This document shows, piece by piece, positions 1 through 64,000 of a stretch of 64,000 bases of DNA. The notes beneath the pieces were generated by a model. The model was not told where the DNA came from and ran no database searches. It saw only the letters and a program-made list of their open reading frames with translations. Every line of letters starts with the position of its first letter. Position 1 is the first letter of the stretch. Location: the NCBI GenBank assembly GCA_020439745.1, contig JAGQSC010000064.1, forward strand, positions 1-64,000. Direction: 5' to 3'. Source of the stretch: Acidobacteriota bacterium (lineage in GTDB: Bacteria; Acidobacteriota; Holophagae; Acanthopleuribacterales; Acanthopleuribacteraceae). A program made the position numbers and the translations under genes.

Positions 1-2
1 AC

Positions 3-37
3 AAAAAAAGGCCAAGCAGCTTTCTGCTTGGCCTTTT
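3..37 (-). terminator. Rho-independent terminator after tRNA-Leu
   Basis: A 14-bp perfect stem (positions 6-19 pair with 24-37) closes a 4-base loop. Read on the minus strand it ends in a run of seven T. It lies 9 bases downstream of the tRNA-Leu 3' end, so it probably ends transcription of the parE-parC-ubiE-tRNA unit. A T-run also follows the stem on the plus strand, so it could act in both directions. Confidence 0.85.
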
Positions 38-45
38 CGTATTCA

Positions 46-133
46 TGGTGCCCAGGAAGGGACTCGAACCCCCATGCCAGTAATAGGCACACGGACCTGA
101 ACCGTGCGTGTCTACCAATTTCACCACCTGGGC
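46..133 (-). tRNA. tRNA-Leu (anticodon CAG)
   Basis: The reverse complement folds as a tRNA with acceptor stem GCCCAGG/CCTGGGC, discriminator A and an encoded CCA (positions 46-48). The anticodon loop reads TTCAGGT, giving anticodon CAG, which decodes CUG leucine codons. A long variable arm and the GGTTCGAGTCC T-arm are visible, as expected for the class II tRNA-Leu. It follows ubiE by about 40 bases on the same strand, so it may be processed from the tail of that transcript. No integrase or duplicated tRNA end is seen nearby. Confidence 0.95.
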
Positions 134-174
134 AGCGGCGACTCGGCTAAGAATACAGAAATCGGATCATTCAA

Positions 175-882
175 TCAAGAGGGTTTGATACCGCGGACGA
201 TGGCTATGGAGCGGAACCAGCGGGTCAGATGTCCGCACTTCTCAAAGCCCTGGGCCTGCATTTCATGTTCGATTTGAACCGGCGATACAAATCCCAAGGT
301 GGAATCACCCAGATACTGATAGGCATCTTTCCGTCGTGTGAGTACCGAAGAAATCACCGGGACGGCCACACGACAGGCAAGCCAGATCATCGGTTTGAAA
401 GGTCCCGCAGGTGGCATGGTGTCCAAACTGGCAAACACACCGCCCGGCTTGAGCACCCGGTAAATCTCGCCAATCACCTGCTTACGATCCGATGCGTTTC
501 GCAACAAGAACCCGCAACTCACTGCATCAAATGACTCGTTCTTGAAAGGTAGTAAATGAGCATCCGCAGAGACCCAGTGCATCTTATCGGCACCCGTTCG
601 TTTACGACCTAGTTGCATCATGTTGACCGAGAAATCGGTGGCCCACACCTGGAGGTCCGGTTGCTGGCGCAGCATTTCAAAAGCGATGTCACCGGTACCC
701 GTCGCCAGGTCCAACACACATTGACCCGATTTCAGCTTCAAACCCTGCACAAGCTCTTTCCGCCAGGCGCGAACGCGGCCCAACGTCATGATTTGGTTCA
801 TCCGGTCATAGACGGGTGCAATGTCCTGGAACATGTCGCGCACGGCGCGATCATGCGTTTCGTCGTGCTCAGGCGTGGTCAT
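175..882 (-). CDS. ubiE: UbiE/MenG family quinone-biosynthesis C-methyltransferase
   Basis: A SAM-dependent methyltransferase of 235 residues, close to the usual ~250 of the UbiE family, which C-methylates demethylmenaquinone or a demethoxyquinol in respiratory quinone synthesis. The N-terminus carries the family signature around FQDIAPVYDRMN. Motif I is DLATGTGD (about residues 57-64), and the late family region around LDTMPPAGPFKP is present. Whether the substrate is menaquinone or ubiquinone cannot be told here, since no other quinone genes lie in the window. The start overlaps the 3' end of parC by 14 bases, so translation is probably coupled to the topoisomerase genes. Confidence 0.9.
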   Translation of the reverse strand: MTTPEHDETHDRAVRDMFQDIAPVYDRMNQIMTLGRVRAWRKELVQGLKLKSGQCVLDLATGTGDIAFEMLRQQPDLQVWATDFSVNMMQLGRKRTGADKMHWVSADAHLLPFKNESFDAVSCGFLLRNASDRKQVIGEIYRVLKPGGVFASLDTMPPAGPFKPMIWLACRVAVPVISSVLTRRKDAYQYLGDSTLGFVSPVQIEHEMQAQGFEKCGHLTRWFRSIAIVRGIKPS

Positions 883-2785
883 CTTTGCTTGCGAGCACTC
901 GTATTCGCGTCACTGGCTTGGTGGACACTCGGTTACCCCGGGCCGTGACACCCTTGATCAATTGATCCTTGAACTCAATCACCTCGTCAGTTACTCGGCT
1001 GCGTTTCGCCTTTGGATAGAACACTTTCACACTAGGTGCAGGGTCGGGTTGAAGCAGTAACACCTTGGCATTCTCCATGGTGTACTCGTATTCCTTGTCC
1101 AAGATGAACTTATCCACCACAAACCGCTTGACGTAGGCCAAGCCCGACGTTTGTTCGCGATACATGCAATTGAAGACGGTGGTCTTGTCGGCCTTGTCGA
1201 AGAACAAGAGATCCTTGCCGATGAACATCTTGGTGGGCACGCTCATGACGCGGTAGTGATCCGGCATGAACACCAGAATCTTGTCGAACGGTGAACAGGC
1301 AATGGTTTGCTCACCCTTCACGTCTGTACCCAGATACCCGGTCTCGGGATCGTAACTCAGGCGTTCAGACTGGACGGCCACTTCACTCAGGTCGACTTTC
1401 TCAATTTCACCAATGATCTCGGTACGTCGCGGGAACAAGGGTCCATATTTGTCACGAAGGTTAGACAAGTAACCAATGGTGGTGCCGATCATGTCGGAAA
1501 GGAACGCGTTTACTTCCTCGATTCGGTCGAGAACCTCTTGGATCTCTTGCCGACTCTTGTTGATATCGAAGCGCGAGATGCGTTTGATCTTAATTTGCAG
1601 CAAACGCTCCACATCTTCATCGGTCACTTCCCGAATCAGGCGATCTGCAAACGGTTCCAAGCCCTGATGGACCGCAGCAATTACGGCTGCATAGGTTTCC
1701 TTTTCCTCAATGTTCTTGTAGATCCGGTTTTCAATGAAAATCTGTTCCAGGGTCTTGTAGTGAAGCTTGTCATTGAGCTTACCCAGCTCAATTTCGTATT
1801 CAAGACGTAAATCACGGACCAGCTTATCCGTGCAATGGACCACGACCTCGGTCACCGAGAGTTGCACAGGGTGATCGTCTTTGATCACCACGAGGGCTGG
1901 TGAATGGTTCACTTCGCAATCTGAGAACGCATACAGCGCCTCTTCCACCTGCTCCGCATACACGCCACGCGGCAAAGCGAGTTCAATCTCAACCCGCTCG
2001 GCGGTGTAATCCTGAATGGCCGCCACCTTGATTCGGTTCTTGCGAATAGCAGCTTCGATGGACGCAATCACCTTCTCCGAAGTAGTGCCAAAGGGGATCT
2101 CTTTGATGACCACATGTTTATCATCGCGTGATTCCAATCGAGCCCGTACCTTGATCTTTCCATTCCCGTCCTGATATTGGGAAACATCCATCAGCCCACC
2201 CTGTTGGAAGTCTGGGTACAGCTCAAACGATTCGCCGCGCAAATAGGCAATCTGGGCCGATAGTACTTCACCCAGATTGTGGGGCAAGATGTGGGTAGCC
2301 AGCCCCACGGCTATGCCGTCCGTACCCTGCAACAAGACCACGGGTATCTTTGCGGGCAAGGTGACGGGTTCCTGGTTGCGGCCATCATAGGAAGCCACAA
2401 ACTCAGTGATCTCCTTGTTGAAAAGCACTTCCTTGGCAAGTCCCGTCAGCCGACACTCGATGTAGCGTGCGGCCGAAGCCGAATCGCCGGTATGGATATT
2501 GCCAAAATTACCCTGCTTATCAATGAAGTAGTCGCGATTGGCCATGACGACCAGGGCCGAATAAATCGACGCATCACCGTGAGGGTGATATTGCATGGAT
2601 CGACCCACCACATTGGCGACCTTGTGGAACTTGCCATCGTCCATGTCCCAGAGTGTATGCAGGATACGTCGTTGAACCGGCTTCAACCCATCGTCGATGT
2701 GAGGGATGGCGCGGTCCTTGATCACATAACTGGCGTATTCAAGGAAGTTCTCGTCGATTAACGAACGCAGTGATTGATCGGTCAC
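869..2785 (-). CDS. parC: DNA topoisomerase IV subunit A (ParC-like)
   Basis: The DNA breakage-reunion subunit of a type IIA topoisomerase, expected to decatenate chromosomes together with the adjacent ParE-like subunit. The catalytic tyrosine is Tyr108 in the AARY motif, preceded by YHPHGDAS (about 67-74) of the winged-helix domain. The GyrA/ParC tower and coiled-coil regions follow. At 638 residues it is shorter than E. coli ParC (about 750) or GyrA (about 875) because the C-terminal beta-pinwheel is reduced. Short ParC proteins of this kind are known in several non-proteobacterial phyla. It starts 9 bases after parE ends, and ubiE follows with an overlap. A gyrase-A role is less likely given the missing full-length wrapping domain. 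Confidence 0.88.
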   Translation of the reverse strand: MTDQSLRSLIDENFLEYASYVIKDRAIPHIDDGLKPVQRRILHTLWDMDDGKFHKVANVVGRSMQYHPHGDASIYSALVVMANRDYFIDKQGNFGNIHTGDSASAARYIECRLTGLAKEVLFNKEITEFVASYDGRNQEPVTLPAKIPVVLLQGTDGIAVGLATHILPHNLGEVLSAQIAYLRGESFELYPDFQQGGLMDVSQYQDGNGKIKVRARLESRDDKHVVIKEIPFGTTSEKVIASIEAAIRKNRIKVAAIQDYTAERVEIELALPRGVYAEQVEEALYAFSDCEVNHSPALVVIKDDHPVQLSVTEVVVHCTDKLVRDLRLEYEIELGKLNDKLHYKTLEQIFIENRIYKNIEEKETYAAVIAAVHQGLEPFADRLIREVTDEDVERLLQIKIKRISRFDINKSRQEIQEVLDRIEEVNAFLSDMIGTTIGYLSNLRDKYGPLFPRRTEIIGEIEKVDLSEVAVQSERLSYDPETGYLGTDVKGEQTIACSPFDKILVFMPDHYRVMSVPTKMFIGKDLLFFDKADKTTVFNCMYREQTSGLAYVKRFVVDKFILDKEYEYTMENAKVLLLQPDPAPSVKVFYPKAKRSRVTDEVIEFKDQLIKGVTARGNRVSTKPVTRIRVLASKDDHA

Positions 2786-2794
2786 GTTAGCTCC

Positions 2795-4603
2795 TCAGAC
2801 CAGGTTACCCATGATGTAGGCTTTGCGTTCAGGCGTGTTGTTACCCATATAGAACTCGAGCAAATGCTTCACATCCTTCAGATGTTCCACCCGCACAGGC
2901 ACCAAGCGCATGTTTGGGCCAATGAACTGACCAAACTCGCTGGGCGAGATTTCGCCCAAACCCTTGAAGCGTGTGACCTCATGGTCCTTGATTCGACTCA
3001 TGGCCTCGGCTTTTTCCGCATCCGAATAGCAATAGGTGGTTTCCTTCTTGTTCCGCACTCGGAAAATAGGGGTCTCCAAAATGAACAAATGGCCCCGCGT
3101 CACCAGTTCTTCGAAGTAATGCAGAAAATAGGTGATCAATAGGTTGCGAATGTGGAGCCCATCCACATCTGCGTCTGTGGCTAGAACCACGTGGCGGTAG
3201 CGCAGGTTGTCAATGGAGTCTTCCACATCCAGCGCCTTCATGATGTTGTACAGCTCGGTGTTTTTGTATACCGCATCGCGTTTCAAACCGAACACATTCA
3301 AGGGTTTACCGCGCAAACTGAACAGCGCCTGTACATTGGCATCCCGACTACTGACCATACTACCCATGGCCGACTGACCTTCGGTAAGAAAGATCATGGT
3401 CTCATCGCCTCGCTTGGACCCATCGTTGTAGTGATACTTGCAATCCCGCAGGTTGGGTATCTTGATCGCCACTTTGCGCGCCTTGTCGCGAGCTTCCTTC
3501 TTAACCGCCTGCAACTCTTTGCGCACGCGCTCGTTCAACGACACCTTGTCCATCACCTGTTTGGCAATGTCAGGGTTCTTGTGCAGCATGTCGGAAACGG
3601 CGTCTTTTACCGTACCAATAATCCAGGACCTCACATCGGAATTGCCAAGCTTGTTCTTGGTCTGCGATTCGAACACCGGATCCTTGATCTTGATGGCAAT
3701 CGCACCCACGATCCCGTCGCGCAGGTCCACCCCTTGAAAGCTCTTTCCGGAAAAATCGTTGACACCTCGCAGCAATCCCTCGCGAAACGAAGATAGATGC
3801 GTGCCGCCATCATTGGTGTATTGACCGTTGACGAACGAGAAGTGGGTCTCTCCATAGTTATGGGTGTGCGTAAAGGCAAATTCAATGGTCTTTTCGCGGT
3901 AATGGACTACCGGATACAGGCAGTCGTCACCTACTTCCTCATCCAACAGATCCTTGAGTCCACCCTCAGAAACAACCTTCTTACCGTTCAAATAAAATGA
4001 TAAGCCCGCATTTAGGTAGGCATAAAACGAGATCCTGCGGTTGAGGAACTCTTCGCGGACCACAATCTTCTCGGGAAAAATGGTGCGGTCCGGCGTGAAT
4101 TGTATCTCGGTCCCGTTCTTGTCTTTGGTTTCGCCCTGTTCCTCGTGCACCAACACGCCGGCCTCGAATTTGGCCTCTTTGAATTGACCGTCCCGAACCG
4201 ATCGCACCACAAACCACTGAGACAGCGCATTCACGGCCTTGGTACCTACACCGTTCAAGCCCACAGAAAACTGGAACACGTCATCGTTGTACTTGGCGCC
4301 GGTGTTGATGCGCGACACACATTCTACAACCTTGCCCAGTGGTATTCCGCGGCCAAAATCTCGCACTTTGACCACACCCTGCTCATCCACGTCAATGTCC
4401 ACTCGTTTCCCGTGGCCCATAATAAATTCGTCCACCGAGTTGTCGATGACTTCCTTGATCAGGACGTAAAAACCATCGTCAAAGTGACTGCCATCGCCAA
4501 GGCGCCCGATATACATTCCGGGTCGCAAGCGAATATGTTCCAGAGACGAGAGGCTCTTGATTTTGCTTTCATCATAAATTGCCTGGGGCGTCGTCATTTT
4601 CAA
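2795..4603 (-). CDS. parE: DNA topoisomerase IV subunit B (ParE-like)
   Basis: The ATPase subunit of the type IIA topoisomerase. The GHKL ATPase domain shows the DNSVDE motif (about residue 54) and the LNGVGTKAVNAL motif (about 115-126). The transducer follows, then a TOPRIM domain with TEGQSAMG and the metal-binding DADVDG motif. Length (602 residues) fits ParE, which lacks the ~170-residue insert of proteobacterial GyrB. It is the first gene of the minus-strand parE-parC-ubiE unit and is preceded by a good sigma-70-type promoter. TEGQSAMG in place of the more usual EGDSAGG is a lineage-type variation that keeps the metal-binding glutamate. Confidence 0.9.
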   Translation of the reverse strand: MKMTTPQAIYDESKIKSLSSLEHIRLRPGMYIGRLGDGSHFDDGFYVLIKEVIDNSVDEFIMGHGKRVDIDVDEQGVVKVRDFGRGIPLGKVVECVSRINTGAKYNDDVFQFSVGLNGVGTKAVNALSQWFVVRSVRDGQFKEAKFEAGVLVHEEQGETKDKNGTEIQFTPDRTIFPEKIVVREEFLNRRISFYAYLNAGLSFYLNGKKVVSEGGLKDLLDEEVGDDCLYPVVHYREKTIEFAFTHTHNYGETHFSFVNGQYTNDGGTHLSSFREGLLRGVNDFSGKSFQGVDLRDGIVGAIAIKIKDPVFESQTKNKLGNSDVRSWIIGTVKDAVSDMLHKNPDIAKQVMDKVSLNERVRKELQAVKKEARDKARKVAIKIPNLRDCKYHYNDGSKRGDETMIFLTEGQSAMGSMVSSRDANVQALFSLRGKPLNVFGLKRDAVYKNTELYNIMKALDVEDSIDNLRYRHVVLATDADVDGLHIRNLLITYFLHYFEELVTRGHLFILETPIFRVRNKKETTYCYSDAEKAEAMSRIKDHEVTRFKGLGEISPSEFGQFIGPNMRLVPVRVEHLKDVKHLLEFYMGNNTPERKAYIMGNLV

Positions 4604-4661
4604 TTCCTGTTTTCAACCATCGCACAGCACAATGTATAGTAGTTAAATGGGGGCAGACCCC

Positions 4662-4691
4662 ATCATATCACCTGCCCATTGAGGTTGACAA
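4662..4691 (-). promoter_or_regulatory. Probable sigma-70 promoter of parE-parC-ubiE
   Basis: On the minus strand a TTGTCA -35 box (4686-4691) and a TATGAT -10 box (4662-4667) are separated by 18 bases, upstream of the parE ATG. A 6-bp dyad, ATGGGG/CCCCAT at 4647-4663, overlaps the start-site region and could be an operator or a 5' hairpin. Confidence 0.55.
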
Positions 4692-5777
4692 TTGACGCAA
4701 CCACCTGTGGATCGGCTCGCTGGCGACCAAAACTTAGCGCCCATGCTCAAGGAACGCAAGCGTCCAAACGTAACGTTTTGGATCAGCTTGATTTGCGCGG
4801 CTGGTTTCCTTTGGTTTGCGTTTCGAGGTGTGGACCTGGCCAGTATGTGGCAGACGATCACGACCGTGTCCCTGTTCGACACGTTAATCCTCGCTGTGCT
4901 TTCAGTGCTGGGTGTTCTTTTGCGCGCATGGCGTTGGTGGACCACATTGCCTAGACCTCACAAGTCCGGCGAATTGGGCGCTGCAACGCGGGCTCTAGCC
5001 ATGGGGTATGCCGCCAACTATGCCATGCCGCGGTTGGGTGAAATTGTACGGATCGCCGTGTTGAGAAGGCGCACAGGTCGGGACGTTGCGCAGTTATTGA
5101 GCACAGTCGTGATTGATCGGTTTCTATTGGACCTGTTGGCACTGAGTGCCTTGTTTGCGCTGGGTATGTGGGTGGCACGAGACGACTTGTTTTTGATTTT
5201 GGGTGATCGAGTGGGTGCAGCTTATGTATTGATGGGCTTGGCAGCCCTCGGCACTGCAGGACTCATGGCCTTCGCTTTGGCCCCACAATTCTTCAAACGG
5301 ATCATGATTCGTTTGGGCATGCGTCGTTTGGGCGCGATTTGGACACGGCTGGACACCCTGGTTGATCAATTGGGTGCTGGCATGTCGGTCCTACGCGATC
5401 CCAAGATGCTTGTACTCATTGCCATTCAAACTGTTCTTATCTGGGGTTCGTACATTGTTCTCTTCATTTTCGCGCTCCGCCTCTTTGGCTTAAATCCACC
5501 ATTTGGAACCGTGCTCGTGATTTATGCCATCACCGTGCTTGGCATCGCCTTACCCAGTCCTGGGGGGGTGGGTACCTTTCATTTTTTTGCGCGTATTGCG
5601 CTCACGCAATTAGCGGGTGCGGACGATTTGAATGCCACGGCAGCAGCAACCTACATGCATGGTGCGAACTTCCTGAGTCTAATTTTGATGGGCGTGGTGT
5701 CCATGGTCTGGGAAGCGCGCATCACACCAGTTCGTGATAGTCTGAAAGGTGAGGTAATCGATGACCAGAAAGCGTAA
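4692..5777 (+). CDS. YbhN/UPF0104-type (AglD-like) integral membrane protein
   Basis: A polytopic inner-membrane protein of the lysylphosphatidylglycerol synthase transmembrane/YbhN family, whose members are linked to lipid or polyprenyl-glycan handling and are described as flippase-like. About eight hydrophobic segments are visible, with family features such as LRAWRWW (about residue 76), the NYAMPRLGE-type stretch (about 111-119) and the late PSPGGVGTFHF motif (about 291-301). The start is taken as TTG at 4692 because a GAGG lies 7 bases before it; an ATG at 4743 is an alternative. Its 3' end overlaps the next gene by 17 bases, so the two are likely co-translated. The exact substrate is unknown. 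Confidence 0.8.
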   Translation: MTQPPVDRLAGDQNLAPMLKERKRPNVTFWISLICAAGFLWFAFRGVDLASMWQTITTVSLFDTLILAVLSVLGVLLRAWRWWTTLPRPHKSGELGAATRALAMGYAANYAMPRLGEIVRIAVLRRRTGRDVAQLLSTVVIDRFLLDLLALSALFALGMWVARDDLFLILGDRVGAAYVLMGLAALGTAGLMAFALAPQFFKRIMIRLGMRRLGAIWTRLDTLVDQLGAGMSVLRDPKMLVLIAIQTVLIWGSYIVLFIFALRLFGLNPPFGTVLVIYAITVLGIALPSPGGVGTFHFFARIALTQLAGADDLNATAAATYMHGANFLSLILMGVVSMVWEARITPVRDSLKGEVIDDQKA

Positions 5778-6948
5778 ATCTTCGACGAGGACCAAGAGGA
5801 AGTCGTCGCGTCAAAAGGGCTCAAAGCTGCGCTGGGTGGGCAGTGCGGTTCTGGTCCTCTTTCTGGCAGGTGCAGCCTACCTCGCCGTCTTTCACATGCC
5901 GCAATCGCGCACTTTGAAGGCAGGCGCGATTGAGAGTATTTTTCTCAGCGCCGATATCCGTGACTCCAGGATTAGTCACAAGGACGTGGAAGAGGTTAGG
6001 CATTGGCGTGTGGAAGTGCCCAACAAAGCCAAGCAGGACGCCTTGGTTCGTGCACTCACCCAACTGGCAGAAACCCATCAATTACATATGGAGATGGTCG
6101 ACCAGCAGACCCTTGAGGGTGCCAAGCACACACTTTACGCCATAGGTACGAGTGACGCACCGCAACACCGAATCCTGTTGGTGATGAAAACCCCACGTGA
6201 GGCACCCCAGAAACCGAAAAATGATCAGACTTTTATCAGTCAAAACACCCTGGACCCAGACGGCCAGGCCCGTATCGCGATCATCATTGATGACGTGGGT
6301 GGCAAAGGCCCAAGCCAGATCCATGATCTTATGGCCTTGAATCTGCCAATCACTTTTGCCGTGATCCCCTTCTTATCGCACTCCACGTCTGTCGCCACCC
6401 ATTTGCATCAAAACCACTACGAAGTCATGCTTCACATGCCCATGGAGCCCGGAAACTACCCAGCAGCCAATCCCGGTGAGGGTGCCATCTTTTCGCACAT
6501 GAATGCCGCGGAAATACAGGCAGCCATGGCAAAAGCACTGAGCAACGTGCCGTTCGTGGTGGGTGTGAATAATCATATGGGCTCGAAGATCACAGCGAGT
6601 CGCGCGCTGATGCGCGAAATACTGGCGGAACTCAAGCGTCGCGATCTGTATTTCGTGGACTCACGGACACACAAGTCCACCATTGCATTCGAGCTCGCGC
6701 AAGAGATGGATGTCCGCTCTGCCGAACGAAAAGTGTTTCTAGACTCTGAAGAGCGTTACGAATACACCATCCAGCAACTGGAAGAAACCCAAAGAAAAGC
6801 CGATGAAATGGGTGCGGTCATTGCGATTGGACACCCTTACGATTCAACGATTCGTGCGCTCGTGGAGATGTTACCCAAGTTGGATCGACAGGGGTATGCC
6901 TTCGTATTTGCATCCGAACTGGTTCACGGTTCTGAAAGTCACTTGTAA
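5761..6948 (+). CDS. Divergent polysaccharide deacetylase family protein (YibQ-like)
   Basis: A 395-residue envelope protein of the divergent polysaccharide deacetylase family (PF04748), predicted to act on an unknown envelope or peptidoglycan-linked polysaccharide. A lysine/arginine-rich N-terminus is followed by one membrane anchor (about residues 27-45). The deacetylase-like barrel starts at about 172 with AIIIDDVG, followed by LHMPMEP (about 224-230), NNHMGS (about 271-276) and IGHPYDST near the end. The family keeps the fold of NodB deacetylases but shuffled motifs, so catalysis is inferred only. It overlaps the YbhN-like gene upstream, suggesting a joint envelope function. Confidence 0.85.
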   Translation: MTRKRKSSTRTKRKSSRQKGSKLRWVGSAVLVLFLAGAAYLAVFHMPQSRTLKAGAIESIFLSADIRDSRISHKDVEEVRHWRVEVPNKAKQDALVRALTQLAETHQLHMEMVDQQTLEGAKHTLYAIGTSDAPQHRILLVMKTPREAPQKPKNDQTFISQNTLDPDGQARIAIIIDDVGGKGPSQIHDLMALNLPITFAVIPFLSHSTSVATHLHQNHYEVMLHMPMEPGNYPAANPGEGAIFSHMNAAEIQAAMAKALSNVPFVVGVNNHMGSKITASRALMREILAELKRRDLYFVDSRTHKSTIAFELAQEMDVRSAERKVFLDSEERYEYTIQQLEETQRKADEMGAVIAIGHPYDSTIRALVEMLPKLDRQGYAFVFASELVHGSESHL

Positions 6949-6976
6949 CAGATTCCCATAGCGTAGAGTAAGGCAC

Positions 6977-9022
6977 ATGCATCACGGGTCACTGGTCCTA
7001 GATTTGGCAATGGTACTCGGTGTCGCGGCGGTCACCAGCTTGATTGCCCGCGTACTGCGCCAGTCCAGTATTTTGGGCTACCTCTTGGCTGGGATGATTA
7101 TTGGACCCCATTTGCCTATTCCGCTAAACGCGGATGCCGACCGCGTCCACGCACTGAGCGAATTTGGTGTGGTGCTCGTGATGTTCGTCATTGGGGTCGA
7201 ATTCAATCTAGGCAAGTTGAAACGCATCGTGCCCATCGCTGGATTCGCAGCCACGGTCCAGATCGGTTGCATGATGATTGCGGGCAATTTGGTGGGGAGG
7301 TTTTTGGACTGGAGTCCAACTGCCTCGTTGTTCCTAGGTGGAAGCATTGCGGTTTCAAGCACCATGATCGTCTCGAAACTATTCAACGACAACGCCGTGA
7401 ATGCCAAGACCCAACATTTCGTGATGGGCGTCCTGGTCATCCAGGACGTGGTCGCGATTGTCCTAATCGCAGCACTGACGGCTTTTGCTCAGGGCACCAC
7501 GCCCACCACGCAAGAACTCACGCTCACGCTCCTCGAATTAATCGGAGTGCTTGCGGCTTTCCTCGTCACAGGTCTGGTCTTGGTGCCCGGCCTCATCAGA
7601 CTCACCCGGCGTTTTCAAAGCAATGAACTCTATGTAATCACGGCCCTCGGGTTGTGTTTCTGTAGCGCCGCATTGGCGCAGCACCTGGGATATTCAGTGG
7701 CACTTGGTGCATTCTTGGCGGGCGTCCTGGTCTCAGAAGGTGGTTTGCAACACGAAGCGGAACGCTTGGTGGAACCCGTGAAGGATGCCTTCGTCGCGGT
7801 TTTCTTTGTGTCCATCGGTATGAGCGTGGATCCGATGATCGTTTTGGCGCACGGGATTTTGGTGGGCGTGCTCTCATTGACCATCATGATGGTCCAGTTC
7901 AGCAGTATTTCGGTTGCTGGCATCTTGTCGGGTCACGGTTTGCGCACATCGGTAACGGCTGGCCTCAGCCTGGGTCAAATAGGGGAATTCGCATTCATCA
8001 TTGCCGGAATCGGATTGGCGGGCGGGGTCGTCCATGAGTCGCTTGTGCCGGTGTTGGTTGGCGTGTCAGTAGTCACTGCATTTACTTCATCGTTCTTGTT
8101 GCGTCACGCGGAGCGCATTGTGGCATTCAACGACCGCATCATGCCCAGTCGCATCCAAAACCTGCTGGTCTATTACGAGGCATGGTTTGCGCGGATCGGC
8201 ACGCGCGCGCCCGCAGTGAAACGCAACCCCTTCGTGCGTGCCTTGGTTCTGGATCTCACCGCTTTGGGCGTGGTGATCATCTTGCTGCGTTTATGGCGTC
8301 AGGATGCCGTCCTATTCCTTGCCCACGAGCTGACACTTTCCGAGGATATGGCCGCATCCCTTGTTTTTCTGATCATGCTTGTCGTCTGCAGCCCATTTGT
8401 GTTTTTTGCGGTCAGAAATTCCGCACATTGGATCGCTCTACTCGGCGAGGGTTTAGTTTCAAGTCATCGCGAGATGAGTGTGACAGCGACCCGTTTCTTC
8501 TCACATTCCCTGCGTTTGTTGTTCTTTCTGGGGATCGGCGTTCCCCTAGTGGCTTTGATTCGGCCCGCCTATGGGGGCACGCTTTTTGGGTTCATCCTTG
8601 CTGCTGCCTGCGTGGGCTTCTTTTTACTCATCTGGAGGTCTGCAGGATCGCTGGATCGCGAAATCAGGAGTGGCGCGGAACACTTTGTCTCGTTTCTCGA
8701 CGCACAGCGTACCCAAAACACCCCGAACATAGATCCAACCCGGTTTCTGCCTGGCATGGACCACCTGGTTCCCATCGAAATCACGGGGACCAGCAAAGCT
8801 GTGGGCATGTCGTTGAGTGAGCTAAATCTGAGGGCCAAAACGGGCGCGCTGATCATAGCCATCCACCGCGATCATGAAAACGTAGCCATCCCTCGGGGTT
8901 CGGAACGGATCCGAAGGGACGACCTGTTATTGGTAACCGGCTCACCCGAAGCCATTAAAAAAGCTCAAGAATGGATTGACTCACTCAATTATCCAGATGA
9001 CGCATCGCCCCAGCAAATCTGA
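6977..9022 (+). CDS. CPA2 family monovalent cation:proton antiporter with TrkA-C domain
   Basis: A 681-residue inner-membrane antiporter. Residues 1 to about 385 form the Na+/H+ exchanger domain of the CPA2 (KefB/YbaL) family, with motifs such as GYLLAGMIIGP, the VIQDVVAI helix and the GxIGEFAF segment. After this come several extra hydrophobic segments (about 420-560) where KefB/YbaL proteins carry the TrkA-N nucleotide-binding domain. The protein ends in a TrkA-C-like module (about 600-670). The substrate (K+ or Na+) cannot be told. It begins 28 bases after the deacetylase gene, so it may belong to the same transcript. Confidence 0.85.
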   Translation: MHHGSLVLDLAMVLGVAAVTSLIARVLRQSSILGYLLAGMIIGPHLPIPLNADADRVHALSEFGVVLVMFVIGVEFNLGKLKRIVPIAGFAATVQIGCMMIAGNLVGRFLDWSPTASLFLGGSIAVSSTMIVSKLFNDNAVNAKTQHFVMGVLVIQDVVAIVLIAALTAFAQGTTPTTQELTLTLLELIGVLAAFLVTGLVLVPGLIRLTRRFQSNELYVITALGLCFCSAALAQHLGYSVALGAFLAGVLVSEGGLQHEAERLVEPVKDAFVAVFFVSIGMSVDPMIVLAHGILVGVLSLTIMMVQFSSISVAGILSGHGLRTSVTAGLSLGQIGEFAFIIAGIGLAGGVVHESLVPVLVGVSVVTAFTSSFLLRHAERIVAFNDRIMPSRIQNLLVYYEAWFARIGTRAPAVKRNPFVRALVLDLTALGVVIILLRLWRQDAVLFLAHELTLSEDMAASLVFLIMLVVCSPFVFFAVRNSAHWIALLGEGLVSSHREMSVTATRFFSHSLRLLFFLGIGVPLVALIRPAYGGTLFGFILAAACVGFFLLIWRSAGSLDREIRSGAEHFVSFLDAQRTQNTPNIDPTRFLPGMDHLVPIEITGTSKAVGMSLSELNLRAKTGALIIAIHRDHENVAIPRGSERIRRDDLLLVTGSPEAIKKAQEWIDSLNYPDDASPQQI

Positions 9023-9105
9023 ACATGTCCCGACAACGGCTAGCAGTTAAGGTTTCATCCGATAAACGGGGTCTTCGATCACCGCGTTAAAGGGCTGAGG
9101 TACAC

Positions 9106-10335
9106 ATGGAAGCACTGGTCATGATCTTCGCCGGAATACTCGGCGAGCTGTTTTTGGCATTTGGGGTCATCGGAGCCCAACTTGTCGCAGGCATCATCGG
9201 ATTAGTCCTTGAAATTGGCTTTGGCCTTACGACACGAGAGCAAGATAAATCCAAGCTAAGTGAAAAGGCCAAGATACGCATGCGCCGCATCTTTCGCTGG
9301 ACGGCCGTTATTCTTCTGCCATTGGCCGCCTTGATTACCGGTATCGTTTTGATACTGGACCGTGCATATTTGCCCGAAGTCACTCGCTGGGTTCTTGACC
9401 GAGTGGAAACCCGGACCGATTACAAAGTTGAGTTTGACGACGTATCAGGCAGCCTGCTTTTTGGCAACCTCCAAATGGCTGGGATCCATGTGAGTCGAGA
9501 AGGTGTGCTTGACCTCCAGGTGGAAACTTTCGAAGCCAAATGGGGACTTGTCGATTTACTGATCGGTGACGTGCACGTGGACCGATTAGATGTGCAACAG
9601 GTTCGCGGAACCATCGTGAAAAAGGACGGTGGAACGCCCAACAAGGCCGCACCGAGAAAGTCATTTGTCGTGACTGATTTCAATATCCAGGAAGTCGCGA
9701 TCGAACTCATGGACCAGGACGAAGTCATCTCCCTTGAAGCATCACTAAAAGCTGCGCCATTGGATAGTCGTTGCCCAGTCTGGACCCTCCTTTTCCGGTC
9801 CAATGGACATATCACCCTCAACGGCACTCGTCTTTCCGTAGTAACAAGGAAGATCGATGGCGGCATGCTTACCGAGTGGTCATGCGAAGGAATGCCGGTT
9901 TCACTCGTTTCCAAGTGGGTTAAGTACCCGTTCTCGATGTTTGAAGAAGGCACCGTGGACATTTCCTTACATGACAGATGGCAGCACAAAGACTACATTG
10001 ACATCAATACCGACATAGCAATTGAGATACATGACAGTCACATGACGACCCCCAAGCATCTTGCCTACTTGGCACCTGCAGTTGCTTATCTCAACACGCA
10101 AAATCCAATGTCTTTGACGTTCCAATTAGTGGCCAATGAGGACGAACTTTCGCTGGATGCTTCTACGGGCATGACTCAACTGTGGGACGCCTACGGCATC
10201 GCGTTTATGACAGGAATCACAAAGCAATTTGAGCTCAAAGACACCGGCGAATCCCTGTGGCAAAAGGCAAAACAATTTGCGGTGGAAACAATCGATGACG
10301 CACGAAAAAGGGACGAAACACCTCCGCCCGATTAA
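9106..10335 (+). CDS. AsmA/TamB-like membrane-anchored protein
   Basis: The product is 409 residues. It has two hydrophobic N-terminal segments (about residues 4-38 and 65-85), then a long beta-rich periplasmic region that begins like AsmA/TamB/DUF748 proteins: YKVEFDDVSGSLLFGNLQMAGIHV followed by LDLQVETFEAKW, a pattern of short alternating strands. AsmA-like proteins span the periplasm and are linked to phospholipid transport and outer-membrane integrity. This assignment rests on the start of the periplasmic region only, and the second half is not recognised. It ends 52 bases before the convergent efflux operon. Confidence 0.55.
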   Translation: MEALVMIFAGILGELFLAFGVIGAQLVAGIIGLVLEIGFGLTTREQDKSKLSEKAKIRMRRIFRWTAVILLPLAALITGIVLILDRAYLPEVTRWVLDRVETRTDYKVEFDDVSGSLLFGNLQMAGIHVSREGVLDLQVETFEAKWGLVDLLIGDVHVDRLDVQQVRGTIVKKDGGTPNKAAPRKSFVVTDFNIQEVAIELMDQDEVISLEASLKAAPLDSRCPVWTLLFRSNGHITLNGTRLSVVTRKIDGGMLTEWSCEGMPVSLVSKWVKYPFSMFEEGTVDISLHDRWQHKDYIDINTDIAIEIHDSHMTTPKHLAYLAPAVAYLNTQNPMSLTFQLVANEDELSLDASTGMTQLWDAYGIAFMTGITKQFELKDTGESLWQKAKQFAVETIDDARKRDETPPPD

Positions 10336-10387
10336 CACTTCCCCTTTTGCGACGAAGGTGAAGCCGTTGACAACCATCCGTCAAACG

Positions 10388-11785
10388 TCAGTGTAGTCCC
10401 CCGCCGAGTGCTTTGTAGAGATTGACCACATTAGCCAGCCGCAGGCGCTCGATCTCGATCTCACGTATTTGAGCTTGAAAAAGAAAACGCTGAGCGTCAA
10501 GGGCACTCAGGAAGCTGTCTACGCCACCCTTGTATCTAGCCAGGGAGAGTTCGTAGGCTTCACGGGCTGAAGCCACCTGGGCTTGTTGTGCCTGATATTC
10601 CTCTTCGAGCGCGGCCCGTGTGTCCAGTTGATCTGAAACCTCACGAAAGGCAACCTGAATGGCCTTTTCGTATTGAGCAATGGCTATTTCCTTACGCAAT
10701 TCGGCATACTCAAGGTTGGCTTTGTTGCGGCCTGCCTGGAAGATGGGGACGGTAATGGTCGGAACGAACGTCCAGGCCCCAGCCGCACTGCTGGAAAAAA
10801 GCTCGCCGAATGCATCACTTGCAAAGCCGAGGCTTCCAGTAAGTGCAATACGGGGAAAAAATGCAGCTCTGGCCGCGCCGATATTTGCGTTGGATTCGCG
10901 AAGAATATGTTCGGCTCGACGAACTTCAGGACGCAGAAGCAACACCTCTGAGGGCAATCCCACCGGCAAATGCGTCATCACGCGCACCTGGTCCAGGGTC
11001 TGATTTTCAGGAAGGGGACATGTCTCTCCAATGAGCAATCTAAGAGCATTGCGATCCAGGGCGATCCTTCGGGAGTAAAGGGCCACGTTGGCACGTGCAG
11101 CCTCCGCCGAGGTACGTACCTGTGCCAGTTCCAGCTTGGATGTGATACCGCTTTCGTATCGTTCACGAATCAACTCAAATGTCTTTTCCTGAGCATCGAG
11201 TGTTTGTCGGCTCAGTTCAAAGATCTTTCGGTCCGTCAACCATTGTAGATAGGCGTTGGCGACTTCGGCGATCAGGGCGGTCGCCACGACGTCCTGAGCT
11301 GCCTTTGTAGCGAAATATGATTCCAGAGCTGCCTGATTGCGGCTGCGGATGTAGCCAAACACATCCAATTCAAAGTTGGTTGTCGCCACGTTCGCAGAAT
11401 ATTCCGTGTATCGAGTGCTTCCGACACCCTCGACATTGGCAGCTTCAGGCGAACGCTGGTGGTAGCCGCTAACTCGGGCATCGACATGAGGCAGAAGATC
11501 CGCGCGATCGATGCGGTAAAGGGCGCGTGCCGCTTCGACTTGCAAGGCCGCCACCCGCAAATCGCGGTTATGGGCCAGGGCGGCTTCGATAAGGTCCTTC
11601 ATGGGTTGAGTTTGAAAGAAATCCTGCCAGCCAATAGCTGCAAAGGCCACTTGACCTTCAGGCGAAAGCGCCCTCGTGTCCCACTGGTCCTCAACAGGCA
11701 AAGCTGGTTGCTGATGCTTGGGTATGAAGGTGCAAGCGGTGACTAGACCACACAATAGGTAAACGAGGCAACGCCGCATGTTCAT
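10388..11785 (-). CDS. Outer-membrane factor lipoprotein of RND efflux system (OprM/TolC type)
   Basis: The outer-membrane channel of the tripartite pump. A lipoprotein signal peptide ends in the lipobox LVTAC (about residues 14-18), and two OEP-type repeats follow, rich in long amphipathic helices, for example the YLQWLTDRK and [13 protein letters not shown] segments typical of NodT/OprM proteins. The start is the ATG at 11785, which overlaps the stop codon of the pump gene in an ATGA arrangement. An open frame continues further upstream, but it lies inside the pump gene and has no signal peptide. Length 465 residues fits the family. Confidence 0.92.
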
Positions 11786-14700
11786 CGAGGCGTCTCCTGG
11801 TCTGAGGAACGTTTTCGATGGGTGATGCGTTGCAAGGCGACGAAAAACAGTGGCACAAACAGGGTGGCTATGAAGGTGGCAGCAATCATGCCGCCCATCA
11901 CGCCGATTCCAATCGCATTTTGACTGGCGGATCCGGCTCCGTCGGCAAGCGCGAGCGGCGTCACGCCAAGGATAAATGCCATAGAGGTCATGATGATGGG
12001 ACGGAACCTCAGCTCGGCGGCCTTGAGCGTGGACTCCCACAGATCATGCCCTTGCTCGTAAAGATTTTTTGCGAACTCCACGATCAGGATGGCGTTTTTT
12101 GCGGTTAACCCCATGGTGGTCAATAGACCCACCTGAAAGTAGACGTCATTAGAAAGACCAAACAACTTGGCAGCGATAACTGCGCCCACGATGCCCAACG
12201 GTACTGCCAACATCACGGAAAAGGGGACCGACCAGCTCTCATAAAGAGCTGCTAGACAAAGGAAAATGACAAGTGCTGAAAGTGCGTATAGAGCCGGGGC
12301 CTGTGCACCTGACAAACGTTCCTCGTACGAGAGACCCGTCCATTCCGCATCAAATCCCTCTAAGGTTTGGGACATGGCCTCCATCTCCGCCATCGCCGTG
12401 CCCGTACTGACGCCTTCTGCAGGGGTTCCCTGGATATTGACCGAAGCGTTGCCATTGAAGCGCTCCAGCTTAGGCGAGCCATAGGTCCAATGGCTGGTTG
12501 CGAAGCTATCGAACGGCACCATGTCACCCATCGCATTGCGCACGGTCCAGGCCTTCAGGTCGTCCGGCATCATGCGGTAAGCGGCATCAGCCTGCAAATA
12601 GACGCGTTTGATGCGGCCGCGATCCAAGAAATCGTTCACATAAGATGAGCCCCAAGCTGTTTGCAAGGTGGTGTTGATATCCGCCATCGACAGGTTCAGC
12701 GCGCCCGCTCGCTGGCTGTCAATTTCGATTTTGAATTGGGGCACATCATCCAAGCCGTTGGGCCGGACCGATTGCATGCTGGGATTCTTGCGCGCCATAC
12801 CCAACAGCTCATCACGCGCATCCATCAATTTTTCATGACCCTGGCCACCTCGATCCACCAGAAGAAAATCAAAGCCGGAAGATCGGCCCAACTCGCGAAT
12901 AGGTGGCGGGTAGAATACAAAGGCCCGTGCGTCCTCAATGGGCGCAATCGCTTTCATCGCACGTCGGGCAAGGGCGAAAACCGACTGGTCGGAGCGGGTG
13001 CGTTCCTGCCAACTTTTCAGGCCCACGAACCCGAAAGCCACGTTCTGGGCACGGCCTGCGAAACTGAAGCCCGTTACAGTGAAGAGATGTTCGACGGTGT
13101 CTGTTTCTTGATTGAGGAAGTAGTCCTCCACCTCTTTGACGCTTTCCAAAGTGCGTTCGGCTGTGGCACCCGGTGGTGCGTTGACCATGAGGTAAAGGGT
13201 GCCCTGGTCCTCGTCAGGCAGGAATGAGCTGGGCAACTTGGTGAACAACCCCATCAACCCGCCGCACATGACAAGGTAGATCAGGCCAAATCGAAGCATG
13301 CGTCTAGACATGAAGCCCGCTCCGACTACGTACCCGCTCCGCAGCTTGTCAAAAGCACGATTGAACCAGGCTAAGGGTCCCCTTGGTTTGGCCACATGAC
13401 CCTTTGTCACCGGTTTAAGAAAAGTGGCGCAGAGCGACGGAGAAAGGATCAACGCGACCATGACCGAGAGCATCATGGCCGAAACAATGGTCAGCGAGAA
13501 TTGGCGATAGATGGCACCTGCCGATCCGCTGAAAAAGGCCATCGGCACAAACACAGCTGAAAGGACCAGCGCGATTCCGACCAGTGCACCTGTAATCTGG
13601 TCCATGGACTTGCGGGTCGCCTCTTTCGGCGGCAGTCCCTCCTCGTGCATGATACGTTCGACATTTTCCACGACCACAATCGCATCATCGACCAACAAAC
13701 CGATCGCCAAAACCATGGCAAACATAGTGAGCACGTTGATCGAAAACCCAAAAGCCATGAGCACTCCAAACGTGCCCAGTAGGACGACCGGTACGGCGAT
13801 GGTAGGTATCAGCGTAGCGCGAAAGTTTTGCAGGAAGAGGAACATGACCACAAAAACCAGCAGAACTGCCTCTACTAAGGTTTTGACCACTTCCTCAATC
13901 GAAAGCTTGACGAACGGGGTGGAATCGTATGGGTAAACCACCTTGACTCCAGCGGGAAGGAATCGCGAGAGATCCTCGATGCGTTGCTTTACAGCAGTTG
14001 CGGTTGATAAGGCATTGGCACCGGCGGCCAGACTGACGGCAATACCGGCGGCAGGCTTGCGCTTGTAACGCACAATACGGCCGTAGCTCTGCGATCCAAG
14101 CTCCACACGTGCCACATCCTTTAAGCGCACCTGGGAACCATCGCTGGCGACCCTCAAGATGATCTCCTCAAATTCCGGCACCGTCTGTAGACGCGACTGG
14201 GCCGTCACCGATGCGTTGATTTGTTGTCCTTCCACGGCGGGAAGACCGCCCAGTTGACCCGCGGACACGTCCGTGTTTTGCGCGCGGATGGCGTTGCGAA
14301 TCGTCGATACGTCAATACGATGACTGCGCATTTTGTGGGGATCGAGCCAGATTCTCATGGCATAGGGGTCACCAAATACGGTGACATCGCCCACGCCGTT
14401 TACGCGTGCAACTGCGTCTTGCACCTGCGAGGACAGCATGTCGCTGATTTCAGCCTGGCTCAAGCTGCCATCCTCGGAGTAGAAGCCCGCTACAAGCAAA
14501 AAGTTCCGGTTGGATTTGGTAACCGTGACACCCTGACTTTGCACTTCTTGTGGCAGAAGCGGCATGGCGGCTTGCACTTTGTTTTGTACCTGAACCTGAG
14601 CAATGTCCGGGTCGGCTTCCGGTTCTAGAGTAACCGCAATCGACGCGTTGCCGGCTGAATCGCTGGACGACGTGAAGTAACGCAGGTTGTCAATACCAGT

Positions 14701-14910
14701 CAGGCGCTGTTCAATGACTTGAGTCACGCTATTCTCCAGAGTTTCGGCTGAGGCGCCCGGGTAACTGGTGTTAATACTGATGGTGGGTGGCGCTATGTTG
14801 GGATATTGCTCAACAGGCAGGCGGTCAATGGAAAGCACCCCCGCCAACATGATGATGATGGTGATCACCCACGCAAAGACAGGTCTGTCGATAAAAAAGC
14901 GCGACATCAA
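11782..14910 (-). CDS. RND multidrug efflux pump, HAE1 (AcrB/MexB) family
   Basis: The inner-membrane proton-drug antiporter of the tripartite pump, 1042 residues as in AcrB. The N-terminus [15 protein letters not shown] is the classic HAE1 start. The transmembrane domain carries the proton-relay aspartate pair in [16 protein letters not shown], and the late [15 protein letters not shown] motif is intact. Large periplasmic porter loops lie between TM1-TM2 and TM7-TM8. It overlaps the adaptor gene upstream and the outer-membrane factor gene downstream by four bases each, so the three subunits are translationally coupled. The substrate range is unknown; homologues export dyes, detergents and antibiotics. 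Confidence 0.95.
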
Positions 14911-16031
14911 TCATCACCTGCTTCTTCCGCGGACTGTTCGAAACTAGGTTCAACAATTGTTCCAGAGCGCAGTCCCATGGTGCCTTGAGTGATGATGACA
15001 TCTCCGGCTTCCAGCCCGCTTTTCACGAGCCAATTGTTCTCCAAAGCACGGGTTTCAATGAAACTGGCGCGGCTGATCCTGCCGTCGTTGTCCACGATGA
15101 GGACAGAAAGTGAACCGTCGGCGGTGCGTTGGGCCGCCCGTTGTGGAACCAGGAGCACATCTTCGTAGGTCAGAGGGATACGCACCCTAGTGAACAGGCC
15201 CGGGAGTAGCAAACGATCTGGGTTGGGAAACAAGGTCCTCAATTTAACGGTGTCCGTGTCTTCGTCGACAAGTACCTCATGAAACTTGGAAACCCCTGGG
15301 TGTTCGTAAAGCGTGTCGTCCTGATCCAACAGCAACGCAACGGGGATATCGCGTAGGGTACCCAATTGGCGACGCAGGCGAACCAAGTCCGCACTCGAGG
15401 CCGCCACATCGACATACACAGGGTCAAGGCGGACCAACATTGCAAGTGGCTGCGACTGGTTGGCGGTGACCAGCGCGCCTCGCGTCACCATCGACTTACC
15501 CACAGTACCTGCGATGGGAGCGTAGACACGCGTGTAGTCCAAATCGATGCGAGCCTTGGTGACGGCGGCTTTGGCGATGGCAACCTCTGCTCGGGCCTCG
15601 GCTAATCGCGCCTGAACATCATCGTATTCTTGATGACTTACCGCCTCTATCTCGACCAGGTCGCGAAATCGCTTTTCCTTGATCTCCAACGGCGTCACCA
15701 CCGCTTGGGCCTTATTCAAGTCGGCCTCGGCACGGTCATGAGCTGCTTGATAGGGTGCAGGATCGATTTGATAGAGCTGTTGCCCTGCCGTCACACGAGC
15801 GCCTTCTTCGAACATGCGGTCGATAATGATGCCACTCACTTGGGGTCTAATTTCCGCGATTTCACAGGCAGCAACCCGGCCCGGGAACTCCTCAAAAACC
15901 GTCACATTCTGACCCTTAAGCCGTATTGCCGTCACCTGCGGTGGCACGTCTTGCGTTGGCGCTTGGTTTGGTCCGGCCCAAAGCAGACCGCACATGATAA
16001 GGAACCCAAAAGACTCGAAACGACGGCGCAT
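14907..16031 (-). CDS. RND efflux periplasmic adaptor (AcrA/MexA-type)
   Basis: The membrane fusion protein linking pump and outer-membrane channel. It has an N-terminal signal sequence, a barrel-sandwich lipoyl domain split around a coiled-coil hairpin (about residues 85-165, with the [12 protein letters not shown] and [12 protein letters not shown] heptads), and a beta-barrel domain after about residue 175 ([14 protein letters not shown]). The start is set at the ATG at 16031 because AGGGAG lies 5 bases before it; a GTG two codons upstream would place the ribosome site directly on the start. It is the first gene of the efflux operon and is divergent from the TetR gene across an AcrR-like palindrome. 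Confidence 0.92.
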
Positions 16032-16112
16032 GTACACTCCCTATTCATGAGGTGAGCGGCGACCAATGAGGGCATGGCCAACCGGTGCGGGCCACAAATT
16101 GACCCGCTAAAC

Positions 16113-16130
16113 ATACATTCGTGAATGTAT
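16113..16130. promoter_or_regulatory. AcrR-like operator palindrome between efflux operon and TetR gene
   Basis: A perfect inverted repeat, ATACATTC-GT-GAATGTAT, sits 82 bases from the adaptor start and 33 bases from the TetR start. It closely resembles the E. coli acrR/acrAB operator core (recalled: ATACATT-TGTG-AATGTAT type). The divergent TetR protein is the obvious candidate to bind it and repress both genes. Confidence 0.8.
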
Positions 16131-16163
16131 AATTGTCAACGAAGTCGAACCGAGGAATGGAAC

Positions 16164-16784
16164 GTGCCAAGAAGAACCAAGTCAGAGGCCGAAGCCACAC
16201 GCCAAGCCATTCTTCAGGCTGCAACCGAAGTCTTTGTCGCGAAAGGCGTTGCCCGTGCCAGCTTACAAGAGATCGCCAGATCGGCGGGGGTCACACGCGG
16301 CGCCATTTACTGGCATTTCAAGAACAAGATCGACGTCTTCAAAGCGCTTCACGACCAGCTCTACACCTCCTTTTCGGAAAGGGTCCTTGCCGATTTGGAG
16401 CTTGATCACCCCCAACCTTTGGAACAACTTGAACAGCTATGCCGGGCTATTTCGTTGGAGTTTGTCGGGGATAGTGAGAAGAACCGCATCTTAACCATCT
16501 TTTTTCTTCGATGTGATTACTCCGGTGATTTGGAGGCCGTCCTGGCTCGGCAGAAAGAACGCAAGGCAAAAAGTGTCCAAATGCTTTCAGAGTATTTCAA
16601 ACGGGCCCAAGCCAAGGGCCATTTGAAACCCGACGCTAATACCCAAGTGTTGACGCTGGCTTTGGTCAGCTTCCTTACGGGCATGATTTACGAGCAGTTG
16701 CGTAATCCTGAGCTCTTTGACCTCACCAAGAACGCGTCTGCCCTGATTGACCAATTCTTTTCAGGTGTTGGCAAAGACCGTTAA
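16164..16784 (+). CDS. TetR family repressor of the RND efflux operon (AcrR/TtgR-like)
   Basis: A 206-residue TetR-type regulator. The helix-turn-helix is ASLQEIARSAGVTRGAIYWHF (about residues 33-53), very close to that of AcrR/TtgR, and the C-terminal ligand-binding domain is of AcrR length. The start is taken as GTG at 16164, preceded by GAGG (16152-16155). An ATG at 16125 in the same frame lies inside the operator palindrome and has no ribosome site. It is divergent from the efflux genes, the standard arrangement for a local, drug-released repressor. Confidence 0.9.
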   Translation: MPRRTKSEAEATRQAILQAATEVFVAKGVARASLQEIARSAGVTRGAIYWHFKNKIDVFKALHDQLYTSFSERVLADLELDHPQPLEQLEQLCRAISLEFVGDSEKNRILTIFFLRCDYSGDLEAVLARQKERKAKSVQMLSEYFKRAQAKGHLKPDANTQVLTLALVSFLTGMIYEQLRNPELFDLTKNASALIDQFFSGVGKDR

Positions 16785-16832
16785 CCGCTAGGCAAAGCGC
16801 ACCATAGACAAAGAGGCGTTCAACCTATTGGG

Positions 16833-16854
16833 ACCCTATATTGTCACATAGGGT
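16833..16854 (+). promoter_or_regulatory. Hairpin/dyad just upstream of serine hydrolase ribosome site
   Basis: ACCCTAT (16833-16839) and ATAGGGT (16848-16854) form a 7-bp perfect inverted repeat with an 8-base spacer, ending directly before AGGAGG. It could be an operator or an mRNA hairpin affecting translation of the hydrolase at 16870. No T-run follows, so it is not a terminator. Confidence 0.4.
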
Positions 16855-16869
16855 TAGGAGGAACCCGGA

Positions 16870-17997
16870 ATGCGACATCTGATGACCGCTCTGTGCGCTA
16901 CGACTTTCGCCTACGGGGGAGGTTGCCCCCGAGTCGCCGATTGGCCGGCAGACGTCAATGTGCTGGATCTGTTTGTCTGTGTAGACGATGGCTATTTCCC
17001 CCCTGATTTGGGTCCCTGGGAAACCATGGATGCGGACACCCTAGGATGGGACACATCTCTACTTCCCGGTTTGTACAACTATTTGGAAATGGAAAACTCG
17101 CGCGCCTTCGTCGTCTTGTACCATGGACGGATTGTCCTTGAGCAATACTGGGGTCTGAACTTGAGCGGGAACCCCTTTGATGCGGATAGTTATTGGTACT
17201 GGGCTTCGGCAGCCAAGACTCTAACGACCGCACTGGTCGGCATCGCCCAACAACAGGGTCACCTCGCGCTCGACGATGCGACATCGACCTACTTAGGCGA
17301 AGGCTGGAGCAGCTTAACGCCTTCTGAGGAGTGGGCGATCACCATCCGCCACCAGATCACCATGACCACTGGTCTGGACGACTCGGTTGCGGATCCCTAT
17401 TGCACCGATCCAGCCTGCCTCACCTACCTTGCAGAGCCAGGCACGCGTTGGGCCTATCACAATGGCCCTTACACTTTGCTGGATGGCGTCATTGTGAATG
17501 CCACGGGCATTCCCTTTAACACCTACTTCAATCAGAATTTGCGAAATCCCATCGGCATGACTGGGTTCTGGATATACAGCGGGTTCAACCATGTCTACAA
17601 CAGTACACCTCGCGATATGGCCCGTTTTGGTCATCTGATCTTGAACGGCGGCACCTGGGATGGCGTTGCCGTAATTGACGACAATGTCTTCGTTCAGGAA
17701 ATGACCACGCCCTCGCAATCCTTGAACCCTTCCTACGGTTACCTGTGGTGGCTAAACGGTCAGGACCTGTTTATGGTGCCGGGCATCCAGTTCCAATTCG
17801 AGGGTCCCCTGACGCCGGGGGCGCCCGACGATATGGTTGCCGCCATGGGCAAGAACGGTCAACTGATCAATGTGGTTCCCAGCCTGGGACTCGTGGTGGT
17901 GCGCATGGGCGAGAACCCATCACAATCACTCATCCCGCTCATGTTCCAAAACCAAATGTGGGATACCCTCATCCAAGTCGTCTGCCCCACAGATTGA
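16870..17997 (+). CDS. Secreted serine hydrolase, class C beta-lactamase/DD-peptidase fold
   Basis: A 375-residue hydrolase of the beta-lactamase-related (PF00144) family. The nucleophile motif is SAAK (Ser113-Lys116), the second motif is YHN (Tyr196-Asn198), and KNG late in the protein matches the third K-x-G motif. A short N-terminal hydrophobic stretch suggests export; the Cys at about 19 does not sit in a clear lipobox. Members include esterases, D-aminopeptidases and 6-aminohexanoate-dimer hydrolases, and the FxxxSxxK context with a WYWASAAKTL stretch resembles the nylon-oligomer/EstB-like group more than true beta-lactamases. The substrate is unknown. It has a strong AGGAGG site and stands alone as a transcription unit. 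Confidence 0.8.
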   Translation: MRHLMTALCATTFAYGGGCPRVADWPADVNVLDLFVCVDDGYFPPDLGPWETMDADTLGWDTSLLPGLYNYLEMENSRAFVVLYHGRIVLEQYWGLNLSGNPFDADSYWYWASAAKTLTTALVGIAQQQGHLALDDATSTYLGEGWSSLTPSEEWAITIRHQITMTTGLDDSVADPYCTDPACLTYLAEPGTRWAYHNGPYTLLDGVIVNATGIPFNTYFNQNLRNPIGMTGFWIYSGFNHVYNSTPRDMARFGHLILNGGTWDGVAVIDDNVFVQEMTTPSQSLNPSYGYLWWLNGQDLFMVPGIQFQFEGPLTPGAPDDMVAAMGKNGQLINVVPSLGLVVVRMGENPSQSLIPLMFQNQMWDTLIQVVCPTD

Positions 17998-18076
17998 GTC
18001 CCACCACTTATGCGCTTTCAGCCAAAACGATCATAGCGATACCGACTAGGCGTCATTAGATCTATTCAAGCGTTCT

Positions 18077-18091
18077 TGGCATGGGTTTTGC
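18077..18091 (+). promoter_or_regulatory. Sigma-54 (RpoN) -24/-12 promoter
   Basis: TGGCATGGGTTTTGC matches the RpoN consensus TGGCACG-N4-TTGC at all but one position, with the invariant GG (18078-18079) and GC (18090-18091) exactly ten bases apart. It lies about 40 bases upstream of the membrane-protein start at 18132, in a proper intergenic position. A sigma-54 activator is encoded at 38904-40583. Confidence 0.65.
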
Positions 18092-18131
18092 CCTTTACAC
18101 AGCAGAGGGAAAAACTCATAAGGAACTGTAA

Positions 18132-19625
18132 ATGAAAGCGTTACACGCTATAGAAGCGCTGCGTCTTCGAGTCGTCAAAGACAAACTGAATGCGGCTGAC
18201 ACGAATATCTGTATGATCATTTCACTGTTTGTTTCCTGCGCCATGCTACTACCCCAATTGCCGGCAGTCAGGTACCCAGACGCGGTGGCCTATCTATGGC
18301 CGGGCGCCTTTAACCCCCACTTCATGAATCCAAGATCGTTGACCCAGAGGGTGCTTTTCAATCTCAGCGGATCCAATGACACCGTCATCGCTTTTTTTCA
18401 TTTGGGTGCCTATGCGGCCTGGGCTACCCTGTTGTATCTGTCACTCAAGACGGAGAACACAAAGCTCAACACGATCAGGGCCATCTCGATCACTCTGCTC
18501 TTTTCGTCGTACACCTTTACGTTGGGCTCGCTGAGCATTACAAGTGAACCCTTGCACATTGCGTTGATGGGTATTTGGTTCGTCACGAGTTTCCGCTCCC
18601 GTAGTCCGCAGCTCTTCTGGAGTGTGGGCCTAGCCTTTGTGCTCTCTAAAAACACAGCACCTTACGTGGCATGGGGCCTGTGTGCCGTGTTGATAGGTGC
18701 CCACCTTATCCGAAAATCCACACGAGTGGATTCCGAGGAGGTTGCCCCTCGCACAGGCGTCCCGCCATGGAGGCATGTACTGTGCATGGGGATTGCCGCG
18801 ACCGCGGTAGCCTTGTATACACAGAAGTTCGACACAAGCCTGCAATTGAATTTAGCCAACAACGTGTTTGCCAGAATACTCCCCGACCATGACGACCGCC
18901 TCACCTTTATCGACCGATATGGGATGCCCGATGGCGACTATATCCAGCGCGTCAGTGGGAAACTGATCCACACACCCATGGATGGTGCGAACCCCAATTA
19001 CCGGATCAACCCACGCAGTTGGAACTATGAACTCAATTCAGATCCCTATGGATTCAAGATTTGGCTAACGTCGGTGGGCCAGTCGGCCTTGTATCGGCAC
19101 TGGTTCGTGGACAAGCCACTAGAAACCCTCGAGGAGATCTGCGAAGCGTATGGGTCCATGAGCCAGGGATCAACAATTACATTTTTCTCAGAAGAGATCA
19201 GCGGTTACATGCCTCACCGAGTTGGCTATGTGGATGCCTGGTCCAAACAGCACCCGCACCAGAGAGCCGGATTTTTTGGATTCGATCCTATCTCCACCTG
19301 GTGGCATGCATTGACGTCTATAGGTCTCGGCAGGATCGCCGGGATTGTCTGGATCGCGCTCGCGTGCCTTGGCCTATACCTAATCACCCAACATATCGCC
19401 TGGCTCAGTTGTTTCGCACAACTGTGTGCAGGAGTTTGTCTCTTTGCGCTGAACTATTTAGGCGACCCGATGGAACTACACCGACACGTGGCCCCTGCTC
19501 TAATCCTGATTGCTGTGGCTGCACATGAGCTGGTCTGGAATCTACTCATAAACGGCGGTGAATTGGCCCTCATCTGTGACAAACGATTGCGGTGGTTTAT
19601 GATCAAACTCACCCAGCGGAGGTGA
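18132..19625 (+). CDS. Polytopic membrane protein of unknown function
   Basis: The product is 497 residues with about ten hydrophobic segments and a large soluble loop (about residues 240-395). The arrangement, with an early loop containing RYPDAVAYL after TM1 and an SKNTAPY motif after the central helices, recalls GT-C fold membrane glycosyltransferases, but no diagnostic motif is certain. The polytopic protein at 60945-61886 has a comparable NKETPF stretch at an equivalent place. It is preceded by a sigma-54-type promoter and followed after one base by the GST-like gene, so the two probably share a transcript. Confidence 0.6.
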   Translation: MKALHAIEALRLRVVKDKLNAADTNICMIISLFVSCAMLLPQLPAVRYPDAVAYLWPGAFNPHFMNPRSLTQRVLFNLSGSNDTVIAFFHLGAYAAWATLLYLSLKTENTKLNTIRAISITLLFSSYTFTLGSLSITSEPLHIALMGIWFVTSFRSRSPQLFWSVGLAFVLSKNTAPYVAWGLCAVLIGAHLIRKSTRVDSEEVAPRTGVPPWRHVLCMGIAATAVALYTQKFDTSLQLNLANNVFARILPDHDDRLTFIDRYGMPDGDYIQRVSGKLIHTPMDGANPNYRINPRSWNYELNSDPYGFKIWLTSVGQSALYRHWFVDKPLETLEEICEAYGSMSQGSTITFFSEEISGYMPHRVGYVDAWSKQHPHQRAGFFGFDPISTWWHALTSIGLGRIAGIVWIALACLGLYLITQHIAWLSCFAQLCAGVCLFALNYLGDPMELHRHVAPALILIAVAAHELVWNLLINGGELALICDKRLRWFMIKLTQRR

Positions 19626-19626
19626 T

Positions 19627-20202
19627 ATGAAACTGGTTTATACGCCGCGTTCGCATTTCTCGCGCAAGGTGCGCATTTTGCTCGATGCCTGGCGGGTCCA
19701 TGTTGACGTGGAAGATGCAGGCGATGTATCCGCCATGACCACTCACGGTCAGCATCCACTGATGAGAGTACCTACCCTTATCGATGGTGAAACCGCGGTG
19801 TTTGAATCGGACCATATCGCGAGATACCTAACCAAACGCCACGATCCGACCGACCGGTTTGGCGTTTTGTGCGAGGCGGTAGACCAAGTCAATGCAACTG
19901 CGGTCATGAACGGCGTTATGGCGGCTGAGGTTGAATTGATACTCGCAAAACGGACGGGTATCCCAATCGAACAGTACGTTCGTTTTGACAAGCACCTCAA
20001 AACGATCCAACAGGGTTTGGCGTGGCTTGAACATAACAGTCAAATATTCCCAGCAACCCCGTGTTATCGGGGCTTTCATCTCGTGTGCCTCTGGGATCAC
20101 CTGGCCTTTTACGACACCATTTCCCTGGAATACCCCAAGCTGCTTGCCATCGTATCCAACCTGTCCCAACTGCCATACGTCGCCAAGAGCGCACCGGTCT
20201 GA
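19627..20202 (+). CDS. Glutathione S-transferase-like protein
   Basis: A 191-residue protein with a thioredoxin-fold N-terminal domain (residues 1 to about 75). It starts with a KLVYTPRSHFSRKVRILL strand-helix and carries the cis-proline/ESDHIARYL segment typical of GST-N domains (VPTLIDGETAVFESD), followed by an all-helical C-terminal domain. Ser9-His10-Phe11-Ser12 occupies the catalytic loop, consistent with a Ser/Cys-type GST. The usual function is conjugation or reduction using glutathione, but a structural role is possible. It starts one base after the membrane-protein stop and ends just before the methyltransferase start. Confidence 0.75.
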   Translation: MKLVYTPRSHFSRKVRILLDAWRVHVDVEDAGDVSAMTTHGQHPLMRVPTLIDGETAVFESDHIARYLTKRHDPTDRFGVLCEAVDQVNATAVMNGVMAAEVELILAKRTGIPIEQYVRFDKHLKTIQQGLAWLEHNSQIFPATPCYRGFHLVCLWDHLAFYDTISLEYPKLLAIVSNLSQLPYVAKSAPV

Positions 20203-20206
20203 TACG

Positions 20207-20959
20207 GTGCCCATCGATTTTGGCAGGCACAGTGACGACTACGCCACATTCCGACCCGGTTTCCCGGATTCGTTTTACGATCGACTGGACCGACTTGCCG
20301 AGTTGAATGGACGTCGCGTATTGGATATCGCAACGGGACCCGGCGTTATCGCATTTGAACTCGCTAGGCGGGGCTGTGCGGTGACTGGAACGGATATTTC
20401 AGCTCAGCAAATTGAAGCAGCCATCAGCCGGGCAGGTCTTCGCGATGTCGCGTTCAAAGTGGAACCCGCCGAGCAGACCTCGTTTGACAATGACACGTTT
20501 GACATGGTGACCGCGGGCCAATGCTGGCATTGGTTCGATCAAGTTCGTGTGCTCCACGAAATCCGCCGCGTGCTCCGGCCCAAAGGCCATTTGGTGATTG
20601 GCTACTATTCCTATCTGGCCAAGCTATCGCCGATCGTTTCTGCAACGGAATCGCTGGTCCTGTCCCTGAACCCCCAATGGGACATGGCGAATTCTGATGG
20701 TATGTACCCCCAAATTGTCGACCAGGTGTGTTTGAACGGTTTCCAGTTGGTCGAACAATTCTGCACGCATCACTCGGAACCTTTCAGCCACGAACGTTGG
20801 CGGGGAAGAATGCGCACCTGTAATGGTGTGGGTTCGGGGGGTATGGCTCCTGAAACGGTGGCCGCTTTTGATCATCAGCTCGCAATTATGTTGGAGCCAT
20901 TCCCAGAGCCGATGGACATACCCCATCGACTCTGGTGCATCGTTGCCCAGAAAACTTAG
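20207..20959 (+). CDS. Class I SAM-dependent methyltransferase
   Basis: The product is 250 residues from a GTG start four bases after the GST stop; no earlier in-frame start makes sense because the upstream frame lies inside the GST gene. The methyltransferase-11 type fold shows motif I DIATGPGV (about residues 36-43), an acidic TGTD loop and an AGQCWHWFD motif found in the UbiE/YcgJ-like group of small-molecule methyltransferases. The substrate is unknown. It closes the 18132-20959 unit and converges on the secreted-protein gene with a gap of nine bases. Confidence 0.8.
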   Translation: MPIDFGRHSDDYATFRPGFPDSFYDRLDRLAELNGRRVLDIATGPGVIAFELARRGCAVTGTDISAQQIEAAISRAGLRDVAFKVEPAEQTSFDNDTFDMVTAGQCWHWFDQVRVLHEIRRVLRPKGHLVIGYYSYLAKLSPIVSATESLVLSLNPQWDMANSDGMYPQIVDQVCLNGFQLVEQFCTHHSEPFSHERWRGRMRTCNGVGSGGMAPETVAAFDHQLAIMLEPFPEPMDIPHRLWCIVAQKT

Positions 20960-20968
20960 GCCGCTCGA

Positions 20969-22342
20969 CTATCGCTCGAGCAAGGGCCGAACTTCATATA
21001 GATATCCCGGTTCAACGCCAGGACGTGTACCTCGTAGAAACACGCTGCCCAGGGGCTGGGTGGACGTTAACGAAAAAGCCTTGGTTCCTTGAGGAGCCAA
21101 TTCGTCCAACACCCACAGTCTCTTCGTGTTCGGCGGAAAATCATCCTCTTCAGTAAAAATTTGGCTATACAACAAGTCGCCTTCTTCGTCGAGATATCGG
21201 GCGACGACTTGGGCTCCCTGGTCACCCAAATTGACAGCGGCCACTCCGTCAAACACATATTCCGATTCACCCATATAGACGGTAAAGGCCAGGCCTACAT
21301 AGCTATCAGCTTGGATGTGCGCTGACGCTCCATAACCCGACTTGATTCTGTAGGAAGCCGTGACGGTACATACCCTTGGACCGACAGCCACAATATGGCT
21401 CACGTCATATTGCCTTAGCAGTTCTTCCGAATCCCAAATTTGAAACGAATTTGCTTGAATATCATAGCCGTCTGCAGAGACTAAGTTGCCATTTGAGTCA
21501 TATGCCCACAGCCACAATGCCTCTTCATGATCAGATGGATTGCGCAAGGTAATCTGCGTGCGAAATGCCCCGTATGCAGGCGTGACATGAAACAGTCTCT
21601 GTTCAGGTAGCGCGACGACGCCGCGTGCAATGGGAATGTCCTCTGTGAAGTTCACGGAAAGCTGATTCCCGAGAATCGGCGTTTCCGACAGAACGCCTTG
21701 CGTTTCGCTGTCAAATACGCTGGGTATCACATGGAGCAATGAATCACGACCCGTCGTAGTTATCGACGAATTCGCCAGAAACAAGGCGATCGAAGTGAAC
21801 ATGGGTTCGCCACCCCGTGAATTCGAAGGTAAATTTGCATGCCCGGATGAGAACAAGTTGAGGTTGTCTCGCAGCGATTGTTCACCAGATATGCCGACGG
21901 TAAACCCCACAGGATGTTCCATATCCGGAGAAGCCAATGCGCCATCACGAATCAGCCACTTACTTGTATCTTCAGTGATGCGAATCCACAAACTCGATTC
22001 TGATTTAATCCAACGAACAATCTGAACGCTTGATCCCGGCGCAACGACTTGAGCATTAGCACAACGCAACGCCAAATTGATCGGTTCGCTAAAAACTGAA
22101 GGTGCGGTCTGCGGATAGATCTGTGTATGGAGAAGGCTGGTTTGGTGGTCAAACGTCAGGCGGAGATATATGGGTTCCTTAGCCGATGCCCCTTGGAAAT
22201 CGTTACCCTCCACCCAAAAGGTGACGATTCCCGCTAAAGACCCTAACGACTGGTATTCAACCTCGCGTACGTGCGTTTCCACCCGCACCGACGCTAAGCT
22301 TGCGGCACTTACCACGCCTGCCAAAAAAAATTTCATAAACAT
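20969..22342 (-). CDS. Secreted protein with two copies of the ~110-residue beta-sandwich repeat
   Basis: A 457-residue exported protein of unknown function. The start at 22342 has AGGAG eight bases upstream and gives a clear signal peptide (MFMKFFLAGVVSAASLA). The C-terminal half holds two divergent copies of a domain with the pattern ITLRNPSD...WAYDSNGNLVS...WDSEEL and VAAVNLGD...ARYLDEEGDLL...WVLDEL, ending in a QPLGSVFL strand. The same pattern occurs four times in the surface protein at 40747-44508. Domains like this are common in secreted proteins of Acidobacteriota and have no agreed function. It is divergent from nhaA. Confidence 0.7.
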   Translation of the reverse strand: MFMKFFLAGVVSAASLASVRVETHVREVEYQSLGSLAGIVTFWVEGNDFQGASAKEPIYLRLTFDHQTSLLHTQIYPQTAPSVFSEPINLALRCANAQVVAPGSSVQIVRWIKSESSLWIRITEDTSKWLIRDGALASPDMEHPVGFTVGISGEQSLRDNLNLFSSGHANLPSNSRGGEPMFTSIALFLANSSITTTGRDSLLHVIPSVFDSETQGVLSETPILGNQLSVNFTEDIPIARGVVALPEQRLFHVTPAYGAFRTQITLRNPSDHEEALWLWAYDSNGNLVSADGYDIQANSFQIWDSEELLRQYDVSHIVAVGPRVCTVTASYRIKSGYGASAHIQADSYVGLAFTVYMGESEYVFDGVAAVNLGDQGAQVVARYLDEEGDLLYSQIFTEEDDFPPNTKRLWVLDELAPQGTKAFSLTSTQPLGSVFLRGTRPGVEPGYLYEVRPLLER

Positions 22343-22491
22343 GAACAAAGCTCCTGAACCGGAATGTGTTATGAACGACGCGACATAACTCATCAAAGGG
22401 GGACACGAATGAGGCCATCGTGCAGTCCGATAGGCTCGTCCGTTTATTTCAAACATTTCCTATACATGGGCGTACAATTAACTTCCAACCG

Positions 22492-22541
22492 GTGGTCTTG
22501 AGGGGCAGATCACGACTCAATCCAGATTTAAGGTGAGTCGC
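22492..22541 (+). promoter_or_regulatory. Possible structured leader (switch) of nhaA
   Basis: Two interleaved complementarities could form an H-type pseudoknot: GTGGTC (22492-22497) with GATCAC (22508-22513, one G-U), and TTGAG (22498-22502) with CTCAA (22516-22520). In competition, GACTC (22514-22518) can pair with GAGTC (22535-22539), which encloses the AAGGTG ribosome site before the ATG at 22542. This is the layout of a translational switch. Cation-responsive RNA motifs are known upstream of nhaA in other bacteria, but I cannot confirm that this matches any described motif. Confidence 0.35.
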
Positions 22542-23717
22542 ATGACTTTTCTGAGGAATTTTCTAAAGCTGGAATCCGCGAGCGGTATTCTGCTGATGGT
22601 TGCTGCCCTTTTGGCAATGATCGTTGCCAACTCACCTTTGTCGGATCTATATCAAGCGTTTCTCGATATGCCCATGGCCGTTCAAGTCGGGCAGCTAAAG
22701 ATTGCCAAGCCGCTTTTGCTCTGGATCAATGACGGCTTGATGGCTATTTTCTTTTTTCTCGTCGGCTTGGAACTGAAACGAGAGATCCTCGACGGCCAAC
22801 TATCCAAAATTGAGAACATTGTGCTTCCCGCCGTAGGTGCAGTCGGGGGCATGGTGATTCCCGCGGCGATCTTTCTGTTTTTTGCATGGGACGATCCCAC
22901 AGGAAAAACGGGATGGGCCATACCCGCCGCCACCGACATTGCCTTCGCCATGGGCGTGCTGGCACTATTGGGTAGCCGAATACCGCCCAGTCTGAAAATG
23001 TTTCTGGTATCGCTTGCGATCATCGATGATATTGGCGCCATTCTGATCATTGCTATGTTCTATACCAACAACATTTCCACGCCGCCTTTGATCGTTGCTG
23101 GTCTTTGTCTGCTGGTCCTGTGGTGGCTCAATCGAAGGAAAACGACCGAACTGGCTTCTTACATCCTTGTGGGCGTGGTCTTGTGGGTTGCCCTGCTCAA
23201 ATCGGGTGTTCATGCCACGTTAGCCGGTGTACTTTTGGCATTTTTCATACCCATGAAAGACACAACGACTGGCAGCTCACCACTGCAAGATCTGGAGCAC
23301 AGCCTGCACCCGGCTGTGGCCTATGTGGTACTGCCCCTTTTCGCGTTTGCCAATGCCGGACTGAGATTTGATGCAATGAGCTTCGATTCACTCACCCACC
23401 CTGTCACTCTAGGCATCATGGCGGGTTTGTTTGTAGGGAAGCAACTCGGTGTATTCGGGATGTGTTACCTGCTCATCAAGGCCGGTTTTTCTCAACTGCC
23501 CGCAGGGGTCCGCATGCCGCAACTTTACGGCACATCTGTCTTGTGTGGTGTTGGCTTTACGATGAGTTTGTTCATCGGATCACTGGCCTTCGAAGAGACC
23601 GGTGTCAATATGATGTTTGACAATCGCGTGGGCATCCTGACGGGTTCACTGGCATCGGCCGTTGTAGGATACATGGTTCTGAGGCTCACAGGTTCGAAGG
23701 ACGCTGCCACCACCTGA
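22542..23717 (+). CDS. nhaA: Na+/H+ antiporter NhaA
   Basis: An inner-membrane sodium/proton antiporter that exports Na+ (or Li+) in exchange for about two protons. The length, 391 residues, fits NhaA (388 in E. coli). The ion-binding aspartate pair is Asp162-Asp163 in AIIDDIGAI, and the TM4 aspartate Asp132 (AATDIAFAMG) is present, as is GLFVGKQLG with the conserved lysine. The start is the ATG at 22542 with AAGGTG just upstream, aligning MTFLRNFLKLESASG with the E. coli N-terminus; a GTG three codons earlier overlaps the ribosome site. It is a single-gene unit with an unusual leader. Confidence 0.95.
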   Translation: MTFLRNFLKLESASGILLMVAALLAMIVANSPLSDLYQAFLDMPMAVQVGQLKIAKPLLLWINDGLMAIFFFLVGLELKREILDGQLSKIENIVLPAVGAVGGMVIPAAIFLFFAWDDPTGKTGWAIPAATDIAFAMGVLALLGSRIPPSLKMFLVSLAIIDDIGAILIIAMFYTNNISTPPLIVAGLCLLVLWWLNRRKTTELASYILVGVVLWVALLKSGVHATLAGVLLAFFIPMKDTTTGSSPLQDLEHSLHPAVAYVVLPLFAFANAGLRFDAMSFDSLTHPVTLGIMAGLFVGKQLGVFGMCYLLIKAGFSQLPAGVRMPQLYGTSVLCGVGFTMSLFIGSLAFEETGVNMMFDNRVGILTGSLASAVVGYMVLRLTGSKDAATT

Positions 23718-23855
23718 CCTGATTCCGTTGTTCGCTAGTTAACTAACTCTTGCAGTACTTGAAAGTAGCTCTTCAAAGCATAAGAATACCCGTTTTCTAG
23801 AGAAGAAATAACTATCTACGACCGAATGACTGCCTTGGATTGATCACACCTTGGA

Positions 23856-24533
23856 TCAAGGCGGTGGATGTAGGACACGATGCAGCATCATTCTCACAAG
23901 CAGCACCAGTAGCCACGACAACTCCATTGAGATCAGGTTATGACTGAAAAAATGATCACCGATGGCCATCTTGTACGTACCCATGGCCCAGCCAAGCGAT
24001 AAGGCCGACACAACCGCAATCCCCTTGCTCCTTTTCTGTTTAAACATGAAGAAGAGTCCCAGAAACGCAAAGCCCCCACTTGCATGCCCGCCTGGAAAGC
24101 AGCGGCACCGGTGTGGCTGCTCGAACGTAGCTGGAAACGCGTGAAAAATCTTTCGATAGGGGAAGGCTCCGCCATAAATCTGTAGATCCCGCGGACAGGG
24201 AATATTTGTGACTCGCTTGATGCTATTGACTGTCGCAGGCACCACAAGCGCGGACACCACAAATACAGCGATTCCAAAACGATTAGCCCGTATCAGGTCT
24301 GTTCTTCTCTTCGCCCAACAGACCCCACAAAAGACCGCGAAGAGCAGGACCAAAACAACCTTAATACCCCGGTAAAAAAGCATGTTCAGAACGGGCTCAT
24401 GACGGTCAACCAACCAATGCTTAAGGCGATCATCAAAAAACATGTTCTGAATCGCCAGATCAAGGCGCGTTACATCAAACAGAATCAAAGAAACAACCAA
24501 CACTGCGATCGTGATGAATATGTGACGTGTCAT
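23856..24533 (-). CDS. PAP2-family membrane phosphatase
   Basis: A 225-residue membrane protein of the PAP2/PgpB-LpxE superfamily, dephosphorylating a lipid or polyprenyl phosphate at the membrane. The motifs appear as KRVTNIPCPRD (motif 1, K-x6-RP type), FPGGHASGG (motif 2 with the conserved GH) and a third motif that reads YKMAIGDHFFSHNL, where the usual SR-x5-H is only partly kept. Five to six membrane segments are visible. The start is the ATG at 24533; an upstream extension is rich in basic residues and overlaps the leader of the divergent pseudouridine synthase. It faces nhaA convergently. Confidence 0.75.
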   Translation of the reverse strand: MTRHIFITIAVLVVSLILFDVTRLDLAIQNMFFDDRLKHWLVDRHEPVLNMLFYRGIKVVLVLLFAVFCGVCWAKRRTDLIRANRFGIAVFVVSALVVPATVNSIKRVTNIPCPRDLQIYGGAFPYRKIFHAFPATFEQPHRCRCFPGGHASGGFAFLGLFFMFKQKRSKGIAVVSALSLGWAMGTYKMAIGDHFFSHNLISMELSWLLVLLVRMMLHRVLHPPP

Positions 24534-24691
24534 GGTCTTCTTATCCCATTCACGATCTTCGATATCTGCCTGCACCACCTGTCCCCCAAATCGATAAAGC
24601 CCTATTCTAAACAGGAACGCCTGCCGAAACCGAAATCTCTGATCACTGAACTCGGACCACTGCACCGTGTTAGTCTCATGGAGGAGGTCAT

Positions 24692-25672
24692 GTGCGCAAT
24701 CAAGGACAGCGAGTGGCGATTACCGTCAAGGTGCACGAAGCAGGTCTTACCGTAAAGGATCTGCTCATGCGTTATACCAGGGGCGAGGCGCAACGGGGCG
24801 TCTTGACCGATATTGCCGAGGGTCGAGTTTATTATCGGGACGGAAGCACGTTGAGTGAACATACGCCACTCAAGTTGGGAGATCGCCTGGTCTACGAACG
24901 TCCACCTTGGGAAGAACCGGATGTTCCGCATGATCTCATTATTCAACATGAAAGCGATACTTGGATGGTCGTCGACAAGCCGTCAGGTCTACCCGTGGCG
25001 CCGTCAGGTCTTTACTACCAGAACACGTTAATCCACCTACTGCGACAAAGCCATCCCGATGTGGCTCCGCTACACCGCCTGGATATCGATACTTCAGGCC
25101 TGATTCTGTGTGCGAAAGTACCTGAAGCACGGGGTCCTTTGACTCAGGCCCTTACAGAACCAAGCTGCAACAAAACCTACGTTGCATTGGCATTCGGACA
25201 TATGGCCCAAAGACCATTGACCATAGACTTGCCTTTGGGCCGATTTCCCCATGCAGTCATAGCCACGCGCGTTCAGCCGTCCCCTGACGGGCGACGCGCG
25301 ATTACCCAAATCACCGAAGTCCGTCATGTCGGACCTTACAGCTTGGTGAAGCTCCAACTAGTTACGGGACGCACCAATCAGATTCGCGCACATATGGCCT
25401 CACTGGGTCATCCTTTGGTGGGAGATCTCAAATATCTGGGAGACGGTCACGAGTTTCTGAATTGGTTGCAGCACAAAGACGATGCGATGTACGTGAAACT
25501 GGCACACCTGCGCCGACACGCGCTCCATGCACAATCACTTGGATTCACTGATCCTTTGACCCATCAAGCCCATCACTTTCATTCCCAGAGGGACGTGTTG
25601 AAGGCATGGAAGGACCAGTTATCGATCAATGCTGAGACTATCGACTTAGCCAGCGTTCGAGGTTCGCAATAA
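24692..25672 (+). CDS. RluA-family RNA pseudouridine synthase
   Basis: A 326-residue enzyme isomerising uridine to pseudouridine in rRNA or tRNA. An S4-like N-terminal domain (about residues 10-75) is followed by the RluA catalytic domain with the HRLDIDTSG motif (catalytic aspartate in LD, about residue 130) and the late LVTGRTNQIRAHMASLGHP signature. The start is GTG at 24692 with GGAGGAGGT a few bases upstream. Which RNA position it modifies cannot be told. Its last 35 bases overlap the 3' end of the kinase gene on the other strand. Confidence 0.88.
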   Translation: MRNQGQRVAITVKVHEAGLTVKDLLMRYTRGEAQRGVLTDIAEGRVYYRDGSTLSEHTPLKLGDRLVYERPPWEEPDVPHDLIIQHESDTWMVVDKPSGLPVAPSGLYYQNTLIHLLRQSHPDVAPLHRLDIDTSGLILCAKVPEARGPLTQALTEPSCNKTYVALAFGHMAQRPLTIDLPLGRFPHAVIATRVQPSPDGRRAITQITEVRHVGPYSLVKLQLVTGRTNQIRAHMASLGHPLVGDLKYLGDGHEFLNWLQHKDDAMYVKLAHLRRHALHAQSLGFTDPLTHQAHHFHSQRDVLKAWKDQLSINAETIDLASVRGSQ

Positions 25673-28316
25673 CGGTGTGTTGTTCCCGCCCGAGGTAGTT
25701 GACGAGCTGACTCTTTAGAGCAGGCCACCGATTGAGCGATTCGCGCTTGTTTCCTCGCAAATATGAAATCACCAATTCATAGGACTGAATTCGTACATCG
25801 TCCAGCCCCCCAGGGGTGCGGGCTGAAAGTATTTTCTCCGCTTCTACCAGATCCGCCTGGGCTCGTGTGGCATCCGCTTGCTCCAAGTACATATCCACGC
25901 GGTAAAACAGAATCGCTGCAAATTGAGGATGCTTAGCGCCAAGCATGTCCGCAGTGCGTTTCAGTGCCATGTCAAAGCAGTGTGCTGCCGATTCAAAATC
26001 GCGATTCTTGGTGTGGATCTCGCCCATGTTGTTCCATACGAGCGCAGTGGTTGCCGCATTCGCTTCGTTGGAATCCAGTATTTGCAATGCCCTTTGATAC
26101 TGGTCCATAGCAGATGCCATTTGGCCCAATTCGAGATACGCATTGCCCAAGCCCAAAAGGGCAGATGCTGTTAAGGGAGAATCTTCACCATAGTTGTCAA
26201 TCATGACAGGCAAGACCTTTTCCAACAGATTTCGCGCCTTTTGGGGAAGGGCAATTTCCAGGCAGAAGAGCGCATAATTTAGCCGGGTTCGCGCCAAGTT
26301 AGGGCTATCCTCCGGCATGATCCTCTCGTGAATAGCCAGGGCCGATTCGAAATAGACCCCTGCTGCTTGAAGGCGACCCATAGCCACGGCCACCCTGCCA
26401 AGACCGGTGTAGCTTGCCGCTATGTTGGGGTGGTCCTTAGGAAAGACTTCAAGGTTTATGTTCAGCGCCTTTTCGCCAAAGACCCGAGCAGCGTTTAAGT
26501 CTCCCCGGTGTTCTGCCAGATTCATCTGCGCCTCCGCTAGAAGCGCACGATGTGGATGCACATTGCCTATTTTCAAGTCAAGCAGTCCCGATGATCGTTC
26601 GAACGCCTGATCGGCCTCGGCAAATCGACCCTCTTGAGTATAGAAACGGCCGATGCCCAACATGAGCAGTGCAGCCTCTTCGGGATCACTTTTCACAAGT
26701 TCATCCAGATGCACCTTTGCTTCATCGAAAAGCATACCCGCGTGCTTTGTGTCGCCCATGGCGGCATACACGCCCGCAAGATCCGACAGGACTTCCACAT
26801 GGCTCATGCCTGGTACGGACTCCGTGCGTTCCAACAGACTTCTACCAACCGCGATCGCTTCCTGGTATTTACTCTGAGCATGTAGCACGTACATGAGCTC
26901 AGATTCGGTAGCTAGGGTTACGGGATGGGTAGGCCCATAGGCTTCCCTTGCTTCAGTCATGGCTTCGCGAACAAGCTTTTCGGCGGCCACGGTGTCGCCC
27001 ATCTGTCGCACCGCTGTGCCCAAAATGGACTTCATTCTTGCACGAACCATGGGCGTCATATCTGTCTGATATTTCTGTTGCAGAATCGCCTGATCCACCA
27101 CATCTCGTGCGGAAATCTGACGACCCAGATCGTTTATGGGCAGTGCGGCATTAAACATGCCGACCACGAAACCTACCAGGCTCTCCGCTGTTTCCGCCTC
27201 GAAATTGGCACGTTTCACCTCCCGCGACAGGCGCAGAGAAAGTAAGGCAAAAGCCACCGCAATCACGCTCACGGAAAGAAACGCTGCTGTCAGGAATCGT
27301 CGACGCTTGCGGCGTGCAGGCTCATTTTCCATAGCTACAAGCGCTTGCCGAACTTGCTTCGCCGTGAGTCGCGCTTCTGGTTCTGGTTGCAAACACCCTT
27401 CGAGTAATCCACGCCAGGCAGGTGGATAGCCGGGAATCGAGGTCACCACAGACTGGCCTTTGCCCTTCTGGTGTGCCATGGACGGAAGGGACTGAGCGTC
27501 AAAGGGATAGTTCCCCGAGGACAATCGATACAGAGCCACACCCAACGCGTAAACATCCGCGCTCGCCGTTGGGTGCATGCCATTGATGACTTCAGGTGCC
27601 ATATACATCGGAGTGCCTATGACGGAGTCTGGTTTGGAGGGCTGGGATAGATCGATCACTGCACCGAAATCCATCAGTACGAGTTTCTCGTCTTGCTGCA
27701 TCATCATATTCGCCAGTTTGATATCGCCATGGACCAGATTCGATTGGTGTACGGCGATTAACGCATCGATCGCCTGCTTGGCCAATGGCAAAATGTCCTG
27801 GTACTTCATCGGACCAAATCGGTCGACGATACTGGCCAGTGTTTGACCACGTATCAAATCACACCACAGGCCTATTCGATCGTTGTGCGTGTCAGCGCCG
27901 TAAACAGCGAGCACGTTTGGGTGACGCACGCGCGCCAGGCGCCTGGCCTCCTCCAAATAGGGTCGTTGGCCCGTGATATACACGCGATCCGTGCGACACA
28001 GTTTCAGGGCCACTTCGCGTTGAAGAACACGGTCCCAGGCACGATAGACTTCGCCGTAGCCACCCTGACCAATTTTGGCCATCACATCCAGATGGCCCCA
28101 TTGAAACATAGCTTCAGAGTCCGGGCCCGGTGAAAGCAAGGGTTGGATGGTATCGCCCTCATCGGTTTTGGACAACTGTGCCATCGCTTCGATGATTTCT
28201 AGATTTTCCAGAACCTGATGAGCATGATCGAAGGGTAGCGTGCCCTCTTGCCAATCGACCGGAACGCCGTCTGCGATCGCTTTCGCCAGGTCGGCAAATT
28301 CTTCATCGGTGTTCAC
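25638..28316 (-). CDS. Membrane Ser/Thr protein kinase with extracytoplasmic TPR repeats
   Basis: An 892-residue Hanks-type kinase. The kinase domain (about 78-330) has glycine loop GQGGYGEV, Lys105 in VALK, catalytic loop HGDIKLAN (Asp198, Asn203), DFG 216-218 and APE at 240-242. One membrane segment (about 340-362) is followed by a helical linker and about ten TPR-type repeats to the C-terminus, a layout very common in Acidobacteriota. The HRD arginine is glycine, so it is a non-RD kinase, and activation may not need activation-loop phosphorylation. Its start overlaps the stop of the ECF sigma gene by four bases, so kinase and sigma factor are made together and probably form one signalling unit. 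Confidence 0.9.
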   Translation of the reverse strand: MNTDEEFADLAKAIADGVPVDWQEGTLPFDHAHQVLENLEIIEAMAQLSKTDEGDTIQPLLSPGPDSEAMFQWGHLDVMAKIGQGGYGEVYRAWDRVLQREVALKLCRTDRVYITGQRPYLEEARRLARVRHPNVLAVYGADTHNDRIGLWCDLIRGQTLASIVDRFGPMKYQDILPLAKQAIDALIAVHQSNLVHGDIKLANMMMQQDEKLVLMDFGAVIDLSQPSKPDSVIGTPMYMAPEVINGMHPTASADVYALGVALYRLSSGNYPFDAQSLPSMAHQKGKGQSVVTSIPGYPPAWRGLLEGCLQPEPEARLTAKQVRQALVAMENEPARRKRRRFLTAAFLSVSVIAVAFALLSLRLSREVKRANFEAETAESLVGFVVGMFNAALPINDLGRQISARDVVDQAILQQKYQTDMTPMVRARMKSILGTAVRQMGDTVAAEKLVREAMTEAREAYGPTHPVTLATESELMYVLHAQSKYQEAIAVGRSLLERTESVPGMSHVEVLSDLAGVYAAMGDTKHAGMLFDEAKVHLDELVKSDPEEAALLMLGIGRFYTQEGRFAEADQAFERSSGLLDLKIGNVHPHRALLAEAQMNLAEHRGDLNAARVFGEKALNINLEVFPKDHPNIAASYTGLGRVAVAMGRLQAAGVYFESALAIHERIMPEDSPNLARTRLNYALFCLEIALPQKARNLLEKVLPVMIDNYGEDSPLTASALLGLGNAYLELGQMASAMDQYQRALQILDSNEANAATTALVWNNMGEIHTKNRDFESAAHCFDMALKRTADMLGAKHPQFAAILFYRVDMYLEQADATRAQADLVEAEKILSARTPGGLDDVRIQSYELVISYLRGNKRESLNRWPALKSQLVNYLGREQHTVIANLERWLSR

Positions 28317-28873
28317 GAGGACATGGCCTTTGCCAACTGCTGGATGGCACGAGTGACGTACATCCTGGCTGCATCTGATGACGGCTTGTCGAGCGCATCA
28401 GCAATTTCCTGAAACGTGTAATTGAATTCAAGACGTAAGATCACTGCCTGTCGTGCCTGTTCTGAGATGCTCGCCAGCCCAGCCTCATACTTATGCCGCG
28501 CCTCGTTCGTCAACAGCCGATCAACTGGACCTGGAGAGGGATCACTGATATCGGCTTCCAAATCATGGACGCCTCGCTGGCGTGACACCGTGGCTTTGAG
28601 CTCATTCATCAAGATCTGTCGCAGATAGGCTAGAAAGGCTCCCTCACCGCGATGTTCAAAAGTGGAAACCTTGCGAAACGCCTTGAGCAGGGTAGACTGC
28701 ACCAAGTCATCGGTTTCAGTCATGCTCCTGGCGGCGAGTGGTAAACGGCCCCGCGCCCAGCGTTGGAGTTTGGGCAGCATTTTCAGAAAGAGCCGTTCCT
28801 CAGCACCTCTGTCACCTTCCCGAATGCCTTCTAGCAAGGCTGCTGTGTTCTCTGCCGACTGTTCGAGATCCAA
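28313..28873 (-). CDS. ECF-type RNA polymerase sigma factor
   Basis: A 186-residue sigma-70 family ECF factor. Region 2 includes the TETDDLVQSTLLKAF stretch and a FLAYLRQILMNEL helix. Region 4 is at the C-terminus with FNYTFQEIADALDKPSSDAARMYVTRAIQQL forming the -35 recognition helix-turn-helix. The start is TTG at 28873, with GGAG six bases upstream. It resembles the sigma factors of Acidobacteriota and Planctomycetes that are encoded beside Ser/Thr kinases instead of anti-sigma factors. No anti-sigma gene is seen here, so control by the coupled kinase is the likely route. A sigma-70-like promoter lies upstream. Confidence 0.88.
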   Translation of the reverse strand: MDLEQSAENTAALLEGIREGDRGAEERLFLKMLPKLQRWARGRLPLAARSMTETDDLVQSTLLKAFRKVSTFEHRGEGAFLAYLRQILMNELKATVSRQRGVHDLEADISDPSPGPVDRLLTNEARHKYEAGLASISEQARQAVILRLEFNYTFQEIADALDKPSSDAARMYVTRAIQQLAKAMSS

Positions 28874-28898
28874 TCTACGCTCCGATCTTATAGATTAG

Positions 28899-28928
28899 AT
28901 ATTAGGTGACTCAACTCGTTAGTTTCAA
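28899..28928 (-). promoter_or_regulatory. Probable promoter of the sigma factor-kinase operon
   Basis: Minus-strand TTGAAA (28923-28928) and TAATAT (28899-28904) are 18 bases apart, upstream of the TTG start at 28873. A heptamer GTGACTC (plus-strand reading) lies in the spacer at 28906-28912 and again at 28947-28953, which could be an operator pair. Confidence 0.5.
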
Positions 28929-29015
28929 GTGAGGGTTCATGAAGTTGTGACTCATTTCCGTCATTCCTGCTGTGTAAAGAAAAGAAGCACATGTGCATCG
29001 AAATTGAGAGGGAAA

Positions 29016-29091
29016 TGGTGGCGATGCAGGGATTTGAACCCCGGACACCACGGTTATGAGCCGTGTGCTCTAACCCCTGAGCTACATCGCC
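29016..29091 (-). tRNA. tRNA with CAT anticodon (elongator Met, or Ile2)
   Basis: The reverse complement folds as a 76-base tRNA with acceptor stem GGCGATG/CATCGCC, discriminator A and an encoded CCA. The anticodon arm CACGG-CTCATAA-CCGTG gives CAT. The G1-C72 pair and lack of the three-GC initiator stem exclude initiator tRNA. Elongator Met is the simplest reading, but a lysidine-modified tRNA-Ile2 shares this anticodon and cannot be excluded by eye. Confidence 0.9.
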
Positions 29092-29150
29092 ACAAGGCTA
29101 CCAAGTGTACTAAAAATCGACGGCCAGGCAAACCGTTTTTCACAAGACAT

Positions 29151-30158
29151 TCAAACCAAAGCTCGGAATGGGCGGCAAAAGTTGGCCCATTCCTTTTTCG
29201 CCTGCCGCAGTGAAACCTGCCCAATCTGGGCATAGGGTAAAGATTGACCACGACACGCATCAAAGCCAGATTCAATCATAGATGACACCACGTCATCCAC
29301 TACCGCACGCCGACGACATACCATCACCAAATCGACGCCGGAACGCAGAGCCTGAACGGCTGATTCGCCCACCGTGGATGGGTCAATGGCTTTCATTTCC
29401 AGATCATCGGTCATTGTGATACCTGTCCAATTCATGAAACGCAACGAAGACGTGGCCCAATGGCTCAGCGACGCGACTTCGTCTTCCCAAAAGGGAATAC
29501 GACAGTGTGCCAACATCACTGGTACATCCCCCATCCCCAGTTCCACCAAGTTCCTGTAGACGGCACCTTCTTCATTTTGCCAGGATTCCTCGTCCGCCCC
29601 GTATACGGGCAAGCTGAAATGCGAATCCGGTACGGTGGTTCCAAGACCCGGGAAATGTTTGAAGCAACCGGAGACACCCAATTCGTTGAGACCCGTCACA
29701 AACGCGGCCGTTTCGCGGATCACTTTGATCGGATCGGCACCAAGCGTTCGGCCATGGAGCCCGTTATTCACGTGACCGTAGTCCAAATCGGCAACCGGTG
29801 CGAAATCAACGTTGATCCCTAGCGACGCGAGCATGGTTCCCATCACGCGACCGGCCTCTTGTGTGACACCCGCATCAGCGACACGTGCCAAGGAAGGAAA
29901 GTCACCCAACAGATGTTGTAGCCGATTTACGCGACCACCTTCCATGTCCATGGCAATGAACGGTTCAGGATCAACGGTTCGTAATCGCTTGACCAGCATC
30001 TGCAATTGATCGAGGCTCTCGATGTTTCTCGTAAACAGGATCACCCCTGCGGGCCTGATTTGGCGGATCCAGTCCCAGTCCGGTTCCAGCCCCTCAAAAC
30101 CCACCATAATAGGCCTGTGCTTTTGCGTGAGTACAAAGGTCACAACTCTTCTCTCCAT
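29151..30158 (-). CDS. nagZ: Glycoside hydrolase family 3 beta-N-acetylhexosaminidase (NagZ-like)
   Basis: Cleaves GlcNAc from muropeptides in peptidoglycan recycling. The GH3 barrel shows GVILFTRN (about 38-45), DMEGGRVNRL (about 71-80), the catalytic loop KHFPGLG...PDSH (Asp-His dyad type of NagZ), and the nucleophile motif MTDDLEM (about residue 247). Length 335 residues matches NagZ. The start overlaps the 3' end of mutS by 19 bases; an in-frame ATG at residue 18 (MVGFEG) is a possible alternative. Other peptidoglycan-recycling genes are not visible in the window. A tRNA follows on the same strand. Confidence 0.88.
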   Translation of the reverse strand: MERRVVTFVLTQKHRPIMVGFEGLEPDWDWIRQIRPAGVILFTRNIESLDQLQMLVKRLRTVDPEPFIAMDMEGGRVNRLQHLLGDFPSLARVADAGVTQEAGRVMGTMLASLGINVDFAPVADLDYGHVNNGLHGRTLGADPIKVIRETAAFVTGLNELGVSGCFKHFPGLGTTVPDSHFSLPVYGADEESWQNEEGAVYRNLVELGMGDVPVMLAHCRIPFWEDEVASLSHWATSSLRFMNWTGITMTDDLEMKAIDPSTVGESAVQALRSGVDLVMVCRRRAVVDDVVSSMIESGFDACRGQSLPYAQIGQVSLRQAKKEWANFCRPFRALV

Positions 30159-32731
30159 CGATACAAGAGATCTAATGCTTCCCGCGGCGTGAGGTCGTCA
30201 AGATCGAGAGCCAATAGGGCATCTTCAAGTTCGGATCGTTCCGCAGGAAACAATGACATCTGAGGTTCGTCCTTTGCGGCACTTAATCCTTGGCCCTTGG
30301 CAAGCTTGGGTTTACCAGAGGTATCCAATTCGTTGCGTTCCAAGTTTGCCAACACTTCCCGGGCCCGACGCACCACTTCTCGGGGTAAACCCGCCAATTT
30401 CGCTACGTGAATCCCATAACTCTGGTCGGCCGTTCCGCGTTCAATGCGCCGCAAAAAGACAATATTGCCTTGCCATTCCCGTACCGTGATGTGCATGTTT
30501 CGCACCCCTGGCGTGGTCCGTTCCAACTCGGTCATTTCGTGGTAATGGGTCGCAAAAAGTGTTTTGGCACCGACTCGATCTCGATCACTAATGTATTCGG
30601 CAGTCGCCCAAGCCAGGGAAAGACCGTCAAATGTGGAGGTCCCACGCCCAATTTCATCGAGCACAATGAGACTACGATGGGTGGCGTGGTGCAGGATGTG
30701 GGCTGTTTCTATCATCTCCACCATAAACGTAGACTGTCCTCGGGCAAGGTGGTCACTGGCCCCCACACGTGTGAAAATTCGGTCCACAATTCCGATCTCG
30801 GCTTTTTTGGCGGGTACGTAGCTTCCCATTTGGGCCATCAGTGTGATCAGGGCAACTTGCCTGAGATAAGTCGATTTTCCGCCCATATTGGGACCGGTAA
30901 TGATGTGAACGCGGTCGTCATCCATATCCAACAAGGTGTCGTTGGGAATAAAGGGCTCATGGGACAAGGCTTCAACAACTGGGTGACGCCCTTCGACAAT
31001 CACAATGTTCCCGTCTTCACGTACTTCAGGCAGGCAGTAGTTGTAATCGACGGCCAAATCAGCCAATGCCGCATGCACATCCAGTTCAGCCAAAAGACGG
31101 GCGTATTGACGCAAGGTGGTTAATTGATCGGTACAGGATTGCACCAGGCCTGCATAGATTTCCTGTTCCAGCGTCACCATGCGGTCTTCGGCGCCGAGAA
31201 TCTTCTCTTCCAACACCTTCAATTCATCCGTAATGTAGCGTTCGGAATTGACCAATGTCTGTTTGCGTTGATAGCTATCAGGCACCCGCTCACTGTGAAT
31301 TTTGCTAATTTCGATGTAGTAGCCGAACACCTTGTTGTACTGAATCTTCAACTTGGGAATCTGGGTGGATTCACGTTCCCGTGCTTCGATGCGCGCCAAG
31401 GCACCTTTACTGTTCTTTCTCAAGTCCTTTAGTTCATCCAATTCATCATGAACACCTTGAGCAATGTACCCACCCTGACGGGTATGTGCGGGTAAGTCGT
31501 CGCTCAGAGTCTGTGCAATTGAAACCTGCACCTCTGCCAATGTCTTTGCATGTATCGCCAAGCTGTAGTCGAAGCCGAGTTCGTTTAGCCAATCACTCAG
31601 TTCCTGTGCCGCATTCAAGCAGTCGCACAGGCTCCCCATCTCGCGCGGTGAAATGGTGCCCAGCGCCAGTTTGCTCAAAAGCCGGTCCAGATCGGGCATA
31701 CCACCGAGCAGGTCGCGTATTTCGTTGCGGGCCACAAGCGCGTGCACATGTCGATGGATGTGCTGTTGTCTGTCTCTGATGCGGTCCAGATCAAGCAGCG
31801 GTTGCAACACCCACTCCCTCAACAAACGGGCACCCATGGCGGTTCTGGTCCGATCGATTTGACCGAGCAAGCTCTCGCGCCTATTGCCGTCGAAGATGGA
31901 CCGCGTGACTTCAAGATTTCTGAGCGTTGCATGATCGAGCACCAGGTAATCCGAAAAGTGAAGCAGATGAATGGAGTCGATATGTGAGGCAACACATCGC
32001 TGTGTTTCGCGCACATAGGCCAGAGCAGCACCGGCTGCGGAGATCGCAAGCGGTGCGTTCTGAATTCCAAACCCATCCAGCTTGATGACATCAAAATGAC
32101 TTTTCACTTCTTCTTCGGCCGTATCTTGCTGAAAATGCCAGCTATCGTACTCGGTGAGGCATCGGCCCTTGAGAAAACCAGGGTCCATCCAGTTGGGCCG
32201 GGCAGCGCACAAGATCTCTACAGGATCCCGCGCCACCATGAGATCACCCGCCTCGCTATAGCGATGTTCACCCTCGAACTGGCAGACATCAAAACGTCCA
32301 GAGGTGAACTCCAGGAAAGCCAGGCCCAGTGATTCTGCCTGCTCGACGATAACGGCCAGGTATTGAAAGTCACGCTGGTCCACTTGGGGATCGTCCAACA
32401 TGGTGCTGGGCGTAACCACTCGGACCACATCGCGCTTCACCAAGCCCTTGGCACCCTTGGCATCCTCAACCTGTTCGCATATCGCGACTCGATGTCCACT
32501 TCGCACCAGCTTGGCAATATAACTATCGGCCGCGTGGAACGGAACCCCACACATAGGTGCCTCGGACTTGGTCCCTTTCCCGCGTTTCGTCAATGTAATG
32601 TCCAGTGCGGCCGACGCCACAACCGCATCTTCAAACATCATTTCGTAAAAGTCTCCCATACGAAAGAAGAGAATGTCGTTTGGGTGTTTCTGCTTAAGCG
32701 CGTGATATTGGCGCATCATGGGCGTGGTCAT
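30140..32731 (-). CDS. mutS: DNA mismatch repair protein MutS
   Basis: Recognises mismatches and starts methyl-directed or MutL-dependent repair. The length, 863 residues, matches MutS1. The mismatch-wedge motif is GDFYEM near residue 28 (F-x-E phenylalanine and glutamate present). The ATPase domain has Walker A GPNMGGKST around residue 613, the LDEIGRGTSTFDG Walker B/signature region, and the ATHYHEMTEL motif. The C-terminal tail contains a short helix-rich dimerisation segment. It overlaps the VanZ-like gene by four bases upstream and nagZ by 19 bases downstream. No mutL is in the window. Confidence 0.96.
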   Translation of the reverse strand: MTTPMMRQYHALKQKHPNDILFFRMGDFYEMMFEDAVVASAALDITLTKRGKGTKSEAPMCGVPFHAADSYIAKLVRSGHRVAICEQVEDAKGAKGLVKRDVVRVVTPSTMLDDPQVDQRDFQYLAVIVEQAESLGLAFLEFTSGRFDVCQFEGEHRYSEAGDLMVARDPVEILCAARPNWMDPGFLKGRCLTEYDSWHFQQDTAEEEVKSHFDVIKLDGFGIQNAPLAISAAGAALAYVRETQRCVASHIDSIHLLHFSDYLVLDHATLRNLEVTRSIFDGNRRESLLGQIDRTRTAMGARLLREWVLQPLLDLDRIRDRQQHIHRHVHALVARNEIRDLLGGMPDLDRLLSKLALGTISPREMGSLCDCLNAAQELSDWLNELGFDYSLAIHAKTLAEVQVSIAQTLSDDLPAHTRQGGYIAQGVHDELDELKDLRKNSKGALARIEARERESTQIPKLKIQYNKVFGYYIEISKIHSERVPDSYQRKQTLVNSERYITDELKVLEEKILGAEDRMVTLEQEIYAGLVQSCTDQLTTLRQYARLLAELDVHAALADLAVDYNYCLPEVREDGNIVIVEGRHPVVEALSHEPFIPNDTLLDMDDDRVHIITGPNMGGKSTYLRQVALITLMAQMGSYVPAKKAEIGIVDRIFTRVGASDHLARGQSTFMVEMIETAHILHHATHRSLIVLDEIGRGTSTFDGLSLAWATAEYISDRDRVGAKTLFATHYHEMTELERTTPGVRNMHITVREWQGNIVFLRRIERGTADQSYGIHVAKLAGLPREVVRRAREVLANLERNELDTSGKPKLAKGQGLSAAKDEPQMSLFPAERSELEDALLALDLDDLTPREALDLLYRWREEL

Positions 32732-33156
32732 GAAACCACCGATGGAAAGGGTCGAAATAGGCCCAAGAAACCAAGGCCAAGTACCATGCCTGTCAAGTCA
32801 GCCAAGAAATCGCCCACGGAGGCCGATCGGTAACCCAAATAGAATTGTGTCACTTCGATGAACGCACCATAGCCTAACCAAATGAAGCTGTTCAGCACCA
32901 CCAATCCAAAAGACAACCTGTACTTTTTGCGCCACATATCGAAATTCAAAACCCAGTAGCCCAACACGAACAAAAAGGCGAAAGCCAACACATGCAGCAC
33001 CTTGTCCTGATGCTGAAAAGCCATGGTCCCCGACTGACGAGAAAGCGCGGCATAGGTACAGATATCCAAAGAGAGGATCAATAGAATGGTCGCGAGACCG
33101 CGATGTGAAAACAAATAGCGCGCCATTTTCTGCACAAAATTGGGGGTAGAATCCAT
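32728..33156 (-). CDS. VanZ-like family membrane protein
   Basis: A 142-residue protein with four hydrophobic segments and the VanZ-family pattern DKVLHVLAFAFL (about 51-62) and FIEVTQFYLGYRSASVGDFLADLTG (about 97-121), where the conserved Glu-Gln and the RSASVGD loop sit before the last helix. VanZ confers low-level teicoplanin tolerance in enterococci, but the wider family has unknown functions. It overlaps the mutS start by four bases (ATGA), so it is the first gene of the VanZ-mutS-nagZ unit, an unusual pairing that is probably only transcriptional. Confidence 0.8.
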   Translation of the reverse strand: MDSTPNFVQKMARYLFSHRGLATILLILSLDICTYAALSRQSGTMAFQHQDKVLHVLAFAFLFVLGYWVLNFDMWRKKYRLSFGLVVLNSFIWLGYGAFIEVTQFYLGYRSASVGDFLADLTGMVLGLGFLGLFRPFPSVVS

Positions 33157-33268
33157 GATCCAGCCTATCAGAACGTCAAACCCTAGACTTTAATCGTGAC
33201 CCTCCTTTTTTTCAATTATTTCCAAGGGCTGTCTGAACGATGATTGATAACACATTCACGGGTCCCCC

Positions 33269-33277
33269 TGCTAAGAT
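33269..33277 (+). promoter_or_regulatory. Possible extended -10 promoter of ssb
   Basis: TGCTAAGAT matches an extended -10 element (TG-N-TAAGAT) about 46 bases upstream of the ssb start. No good -35 box is seen, as is usual for extended -10 promoters. The assignment rests on this short match alone. Confidence 0.35.
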
Positions 33278-33322
33278 GGGCCCCAGCTCATTGAGCGATT
33301 CCCGGTAAATAAAGGAGGCCCT

Positions 33323-33766
33323 ATGGCCAGTCTCAATCGTGTACAACTGATTGGCAACCTGGGAAAAGATCCAGAGTTGCGCTATACAAAAACACAAACA
33401 CCATTTGCCCGCTTCTCTTTGGCGACCACGGAGGAATACACCAATTCTTCTGGCGAACGACAAAAGAACACGCAATGGCATAATCTGGTGGTTTGGGGTA
33501 AGCAAGCTGAAATCGCCGATCGCTATCTGCGCAAGGGTAAGCAGGTCTACGTAGAAGGCCGCATTGAATACCGCGACTATGAAGATCAGTCGGGTCAAAA
33601 ACGCTACATCACGGACATTAAAGTAGATAGGTTTCTGATGTTGGGCTCGCGAAGCGAAGGTGGCGACCAAAGGTCGGAATCTGCCCCGGAAAGCTATGAC
33701 CGTTCCGGCGGCGGATACGACGTGCCAGAAAGCGACAGTTTCAACGACGACGACATTCCATTCTAA
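33323..33766 (+). CDS. ssb: Single-stranded DNA-binding protein
   Basis: Binds and protects single-stranded DNA in replication, repair and recombination. An OB-fold (residues 1 to about 105) begins with the typical SLNRVQLIGNLGKDPELRYT and includes WHNLVVWGKQAE and GKQVYVEGRIEYRDYED. A short glycine/serine-rich linker leads to the acidic tip DDDIPF, which recruits partner proteins. Length 147 residues. AAAGGAGG lies just before the ATG. A rho-independent terminator follows at 33795, so it is probably expressed mainly on its own. Confidence 0.96.
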   Translation: MASLNRVQLIGNLGKDPELRYTKTQTPFARFSLATTEEYTNSSGERQKNTQWHNLVVWGKQAEIADRYLRKGKQVYVEGRIEYRDYEDQSGQKRYITDIKVDRFLMLGSRSEGGDQRSESAPESYDRSGGGYDVPESDSFNDDDIPF

Positions 33767-33794
33767 GCGTTCAGATGCATTTACCGGGATGGTT

Positions 33795-33825
33795 AGGGCG
33801 CGCCGCGGCGTGCCCTTCCCTTTTT
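33795..33825 (+). terminator. Rho-independent terminator after ssb
   Basis: AGGGCGCG (33795-33802) pairs with CGTGCCCT (33809-33816, one G-U) around a six-base loop and is followed by a T-rich tract ending in five T at 33821-33825. It separates ssb from dut, whose start is 14 bases further on, so dut needs read-through or a promoter of its own. Confidence 0.7.
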
Positions 33826-33838
33826 CAGGAGCACCGTT

Positions 33839-34285
33839 ATGTCCCTTAAGGTACCCATTGTCACATTAGCCCATCATCATGGATTGCCTTTACCCATCTA
33901 TCAAACAGACCATGCGGCAGGCATGGATTTGCACGCTGCCATAGGCGAGCCGCTCACATTAGGAAGCTTGGATCGAATGCTGGTGCCTACCGGAATTTGT
34001 ATCGCTGTCCCGACAGGTCACGAAGCCCAAGTTCGCCCACGTTCAGGTCTGGCTATCAAACTGGGCCTGAGTTTGGTCAATACACCTGGAACCATCGATG
34101 CAGATTACCGCGGAGAGATCAAAGTGCCTTTGATCAATCTGTCTCGCGAACTAATTGTCATTGAACGAGGCATGCGCATCGCTCAACTGGTACTCAGCCC
34201 GGTGGTGCAACTGACTTGGCAGCCCGTCGACCAACTTGAGCCCAGCACTCGTGGAAGCGGTGGATTTGGCCATACAGGGAGCTGA
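33839..34285 (+). CDS. dut: Deoxyuridine 5'-triphosphate nucleotidohydrolase (dUTPase)
   Basis: Hydrolyses dUTP to dUMP and pyrophosphate, keeping uracil out of DNA and supplying thymidylate synthesis. A trimeric dUTPase of 148 residues with motif 1 AGMDLHA (about 22-28), motif 2 RPRSGLAIK (about 63-71), motif 3 NTPGTIDADYRGEI (about 79-92) and the C-terminal arm RGSGGFGHTGS, which closes on the active site. A GGAG lies upstream of the ATG. The next gene starts 55 bases downstream. Confidence 0.96.
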   Translation: MSLKVPIVTLAHHHGLPLPIYQTDHAAGMDLHAAIGEPLTLGSLDRMLVPTGICIAVPTGHEAQVRPRSGLAIKLGLSLVNTPGTIDADYRGEIKVPLINLSRELIVIERGMRIAQLVLSPVVQLTWQPVDQLEPSTRGSGGFGHTGS

Positions 34286-34340
34286 CATTCAGGGGTGGAC
34301 TCCCCCTTTCAAATGGACTAAGCTTGATGCAGGAGCGAAC

Positions 34341-34631
34341 ATGGAACTTGACGACACAATGAAAGCGCTTTTGAAAGATCTGGGAATGGCACTGCATCAG
34401 GCCCTTACCAAAGACGAAAACGTCAAGGCATACACGGACAAGATCAAGTCGAACGGCTACGACATTTACCTCATCATGGAAGCCAATATCGCTTTGGACA
34501 AAAGAGACGATCAATCAGAGGGATCACTGTTCATGCACGCACCTGACGGCAATGATGAAATCCGTCTTTCATTCAATCAATACGACGCCGATTTTCTAGC
34601 CAGTCTCAAAATCAAACCGGATGAGCTATAA
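34341..34631 (+). CDS. Small acidic protein of unknown function upstream of rlmN
   Basis: A 96-residue product from an ATG with AGGAG six bases upstream; the frame is open further upstream but there overlaps dut. It is acidic, with an N-terminal helix (DDTMKALLKDLGMALHQAL) and a strand-rich C-terminal half ending near IRLSFNQYDADFLASLKI. It has no signal peptide or membrane segment, and I do not recognise a family. Its last 11 bases overlap the rlmN start, so it is very likely a real, co-translated gene. Confidence 0.65.
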   Translation: MELDDTMKALLKDLGMALHQALTKDENVKAYTDKIKSNGYDIYLIMEANIALDKRDDQSEGSLFMHAPDGNDEIRLSFNQYDADFLASLKIKPDEL

Positions 34632-35673
34632 ACCTAACCTATTTGGATTAGGTTCGGGATCCCTGAAGACACTGGCTGAGGCCGCGGGACAGCCCGTTTT
34701 CCGCGCGAATCAGCTGTTCGAGTGGCTTTACAAAAAGAGGGTTTCATCTTTGGATGAGATGACGAACTTGCCCAAGGCTTGGCGGGCGGCGCTGGCTGAG
34801 AGCCATGTGATCCAACATTTGGAATACACCCGCAAACTGCAATCCGAAGACGGTTCGGTCAAATACATTTTCCAGCTGGATGATGGCTCCGAAATTGAAT
34901 CGGTTTACATGCCCATGGCCAAGGGCGTCACCTTATGCTTGTCGTCGCAGGTGGGATGCGCACAGGCATGTTCGTTCTGCCTGACAGCCAAGATGGGCTT
35001 CATCCGCAATCTTTCTGCGGCGGAGATTATGGGTCAAATCACGGCGATTATGAAGGACCAGACCTTTGATGCACCCTTCAATGTGGTGATGATGGGCATG
35101 GGCGAACCACTTTTGAATCTGGCTCAATTACAGGTCTCATTGGAAGTCATGACGGCTGGGCTTGGTCTGTCACCCAAGCGGATCACGGTATCCACATCAG
35201 GCCATGTTCGTAATTTAGAAAAACTCGCGGTTGGTCCGGTGGTCCCGAGAATTGCCATCTCACTTAATGCCTCCACCGATGAACAGCGCAACGAACTGAT
35301 GCCGGTGAACTTGAAATGGGATATCCAAACCTTGATGGACACCTGTCGGGCGCTACCGATCAAAGCCCGTGAGCGCATCACCTTCGAATATGTATTGATC
35401 GATCAATTCAACGATTCCGATGCCGATGCGAAGCGACTCACCAAATGGGTTCGCGGCATTCGGTGTAAGGTCAATCTGATCCCCTTCAATGAAACCGAGT
35501 CGTTGAGTTACAGGCAGCCGCCACTTGCACGTATCCAACGCTTCCACGAACTCCTAAACCGTGCGGGCGTGGTGAACACCATACGCTGGTCCAAGGGCCG
35601 GGATATCGGTGCTGCTTGCGGCCAGTTGGCTCGTCCAACTGCGAGAGAAGGGGCTCGCTTGCGCGCGCACTAA
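34621..35673 (+). CDS. rlmN: Dual-specificity 23S rRNA/tRNA adenine-C2 methyltransferase RlmN
   Basis: A radical SAM enzyme that methylates C2 of A2503 in 23S rRNA and of A37 in some tRNAs. The [4Fe-4S] ligands are Cys113, Cys117 and Cys120 (CAQACSFC), the methyl-carrying cysteine is Cys333 near the C-terminus (AACGQL), and the GMGEPLLN motif binds SAM. Length 350 residues and the N-terminal helical domain agree with RlmN. Cfr is excluded on the general RlmN look of the sequence, though the two families are close. It overlaps the small gene upstream. Confidence 0.93.
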   Translation: MSYKPNLFGLGSGSLKTLAEAAGQPVFRANQLFEWLYKKRVSSLDEMTNLPKAWRAALAESHVIQHLEYTRKLQSEDGSVKYIFQLDDGSEIESVYMPMAKGVTLCLSSQVGCAQACSFCLTAKMGFIRNLSAAEIMGQITAIMKDQTFDAPFNVVMMGMGEPLLNLAQLQVSLEVMTAGLGLSPKRITVSTSGHVRNLEKLAVGPVVPRIAISLNASTDEQRNELMPVNLKWDIQTLMDTCRALPIKARERITFEYVLIDQFNDSDADAKRLTKWVRGIRCKVNLIPFNETESLSYRQPPLARIQRFHELLNRAGVVNTIRWSKGRDIGAACGQLARPTAREGARLRAH

Positions 35674-35746
35674 GGGTTTACAGAACACAAAGCGTTGGTC
35701 TATCCTTGCGAACTTGGGCGCGGAAGGCTCCCAGAAAGGAAGGCAT

Positions 35747-36037
35747 ATGGAACAGGAAGTTAGTGTCGACGACTTGAGTTGCGAGTGGGAGGAGGATGGC
35801 GAGCTGCGCGTTGAACAGCTCGACAAGTTCATCCTAAGCAAAGGCGCTTGGGCAACCATCATGTTCTTATTTCGCGATCGTCGCGCCGACGGGGACTGGT
35901 CAGAACCCAAGGTGCGCATTCAGCGCTATAAGAAGCAATACGGTCGGTACACAAATCAGGCCAAATTCAACATCAGCTCCGCAAAGCAAGCTCGCATGAT
36001 CGCCAGCCAATTGACGGACTGGTTCCCAGCCGAATGA
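35747..36037 (+). CDS. Small conserved-looking protein of unknown function
   Basis: A 96-residue product from an ATG with AAGGAAGG upstream; the frame extends further but without a ribosome site. The N-terminal third is very acidic. The rest is basic and aromatic, with a pattern SEPKVRIQRYKKQYGRYTNQAKFNISS that suggests a nucleic-acid or ribosome contact surface, although this is inference. No recognised domain. Its stop overlaps the SpoU methylase start in an ATGA arrangement, and that neighbour modifies RNA, so a role near translation is plausible. Confidence 0.65.
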   Translation: MEQEVSVDDLSCEWEEDGELRVEQLDKFILSKGAWATIMFLFRDRRADGDWSEPKVRIQRYKKQYGRYTNQAKFNISSAKQARMIASQLTDWFPAE

Positions 36038-36756
36038 CACAACAACCAATCCGCAGCCGCCAGAACCCGAAGGTGAAGGCGCTTCGGGCTTGGTTGAAAC
36101 AACCTTCGAAAACACCTTATGTGTTTGTCGAAGGCGAGAAAATCGGCCGTGAACTGATGGCCGTTGGTCACCAACCAGTCGAAGTCTGGACTTGCGATGA
36201 TCATCGCTATCCGAGCGTGGACTGCTACCGCGTGGAACGGTCTCTGTTCGCACAGATATCCACGCTGAAATCGCCTCAGCCGCCCCTGTACCTTTTTCTC
36301 CGCCCAGAGTTGCGGGTATTTACACCCTCGGCCACAACCCGTACGGTTTTGATGGACCATATCCAGGACCCGGGAAATGCCGGGGCCATCGTCCGGGCGG
36401 CCACTGCATTTGGGATCGATGACATCGCCTGGTTAGGCGGCGTGGACCCTTTTCATCCAGCATGCATACGATCATCCGTGGGCACGGTCCTGCGTGTATG
36501 CAATTCAATAGCTACACCCGAATTGCTGACCGGCGTCCCCCTAATTATCGCAAGCACAAATGGCGATATGCCCTTGCCTCAGTTTGAATGGCCTCCTGCA
36601 TTCATTCTCGCATTGGGCAACGAAGGCCATGGCCATTCACCAGAACTCGAAAAGCTGGCCCAATTCAGACTGAACATTCCCATGTCGCGGGCGGTCGAAT
36701 CGCTGAATGTTATGGGTGCCGCCCACATCCTCCTTTTTTCAGCAAATCAATCGTAG
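36034..36756 (+). CDS. SpoU/TrmH-family RNA 2'-O-methyltransferase
   Basis: A 240-residue SPOUT methyltransferase that methylates a ribose 2'-OH in tRNA or rRNA. It has an N-terminal substrate-binding domain (about 1-90) followed by the trefoil-knot domain, with motif 1 QDPGNAGAIVRAA (about 111-123), motif 2 ALGNEGHG and motif 3 IPMSRAVESLNV. The asparagine and arginine of motif 1 and the serine-asparagine of motif 3 are present, so it should be active. The target position is unknown. It overlaps the small gene upstream by four bases and ends one base before the HU gene on the other strand. Confidence 0.88.
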   Translation: MTQQPIRSRQNPKVKALRAWLKQPSKTPYVFVEGEKIGRELMAVGHQPVEVWTCDDHRYPSVDCYRVERSLFAQISTLKSPQPPLYLFLRPELRVFTPSATTRTVLMDHIQDPGNAGAIVRAATAFGIDDIAWLGGVDPFHPACIRSSVGTVLRVCNSIATPELLTGVPLIIASTNGDMPLPQFEWPPAFILALGNEGHGHSPELEKLAQFRLNIPMSRAVESLNVMGAAHILLFSANQS

Positions 36757-36757
36757 G

Positions 36758-37024
36758 TCAATCGACCCTCATGGCAATGCCCGGCTTGAACTTGACCGTG
36801 TGTGTTTCTGGAATGTCAATGGTCTTTTGCCGTTGAATATCGCGACCGACACTCTTCTTTCGCAATTTCTTCTGAAAAACACCAAAGCCGCGAATTTCGA
36901 TCCGCTCATCATTGACCAAGGCTTCTTTCATACACTCCAGAATTTCGTCTACAGCCTTCAGAGCCAACACCCGCGGAATATCAACGCGCTTGGTGATATT
37001 GTCAGCAATGTCTATTTTGATCAT
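36758..37024 (-). CDS. HU/IHF family DNA-binding protein
   Basis: An 88-residue histone-like protein that bends DNA. The family pattern includes an N-terminal helical dimerisation part (about 1-40), IEIRGFGVFQKK (about 42-53), and a C-terminal IPETHTVKFKPG segment (about 71-82) of the HU/IHF beta arm. Several family glycines and the phenylalanines are present. The sequence is closer to the general HU/IHF class than to a specific subunit. GGAGG precedes the ATG, and upstream lies a region with a 24-base dyad and two CCCTAGGG palindromes shared with the divergent purM gene. Confidence 0.88.
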   Translation of the reverse strand: MIKIDIADNITKRVDIPRVLALKAVDEILECMKEALVNDERIEIRGFGVFQKKLRKKSVGRDIQRQKTIDIPETHTVKFKPGIAMRVD

Positions 37025-37093
37025 GGGCTCCTCCGGTCTGTTGTTGGCTGGTTTACTCTAAATATATATCTTTCAGCGCGAATTGCCCGTAAA

Positions 37094-37117
37094 AATTTGT
37101 GCTAACTGTCACAAATT
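37094..37117. promoter_or_regulatory. Large perfect dyad upstream of HU gene
   Basis: AATTTGTG (37094-37101) and CACAAATT (37110-37117) form an 8-bp perfect inverted repeat with an 8-base spacer, about 70 bases upstream of the HU start. The layout resembles a dimeric-regulator operator (a CRP-like core would be TGTGA-N6-TCACA, and this differs by spacing). The bound protein is unknown. Confidence 0.5.
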
Positions 37118-37132
37118 GGTCAGGATACGGGT

Positions 37133-37140
37133 CCCTAGGG
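37133..37140. promoter_or_regulatory. CCCTAGGG palindrome, first copy
   Basis: An 8-base perfect palindrome in the HU-purM intergenic region. A second copy at 37236-37243 lies inside a longer 12-base palindrome near the expected purM start site. Repeated palindromes in one control region suggest a shared regulator, but eight bases alone is weak evidence. Confidence 0.3.
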
Positions 37141-37199
37141 GTAAAAATGCAAGTAGCCAAAAGCATGCCAACACGACCGCTTGTCGCGATTGGAAAGGC

Positions 37200-37228
37200 T
37201 TGGTGCTGCGCTTAGGCTGAACTAGAAT
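37200..37228 (+). promoter_or_regulatory. Probable sigma-70 promoter of purM
   Basis: TTGGTG (37200-37205) and TAGAAT (37223-37228) are 17 bases apart, about 40 bases before the purM start. The predicted transcription start falls on or next to the GGCCCTAGGGCC palindrome at 37234-37245. Confidence 0.5.
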
Positions 37229-37233
37229 GATGG

Positions 37234-37245
37234 GGCCCTAGGGCC
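37234..37245. promoter_or_regulatory. 12-base palindrome at purM start-site region
   Basis: GGCCCTAGGGCC is a perfect palindrome lying about six bases after the -10 box, where a repressor would block start-site clearance. Its core is shared with 37133-37140. A purine-responsive repressor would be a natural candidate but none is identified. Confidence 0.4.
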
Positions 37246-37268
37246 AGACCAAGAGAAAAGGACCTCCC

Positions 37269-38300
37269 ATGCCCCCTTCGCGTTACGAACAAGCAGGTGT
37301 ATCCATTGACGCCCAAGATCAAGCGATTCAAAACATCAAATCGGACGTAAAGAGCACCGCCACATCGCGCGTTCTTTCAGAAATAGGTAGTTTTGGTGGC
37401 TTGTTCGACATTCGTTTTCCAGAGATGACGAACCCGGTCCTCGTCGCCTCGGCTGACGGCGTGGGCACCAAGCTGAAAGTAGCGTTTGATGCCGGAAAAC
37501 ATGACACTGTCGGGCAGTGCCTGGTCAATCATTGCATTAACGACATTCTGGTTCAGGGTGCCAAACCGCTCTTTTTTATGGACTATATCGCTACGGGTAA
37601 ACTGAAGCCCGGTGTCGTGGGCGACATTCTTGCCGGGATGGCCGTCGCTTGCCGCGAATCTGAACTGGCGATTCTCGGCGGTGAGATGGCCGAAATGCCC
37701 GGTTTCTACCAAACCGACGAATACGATGTGGCTGGTTTCATCGTAGGTGTGGTAGACCGAACCAAGATTCTCGGAGAAAAGAGGGTGCAGAAAGGCCAAA
37801 AGATTGTCGGCCTGAAGTCCAGCGGGCTCCATACCAATGGCTACTCATTGGCACGAAAAATTGTCTTTGAAGAAGCCCAACTCCAACTGCACGACAAGGT
37901 TCCGGGTTCGGAGCAAACTGTGGTGGATGCCTTACTTGCCGTGCACCGACCCTATTACAAGACGGTCGCGACCTTGTTGCAGTCCGACCACATCCAAGCC
38001 ATGGCTCATATCACTGGCGGTGGGTTTTTGGATAATGTGCCCCGCGTCCTGCCGAAACACCTGAATGCAACGATTGCCATCAACAGCTACCCCGTCCCAC
38101 CCCTATTCAAGTTTCTGGTTGAAAAAGGAGAGGTCACGAGAGACGAGGCTTACCGTGTCTTTAATATGGGCATTGGGATGATGCTCTTTGTAGAGCCAGA
38201 GCACATGGACCACGTACAGAACCATTTGCGTGAACAAGGCGAGGAACCGGTGCTGCTCGGTGACGTTGTCGACGGGACCGGCATCGTTACCTTGGTTTGA
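37269..38300 (+). CDS. purM: Phosphoribosylformylglycinamidine cyclo-ligase (AIR synthetase)
   Basis: Catalyses ATP-dependent ring closure of FGAM to AIR, the fifth step of purine synthesis. The N-terminal ATP-binding domain has SADGVGTKLKVA (about 58-69) and HCINDILVQGA (about 88-98), and the C-terminal domain has GLKSSGLHTNGYSLAR (about 179-194) and the ITGGGFLDNVPR motif. Length 343 residues matches PurM. It converges on purN with a 14-base overlap of the coding ends, so the two purine genes are transcribed towards each other and not as an operon. Confidence 0.96.
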   Translation: MPPSRYEQAGVSIDAQDQAIQNIKSDVKSTATSRVLSEIGSFGGLFDIRFPEMTNPVLVASADGVGTKLKVAFDAGKHDTVGQCLVNHCINDILVQGAKPLFFMDYIATGKLKPGVVGDILAGMAVACRESELAILGGEMAEMPGFYQTDEYDVAGFIVGVVDRTKILGEKRVQKGQKIVGLKSSGLHTNGYSLARKIVFEEAQLQLHDKVPGSEQTVVDALLAVHRPYYKTVATLLQSDHIQAMAHITGGGFLDNVPRVLPKHLNATIAINSYPVPPLFKFLVEKGEVTRDEAYRVFNMGIGMMLFVEPEHMDHVQNHLREQGEEPVLLGDVVDGTGIVTLV

Positions 38301-38904
38301 TCGACACCCTACCAGACTCCAAACCTACACGTTTTTCGGCAAACCACTGAATCACCTTGGGATAGGCCTCGCACTCGGCTTCGAATACCTTAGCTTGAAT
38401 CTGTTCGGGACCGTCGTCTAATGAGAGTGACACAGCCTGTTGATAGATGATCGGACCCTCATCGTATTGATCGTCGACAAAATGAATGGTGCAGCCACTC
38501 ACGGTGCATCCTCTGCGGTATACGGACTCGTGCACGCGCATACCGTAGAAACCGTGCCCGGAAAAAGCGGGAATCAAGGAGGGGTGAATATTGATGCATC
38601 GATTGCGGAATTGCGGGCCGGGTAAGTATCGCTTCAAGAATCCGCCCATCACCACCAGATCGACTTTGGCGCGCAACATTTGCGCATTGATACTGTCGCT
38701 AAATGCCTCGTCCGAATCGAATGTGGCACGCGTTATCACGGTGCACGGAAGACCCAGTGCCTCGGCTCGTTGCACACCTGCGGCTTTGCGGCTGGAAGAC
38801 ACTACGGTGCAAATTTCCGCATCCAAGTGACCGGCCTTAATCGTTTTTTGCAGGTTGCTCATGGTGGTGCCACCACCGGAAATCAAGATACCCAAACGCA
38901 ACAT
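38287..38904 (-). CDS. purN: Phosphoribosylglycinamide formyltransferase (GAR transformylase)
   Basis: Transfers formyl from 10-formyl-THF to GAR in purine synthesis. A 205-residue PurN with N-terminal LGILISGGGTTMSNLQ, the active-site INIHPSLIPAF motif (Asn and His catalytic) and D-E-G-P-I-I after TIHFVDDQYDEGPII. The SGHGFYGMRVHESVY segment agrees with the family. Its ATG overlaps the stop of the upstream sigma-54 regulator by one base (TAATG), so purN is translated after the regulator in one transcript. It overlaps purM head-on at the 3' end. Confidence 0.93.
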   Translation of the reverse strand: MLRLGILISGGGTTMSNLQKTIKAGHLDAEICTVVSSSRKAAGVQRAEALGLPCTVITRATFDSDEAFSDSINAQMLRAKVDLVVMGGFLKRYLPGPQFRNRCINIHPSLIPAFSGHGFYGMRVHESVYRRGCTVSGCTIHFVDDQYDEGPIIYQQAVSLSLDDGPEQIQAKVFEAECEAYPKVIQWFAEKRVGLESGRVSIKPR

Positions 38905-40583
38905 TAAGAATCGTCCTTGGGCACAGACGAGATATCGATCCCTGCCCGTTTCATGAGCTTATAAAACAGTGTTCGGTTGATATCACTGAGTTCGGCCGCT
39001 TTGCGCGCCGAACCATCGGCCCGGCGCAATAACTCGAGCAGGAACCTTCGCTCCAGGTCACGGCCATAGCTCACGGCCACCTGTTCCACGTCACTTTTCA
39101 GTTGGCGAAGCGTCTCGCGATCCGCAGGAATCACATGGTCGAACTTCTCAAACGGATGCAGTTGATAGAAACCCGTGTGCGTAGGCCCCACCGCTGTCTT
39201 CACTTCGTCTGGCAAATCTTTGATTCTGATGCGATTGCCTTTGGCCATGACCACAGTTCGTTGAATGATATTGTCCAACTCACGCACATTACCCGGGTAG
39301 TCATATTGTTGAAGCGCCTCAAATACGGCCTCTTCAACCGACCGTCGGCTGGCGCGGCTCTTGCCAATATATTTGGCGAACATGGACTCTGCTAGTAAGC
39401 GAATGTCCATGCCCCGTTCGCGCAGTGCGGGAATATCAATAGGAATAACATGGATGCGGTAATAGAGGTCTTCACGAAAAGTCTTGCGCGCCACCATCTC
39501 TTTCAGGTCGCGGTGCGTGGCCACCACAATCCGGGCGTCCGACCTGACGACCTGGTTTCCGCCCACGCGATTGAACTGCTTTTCTTGCAAGAACCGCAGT
39601 AGTTTTGCCTGGAACGCAAGCGGCATTTCCCCAATCTCATCCAGGAAAAGCGTACCGCCGTTGGCCTGCTCAACACGGCCAATCTTGCGGTAGTAGGCCC
39701 CCGTGAACGCGCCTTTCTCGTGACCAAACATTTCGCTCTCAATCAGCTCATGGGGAATCGCGGAACAGTTGATGGCGACAAATGGGCCATCCTTGCGGTT
39801 ACTGAGTAGGTGGACACGGCGCGAGAATAGTTCCTTGCCCGTTCCGGACTCACCGCGCAAGTAAATAGAAGCGTCTGAGTCCGCTGCACGCTCGAGTTTC
39901 TGCAAAGCTTCCATGAACCGAGGGTCACTACCGAGAATTTCATCATCGGCAGAGAGTCGCTTGTCTTTGATATCAATAACCACCGCTGAGTCCTTCTCAA
40001 CTTCAGCTTCAAAGTAGGGTTGAATGATGGCAAACAATACCTCTGCATAGCGTGCAAGGATGTGTAGTCGCGCAGTTTGAATGCGTGGCGTTTTCATGCG
40101 ACTCCGTGCCCGGATTGCGAGTGCCTGGGTTCCCTGCACGGGACATTTGAATATCACATGTTGCGCCCACTCTGATGATTCAACGGACACAAAATCATGA
40201 GATCCGCCCGGCGGGATATCCGTGTCTTGATCGTCCTCGCCTGCAATGGGATGGATTCGAATCCAGTTGGGTTCGGCTTCTGCAAAGTACATGATGATCT
40301 CATCCGCTCGCAGATACTTGGTGATTTCGCTGGATACATGTTCCAGGATGAACCAACGCCTGCTCTGCGCCTTGGCGCGAATCGCTGCAAGCCGACGCAA
40401 AGATTGCCAAAGGTCTAGTTCGTCCCTTAGTTCCTGTAGGTTGCCCAACCCTTCACGCAAGGGTGACAACAGCTCGGATGTGAAACTGGGTGGCAAATGC
40501 GCTGGATCCATGAAATCCAGACTCTTGACCAAGGTCTCCGCTGCAGCGAGCCAATTACTGATCGATTCATTTTGATTGACCAA
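38904..40583 (-). CDS. Sigma-54-dependent transcriptional activator with Fis-type HTH
   Basis: An enhancer-binding protein of about 559 residues. The N-terminal sensor (about 1-205) has no receiver aspartate signature and is perhaps a GAF-like domain. The AAA+ domain has Walker A GESGTGKE, the GAFTGA loop that contacts sigma-54, Walker B LFLDEIGEM and the GNVRELDNI motif. The C-terminus carries a Fis-type HTH (GSARKAAELSDINRTLFYKLMKRAGI). The start is uncertain: TTG at 40583, with AGGGG upstream, is preferred over an ATG at 40667 that would add a cysteine-rich tail of no clear meaning. It heads a unit with purN. A good sigma-54 promoter lies at 18077. Confidence 0.9.
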   Translation of the reverse strand: MVNQNESISNWLAAAETLVKSLDFMDPAHLPPSFTSELLSPLREGLGNLQELRDELDLWQSLRRLAAIRAKAQSRRWFILEHVSSEITKYLRADEIIMYFAEAEPNWIRIHPIAGEDDQDTDIPPGGSHDFVSVESSEWAQHVIFKCPVQGTQALAIRARSRMKTPRIQTARLHILARYAEVLFAIIQPYFEAEVEKDSAVVIDIKDKRLSADDEILGSDPRFMEALQKLERAADSDASIYLRGESGTGKELFSRRVHLLSNRKDGPFVAINCSAIPHELIESEMFGHEKGAFTGAYYRKIGRVEQANGGTLFLDEIGEMPLAFQAKLLRFLQEKQFNRVGGNQVVRSDARIVVATHRDLKEMVARKTFREDLYYRIHVIPIDIPALRERGMDIRLLAESMFAKYIGKSRASRRSVEEAVFEALQQYDYPGNVRELDNIIQRTVVMAKGNRIRIKDLPDEVKTAVGPTHTGFYQLHPFEKFDHVIPADRETLRQLKSDVEQVAVSYGRDLERRFLLELLRRADGSARKAAELSDINRTLFYKLMKRAGIDISSVPKDDS

Positions 40584-40637
40584 AGTTCCCCTACCAAATC
40601 CTTGTGCTAGAAGGCATTGTAACCGTCTCCCCCAAAA

Positions 40638-40656
40638 GTGACAATCTCCGTGACAA
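40638..40656. promoter_or_regulatory. GTGACAA direct repeat between divergent genes
   Basis: GTGACAA occurs at 40638-40644 and 40650-40656, a 12-base period, in the region between the sigma-54 activator (minus) and the surface-protein gene (plus). It could be a tandem regulator site; nothing else in the region (40584-40746) is recognised. Confidence 0.3.
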
Positions 40657-40746
40657 CTAAGACACACCTCGATCGTTCGACTTGCATCTCGTTACCCCAG
40701 ACCACATATTAAGCACTTGAGCGTCTCATCGATGACTGGAGGATCC

Positions 40747-43700
40747 ATGCGTATTTCCGTCCTAATGTGGTGTGCCACTGCAGTTCTAGCCCAGAATTTT
40801 CAGGGCCAGATCAGTAGCAGTGAAACCGATATGTGGACATTCTCCACGCAGGGAATCGTCATCTTTGTCGCTTCATCCGAGCCATTCGATGCAGGTGCAA
40901 CCCATAACTGGCAAACCTCCGATGGACAGACCGGAACCGGCACAACGTTTACCTTCATGATACCCGGTCCGGGCATTTTCAAAATCAGCCTACAATCCAC
41001 CAGTTCCACCGGTCAGGTGTCGACCCCTGACGACCGTCTTGTCTATGTTTCGGATCCATTTGCCTTCGGATCCATTGTCATGGGCCCCATCGAAACTTCT
41101 CTGCATTCGGTAGCACCAGGTGGCCATGTTCGCGTCAACGGGAATGTTCGGGCAACGGCACCTGCAACCATCCATTGGTCTTATCTGGCCAATGGCCGCA
41201 TGGTTCGGGCCGACGGTCTCTCGCTTGAATTTTTCAGCAATCAAGAGCAACTGAACGGGGTGCGCATCGCGGGGATCGCAGCCGATGCACAAGGCAATTA
41301 TGCGCAGCCTCAATATACGGACGTCTTTGTGCTCAACGGAAACCTGCCACCCACTTCCCGAGTCGTATTGCCCAAGTACCAAACGGTTGCGGCAACAGCA
41401 GGTGTACCCGTGACCTTTCAAGGGGATGCGGTTGACCCTGAAAACGACCCGGTCACTTACACGTGGCGCAATCTAGACACCGGCGAACAGGTCGTCGGCA
41501 ACCCGGTGGACATAACGTTTCAGGCCGAAGGTTCTCATCACATTCAGCTGTTGGCCAGCGACAATCGTGGTAACCAGGACCCCATCGTACCGCTGGTCAC
41601 GGTAAACACCTACTCGGTTGGCGAGGTGCCCGACCCCTTCTCGGTGATCACCTTGCCCCAACAAGATCAACGGATCCAGGTGGGTGATGCCGTGATTCTC
41701 AAAGGCTATGCATTCGGTGAGAACGGCGAAGTCGATTCGCGTTTTTCGGTCCGTCACATCGACGATGACACCCCAACCAGCACATTTGAAGGATCGGGCC
41801 CCTATCGTCTGAAATTGGATCGACCGGGTCTGTTCGAGATCGCATTTGACCCCACAGACATCGTGCCCGTACGCAGCAGTGCAAACACCCGATTCATCGC
41901 CGTTCAGCCACTCTCAAACAACCTTCCTCCAATCATCGAAAGCACACCCGAATCGCTTGTCCTCATCCGCAATGGAGCGTCTGGCGCGTTCGAGGTGGAC
42001 GCTACCGACCCTGAAGGAGATCCGCTTTCCTATACTTGGTTCAGCGAAGGCCGAATCATCCAACGCGGCGGCAACACACTTCAAACGAATTTCAGTTTTG
42101 ACAGCGACGATTTTTATCTGGGGGTACTGGGCACCAACATCGGTGTCTGGGTCAATGATGACCGTATGAATTTCGCGGAAACGCCCTTTCAGAATTTCGT
42201 CAATATCTATGTCGATCGGTTGCCACCCGTCATTCGCATTAACGATTTGGATAACTCGGCAACCCTGCGCATACCTATGGGCAGTTCAGTGGACCTGAAC
42301 GCCCACCTCGCCAACGAGGATGGTTTGTCCTTGCGTTTCAACTGGTCGATTTCACGGGGTGCCAACCTGGTGTTGCAAAGTACCCAGCGAAATCTCGGTC
42401 GCGTGCGACTGGACGATGCCGGACTGTACACGGTGATTTGCGATGTGCAAACAACCGACGCTGCTCTTCGAGCACCTTATCCGGGTCTGGTCCTGGTGCA
42501 TGTATACGATCCGGCACGCACCCCAGACACCGCGATCACAAGGCCTTTGGGAGACACAATCACCGTCGAAGTTGGAACTTCGATAGATTTTGAAGGTACG
42601 GTGCAGGAACCGCAGTTTATCGCCGACGACAACGTTTTTTCAACCTATCAACAAGTGCGCAATAACCTGCGTTGGACCCTGCAGGGACCCAGCGGATCCA
42701 ACATCATCGAAAGCAATGAGCAAATTCAATTAACATTGACACAGCTCGGCACCCACACCGTGAGCTTGAACACCCTCAACACACTGGGACAAACGGACTC
42801 AACCCCTGCTCAGATCACCGTAAACGTCGTGAGTCCCATTCCAGACGCAAATTTTGAACCCAACGATGAACGCGCTCAGGCCGCCGAACTCAGTGCCGGA
42901 AAATACGGTGCACTCAGCTTGTCGGACGCAGATCCGGTGGACTGGTATTTCTTCGATCTGCAACAGGATGGCACCACCATTGAGTGGACCTTTGATTTGA
43001 CCCAGAGCAGCAACGATGGTCGTATTGAGATTTTTCAAGGCGAAAACCCCGTACATCAAGGTCGACTCGCTGCCGGAGGCGTCAGCCCATTCGCCTATAC
43101 GGGAAGTCGAGCAGGTCGGTATTTCATTAAGATCAGTACCGATGGGGCAAAACGACCGGGCGGACTGGACTTCGGAGTCGGGGTCACCACATCCAATCCC
43201 CGATTGATTTTCCCCTACCCCAAATACGACGTAATTGACACGACTGCTTTAACCGTCGTCAATCCATTCAACGAACCGGCGGCTGTTGTTTTTGAAGCCC
43301 GCGACAACGCGGGACAAACGCTTAGTGAATGGTCTACTGTCATACCCGGTTACGGTCGCATTGAGCGAACCGTTGAAGAATTGTTTCCAAGCCTCAACGT
43401 GTTGCAGCTCGATTGGGTCCGAGTGCGTTCCGATAAAGGTGTCGTAGGCATGAGCCTGACTCTAGCCCGCGACCACAAGACAGCGGTTGCAGAACCGGCC
43501 ATCATTGGTAACCTAGACGAACTGATTGTCCCACACATCGCTCAAAATACGGATCAGTGGTTCACGAAGGTCGCATTGATCAACAACACCTCCGGTGATG
43601 CGTCCGCCCTGTTCAACACCTCCGCAGGTAATTATGGGGTGCCCGCTGTGACGAACCCCTACGCCCATGCCCTATTCGATTTTGTTCAGTTCTTCGGTGG

Positions 43701-44508
43701 TTCGCTGCCCGGTGGCACCGAATGGGGCCGATTTGCGGAGACAAACGCTTCTGTTGCCATGGCCGGCATGGAGGTATTCGGCAAACGTGATGGCAATCTG
43801 CAAGTCGCGGGTCTGAATCTGAGCTCTGAAAAGCTGAAGAACCCCAATTTCTATTATGTGCGCAAGAACATCACCTTCCCTCACGTTGCCGCAGATACCC
43901 GAAACTTCTGGACTGGGATCGCCTTTGTCAACACAGAGGACCAGACCAATACCGCCACGTTGCGCGCCTACAGTGCTTCTGGTTCGGTCTTGGCTGAGGA
44001 AGCGCTGGTCATGGAGCCGCGAGGCAAGCGCGTAGGTCTTGCCTACCAGTTGTTCCCCACATTGAACTCAGAATCTGCCATTAGTTGGGTTCACTTGGAA
44101 ACCGATGGCGCCATCACGGGGTACGAACTATTTGGCAGTAACGATGGTAGTGACCGCCGTCTTGCAGGACTCCAAGCGGTTGGCGGCGGCGGCACATCCT
44201 TGGTTCTACCCAAGATCCAAGTGGAACCGGGCATATTCTGGACGGGCGTTGCGGTGGTCAATTTGTCCTCCAACGCAAGTGCCAGTCTCACTTATACCTG
44301 TTATGCCGATGACGGCAGCGTGACGGGTACCGCGCAAAGAAGTGTAGGACCCAACCAAAAAGATGTCGCGCTAGCGGAAGCGTTATTCGGTGGATTGCTA
44401 CCCTACAAAACCACCTGGATCAAGATCGATTCAAGTCAACCAATCGCCGCATTTGAGCTTTTAGGCGATATCAATGGTGAATTCCTTGCCGGTGTGATTG
44501 CCCAATAA
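40747..44508 (+). CDS. Large secreted surface protein with PKD-like, PPC and four beta-sandwich repeats
   Basis: A 1253-residue exported protein. The ATG at 40747 has GGAGG just upstream and gives a short signal peptide (RISVLMWCATAVLAQ); earlier in-frame starts are possible. The N-terminal two-thirds hold PKD/Ig-like domains with repeats of the D-P-E-N-D-P-V-T-Y-T-W / D-P-E-G-D-P-L-S-Y-T-W type. A pre-peptidase C-terminal (PPC) domain sits around residues 705-800 (PNDERAQAAELS...SDADPVDWYFFDL). The last 450 residues are four copies of a ~110-residue domain with the pattern TGIAFVN...YSASGSVLAEE...LFP...ISWVHLETD...ITGYELFG. It probably acts in cell-surface binding or structure. No catalytic or sorting signal is seen. 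Confidence 0.75.
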   Translation: MRISVLMWCATAVLAQNFQGQISSSETDMWTFSTQGIVIFVASSEPFDAGATHNWQTSDGQTGTGTTFTFMIPGPGIFKISLQSTSSTGQVSTPDDRLVYVSDPFAFGSIVMGPIETSLHSVAPGGHVRVNGNVRATAPATIHWSYLANGRMVRADGLSLEFFSNQEQLNGVRIAGIAADAQGNYAQPQYTDVFVLNGNLPPTSRVVLPKYQTVAATAGVPVTFQGDAVDPENDPVTYTWRNLDTGEQVVGNPVDITFQAEGSHHIQLLASDNRGNQDPIVPLVTVNTYSVGEVPDPFSVITLPQQDQRIQVGDAVILKGYAFGENGEVDSRFSVRHIDDDTPTSTFEGSGPYRLKLDRPGLFEIAFDPTDIVPVRSSANTRFIAVQPLSNNLPPIIESTPESLVLIRNGASGAFEVDATDPEGDPLSYTWFSEGRIIQRGGNTLQTNFSFDSDDFYLGVLGTNIGVWVNDDRMNFAETPFQNFVNIYVDRLPPVIRINDLDNSATLRIPMGSSVDLNAHLANEDGLSLRFNWSISRGANLVLQSTQRNLGRVRLDDAGLYTVICDVQTTDAALRAPYPGLVLVHVYDPARTPDTAITRPLGDTITVEVGTSIDFEGTVQEPQFIADDNVFSTYQQVRNNLRWTLQGPSGSNIIESNEQIQLTLTQLGTHTVSLNTLNTLGQTDSTPAQITVNVVSPIPDANFEPNDERAQAAELSAGKYGALSLSDADPVDWYFFDLQQDGTTIEWTFDLTQSSNDGRIEIFQGENPVHQGRLAAGGVSPFAYTGSRAGRYFIKISTDGAKRPGGLDFGVGVTTSNPRLIFPYPKYDVIDTTALTVVNPFNEPAAVVFEARDNAGQTLSEWSTVIPGYGRIERTVEELFPSLNVLQLDWVRVRSDKGVVGMSLTLARDHKTAVAEPAIIGNLDELIVPHIAQNTDQWFTKVALINNTSGDASALFNTSAGNYGVPAVTNPYAHALFDFVQFFGGSLPGGTEWGRFAETNASVAMAGMEVFGKRDGNLQVAGLNLSSEKLKNPNFYYVRKNITFPHVAADTRNFWTGIAFVNTEDQTNTATLRAYSASGSVLAEEALVMEPRGKRVGLAYQLFPTLNSESAISWVHLETDGAITGYELFGSNDGSDRRLAGLQAVGGGGTSLVLPKIQVEPGIFWTGVAVVNLSSNASASLTYTCYADDGSVTGTAQRSVGPNQKDVALAEALFGGLLPYKTTWIKIDSSQPIAAFELLGDINGEFLAGVIAQ

Positions 44509-44562
44509 TGACGCGAACCCTCATGCTTCCTCGACGTATAAAGATGTCGGGGACGCATCATC

Positions 44563-46755
44563 TTGAGACATTTCGCAGAATTCTGTTTTGACCCAAGTAC
44601 AGGAGAACTGAGTCATCCCAATCTGGGAACCGTTAACCTGCGCCCCAAAACAGCCCAGTTATTACTCTATTTCCTGGACCATCCGCGCTCGGTCCTTTCG
44701 CAGGAACGATTAATTCACGCCGTATGGGGCACCACATCCATTTCCTCAAATGTGCTCCTTCAAAGCATTCGGGAACTTCGCCAGCACCTTGGCGATGATG
44801 CACAGGAACCGGCATTCATCAAGACCCATGCGAAACGCGGTTACGCCTGGATAGCGCCCAATGCTCCACTTCCACGCCGCTGGATTTTTCCCCTCGTCAT
44901 GGCCGTCGTCGTCCTTACCTGGATACTCTGGCCCAGCCCAACACGCCGAGATTCGCCTCATCGCAACATCGTGGTCGTCCCCTTTGAAAACGCCACGGGC
45001 GATCCCAACGTGATGTGGGTGGAGCATGGTCTCAGTGACATGTTGGGAGAAGCGCTCGTACACCATCTCAAAGCTGATGTTGTCCCCAGTTATGCGGTGG
45101 AAACACAACTTGCCCAAACCCGCGAGACCAACCTCGACCAGATCCGAGATCTGTTTGGTGTGAGCTATGCCATCACGGCAAGAATCGAAAGAACCGAACC
45201 GTACCAAGCCACCATGACCGTGTCGGGCCCCAATGGATCGCATCAACGAGCGGTTGAAGGACTTGAGCTGAGTGCCTTTGTCCACGAGCTCACACAATCG
45301 GCGGCCTACCTGTTGGGCATGGATACGCCTGCCACATTTCCAGGCGGCGTTTCCCAAGTGAGTGAAGCCAATGCAGCCTATGCCAAGGGTATCGAGGCAC
45401 TACGCAGCGAAGGGGCAGCAGCCGCCTTGCAGCATTTTGAGTTTGCGGCCATCGTTGACCCCCAATTCCTGTGGCCTGTGATGCAGGCCGCAAAGGCATG
45501 TGCAGCCATGGGCCACATGGATCAAGCAGAAACGTACTTTAAGCAAGTGCACCGGCATGCATTTGCTAGGGACCCTAATCTCAGCGTAACCTGCCTGACT
45601 GAATGGGCGGGCCTCGCTATCGAACAGGGGGCCATGGATACCGCCGAAGACCGATTGCTGGAAGCGATCGCAGACGCGCAAGCCCAGGGTTACAACTATG
45701 GATTAGCCCAGGCCTGGCTGAAACAGGCCTACCTATGGACGCTGAAGGGAGAGTGGGAACGGGCGCAATCGCGATACCGAGAGGCACTTGAAATCAGCCA
45801 TCACCTCAAAGATAGCCACATGGAAGCGCAATCACTTCTAGGCATGGCCGCCAATTGCCAAGCAAGTGAAGATTTCGGTCCACACGAAAGACGTTTCAAG
45901 CAGGCTCTCTCCCATTACGCCCAAACGAATAATCAACGGGCCCGTGCGATGACAGAAATGGTGTACGCCGTCATGATGCCCTTGGGTCGGGAGGAAGAAC
46001 GAGAACTGCTCTTACACCAATCCCAAGTCACGTATCGGAAACTGGCAGACGTCAAAGGACTCGCCATGGTGGACTTCGCCAGGGGTTATCAAGCACTCCA
46101 ACAAAATAATCCCGCGCTAGCCTCGGGATTTCTGGCTTGTGCCGTCGGCAACAATCCTTTAGGGCCAAGAAGTTTGCCTGAGCATGAAGCCCAGAGACTT
46201 TGGGCTTGGTCCATAGCCTGTTCAGGTGTACAACTCGGCAAATCGCAATATATCACCAAGGGGGCCGAGTTACTCGAGGCAGTCGCCCAAACGTACCGTC
46301 ATATCGAATTCAAAATTGGCGTGGCGACTTGTGAATTCCTCCTGGGTCGCCTGTTTACTGAAACGGGTGACTATGATCGAGCTCAATCATCCTTATCTCG
46401 TTCGCGATTGGCGTTCGAACGAACCGGCATGACGAGGGTCATGGCCTACATCGATTTGCAACTCGGTGACCTTCAAATGCGGCAGCATGCGTGGGCTGAA
46501 GCGTTCGCCCACCTGGAGCGCGCCAACTTGTTTTTCGACTTTAAAGACGGGCTCACCTTGGAGCGGATGGCCAGGTGTCAATACGAGCTTGGCGATCTAC
46601 AAAGAGCGCTTGATTTGCAGTCAAAAGCGGTATCCACACCGGCCCGGTTCGATTGGAAACCTTGCGAAAGCCGGGAAGCCCATTATCGAGCTGCCTTGCG
46701 TGGCGAGCCCGTTCACCCGCTCGGCGATGAACCCTCTTTTCTTGCCACACGTTGA
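44563..46755 (+). CDS. Winged-helix (CadC/OmpR-type) membrane regulator with TPR repeats
   Basis: A 730-residue one-component regulator. An N-terminal OmpR-type winged helix (about 1-100) shows RPKTAQLLLYFLDHPRSVLSQERLI and HAKRGYAWI at its ends. A membrane segment (about 105-122) is followed by a FlgO-like or adenylate-cyclase-adjacent domain (VVPFENATGD...LSDMLGEALVHHL, about 135-240) and then about ten TPR-type repeats to the C-terminus. It has no phosphoacceptor, so it probably senses in the periplasm like CadC. The start is TTG at 44563; the ribosome site is weak. It may bind the 11-base direct repeats just after its own stop, before the propeller gene. Confidence 0.8.
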   Translation: MRHFAEFCFDPSTGELSHPNLGTVNLRPKTAQLLLYFLDHPRSVLSQERLIHAVWGTTSISSNVLLQSIRELRQHLGDDAQEPAFIKTHAKRGYAWIAPNAPLPRRWIFPLVMAVVVLTWILWPSPTRRDSPHRNIVVVPFENATGDPNVMWVEHGLSDMLGEALVHHLKADVVPSYAVETQLAQTRETNLDQIRDLFGVSYAITARIERTEPYQATMTVSGPNGSHQRAVEGLELSAFVHELTQSAAYLLGMDTPATFPGGVSQVSEANAAYAKGIEALRSEGAAAALQHFEFAAIVDPQFLWPVMQAAKACAAMGHMDQAETYFKQVHRHAFARDPNLSVTCLTEWAGLAIEQGAMDTAEDRLLEAIADAQAQGYNYGLAQAWLKQAYLWTLKGEWERAQSRYREALEISHHLKDSHMEAQSLLGMAANCQASEDFGPHERRFKQALSHYAQTNNQRARAMTEMVYAVMMPLGREEERELLLHQSQVTYRKLADVKGLAMVDFARGYQALQQNNPALASGFLACAVGNNPLGPRSLPEHEAQRLWAWSIACSGVQLGKSQYITKGAELLEAVAQTYRHIEFKIGVATCEFLLGRLFTETGDYDRAQSSLSRSRLAFERTGMTRVMAYIDLQLGDLQMRQHAWAEAFAHLERANLFFDFKDGLTLERMARCQYELGDLQRALDLQSKAVSTPARFDWKPCESREAHYRAALRGEPVHPLGDEPSFLATR

Positions 46756-46777
46756 TTTCATAAGAATTTCATTAAGA
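46756..46777 (+). promoter_or_regulatory. 11-base direct repeats, OmpR/PhoB-type binding site
   Basis: TTTCAT occurs at 46756-46761 and 46767-46772, each followed by A/T-rich bases (AAGAA and TAAGA), giving an 11-base period. This is the layout of sites bound by winged-helix response regulators such as PhoB. It lies directly after the stop of a winged-helix regulator gene and about 70 bases before the propeller gene, so autologous control is a reasonable guess. Confidence 0.45.
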
Positions 46778-46845
46778 TTTGGCCGCCCTTTCACAACTCC
46801 ATGGAACAGTCTTCGTTGGTGGATGCAGTTACGAAGGAGGTAACC

Positions 46846-48012
46846 ATGAAAAGTCTTTTGTTCCTTTGTTTGTCTTCTGCACTGTTTGCTGGGACTAGCT
46901 CGTATCGCATCTCCATGTCTGAGGACTTGCGCATCAAACCGGACCCCACGCAACCCCATACGCTTTGGGTAGGACCCGCAGTAAATGTGGACGTGGACAA
47001 GGAAGGCAATATCTATGTCGCAGACCCCAAAGAAAATCGTATTGTCATGTTCGACCGAAATGGTGCATTCCAACGCCAGATCGGAGGCACCGGACAGGGG
47101 CCCGGTGAATTCCAATTCCTTTCGTCGATTCAGATTCTCGAGGACGGTAGTGCCATCGCCTTCGAAAACCAACAGGCCACCAACATCTTCACCTACTTCA
47201 ATCACGGATTCGAGTACCAGGATCGAAAAGAACGCAACGATTTGAGTCTTATGATCCAGGGCGTCAGCTTCTCGCCAGACGGCAGCAAAATGGGGGGGTT
47301 GGCAGTGGCTCTTGATACCGCCACGGGTCAGCTTGTGACCAAGTCTTTTGTCGCTGATAGCGCATTCAACGTGCTTCACTCCTGGGACCACGACGCATCA
47401 CCCTCCTTTGATCCAAGCAAGATCAGCGATCGCGCATACTGGATCGAATATTTGGCCGGCAGATTCCGAATCACGGGAAAAGGGCTCATAGGCTTTGTGA
47501 CTTTTGACGGAGCCGGGAACGTGTATACGGCTCACGGAAGTGAGTACGTCATCAAGCGATGGGATAAGGACCTAAAGCGTTACACGTCCTTTGGGCGCAA
47601 ATTCGAGCCTCGGCCTCGATCAAAAGCCGAGATCGAAGCACTCGTTGCTCCTGCTCATGAAGCGATTGTGGCTGCATTACCGGCCCAATTACAAAACATG
47701 GTCAATGCTCAGGTTGTGGCCTCAGCCATCGAAAAGGCCGAAATACCTCCTATCCATAATCCCATCAACGGAATTCGAGCTACCGACAACGGGATGCTGA
47801 CGGTCGTCCACGAACTCAGCTTCCTGAAGAACACCACACTCATTGACTTCTTTGATCAAAACGGTCACTACATGGGCGCCTACGAGCACCCAAGCTCTGG
47901 AGCTGGCACTTCCATGATCATCAAGGGCGGCTATGCCTATGTCATCGAAGCCAATGCCAATGACGACCGTGAACTGGTTCGCTACAAGATCCAATTCATC
48001 CCAGAGTCTTGA
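46846..48012 (+). CDS. Secreted six-bladed beta-propeller (NHL-like) protein
   Basis: A 388-residue exported protein with a clear signal peptide (KSLLFLCLSSALFAGTSS) and strong AAGGAGG before the ATG at 46846. The first blades match the NHL/6-bladed propeller pattern VDVDKEGNIYVADPKENRIVMFDRNGAFQRQIGGTGQGPGEF (about residues 46-90). A blade near the end has VDFFDQNGHYMGAYE-type spacing. Such proteins usually bind a partner or polysaccharide; no catalytic motif is seen. It follows the winged-helix/TPR regulator on the same strand and is followed by a terminator shared with the convergent gene. Confidence 0.75.
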   Translation: MKSLLFLCLSSALFAGTSSYRISMSEDLRIKPDPTQPHTLWVGPAVNVDVDKEGNIYVADPKENRIVMFDRNGAFQRQIGGTGQGPGEFQFLSSIQILEDGSAIAFENQQATNIFTYFNHGFEYQDRKERNDLSLMIQGVSFSPDGSKMGGLAVALDTATGQLVTKSFVADSAFNVLHSWDHDASPSFDPSKISDRAYWIEYLAGRFRITGKGLIGFVTFDGAGNVYTAHGSEYVIKRWDKDLKRYTSFGRKFEPRPRSKAEIEALVAPAHEAIVAALPAQLQNMVNAQVVASAIEKAEIPPIHNPINGIRATDNGMLTVVHELSFLKNTTLIDFFDQNGHYMGAYEHPSSGAGTSMIIKGGYAYVIEANANDDRELVRYKIQFIPES

Positions 48013-48022
48013 GCAGAGGAAC

Positions 48023-48042
48023 GAGCCGGCGCAAGCCGGCTC
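48023..48042. terminator. Bidirectional hairpin between convergent genes
   Basis: GAGCCGGC and GCCGGCTC form an 8-bp perfect stem around GCAA, a GNRA-type tetraloop, in the 33-base gap between two convergent genes. No immediate T-run follows (a TTTTT lies about 10 bases downstream on the plus strand), so its strength is uncertain. Confidence 0.55.
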
Positions 48043-48045
48043 AAT

Positions 48046-48432
48046 TCACTGTTTTTCTGCCGGGAAATACCAGACACTTTGAATCAAACCATCTTTGAAG
48101 TGGTAGACCGATAACGCTGATTGGGTTCTCTTAGCCCCCTCGCGTACCCAACTCACCTTTTCCAAAGCTGTGACGTAGGATCCATAGTCACAAACTTGGC
48201 TCAATTCGGATCGGACCTGTCCATAACCCTCAAAATACGCGATCATGCTCGCTTCCAGCTGTTCGCGACCTTGTGCTTCAACGGCAAGCACAGCCCCATC
48301 CACATGACACCAAACGATGTCCGGATGCACTTGAGCCATCATCCCAACGATGTCTTGGCGGTTAAAGGCATCTACCAGCAACTGCACGCGGTCTGGACCC
48401 TGCACCATCAAGCCAAACAAAGCCATGATCAT
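48046..48432 (-). CDS. SnoaL-like (nuclear transport factor 2 fold) protein
   Basis: A 128-residue protein of the SnoaL/NTF2-like superfamily, small cone-shaped folds that act as polyketide cyclases, isomerases or binding domains. The pattern VDAFNRQDIVGMMAQVHPDIVWCHVDG (about 16-43) and the closing YHFKDGLIQSVWYFP (about 109-123) are typical. The function here is unknown. The start at 48432 overlaps the stop of the CocE-type hydrolase by four bases (ATGA; a second ATG lies two codons on), so the two genes are coupled and this small protein may help the hydrolase. Confidence 0.75.
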   Translation of the reverse strand: MIMALFGLMVQGPDRVQLLVDAFNRQDIVGMMAQVHPDIVWCHVDGAVLAVEAQGREQLEASMIAYFEGYGQVRSELSQVCDYGSYVTALEKVSWVREGAKRTQSALSVYHFKDGLIQSVWYFPAEKQ

Positions 48433-50303
48433 TTGAGTGTCTTTACACCAATCCGGGAAGCACGATCGCCGTCATGGTAGATGGTATGCCAGGCAGGCGT
48501 GAAGTCCGATTGAACGGCCTGGTTGATGTTTTCGACGTAGGTTTGCGGGTTTCGGTCAAAGAGCGGGAACCAACTGCTTTGAATGTGAACCATGATACGG
48601 TGTCCTTCTTTGAAGGTGTGAAAGATATCGAGCAATTCGAAGGCCACGCGAGTCGGTTGGTTGGGTGTAAGTGCCTCGGGATGTTCATATCCGTTGCGGT
48701 ACCGGGCCCTGAAGATTTCTCCTCGAACCATTTGCTGCAAACCGCCCCGCTCCCAATCTTCTGAGGTTGGATCCACCCCTTCCAGCATGTCCGGATACAC
48801 ATCAATAATTTTGACCACAAAATCAGCATCACTTTTGTCGGTCGAAACAAACAATTCCACCTGCATGGGCCCCGCAATCGTGAGGGACTCACTGAGAATG
48901 TCAGACTCGTAGACCAGCACATCAGGTCGTTGCGAGGCGAACCGCTGGTCTTCCGTCATGTAAGTCGCTTCCCACCGTGTACTCAGTTTCTTGGTGTACG
49001 GCACCGGTTTTGCCGGATCACTCAGGTAGGTGCGCTTTTGGGTGGCGGCACCTTCGGGCGGCGAGAACCCCAAGCCACCGTCGCCTTGCAGATACATATA
49101 ACCCTGAGTCACTTTGTCTGGCGGCCATTTATCAAAGGCGTGCCACCGGTTGACGCCTGTCTCGAACACCCATGCCTCTGGCACAGAAGGAGCGTCTGTT
49201 CCGCGCAAATGGTGTTCGAACCATTGAAATTCCATGGCTTCAAACTGAGGGCTGGTGGGTTCTCCAAATCGTGCATCGCCCAAAGCAGCACCATCGCCAC
49301 GATGCCATCCTCCATGCCGCCAGGGGCCCATCACCAACGTATTCACGATGTTTGAGTTGTTCTTTTCAACCTGTGCGTAGGTCTTCAATGGACCATAGAG
49401 ATCTTCCGCGTCAAACCAGCCACCCACAATCAATACCGCACTGGAGATGTTCTTGAGATGCGGCAGGATGTTGCGGCTCTGCCAGAATGAGTCGTAGTTG
49501 GGGTGCGCCATTAATTGGTTCCAAAAATCAATTTCGCCCTTGAAGTGATCGTTATTGGCGTTTTGATTCGGCCCCAGTTCCAAGAAGAAGTCATAGCCAT
49601 CGGGTGTGCCGAAATCGAATCGAGGCGGCCATTCGGTGGTCAGTTCGGGTCGTTTCACCCCAAATGAAGCAAAAAAGCCAAAAGACAGGTTCAGAGTCAG
49701 CGCACCGTGATGATGCATATCGTCCCAGAACCAGTCCGCAATGCATGCCTGAGGGGATACAGCCTTGAGCGCGGGGTGGCTGTCAATCATCCCGGCGGAG
49801 GCATAAAAACCAGGATACGAGATCCCCCACATGCCTACGTGTCCATTGTCTTGATCCAGGTGGTCCACCAACCATTGGATCGTGTCATAGGTGTCGCTAC
49901 TCTCGTCCACGTCGCGTTCATTGACCTTTTGATCCAAGTGCGGACGCATATTCACAAATTGACCTTCAGACATGAATCGCCCGCGTACATCCTGAAAGAC
50001 AAAGATATATCCGGCCTTCTCGTAGGCTTCGCTAGGACCTAACCGATCCTTCAATTCCTCGCCATAGGGCGCCACGCGATAAGGCGTGCGAACCATAAGG
50101 ATGGGCACCTGTTTTGTTGTGTCCTTTGGCGTGTAAATGGACGTAAACAGACGGACACCGTCTCGCATAGGAATGCGGACTTCTCGTTTATCGTAATTGT
50201 CAGATATGTAGTTGGCACGTGCGTCGGCAGTCTCCTGCGCATACACTGCCATACATGCAACCCAAATCAAGACAGCACCCAAGGCACACCTCCGAACTGT
50301 CAT
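48429..50303 (-). CDS. Secreted CocE/NonD (S15) family acyl hydrolase
   Basis: A 624-residue alpha/beta hydrolase of the X-Pro dipeptidyl-peptidase/CocE/alpha-amino-acid ester hydrolase group. A signal peptide (about 1-22) is followed by the hydrolase core with nucleophile motif GISYPG (Ser162) and the GPWRHGGWH segment holding the catalytic histidine. The C-terminal jelly-roll domain (after about 400) is present, with FFDRNPQTYVENINQA at its end, as in alpha-amino-acid ester hydrolases. The likely activity is hydrolysis or transfer of acyl groups on peptides, amino-acid esters or beta-lactam side chains. It is coupled to the SnoaL-like gene downstream. Confidence 0.85.
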   Translation of the reverse strand: MTVRRCALGAVLIWVACMAVYAQETADARANYISDNYDKREVRIPMRDGVRLFTSIYTPKDTTKQVPILMVRTPYRVAPYGEELKDRLGPSEAYEKAGYIFVFQDVRGRFMSEGQFVNMRPHLDQKVNERDVDESSDTYDTIQWLVDHLDQDNGHVGMWGISYPGFYASAGMIDSHPALKAVSPQACIADWFWDDMHHHGALTLNLSFGFFASFGVKRPELTTEWPPRFDFGTPDGYDFFLELGPNQNANNDHFKGEIDFWNQLMAHPNYDSFWQSRNILPHLKNISSAVLIVGGWFDAEDLYGPLKTYAQVEKNNSNIVNTLVMGPWRHGGWHRGDGAALGDARFGEPTSPQFEAMEFQWFEHHLRGTDAPSVPEAWVFETGVNRWHAFDKWPPDKVTQGYMYLQGDGGLGFSPPEGAATQKRTYLSDPAKPVPYTKKLSTRWEATYMTEDQRFASQRPDVLVYESDILSESLTIAGPMQVELFVSTDKSDADFVVKIIDVYPDMLEGVDPTSEDWERGGLQQMVRGEIFRARYRNGYEHPEALTPNQPTRVAFELLDIFHTFKEGHRIMVHIQSSWFPLFDRNPQTYVENINQAVQSDFTPAWHTIYHDGDRASRIGVKTLK

Positions 50304-50397
50304 TAAAGCGCAAATCGTTTCAAGGGACTCACAAAAAACTCCATTTGCGTGTAGGAGGGTGTAGATTTAAGGAACAAGCCATGAAAGGACGGCACAG

Positions 50398-50985
50398 ATG
50401 GACAGAATGAAATCCATTGACCAGTACATCGAAGAAACAGGCGATTGGCGAGTAACCCTGCAGAAAATTCGGCGATTGGCCCTTTCCACAGGCATGGAGG
50501 AAACCATGAAGTGGGGCCGCCCTGTTTACACTCACCAGAAAAAGAATATCGTCGGTATGGCCGCATTCAAACAGCACGCCGGAGTGTGGTTCTTTCAGGG
50601 CGCATTGCTCGACGACCCCGAGAAACGGCTGGTGAATGCTCAAGAAGGCAAAACACAAGCCATGCGCCAATGGCGAATAACAGACCCCAACGACGTGGAT
50701 GAAGGAACCTTGCTGAACTACATGAAGGAAGCCATGCGCCTCCAAGAAAAAGGACGAAGGGTCGCCACCAAAGCAAAGAGACAAGAGGTCCCGCCCGAGC
50801 TCTTGACGGCACTAGCTGAGTCGCCTGAGCTGGAAACGGCCTTCAAAAATTTGAGACCAGGTCAACAACGTGAGTATTCAGAATATATTGAGACCGCAAA
50901 ACGCGCAGAAACGAAGTCCAATCGCATCGACCGTATTACACCCATGATCATGGCGGGTGTCGGACTCAATGATAAGTATCGTTAG
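50398..50985 (+). CDS. DUF1801/YdeI-type protein
   Basis: A 195-residue cytoplasmic protein. The N-terminal part (about 1-115) has the DUF1801 pattern around TMKWGRPVYTHQKKNIVGMAAFKQHAGVWFFQGALL, and the C-terminal 60 residues (PPELLTALAESPELETAFKNLRPGQQREYSEYIETAK) match the YdeI/OmpD-associated helical domain. Related E. coli YdeI is tied to outer-membrane and antimicrobial stress, but the biochemical function is unknown. An AAGGA lies upstream of the ATG. It is transcribed divergently from the CocE-type hydrolase, as a single gene. Confidence 0.75.
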   Translation: MDRMKSIDQYIEETGDWRVTLQKIRRLALSTGMEETMKWGRPVYTHQKKNIVGMAAFKQHAGVWFFQGALLDDPEKRLVNAQEGKTQAMRQWRITDPNDVDEGTLLNYMKEAMRLQEKGRRVATKAKRQEVPPELLTALAESPELETAFKNLRPGQQREYSEYIETAKRAETKSNRIDRITPMIMAGVGLNDKYR

Positions 50986-51073
50986 CGGGAATTCGACAAA
51001 AACGATGATGCAACACACAATTCGTCCAAAATGTGTCTGCACTGGATGACTCCTATGCTAGGGTGCTCCTAAT

Positions 51074-52093
51074 ATGACTCCGGAAGCTCAAAGACTTATC
51101 AGTGCTCACGAAATCGATACCGAGCATTTCCATCTGGAAACGGTCCTGGCAGGCCTGTGCTACGCCAACATCTTCAATTTTCCTGTGCGTGTGAACGAGC
51201 TCAAGTCTTATCTGCCCTTGGAACGTCTGACCACCGATCAAATTCAACAGGTGCTTGACTTGTTAGTGATGCAGAAACGTGCCTACGTTCAAGATGGTTT
51301 TTACTCGTTGCATCAGTGTCCCGAGCTGGTCGCTCAACGCAAGTCGCGAGAAAACACGTCCGCCAGCAAATGGGTATCGGCTGTACCCGCATTGCAAAAG
51401 CTGTTGGCATTTGGCTTCATCAGGGCAGCGGTATTGACGGGCAGTGTGGCTGCCAATAACGCACACAAAAGTGCCGATATCGACCTTCTTTTGGTCATGG
51501 ATCACCGCCGCATGTGGCTGGGGTTTGCGGTCATCAGGCTCTGGGCTCGCATGCAAAAACAGTGTCACCCTTGTCCAAACTACGTTATTGGCGATAACCA
51601 AATGAAACTGTTATACCCAGGCTACTTCACCGCCGTGGAGTTCGCCTTGGCCAAACCCATCAAATCCGTGGAAAGGATCCATGAGATCCAAACCCATAAC
51701 GCATGGCTGCGCCAGTGGACCCCCTCTGCTCGCTCACTTTGGGACAAAGCGGAGTCCCTGCCGCAAGACCGTCGCTGGTACCATCGACTGATCGATTGGG
51801 TGGTGGATTCACCTGTCGGTGCCCTACTCAACAGACTCGAATTCAAACGTATTTCGTGGAGAACACGTGGGCTTTACCAGCCGAACCCATACATCTTCAA
51901 ACCACACTCACCCCATCGGTCCATTCACATTCACCAAGCCCTGTTCGAACAGTTATCGTCTTTAGGCATCGACGATTCAGATTTGGGCAAACACCTCAAT
52001 CAATCACTCAGCTTTCTCGTGGCAGAGGCCGAGCGCTGGGATTCCGTACAAGGATCAGACCGCCAAGCCCACTCAAAACGCCATTGGCAATAA
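51074..52093 (+). CDS. Nucleotidyltransferase-fold protein with N-terminal winged helix
   Basis: A 339-residue protein. Residues 20-80 look like a small winged helix, and a polymerase-beta-type nucleotidyltransferase motif follows: VLTGSVAANNAHKSADIDLLLVMD (about 119-142), with GS and the D-x-D metal ligands (D135, D137). The rest is not recognised. Such proteins may be toxin-like or may nucleotidylate a sugar, antibiotic or protein; no antitoxin gene is beside it. It lies next to a polysaccharide gene cluster, and its last 94 bases overlap head-on with the downstream radical SAM gene, so expression of the two probably interferes. Confidence 0.65.
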   Translation: MTPEAQRLISAHEIDTEHFHLETVLAGLCYANIFNFPVRVNELKSYLPLERLTTDQIQQVLDLLVMQKRAYVQDGFYSLHQCPELVAQRKSRENTSASKWVSAVPALQKLLAFGFIRAAVLTGSVAANNAHKSADIDLLLVMDHRRMWLGFAVIRLWARMQKQCHPCPNYVIGDNQMKLLYPGYFTAVEFALAKPIKSVERIHEIQTHNAWLRQWTPSARSLWDKAESLPQDRRWYHRLIDWVVDSPVGALLNRLEFKRISWRTRGLYQPNPYIFKPHSPHRSIHIHQALFEQLSSLGIDDSDLGKHLNQSLSFLVAEAERWDSVQGSDRQAHSKRHWQ

Positions 52094-53427
52094 CGCGATT
52101 TGATGCGTCTTAGTACCCGATGCAAAGTTGTTTGCGACTTTGCTGCTGACAAGCTGGCTTGCATCCAGTCTGAAGCCCAACGATAAGTTGCTGCGGACCT
52201 CTGTCCTTGAATTTTCATCGATCGTTCATTGCCATCAAGAAAAGGGGCCGCTTCGATATCGCCTTTGGAAGCCAGTGACTCGAAGTAGGGTGTACCTTTG
52301 ATGGGGTAGGCAACCGTGGTTAATGCCTGATCGGGTTTGCACTGTGTCACCATATCCACGGTATCCCGTACGTCACGAACGCCCTCGTCGCCAAACCCCC
52401 ACATGAGAAACATACCGGTTTCAATCCCAGAATGGCGTAAGGCACTTACCGATGCCTTTACCTGTTCGCGGGTGACCCCTCTTTTCATCTCATTCAAAAG
52501 ACGTTGCGACCCACTTTCGGCACCCACCCACACCTTACGACAACCTAATCCAACGAGGTCCTGAATGGTTTCATCGGACAAACGGTCCGCTCTGGAAATG
52601 CATTCAAAGGGTTTGATCAGATGGGGCCGCGTGGCTAGCGCTTGGTATAGGGCATGGTTCCATTTGGGTTGAATGGTGAATACATCGTCGGCAAACCAGT
52701 AATGATCGAACTGGTAGTTTGCGTGGAGCCATTCCATTTCCGCAATGACGTCCTCCACCGGTCTCTTTCGCAGGCTGTACCCAAACACGTGGTGGGCACA
52801 CCAGGTACATTGATAGGGACATCCGCGACTGGTGATCAGGCTAATCGGTCGAATACCGTGATGGAGTTGCCAGCAGTCGAGATAGAGGTTGAGCTCAATC
52901 GCCGCGCGATCGGGCATGGGAAAATTGGCCAAGTCGGTAGTGGGTTTGGGGGCCGGCCGGCTGATCACCGCTTTCGTTTCCGGATCAGAAAAGACGATGC
53001 CCTCGGTCTCAGCCAATTGAGACCAATCTCCAAACCCCTCCATAATTCGCCGGAGCACCAACTCACCTTCGCCGATGACGGCCACATCCAGTCCAGCCTG
53101 GACGTATTGTTCCGCGTAATGGCGGACATCCGGTCCACCAACCACTAGAAACGCGCCTGATGGACAGCATGCAACCAGTTCAAGCACATGATGACGGGTG
53201 ATCATGTTGGCATAGAAACCAATCATGTCCGGCTTCCAAGACGCAACAAGTTCGCTGAAGTCCACAGGGGTTTGAAACGTCCCATCAAAAACCCGAACAT
53301 CCCAATCACAATGCTCTTTCACGTAAGCGCTCAAGTAGAGCAAGCCCAGAGGGGGATACGGCCGCATGACTGCTCGCTCCGAGATGTCCAGCTCCAGAAA
53401 GTAGGGATGTACCAGCAACAGTTTCAT
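52000..53427 (-). CDS. B12-binding-type radical SAM enzyme (first listed of the tandem pair)
   Basis: A 475-residue radical SAM protein with an N-terminal cobalamin-binding-like domain (residues 1 to about 150, with VVGGPDVRHYAEQYVQAGLDVAVIGEGE) and the cluster motif CPYQCTWC (Cys203, Cys207, Cys210). The DxHxxG motif for B12 lower-ligand displacement is not apparent, as in several methylase members of the class. Members include HpnR, TsrM-like and BchE-like enzymes that methylate or rearrange lipids and natural products. Its start overlaps the stop of the upstream radical SAM gene by four bases; the C-terminus overlaps the nucleotidyltransferase gene on the other strand. Substrate unknown, but the context suggests a glycan or lipid. 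Confidence 0.88.
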   Translation of the reverse strand: MKLLLVHPYFLELDISERAVMRPYPPLGLLYLSAYVKEHCDWDVRVFDGTFQTPVDFSELVASWKPDMIGFYANMITRHHVLELVACCPSGAFLVVGGPDVRHYAEQYVQAGLDVAVIGEGELVLRRIMEGFGDWSQLAETEGIVFSDPETKAVISRPAPKPTTDLANFPMPDRAAIELNLYLDCWQLHHGIRPISLITSRGCPYQCTWCAHHVFGYSLRKRPVEDVIAEMEWLHANYQFDHYWFADDVFTIQPKWNHALYQALATRPHLIKPFECISRADRLSDETIQDLVGLGCRKVWVGAESGSQRLLNEMKRGVTREQVKASVSALRHSGIETGMFLMWGFGDEGVRDVRDTVDMVTQCKPDQALTTVAYPIKGTPYFESLASKGDIEAAPFLDGNERSMKIQGQRSAATYRWASDWMQASLSAAKSQTTLHRVLRRIKSRYCQWRFEWAWRSDPCTESQRSASATRKLSD

Positions 53428-54827
53428 CGAAAGGACACCCCATCCACGCCAAATCGGCGAAGTTGATGACGGGCCTCCAGATAGCGAACCCAGGTCTTGA
53501 CACGTTCAAGCGGCTGCTTCTTCTGCAACAGATTGAAGCACTCATGGAAATAGTAAAACAGCGCCGGGTAAAAGTGTTTCGGGTAGGTGGCCTTGTGGAG
53601 CGGCATCATGTAGTTGGAATGGTCCCAATGATCATGTTCCTCCAGTTCATGGGCAACTTTCTCGTGGAACGGCGTTCCGGGTAAGGGATAAGAGACGCTA
53701 ATGCCAATTTGATCGGGTCGCGCCTTTTCCACCATCTCCCAGGTAGCCTGGATATCTGAGGCTTCTTCTCCGGGATAACCAAACTGCAGAAAGAAGCCCA
53801 CCCGAATGCCTGCCTCGCGCAGGAGCACACAAGCTGATATGGATTGGTCGACCTTCAGATCCTTTTGCATGGCGTCAAGAATACGCTGGGAGCCCGACTC
53901 CACGCCCATCCAGACCTCGGCACAACCCGAGCGTCCCAACTCGCGCACCAGGGTAGGCGACATCATGTCTGCTCGCGCCTGGATCTTGTAGGGCACGTGC
54001 ATATTCAACTCGGCGCAGGCATCCGCGTAGTTGGCAACCCAACCCGGTTTCAAGCCGAAAATGTCATCAGTAAACCAAATGTGTTGGGCCCCATATTGAG
54101 AAACCAAAAACGCAATTTCACGTGCGCAATCCTCAGCCGAACGCACATCGTATCGCCGGCCATGGATCGGTTTCGCACACCAGTTACACTGATAAGGGCA
54201 ACCTCGTGTGGTGGTCATATTCAGCGAAAAAGGCTTGTTTTGCTCGAGCCATCGCCTGCGATAGGGCGTCATGTCCACCAGGTCCCATGCGGCACGGGGA
54301 AAGCGGCTCAAATCACGTTCGCCCCGCTTCTTCTGCATCCGATCCGTATTTCCCGAAATCACCACGCCTGGAAGCACAGGCGTTGCTTGACCCTGGCTCC
54401 AGGCACCCAGAATCTCCAACATATGGAATTCGGCTTCTCCGGTCACTACACAATTGGCTCCCGCTTCAAGATAACAAGTGGGATCATCGGATGCATCAGA
54501 TCCCGCTACCATGACTTTGGCGCCTTTCGCAGCCACGCAAATCATGGCATGGGCGGCATTGCGCATGCGCGCCAGGCACATCTTGGACAACCAATGGAAG
54601 TTATCGTCAAATACCACAACAGCTTGCGGCAATTCCCGTGCCACAACTTCCGCGAAAGATGGGGCCGGTCCCTGCTCAAAGGTGCTGTCATAAAGCGCCA
54701 CATCGTGCCCGGCATCTCGAGCCATGGCTGCGGCGATCAGGGTCCCCAGCGGCGGATAAATATCACCTGATTGTTCCTGTTTCTCGTCGAAAGCCAGGAA
54801 AAATGAATGCGTGAAAAGAACCTTCAA
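53424..54827 (-). CDS. B12-binding-type radical SAM enzyme (upstream member of the tandem pair)
   Basis: A 467-residue paralogue of its neighbour with the same order: N-terminal B12-binding-like domain (about 1-160, with MVAGSDASDDPTCYLEAGANCVVTGEAE), then the radical SAM barrel with CPYQCNWC (Cys210, Cys214, Cys217), and a C-terminal helical domain. The DxHxxG motif is also not apparent. Both proteins share ITTSRGCPYQC/TTTRGCPYQC starts and an E-S-G-S-Q-R motif, so they come from one duplication and act on similar substrates, or form a heterodimer. It overlaps the Wzz-like gene upstream and the second radical SAM gene downstream by four bases each. Confidence 0.88.
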   Translation of the reverse strand: MKVLFTHSFFLAFDEKQEQSGDIYPPLGTLIAAAMARDAGHDVALYDSTFEQGPAPSFAEVVARELPQAVVVFDDNFHWLSKMCLARMRNAAHAMICVAAKGAKVMVAGSDASDDPTCYLEAGANCVVTGEAEFHMLEILGAWSQGQATPVLPGVVISGNTDRMQKKRGERDLSRFPRAAWDLVDMTPYRRRWLEQNKPFSLNMTTTRGCPYQCNWCAKPIHGRRYDVRSAEDCAREIAFLVSQYGAQHIWFTDDIFGLKPGWVANYADACAELNMHVPYKIQARADMMSPTLVRELGRSGCAEVWMGVESGSQRILDAMQKDLKVDQSISACVLLREAGIRVGFFLQFGYPGEEASDIQATWEMVEKARPDQIGISVSYPLPGTPFHEKVAHELEEHDHWDHSNYMMPLHKATYPKHFYPALFYYFHECFNLLQKKQPLERVKTWVRYLEARHQLRRFGVDGVSFR

Positions 54828-55936
54828 GTTGTCTTCTTGGGCCTGAGCTCAAAGGCAACCCAAAACAACGACAGCATCAGTCCAACCACAAAGGCAAAGA
54901 TGGTTTTGAATAGGGTACCCCTTGGTTCGCGCACCACCAACGGATCCGGATTGGCTGGCGAAAACAGGTGAGAAAGGACTTGCACATACTGCCAGTCGGA
55001 TTCGATCTGCGTTCGGAGGTCATCATCGTCAGGCCGGTCTCCATAGAACGACTGCACGTCTGCCAATCCGCCATTCCTTGATAACAGATCATCCACCATG
55101 GTTATGGCTGCTTGTCTATGTGCGATCAGTTTCTGATAGAGACCCATCAATTTGAGTCGATGTTCTGAATCCAGTTCTCCTCGAACCGAGTCGGCAGCGT
55201 GGAGTTGTTGTTGATAGGTAACCGGTAACTTGGAACGATCTAACTGCGCGATATCCAGGACCACATCATTGCCAATTTCCTTCGGCTTCACTTGAGCCAG
55301 ACCCGCCGCCGTATTGCGTTCCTTTTCAATCAGCCATGTGGACTGGGGCTCAGTTAGATTGAGCGCCACCAACTCGTTCCGAAGTCCCTGGTTGCGGCTT
55401 TCAAGATAATCGCGATAAAGATACAGCACCTGCTGTTGCTCTACATTGTGTCGTAACGCCGCAATGCAAGCACCGGCTTCGTTTTCTGCCATGCCCGCAA
55501 CGCGCACTTCAATCAAGTCGGCCTTGAGTCCCTCGAGTTTTTCCAGATTCTCGGCCCATGATCGATCGAGGGTAATGCGTAGGTTTGTTTTCTTGCGATA
55601 GTCAATATAGTCAGGCTTCACAGACACATCGAAACGCGAACGCATGGACTCTTCGCTGTGGGGACCTTTGAGCCATTCCGCCATTTCAGAGGCCTGTCGT
55701 TGTTCCGATTGATCCTGTAGCCTGCGTTTGTTGCTTTGGCTGTAGAAGCGACCCAAAAAAGTCTCCAGTGCAGCCGCATCGAAAGGCAGAACCTGAGGCG
55801 ATGTGCGATAAAAGAGTACAGCTCGAAAGGACGGCGTGCTGGAAAGTGACATCGCGGCCACAAGCACGGCTAGGGTCATAGGCACGGCGATCACTTTGTA
55901 GCGATTCGCCCAAATCGCGTGTATGAATTCCGGCAT
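54824..55936 (-). CDS. Wzz-like polysaccharide chain-length/co-polymerase membrane protein
   Basis: A 370-residue protein with a membrane segment at each end (about 16-33 and 340-362) and a large, mainly helical, coiled-coil-rich periplasmic region between, the layout of Wzz/PCP-1 chain-length regulators. A signature Pro-Gly-rich stretch before TM2 reads NPDPLVVREPRGTLFKTIF, similar to PCP proteins. There is no Walker kinase domain, so it is a PCP-1-type or partial PCP-2 protein. It is the first gene of the unit with the two radical SAM genes and divergent from the Wzy-like polymerase gene, with the 5' ends close together. Confidence 0.7.
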   Translation of the reverse strand: MPEFIHAIWANRYKVIAVPMTLAVLVAAMSLSSTPSFRAVLFYRTSPQVLPFDAAALETFLGRFYSQSNKRRLQDQSEQRQASEMAEWLKGPHSEESMRSRFDVSVKPDYIDYRKKTNLRITLDRSWAENLEKLEGLKADLIEVRVAGMAENEAGACIAALRHNVEQQQVLYLYRDYLESRNQGLRNELVALNLTEPQSTWLIEKERNTAAGLAQVKPKEIGNDVVLDIAQLDRSKLPVTYQQQLHAADSVRGELDSEHRLKLMGLYQKLIAHRQAAITMVDDLLSRNGGLADVQSFYGDRPDDDDLRTQIESDWQYVQVLSHLFSPANPDPLVVREPRGTLFKTIFAFVVGLMLSLFWVAFELRPKKTT

Positions 55937-56017
55937 GGATCAGCTAGGCTCCTATCAACACAGGCATCTCAATATGCACGATGGTACAACAACGCAGGCA
56001 TTAGTGAAGTTTCAATC

Positions 56018-57241
56018 ATGGATGTGATGACCGGGATCACCATCTTAATCGTCACGGGACTGTTGATCAAACTGACCGATCACGAGTTTCGCCAACCCTA
56101 TCACCCCTTGAAGCTGTACCTGGCCATTTGGGGACTTGGACTGGGCCTGGCTTCGCTACCACTTGTGGACTACACACCCATCACCTCGGCGGGTTGGATC
56201 GCAGCCAGCTTGGGAGCCATCGCATTTTCCGGTGGAATCTTAACCACTTCGTGGGGATGCCCAAGACAGCCCTCTGACTTGACCATTGACACCCAATTAC
56301 TGAGCCGTATTCTCGTCTACAGCACCGTGGTTGGCTGTCTCGGTACCGTCCTACAGGCGATGTTCTTGGAACGATCGTTCGGGCTGGATGTGTACCTCAC
56401 CGATCCCGTTGAAGCGCGACGTCTTCACACACATATCCCCATTTGGGGCTATTTGGATTTGGTCAATACCGTCAACGTGGCCGCAGTAGCCCTATATTGG
56501 CAAAAAACTGGTAGGCCGCGTCTGTTCATGTGGCTCACTTTGGCATCGGCCACTGCCTCGGCTTTGCTGACAACAGACAGAACCCGGTTCTTTTTGATGC
56601 TGATCTGGGCCGAACTCGTAGCCGGATCGCGTAATCCACGTCGACGTTATCTGCGAATCGGTATCGTGGCGGTCATCTTAATCGGTTACTTCTCCGTGAT
56701 TGGGGATCATTACGAGCGCAGCTACCTGGAACGGTTTCAGCACATCATCCACTTACCCAAACCCTTGAAAATACTCGCCGATCCCTACATCTACTACACG
56801 TCTTCGTTTACGGCCATGGGCCAACTCGTCGATCAACCCTCGACAATGCTGATGGGCAAATCCTCGTTTGCCCCTATTGTTCACGTGGCAAGCGCTGTTT
56901 GGGACATTGAGCAGGCACCTTTGGTCGGGGAATTCACCTATGTCCCCATGGAAGTGAACACCTACACCTATCTCAGGCAGTTCTATGCCGATTTCGGGTG
57001 GCTGGGCATCGTACTGGGTCCCTATTTGTGCGGCCTTTTTTGTGGTTGGACCGAGGTCAAACGCCGAAACAATCCCACCGTCGGTTGGTCATTGCTCGCT
57101 GCTTTGATGGGTTATTGTTGTGTCATTAGCACCTTTGAAAACCTGTTTATTCAAGAGGCCATCTGGTTCTTGGCCGTGATATGCGCAGCGCTGGGATTCT
57201 ATGAACAACGACGCTATTCACGAGAAAGCAGCATCGAATAG
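56018..57241 (+). CDS. Oligosaccharide repeat-unit polymerase (Wzy-like)
   Basis: A 407-residue integral membrane protein with about ten to eleven segments and the pattern of the O-antigen/oligosaccharide polymerase family: DRTRFFLMLIWAEL (about 187-200), FTAMGQLVDQ (about 264-273) and NTYTYLRQFYADFGWLGIVLGPY (about 317-339). It polymerises lipid-linked oligosaccharide units in the periplasm. The start is ATG at 56018 although an upstream in-frame ATG at 55919 exists; the earlier one overlaps the start of the Wzz-like gene. Its 3' end overlaps the GT4 gene by 28 bases. Wzx and an initiating glycosyltransferase are not in the window. Confidence 0.75.
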   Translation: MDVMTGITILIVTGLLIKLTDHEFRQPYHPLKLYLAIWGLGLGLASLPLVDYTPITSAGWIAASLGAIAFSGGILTTSWGCPRQPSDLTIDTQLLSRILVYSTVVGCLGTVLQAMFLERSFGLDVYLTDPVEARRLHTHIPIWGYLDLVNTVNVAAVALYWQKTGRPRLFMWLTLASATASALLTTDRTRFFLMLIWAELVAGSRNPRRRYLRIGIVAVILIGYFSVIGDHYERSYLERFQHIIHLPKPLKILADPYIYYTSSFTAMGQLVDQPSTMLMGKSSFAPIVHVASAVWDIEQAPLVGEFTYVPMEVNTYTYLRQFYADFGWLGIVLGPYLCGLFCGWTEVKRRNNPTVGWSLLAALMGYCCVISTFENLFIQEAIWFLAVICAALGFYEQRRYSRESSIE

Positions 57242-58326
57242 ATCTTTTCGTAAGCTTGGCCTGCAGCCACAACGGTCAGTTGCTTCGTTTGGTCTTGGAT
57301 CCTTGTCGTTATTTGCTTTACTTGCTGAGCGTCGCCTGATAGCTCGACGATGAGTTCCGCCAATCCCGCCACATCGCGGGGCTCACAGGTAGGTAACCAC
57401 TCAGACCAATCCCGAAGCAGACCCACCCGTGTACCAGCAATGGGTATCCCCGCCGCACCTGCCTCCACAAACACGACGCCTTGCGACTCATGTCGCGACC
57501 CATGGAGCAGCAGATCCGCCCATTTGTAATGTTCAGGCATCCGATCCGGAAGCACCTCAGCCACCCAATCAACGAAGGGATGACTGGTGAGTTTCTGCAC
57601 TACATCCCTTTCGACGGCGCCGCCCACAATACGCCATTCCAACGGTACAGTCTGAGAAACCTGCAACACGGCTTCCAACAAGGTCAAATAGTCTTTTACC
57701 CGGTTCACCGATCCCACCGACAACACACGCAGCGGTTGATGTGGGATACGAACAGGGCCTTCAAATTGCTGCCAAGGGATCCCATAGGAAACAACCGAGT
57801 TGCGGTCCATGGTTCCTACACAACCGAGGGTTCGTGCTTTTTGGTCTTGAGAGGGAAAAACGATCATGTCCGCATGGCGACACACCCACTTCAACAACCT
57901 ACGCGACCACCATGTGAGTTGACCGCCATAGCCGATATCCGGCAAGCACGCGGGTTCAAAACCATTGAACGTCACCACACAGGGAATACCTAGAGAACGG
58001 GCGGCCCACACCGCTGCAGCACCTCCGGGATATCCCCAGATCCCGTGAATCAAGGACAAGGGCTGTTGGCGATGCATGCGTATCAAGCGCTGCTTCAACC
58101 CCCAAATCTGGGCGAATACATGACGCTGAGGCGCAACCCGTTCAACACCAGGCAATGATTCAGACGGATTCCCAAAACATACGCGATCCACTGAAAACCG
58201 CCGAGATAGGTGTTCAAACAGTGAAACGAGAGCAGGGACATATTGACCATCGCCCCTCTTGACCAGCCCACCATGTGCCACCCAAGCCACTCTTGCTTGC
58301 GCTATGGGCTGTACCTTCTCGTTCAT
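57214..58326 (-). CDS. GT4-family glycosyltransferase
   Basis: A 370-residue GT-B fold glycosyltransferase, retaining GT4 type, that transfers an NDP-sugar. The C-terminal Rossmann domain shows LRVLSVGSVNRVKDYLTLLEAV and the donor-binding motif HGSRHESQGVVFVEAGAAGIP (E-x7-E pattern). The N-terminal domain begins at about residue 10 with ARVAWVAHGG. The start is set at 58326 on the N-terminal fit of the family, with an upstream ATG at 58368 as an alternative that would overlap the methyltransferase gene. It is convergent with the polymerase gene and divergent from the methyltransferase. Confidence 0.82.
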   Translation of the reverse strand: MNEKVQPIAQARVAWVAHGGLVKRGDGQYVPALVSLFEHLSRRFSVDRVCFGNPSESLPGVERVAPQRHVFAQIWGLKQRLIRMHRQQPLSLIHGIWGYPGGAAAVWAARSLGIPCVVTFNGFEPACLPDIGYGGQLTWWSRRLLKWVCRHADMIVFPSQDQKARTLGCVGTMDRNSVVSYGIPWQQFEGPVRIPHQPLRVLSVGSVNRVKDYLTLLEAVLQVSQTVPLEWRIVGGAVERDVVQKLTSHPFVDWVAEVLPDRMPEHYKWADLLLHGSRHESQGVVFVEAGAAGIPIAGTRVGLLRDWSEWLPTCEPRDVAGLAELIVELSGDAQQVKQITTRIQDQTKQLTVVAAGQAYEKIYSMLLSRE

Positions 58327-58366
58327 GGCCCGATAGAATGGCACAATCTCAAGGATGGATCCAGCC

Positions 58367-59089
58367 ATGACGCGTGCATTCGCTAATCAATACACTGCCG
58401 TGAGAACTCATGAAGGTCGTATCTATTCAGATGACGAGCTTCAAAAACTCCCAGATGTAGACCCCCGACACCCGCTGGTCCACGAATGGGCGTTAAGAAA
58501 AAAGACTGCCGAACGCATTGTTTCATATTCACAAACGATTGGCGCTCAGTCGGTGCTTGATGTGGGCTGCGGCAACGGATGGGCCAGTAAACTGATCGCC
58601 AAATCCGGTCTGTCTGTGACGGCAATCGATGTGAATCAACCTGAACTGGAACAGGCCAAAAGGGTCTTCGCCGACTCACGAAACCTTCAGTTCATGCTGA
58701 TGGATCCTGCAAGGGGCGAACTGCCGACCGGTCCCTTTGATTTGGTCACGTTGATGAGCTCGATCCAATATTTCAGTGACCTCACTGGGCTTATCCACAG
58801 ATTGCTCAGCTGTCTTCAGCATGAAGGCTGCATCCTGATCGCAGACACCCCCTTTTATTCGGTGGAAGAAGCCGATCAAGCGCGCAATCGCAGCCATGAC
58901 TACTACACCGGCATCGGTTACCCCGAATTTGCGGACAACTACCATCACCATACCTGGCCTGAACTCCGACCTTTCAATCCCCAACTGATTTACGACCCCA
59001 GATCCTGGATCTGCCGGTTTCGGCGGCAGGTGTTGCGTCATGTTGTCGTTCCTTTTCCCATGATCGTAATCAAGCGTGGGCCCACGTGA
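58367..59089 (+). CDS. Class I SAM-dependent methyltransferase (polysaccharide cluster)
   Basis: A 240-residue enzyme with motif I LDVGCGNGWASKLI (about 63-76), an acidic AIDVNQPE loop (about 85-92) and a typical VTLMSSIQYFS motif. It looks like the small-molecule/sugar methyltransferases found in O-antigen clusters. The start is ATG at 58367 with AAGGATGG upstream; an ATG at 58355 lacks spacing to a ribosome site. Its last codons overlap the start of the next glycosyltransferase (GTGA), so the two are coupled and probably modify the same glycan. Confidence 0.8.
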   Translation: MTRAFANQYTAVRTHEGRIYSDDELQKLPDVDPRHPLVHEWALRKKTAERIVSYSQTIGAQSVLDVGCGNGWASKLIAKSGLSVTAIDVNQPELEQAKRVFADSRNLQFMLMDPARGELPTGPFDLVTLMSSIQYFSDLTGLIHRLLSCLQHEGCILIADTPFYSVEEADQARNRSHDYYTGIGYPEFADNYHHHTWPELRPFNPQLIYDPRSWICRFRRQVLRHVVVPFPMIVIKRGPT

Positions 59090-60126
59090 AAATTGCCCAC
59101 ATATGTCACTTCAGGACGCCATCGCCCCAACCGCCCACCGTGCACGCACTGCTCAGCGAGCTCGCGCACTTGGGTCACGAGGTCATCGCCTTCTCGCGTT
59201 CCATGGGACCAAAACTGAAAAGCCCTTATGAGGTCGTCCAGGTTGAAGATCGATTCCCTGACGCAATCCGAATGCGCCAGATACCGAAGTCACTGCACCG
59301 ATCCGTGCTCGAATCACAACCCGACGTCATTTGGATGCAGTCGCTCAACTATCCCCGTGCCCTGGCCCACCTGGCCCGAGATCACGGACGTTTATTCGCC
59401 CAACATCACGGCGAACGGCCGTTGCGCGGCATGGGCCGCTGGATTCAGAAGCTGGCATTTAATCGCGCTGCCGGTTTCCTCTTTTGCGGCGCGCAGAATG
59501 GGGCTGAGTGGATGGAAGCCCATCTCGTGACCCGATCCCAAATTCACGAAGTCCATGAGGGAAGCACGCTTTTCCAACTGGTGGCTCCCGAGCAAAAAGA
59601 ACACAAAACCATTGCCTGGATAGGACATCTCAACCCGAACAAGGATCCCTTGTTCGTGCTCAATGGACTGGAGCCATTCCTGACGGAAGATCCTCGACTC
59701 AGACTGGTCATGGCCTTCGGACAGGCACCCTTGATGCCGAAGGTTCAAGAGTGGATATCCCATCATCCCAACATTGCCAAGCAGATCGATTTGTTGGGCT
59801 CCATACCGCCTGACCATGTGGAGCAGTTTCTCAATCGCGCACGGTATTTCGTGAGCGCCAGCCATCGCGAATCTACAGGCTATGCCCTGTGTGAAGCCAT
59901 CGCGTGCGGTGCCACCCCGATCGTAACCGATATCCCTTCTCATCGGTATCTCGTTCAGGAATGTGGCTTCCTCTACAAACCAGGCGACATAGACATGTTT
60001 CGCGATGCCCTCTCCTGCGCTTTGAACCAGCCAATTCAGCCACCATTGCTACGGCAGCATTTCGAGGCGCACCTCAGTTACCCAGCTATTGCCAAGCGAC
60101 TTTCCGACATTTTCGCCAACGCCTAA
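59086..60126 (+). CDS. GT4-family glycosyltransferase, second of the cluster
   Basis: A 346-residue GT-B glycosyltransferase. The N-terminal domain starts KIAHICHF and the C-terminal domain has KTIAWIGHLNPNKDPLFVLNGL and the donor-site motif ASHRESTGYALCEAIACGATPIVTD (about residues 263-287, E-x7-E type). It starts at GTG 59086, overlapping the methyltransferase stop by four bases. The acceptor is probably a lipid-linked oligosaccharide. It ends four bases into the convergent methyltransferase gene at 60123-60881. Confidence 0.85.
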   Translation: MKIAHICHFRTPSPQPPTVHALLSELAHLGHEVIAFSRSMGPKLKSPYEVVQVEDRFPDAIRMRQIPKSLHRSVLESQPDVIWMQSLNYPRALAHLARDHGRLFAQHHGERPLRGMGRWIQKLAFNRAAGFLFCGAQNGAEWMEAHLVTRSQIHEVHEGSTLFQLVAPEQKEHKTIAWIGHLNPNKDPLFVLNGLEPFLTEDPRLRLVMAFGQAPLMPKVQEWISHHPNIAKQIDLLGSIPPDHVEQFLNRARYFVSASHRESTGYALCEAIACGATPIVTDIPSHRYLVQECGFLYKPGDIDMFRDALSCALNQPIQPPLLRQHFEAHLSYPAIAKRLSDIFANA

Positions 60127-60881
60127 TTCGGGTTTTTCAGCACAAGCACCAAGTGGTCACCACCAAACCAACACACCCGCGACACAAGTCGATCGAGTGG
60201 TCGTATCAAGGCGTTCCAGAACCGAGCCATTAAGAATCGTTCACTCTGCGCAGGTGTCGATAACAGTGGTCCCAAAGACCTGCTGTCGATGACCTGCCAG
60301 GAGGGCGCAAAAGATGATCGGCTCACATAAGAAAACAGCCATCCGTCTGATGTGACCGCTTCTCGATGGTGCAGGCGTCGCCAAAGGGCCGACCAATCGC
60401 CGCTCAATAACTGACTGAAAGCAGACATCAGGTGAAGAGGCGGCATCACCACGACGATCAACACACCGCCAGGATTCAAATGTTGGCGCATTTGCTGATG
60501 AACATCCAAATCCGAGGGAAGTGCATTCCAGACGCCAAAATTGGCCAGAATCACGTCGTAGGGGCCTTCCAATTCATCCAAAGAACCAAGTCTGACATTG
60601 ATCTTGCAGTCCACAGGTAGCTTGGACTTGGCCACGTCCACCATTTGCGGCGAAATGTCATACGCATCGACGCTCAGGCCTCGATCCAGCCAGAAAGGAA
60701 AATCGGATCCCGGCCCACAGCCAAAATCCAATACCGACGCATCGGGTGAGAGCCATGGATCGATCATCTTGTAGATTGCGTCGCGGAAGCGCCTCACCTG
60801 AGGATTCTCATTGAAGCGATCGTACGATTGCGACAATCGATCAAATACAGAGGCTGCCTGTGCGCAATCTGACTGGGTCAT
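60123..60881 (-). CDS. Class I SAM-dependent methyltransferase, second of the cluster
   Basis: A 252-residue enzyme with motif I LDFGCGPGSDFPF (about 50-62), an AYDISPQMV loop (about 72-80), and a late WNALPSDLDVHQQMRQHLNPGGVLIVVV segment. The start is set at ATG 60881; the open frame continues far upstream but that part is antisense to the membrane-protein gene and has no coding character. It ends by overlapping the GT4 gene head-on. The substrate is unknown, but the context suggests a sugar or lipid carrier. Confidence 0.75.
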   Translation of the reverse strand: MTQSDCAQAASVFDRLSQSYDRFNENPQVRRFRDAIYKMIDPWLSPDASVLDFGCGPGSDFPFWLDRGLSVDAYDISPQMVDVAKSKLPVDCKINVRLGSLDELEGPYDVILANFGVWNALPSDLDVHQQMRQHLNPGGVLIVVVMPPLHLMSAFSQLLSGDWSALWRRLHHREAVTSDGWLFSYVSRSSFAPSWQVIDSRSLGPLLSTPAQSERFLMARFWNALIRPLDRLVSRVCWFGGDHLVLVLKNPN

Positions 60882-60944
60882 GGGCCATTCTAGCTCAGCC
60901 ACACATACCTTGACCTGAAAATCCGCTCGACGGAAGATAGGCCC

Positions 60945-61886
60945 ATGAACACCCTCACACGCCGAATAGTTCTCGTGTTTCTTGCGGCCACGATCACCGT
61001 CAGTAACCGAGAAGCCATGCGATTGAGTGAGCGCTCCAACGTGGATCTGGTGGCCGACATGCAATTCGAGATCGACGGCGTGCTCAATCACCATTTCGGC
61101 GGACCCTACGGCTACCGAGTTCTGGTCCCATACAGCGTCCACGCCCTTTCGACATGGAGCGGCATCACACCCACACACGTTGACTGGATACTTCAGTTCC
61201 TCTGGGTTCTGATCGCACTTGAACTGATGTGGGCCGTCAGTGGGCGCAACCACCTGATTGTGGCTTTACTGGCGTTTTATTTGGTGGTCTGCCAGAGCTA
61301 CATTCCCGGTCCTTCCATAGCCGAAACACAAGACGTCATCAACTTAGCCGTGTTCTTGGGATTCATCCACAGCCACCGGAAACAACATACCCTCGCAGCA
61401 ATGCTGTGGATGGCCCTGGGACTATTGAATAAGGAAACGCCTTTTGCGCTATTCATCTACCTGGGTTATTGGCTGTTTGTCGTCGGAGACCGCTACGCCC
61501 GCAGGATTTCACTTCCCCTCATTGCTATTGCCATCGTCACGTTTGTCGCGCTTCACTTGGCGATTCCATCTAGCTCGGGCTCGTGGTTTCAGTTCAAGCT
61601 ACTCCACACCAATTTTTGGGGTCCTTATGCACTGAAAAACAACCTTTACGCGCTGTTGTTACTAGCACCCTTGATCGGTTCCGCCGTTAAGTCACAGTTG
61701 ATCAAGCCGAGCAGTTTCAACCGATCCATTCTTGCGACGGTCGGGTTTCTCATCGCCGTTCACTATGTCTTTGGGGTCGTACGCGAGCTTCGGCTTTGGC
61801 TTCCCGTCATCGCCTTGTTGCTCATCGCCAGTGGCCCTTTCATGCGTCAACTCGCCAGTCCACCCGCAAAATCAGAACTAGAGTGA
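60945..61886 (+). CDS. Polytopic membrane protein of the polysaccharide cluster, unknown function
   Basis: A 313-residue protein with about eight to nine hydrophobic segments. It carries GPYGYRVLVPY (about 53-63) in the first periplasmic loop and NKETPFALFIYLGYW (about 161-175) near the middle, a layout that recalls GT-C fold transferases that use polyprenyl-phosphate sugars. No DxD or EFWxR-type motif is plain. It may add a side-branch sugar in the periplasm. It is separated from the methyltransferase by 63 bases, divergent from it, and ends 78 bases before the oxidase-like operon. Confidence 0.6.
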   Translation: MNTLTRRIVLVFLAATITVSNREAMRLSERSNVDLVADMQFEIDGVLNHHFGGPYGYRVLVPYSVHALSTWSGITPTHVDWILQFLWVLIALELMWAVSGRNHLIVALLAFYLVVCQSYIPGPSIAETQDVINLAVFLGFIHSHRKQHTLAAMLWMALGLLNKETPFALFIYLGYWLFVVGDRYARRISLPLIAIAIVTFVALHLAIPSSSGSWFQFKLLHTNFWGPYALKNNLYALLLLAPLIGSAVKSQLIKPSSFNRSILATVGFLIAVHYVFGVVRELRLWLPVIALLLIASGPFMRQLASPPAKSELE

Positions 61887-61964
61887 ACATGACAGCCGTC
61901 ATAATCTAGCGACAGAGCCGGATCCCATAATCGCCCTTGGAGACATCACTCACCGGAGGGCCTC

Positions 61965-63350
61965 ATGACGGATCGGGTACAGCGTTCACTATCACGCATG
62001 TGGTTTGCCTTGGCCATTGGAAGCTTGGTACTGGCCGGCATACTGGCAGCACTTCTTGTCATCGCCAGGGTCCCACCGTTCCACGACTGGATTACGGATC
62101 CGCTTTTCTTCAAGCGGTGTCTGGTGGTTCACGTTGATTTATCGCTGTTCGTTTGGTTCAGCGCCTTCTTGATGTTTCTGTACTCGCGGCTGCCACGCGA
62201 CCCACATTTTCTGGCTCAGGAAATAGCAGCCATCGCTTGCGCCATCACAGGCGTGATGATGATGGTCATCGCGGCTGGCATGCCGGCATCAACGCCCATC
62301 CTCTCCAATTACCTGCCCGTGATCGACCACCCTCTTTTCTTGGGTGGGCTCGTCGCGTTTGCAACGGGCATCGGTCTCCAAGTGCTACAGCCCAGACTGA
62401 TACCCGATCAGTCTTCCACCGAGACCAGGCTCCCCGAGGTGGCGCAGTTGGGTCTGCGCGCTGCGGGCATCGCCATCTTATTTGCGGTCATCACGATTTG
62501 GGCAGCCTGGTGGCAGACCTCCCGGGCGCTGGGCCCATCAACCTATTTCGAACTCCTGTTTTGGGGTGGCGGACACGTCTTTCAGTTCGCAAACACGTGC
62601 GGCATGTTGGTGGCCTGGACCGCACTTACAGCGTTTGCGACGGGCAAGACGCCTTGCAGTCGGCGAACAGCGTTTGCGTTGTTTGCCTGGCTCTTATTGC
62701 CCGTGTTCGCTGCCCCCCTTCTCACCCTGGCAGGCACCGGGACCACGCTATACCGAACCGCATTCACAGCCATGATGCAGTGGGGTATTTTCCCTGTAGT
62801 GCTCGTGTTCCTGGCCCTGTGTTTCCGCCGTTTCTGGCAAACCCGTCACCAGCGAGATTCCACCTATCGCATCATCAGGTTGGGTTTCGCGTCCAGCGTC
62901 ACTTTGACGCTCCTGGGTTTTGGGCTGGGTGCCATGATTCGCGGTTCCAACACCCTGGTTCCCGCCCATTACCACGCCAATATCGGCGCTGTGACCTGTG
63001 CCTATATGACGCTCACTTTCGCCATACTCGCCGAGCTGGGCTACCACATCAAATCAATACGGCTGTTGAACTGGTCGCGTTGGCAACCCGCCGCATTTGG
63101 TTTAGGGCAAGCTGTCTTTGCGGCGGGCTTTGGCCTGGCCGGTGCCTACGGCATGGGCCGCAAACTGTATGGATCTGAACAAGCCATTCATAGTACGGCG
63201 GCAAGCGTGGGTCTGGTGGTCATGGGGATTGGCGGTCTGATGGCCATTGTGGGCGGCATTGCCTACCTCACGGTCTCACTGCACGCAATGGCACATGCCG
63301 ACCAAGACGACACCGCGCCCGTCGGCGAAAAACAAATTGCAACTATTTAA
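61965..63350 (+). CDS. Heme-copper oxidase-like subunit I lacking the helix VII CuB histidine pair
   Basis: A 461-residue membrane protein with about twelve helices of the heme-copper oxidase (COX1) superfamily. Helix II histidine His56 (VVHVDLS) would bind low-spin heme, His204 in WGGGHVFQF matches the helix VI copper/iron site, and His335/His337 in PAHYHANIG match the helix X H-x-H heme ligands. No histidine occurs between about residues 205 and 294, so the paired helix VII ligands (AHH or PHH in known families) are missing; the region reads GTGTTLYRTAF. The helix VI tyrosine position (His+4) is Phe208. The protein may be a divergent NO reductase or a non-oxidase electron-transfer subunit. 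GGAGG precedes the ATG. A small subunit and a CuA subunit follow. Confidence 0.85.
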   Translation: MTDRVQRSLSRMWFALAIGSLVLAGILAALLVIARVPPFHDWITDPLFFKRCLVVHVDLSLFVWFSAFLMFLYSRLPRDPHFLAQEIAAIACAITGVMMMVIAAGMPASTPILSNYLPVIDHPLFLGGLVAFATGIGLQVLQPRLIPDQSSTETRLPEVAQLGLRAAGIAILFAVITIWAAWWQTSRALGPSTYFELLFWGGGHVFQFANTCGMLVAWTALTAFATGKTPCSRRTAFALFAWLLLPVFAAPLLTLAGTGTTLYRTAFTAMMQWGIFPVVLVFLALCFRRFWQTRHQRDSTYRIIRLGFASSVTLTLLGFGLGAMIRGSNTLVPAHYHANIGAVTCAYMTLTFAILAELGYHIKSIRLLNWSRWQPAAFGLGQAVFAAGFGLAGAYGMGRKLYGSEQAIHSTAASVGLVVMGIGGLMAIVGGIAYLTVSLHAMAHADQDDTAPVGEKQIATI

Positions 63351-63361
63351 GGAGGTTTCAT

Positions 63362-63508
63362 ATGAGTCAAGATCCAAAGCACCCACTCCAGAAACTCCTA
63401 GACAACCCCTGGCTATTGCTCGCCCTTGGGATTCTAGTTCCTGTCCTTTCATACACGGTATGGGGCTGGATTGAGTTGGCCAATCTGGGCGCGGCGCAGT
63501 TGCCGTGA
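63362..63508 (+). CDS. 48-residue single-span membrane subunit of the oxidase-like operon
   Basis: A 48-residue protein starting at ATG 63362 with AAGGAGG seven bases upstream, between subunit I and subunit II. A short polar N-terminus (MSQDPKHPLQKLLDNP) leads into one hydrophobic span (about residues 17-38, WLLLALGILVPVLSYTVWGWI) and ends at QLP. Small accessory subunits of this size occur in cbb3- and ba3-type oxidases. The role is probably assembly or stability. It is not recognised as any named family. Confidence 0.7.
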   Translation: MSQDPKHPLQKLLDNPWLLLALGILVPVLSYTVWGWIELANLGAAQLP

Positions 63509-63533
63509 CCGGTCGTCCTGGAGGAGCACTGAG

Positions 63534-64000
63534 ATGAGTATTCACATACCCGAAAAAGACTGGTTTAAGGCCCCCACTGGCGGCGAACGCGTTTGGATCG
63601 CGCTTTCGTTGGTATGGTGCCTGATCATGTTCATCATGATGCCGGTCTGGCACTTTAAAGGAAAACAGAATAGTACAGGGGAAGCCTATCGCGTGGAACC
63701 TGCCCAATTCATGGCCCGCGTCCAACAGTCCATCCAAACCCAGTCCGTGGGCGAGGAAAACGGTGTGCCGATTGTTCAACCGCCGCCCGGAGGCGACGCC
63801 TACCTACTCGGTCAGATGTGGCGCTGGCAACCCATCCTGAAACTCAAAAAGGATCAAAGCTATCGTTTACACGTATCGTCCTTAGACCTGCAGCACGGAT
63901 TCTCGTTGTTGCCGGTCAATATGAACTTCCATATTCTTCCGGGCTATGACCACGTGCTTACGATCACTCCCACGCAAACGGGCGAGTACCAGGTGATCTG
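63534..64000 (+). CDS. CuA-type subunit II of heme-copper oxidase-like complex (partial, runs off the window)
   Basis: The visible 155 residues start at ATG 63534 with GGAGG upstream. One N-terminal membrane anchor (about 21-38, WIALSLVWCLIMFIMMPVW) is followed by a periplasmic cupredoxin domain. MWRWQP and SLDLQHGFSLLP (His in LQHGFS) match the CuA domain, and the NFHILPGYDHVL and TGEYQVI strands follow. The cysteine pair, the second histidine and the methionine of the CuA site would lie beyond 64000, so metal binding is not proven. The pairing with a subunit I without the CuB histidine pair is unexpected. Confidence 0.85.
   Translation, partial: MSIHIPEKDWFKAPTGGERVWIALSLVWCLIMFIMMPVWHFKGKQNSTGEAYRVEPAQFMARVQQSIQTQSVGEENGVPIVQPPPGGDAYLLGQMWRWQPILKLKKDQSYRLHVSSLDLQHGFSLLPVNMNFHILPGYDHVLTITPTQTGEYQVI

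Follow-up and report, generated by a model that had tools for sequence, protein, structure and literature searches.

A heme-copper active site is the defining feature of heme-copper oxidases and their relatives (HCOs). To our knowledge, the noncanonical nitric-oxide reductase families eNOR, sNOR, gNOR and nNOR keep all three CuB ligands or have at most one of them changed, and an asymmetric pair of a catalytic and a CuB-less subunit has not been described for any heme-copper enzyme. The HCO histidine sextet consists of two ligands of the low-spin heme, one of the high-spin heme and three of CuB or FeB (PMC3413370), and the eNORs, which are related to the B family, are recognised by a glutamine in place of the oxidase tyrosine, Tyr237 (PMC8756737).

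Proteins of this superfamily with altered metal ligands have been described. Like the protein reported here, the putative NO dismutase (NOD) found in Methylomirabilis and its relatives is a paralogue of NOR in which ligands of the second metal are changed, and it too belongs to an NO context (PMC3413370); however, NOD is derived from qNOR and has one ligand histidine changed to asparagine, whereas our protein is of B-family/eNOR descent and has lost two. In Acetobacter, a 'deranged' COX1-like protein was likewise kept in its gene cluster after the loss of metal ligands, beside ctaB, and was proposed to act as a CtaB stabiliser (PMC10715153); it has no cofactor ligands, whereas the protein described below keeps all its heme ligands and accompanies an eNOR.

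Operon layout

The window, i.e. the whole stretch of DNA analysed, is the first 64000 bases of a contig that is 78 kb long. The operon continues beyond the window end, and coordinates past 64000 are given in contig numbering, which is continuous with that of the window. The features are as follows.

61889..61902, no strand: perfect palindrome ATGAC-AGCC-GTCAT upstream of the twin gene, candidate CRP/FNR-family (DNR/NNR-like) site
61965..63350, + strand: CuB-less HCO subunit I paralogue (hereafter the twin, P0001), 461 aa, first gene of the operon, ORF intact
63362..63508, + strand: membrane protein of 48 aa with a single helix, probably a peptide like subunit IIa in B-family HCOs
63534..64000, + strand: CuA-type subunit II (PF00116), cut by the window end; whole gene contig 63534-64058, 174 aa
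contig 64068-65765, same strand as the twin: predicted eNOR-type catalytic subunit I (P0004), 565 aa, complete
contig 65789-66760: SCO, the operon gene after the eNOR subunit I
contig 66735-68828 (L020:8735-10828): cytochrome b-2[4Fe-4S]-FlpD fusion, the operon gene after SCO

An earlier note on this DNA had placed the twin in an operon with a CuA-type subunit and tacitly taken it for the catalytic subunit. The first statement holds in that the CuA gene belongs to the operon, with its motif CNEFCGIGHHLM (C-x3-C-x3-H-x2-M) just past position 64000; both this gene and the operon run past the window, however, and a second, complete subunit I lies there, its start 718 bp downstream of the twin. 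The tacit assignment thus fails. The downstream subunit, P0004, carries the motifs HQSQQ in helix VI, AHH in helix VII and HFH in helix X; its sextet of HCO histidines is complete, the three CuB ligands included, the eNOR glutamine occupies the Tyr237 position, and the CuA (cupredoxin) gene is immediately upstream. P0004 is predicted to be the real catalytic subunit of the operon and a nitric-oxide reductase, NO being the substrate suggested by the eNOR signature and the literature. The label "cbb3-type" is borne by annotated relatives of this downstream subunit.

A PF00115 search revealed four HCOs in the host genome, one of them directly downstream of the twin (match 64149-65435); the others are aa3, aa3 and cbb3, which leaves the eNOR as the sole NOR candidate detected in a genome that is 97% complete. 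NirS is present (E 8e-153), and no NirK scored over the cut-off. The 48-aa protein occupies the same gene position as subunit IIa of B-type oxidases, which is encoded directly upstream of subunit II (PMC3128077). The 697-aa fusion combines a PetB-like cytochrome b, two [4Fe-4S] motifs and an FlpD/MvhD domain. Just 5' of the operon, at 55919-61886, lie polysaccharide biosynthesis-like genes (glycosyltransferases, a polymerase-like membrane protein and methyltransferases) with no obvious relation to it.

Ligands and fold of the twin

The twin alone had no match in Pfam, NCBIfam or PDB sequences (phmmer), and single-sequence searches of genome contigs and, by tblastn, of plasmids returned no relatives; the family was reached only by an orthologue alignment. 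The same-genus orthologue (G366; L021/L033, Holophagae bacterium OFTM365), 69% identical to the twin, scores above the PF00115 cut-off, which marks the twin as a divergent HCO. Among solved structures, the Thermus thermophilus ba3 oxidase (PDB 1xme/3s8f) was closest in sequence; the twin shares its 12-helix core and aligns with it as a profile over the whole length (E 1e-10). In this alignment, four of the six metal-ligand histidines of ba3 (H72, H233, H384 and H386) correspond to His56, His204, His335 and His337 of the twin, and R449-R450 to the basic pair Arg399-Lys400 of the heme propionates. The CuB ligands H282/H283, in contrast, fall on Ala250/Pro251, no alternative histidine pair emerged, and the twin has no equivalents of Tyr237/Tyr244/Tyr248 or S309/T312/T315.

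The AlphaFold2 model of the twin (pLDDT 94.1, pTM 0.93) has 12 long helices, with His56 in helix II (48-73), His204 in helix VI (191-226) and His335/337 in helix X (331-354), while helix VII (233-255) contains no histidine. All matches listed by Foldseek for this model were HCOs or NORs (one NOR among them). The ORF, the profile alignment and the model thus agree with the earlier note, which had named His56, His204, His335 and His337, Gln207 and Phe208, and had pointed to the missing helix VII pair and to the lack of histidine between residues 205 and 294. Judging by the alignment, His56 and His337 would be the ligands of a low-spin heme and His335 that of a second heme, with Arg399-Lys400 holding the heme propionates.

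The congener (L033/G366) has the same residues as the twin at the ligand positions. The two copies differ by a dN of 0.25 with dS saturated, a pattern by which the twin evolves under constraint.

The twin family

The orthologue-alignment search of one-per-species genomes yielded 451 relatives, so that the guess that similar WGGGH and HYH proteins exist elsewhere proved right. The best 80 of the 451 formed the study set; residues were counted over 83 aligned sequences and gene neighbourhoods over 81 loci. The aligned relatives come from Acidobacteriota, Myxococcota, Verrucomicrobiota, Planctomycetota, Spirochaetota and Calditrichota, with Pelagicoccus (locus L064) as a cultured member; none was found in the viral contigs searched. 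PF00115 matched 48 of 80 members, and no NCBIfam model matched any of the 80.

His56, His204, His335, His337, Trp200, Asn115, Tyr116 and Pro251 are invariant (83/83), Arg399, Lys400, Tyr402 and Gln406 are found in 82/83 and Gln207 in 81/83. Both helix VII CuB ligands are missing from all 83 sequences, the residue before Pro251 being A, G, M, L, S or V. Position 208, equivalent to Tyr237 and the place of the catalytic Tyr, Glu or Gln, is V, F, A, L, I or M, and the positions of the ba3 K-path (215, 219, 278, 281 and 284) are largely hydrophobic. Beyond the four histidines listed, no other is invariant across the 83 sequences; the family therefore has no substitute CuB pair, and a hidden replacement pair was rejected. 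With the sequence, fold and 12-TM core of the HCO superfamily and four of the six histidines of its sextet, the twin family is, as judged from sequence, a branch of the superfamily that departs from the superfamily's own histidine signature.

Known identities do not fit the twin. It is not one of the noncanonical NORs (eNOR, sNOR, gNOR or nNOR), having Phe208 at the glutamine position and no histidine pair, nor an NO dismutase, as it has two ligands replaced, neither by Asn, and branches with eNORs in a tree that did not include qNOR/NOD. Assignment to the B-family (ba3) oxygen reductases fails on the absent Tyr237 equivalent and the largely hydrophobic K-path positions, and to the cbb3 (C-family) oxidases on the CcoN model, which was among the NCBIfam models without a match in the 80 members. 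NnrS (PF05940) is likewise a polytopic membrane protein of NO-response clusters and lies near the twin in one genome (G326), yet Pfam scans of 80 members gave no PF05940 match.

No name or description of the family was found in the openly accessible literature, a scope that leaves out most subscription titles, among them the principal study of eNOR (Murali et al. 2024, PNAS). The NnrR-regulon paper and the Sulfolobales fox-cluster papers describe no such protein.

Linkage to one eNOR clade

In a tree of 64 HCOs, which held no qNOR/NOD sequences, the twins formed one clade (support 100) joined to the eNORs, apart from the ba3 and A/C-type enzymes (99); where exactly they attach is uncertain owing to the length of their branch. 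The twin-linked eNORs also formed one clade (99), with the exception of the eNOR from G326, a genome in which the twin is divergent and not linked to it. In 70 of 81 loci, the eNOR follows the twin on the same strand at a distance of at most 1.2 kb, the twin usually being the gene that opens the operon, and the linked subunits are 66-88% identical to P0004 (the window's own copy excluded). Among 67 linked eNOR subunits, the six histidines, Gln237, Tyr248, Ser310, Thr316 and the Arg pair are all invariant. Compared with P0004 in its own operon, the twin is shorter (461 versus 565 aa) and lacks the helix VII pair, the glutamine (Phe208) and the polar residues of the K-path.

Distances among twins correlate with those among their eNORs (r 0.85), and other operon genes behave likewise, which indicates that the operon was inherited as a unit; the twin has evolved faster than the eNOR (mean distance 0.54 versus 0.29). 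Small-protein homologues were found between the twin and the CuA gene in 43 of 81 loci, and a homologue of the cytochrome b-FeS-FlpD fusion follows eNOR-SCO in 62 of 81. It is possible that this fusion is a dedicated electron-input module for eNOR.

Of the 11 loci without a linked eNOR, three end at contig ends, one is masked and seven are real exceptions, namely six from Planctomycetota and one from Calditrichota; four of these six Planctomycetota genomes have an eNOR elsewhere. The Planctomycetota twins of L066, L086, L093, L095, L102 and L108 adjoin a lipoprotein-like monoheme cytochrome c instead of an eNOR operon, some with a siroheme-synthase-like gene also nearby. Within a sample of 246 Planctomycetota genomes, the twin was present in 18, of which 12 had an eNOR-like gene (on other contigs in 7), as against one of the 228 genomes without a twin (Fisher p 3e-15, with kinship ignored and the top few candidates per genome scored). 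Among 396 Acidobacteriota genomes, nine had an eNOR and three of the nine a twin as well; none had the twin alone.

In G396, G401 and G402, the twin is present and no eNOR was detected. The twins of L039 (Calditrichota) and L083 (Myxococcaceae) adjoin SCO and/or caa3 oxidase genes; an eNOR went undetected in the Calditrichota genome, and the Myxococcaceae genome gave only a weak HCO match. In G326 (Acidobacteriota), the twin is flanked by Ric/ScdA-NnrS on one side and a molybdopterin oxidoreductase cluster on the other, with the eNOR, its small subunit, CuA, SCO and cytochrome b-FeS on another contig. Conversely, searches of the loci or genomes of related eNORs from six Acidobacteriota genomes, Defluviimonas, Thermomicrobium and Thermus turned up no twin, hence eNOR catalysis as such does not depend on it.

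Denitrification context

Over the 81 loci, the neighbours of the twin include NirK-cytochrome c (12), FGE/NirV-like proteins (10), cd1 NirS (5), Ric/ScdA (13), Rrf2 (14), Crp/Fnr (13) and DUF2249 (9), as well as SCO (61) and CtaB/UbiA (33). In 37 of 81 loci, the 220 bp ahead of the twin contain a perfect FNR/DNR-type box, TTGAY-N4-RTCAA (among the L040-L112 homologues, 48-204 bp upstream); these loci are mostly from Verrucomicrobiota and are therefore related to each other. The box score was reached by none of 405 shuffles. The window and its congener L033 share ATGAC-N4-GTCAT at -76.

Discussion

From these results, we infer with moderate confidence that the twin is a non-catalytic, heme-binding paralogue whose partner is a single eNOR clade, its likeliest role being that of an electron-transfer or structural subunit. 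It is encoded by the gene that opens a predicted eNOR-type nitric-oxide reductase operon and is a paralogue of the catalytic subunit I, in which the CuB ligands and the residues of the proton path are gone and the heme sites are kept. The twin would thus be a heme b-carrying membrane partner of eNOR with one bis-His low-spin heme on His56/His337; a second heme on His335 is probable, with His204 as a possible sixth ligand or cap. It may pass electrons to the CuA/eNOR core or pair with it structurally, the core reducing NO to N2O, and the operon would be switched on together with denitrification by FNR/DNR-type (or Rrf2) regulators. The earlier note had suggested that the twin reduces NO or another substrate or only moves electrons. 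The NO context agrees with this, and, since the real catalytic subunit lies downstream, electron movement suits the twin better than NO reduction of its own. A more specific version, which we put forward only tentatively, is a heterodimeric NO reductase, an obligate pair of a catalytic and a CuB-less diheme HCO subunit, the latter being a new electron entry (e.g. from quinol or a periplasmic cytochrome via two low-spin hemes) or an NO-buffering heme.

The main rival is an assembly or maturation factor, which would bind or hand over heme or copper, or stabilise SCO/CtaB, while eNOR (sometimes caa3) is built, and would be absent from the finished enzyme. It owes this rank to the SCO and CtaB/UbiA genes so often close to the twin, to the caa3 context of L039 and L083 and to the Acetobacter precedent. 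We nevertheless consider it rather unlikely: the low-spin pair, the second-heme ligand and the propionate pair are almost always kept with no obvious need for them in a chaperone, the twin gene precedes the structural genes of the operon, and related eNORs manage without a twin.

An independent heme-only enzyme or NO-binding protein, in which the His335 heme with a distal pocket of His204 and Gln207 needs no second metal to bind or convert NO, appears more doubtful still. The near-invariance of the two pocket residues would suit it, as would the twins away from eNOR, e.g. by Ric/ScdA and NnrS in G326 or by cytochrome c in Planctomycetota. However, two of the three CuB ligands, the catalytic residue at position 208 and nearly all K-path polar residues are gone, a loss that argues against independent catalysis, and a complete eNOR is nearly always found in the same operon or genome.

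A purely structural pseudo-subunit, i.e. the inactive half of a heterodimer kept for its fold, with hemes lost or irrelevant, would agree with the intact predicted fold and with the dimers formed by related qNORs (PMC13087809), but is very improbable, as every heme ligand and the propionate Arg-Lys are kept over at least six phyla, an invariance that is unexpected of, and argues against, a fold-only protein. Finally, a frameshift, sequencing error or decaying pseudogene is refuted: a divergent G326 relative (L022:7532-8949, - strand) is apparently split by a frameshift, but the reading frame is unbroken in the window as well as in the remaining 80 loci, the functional residues are invariant, and the congener has the same ligand residues under the constraint described above.

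The twin family is also an annotation trap, because a weak COX1 match would place a member among the oxidases or reductases. The retention of every heme ligand and the loss of the copper site in an ancient and widespread family suggest that the HCO fold was reused as an accessory or electron-transfer subunit. If the twin is indeed part of eNOR, the N2O-producing enzymes of several under-studied phyla would have a subunit that is missing from current models.
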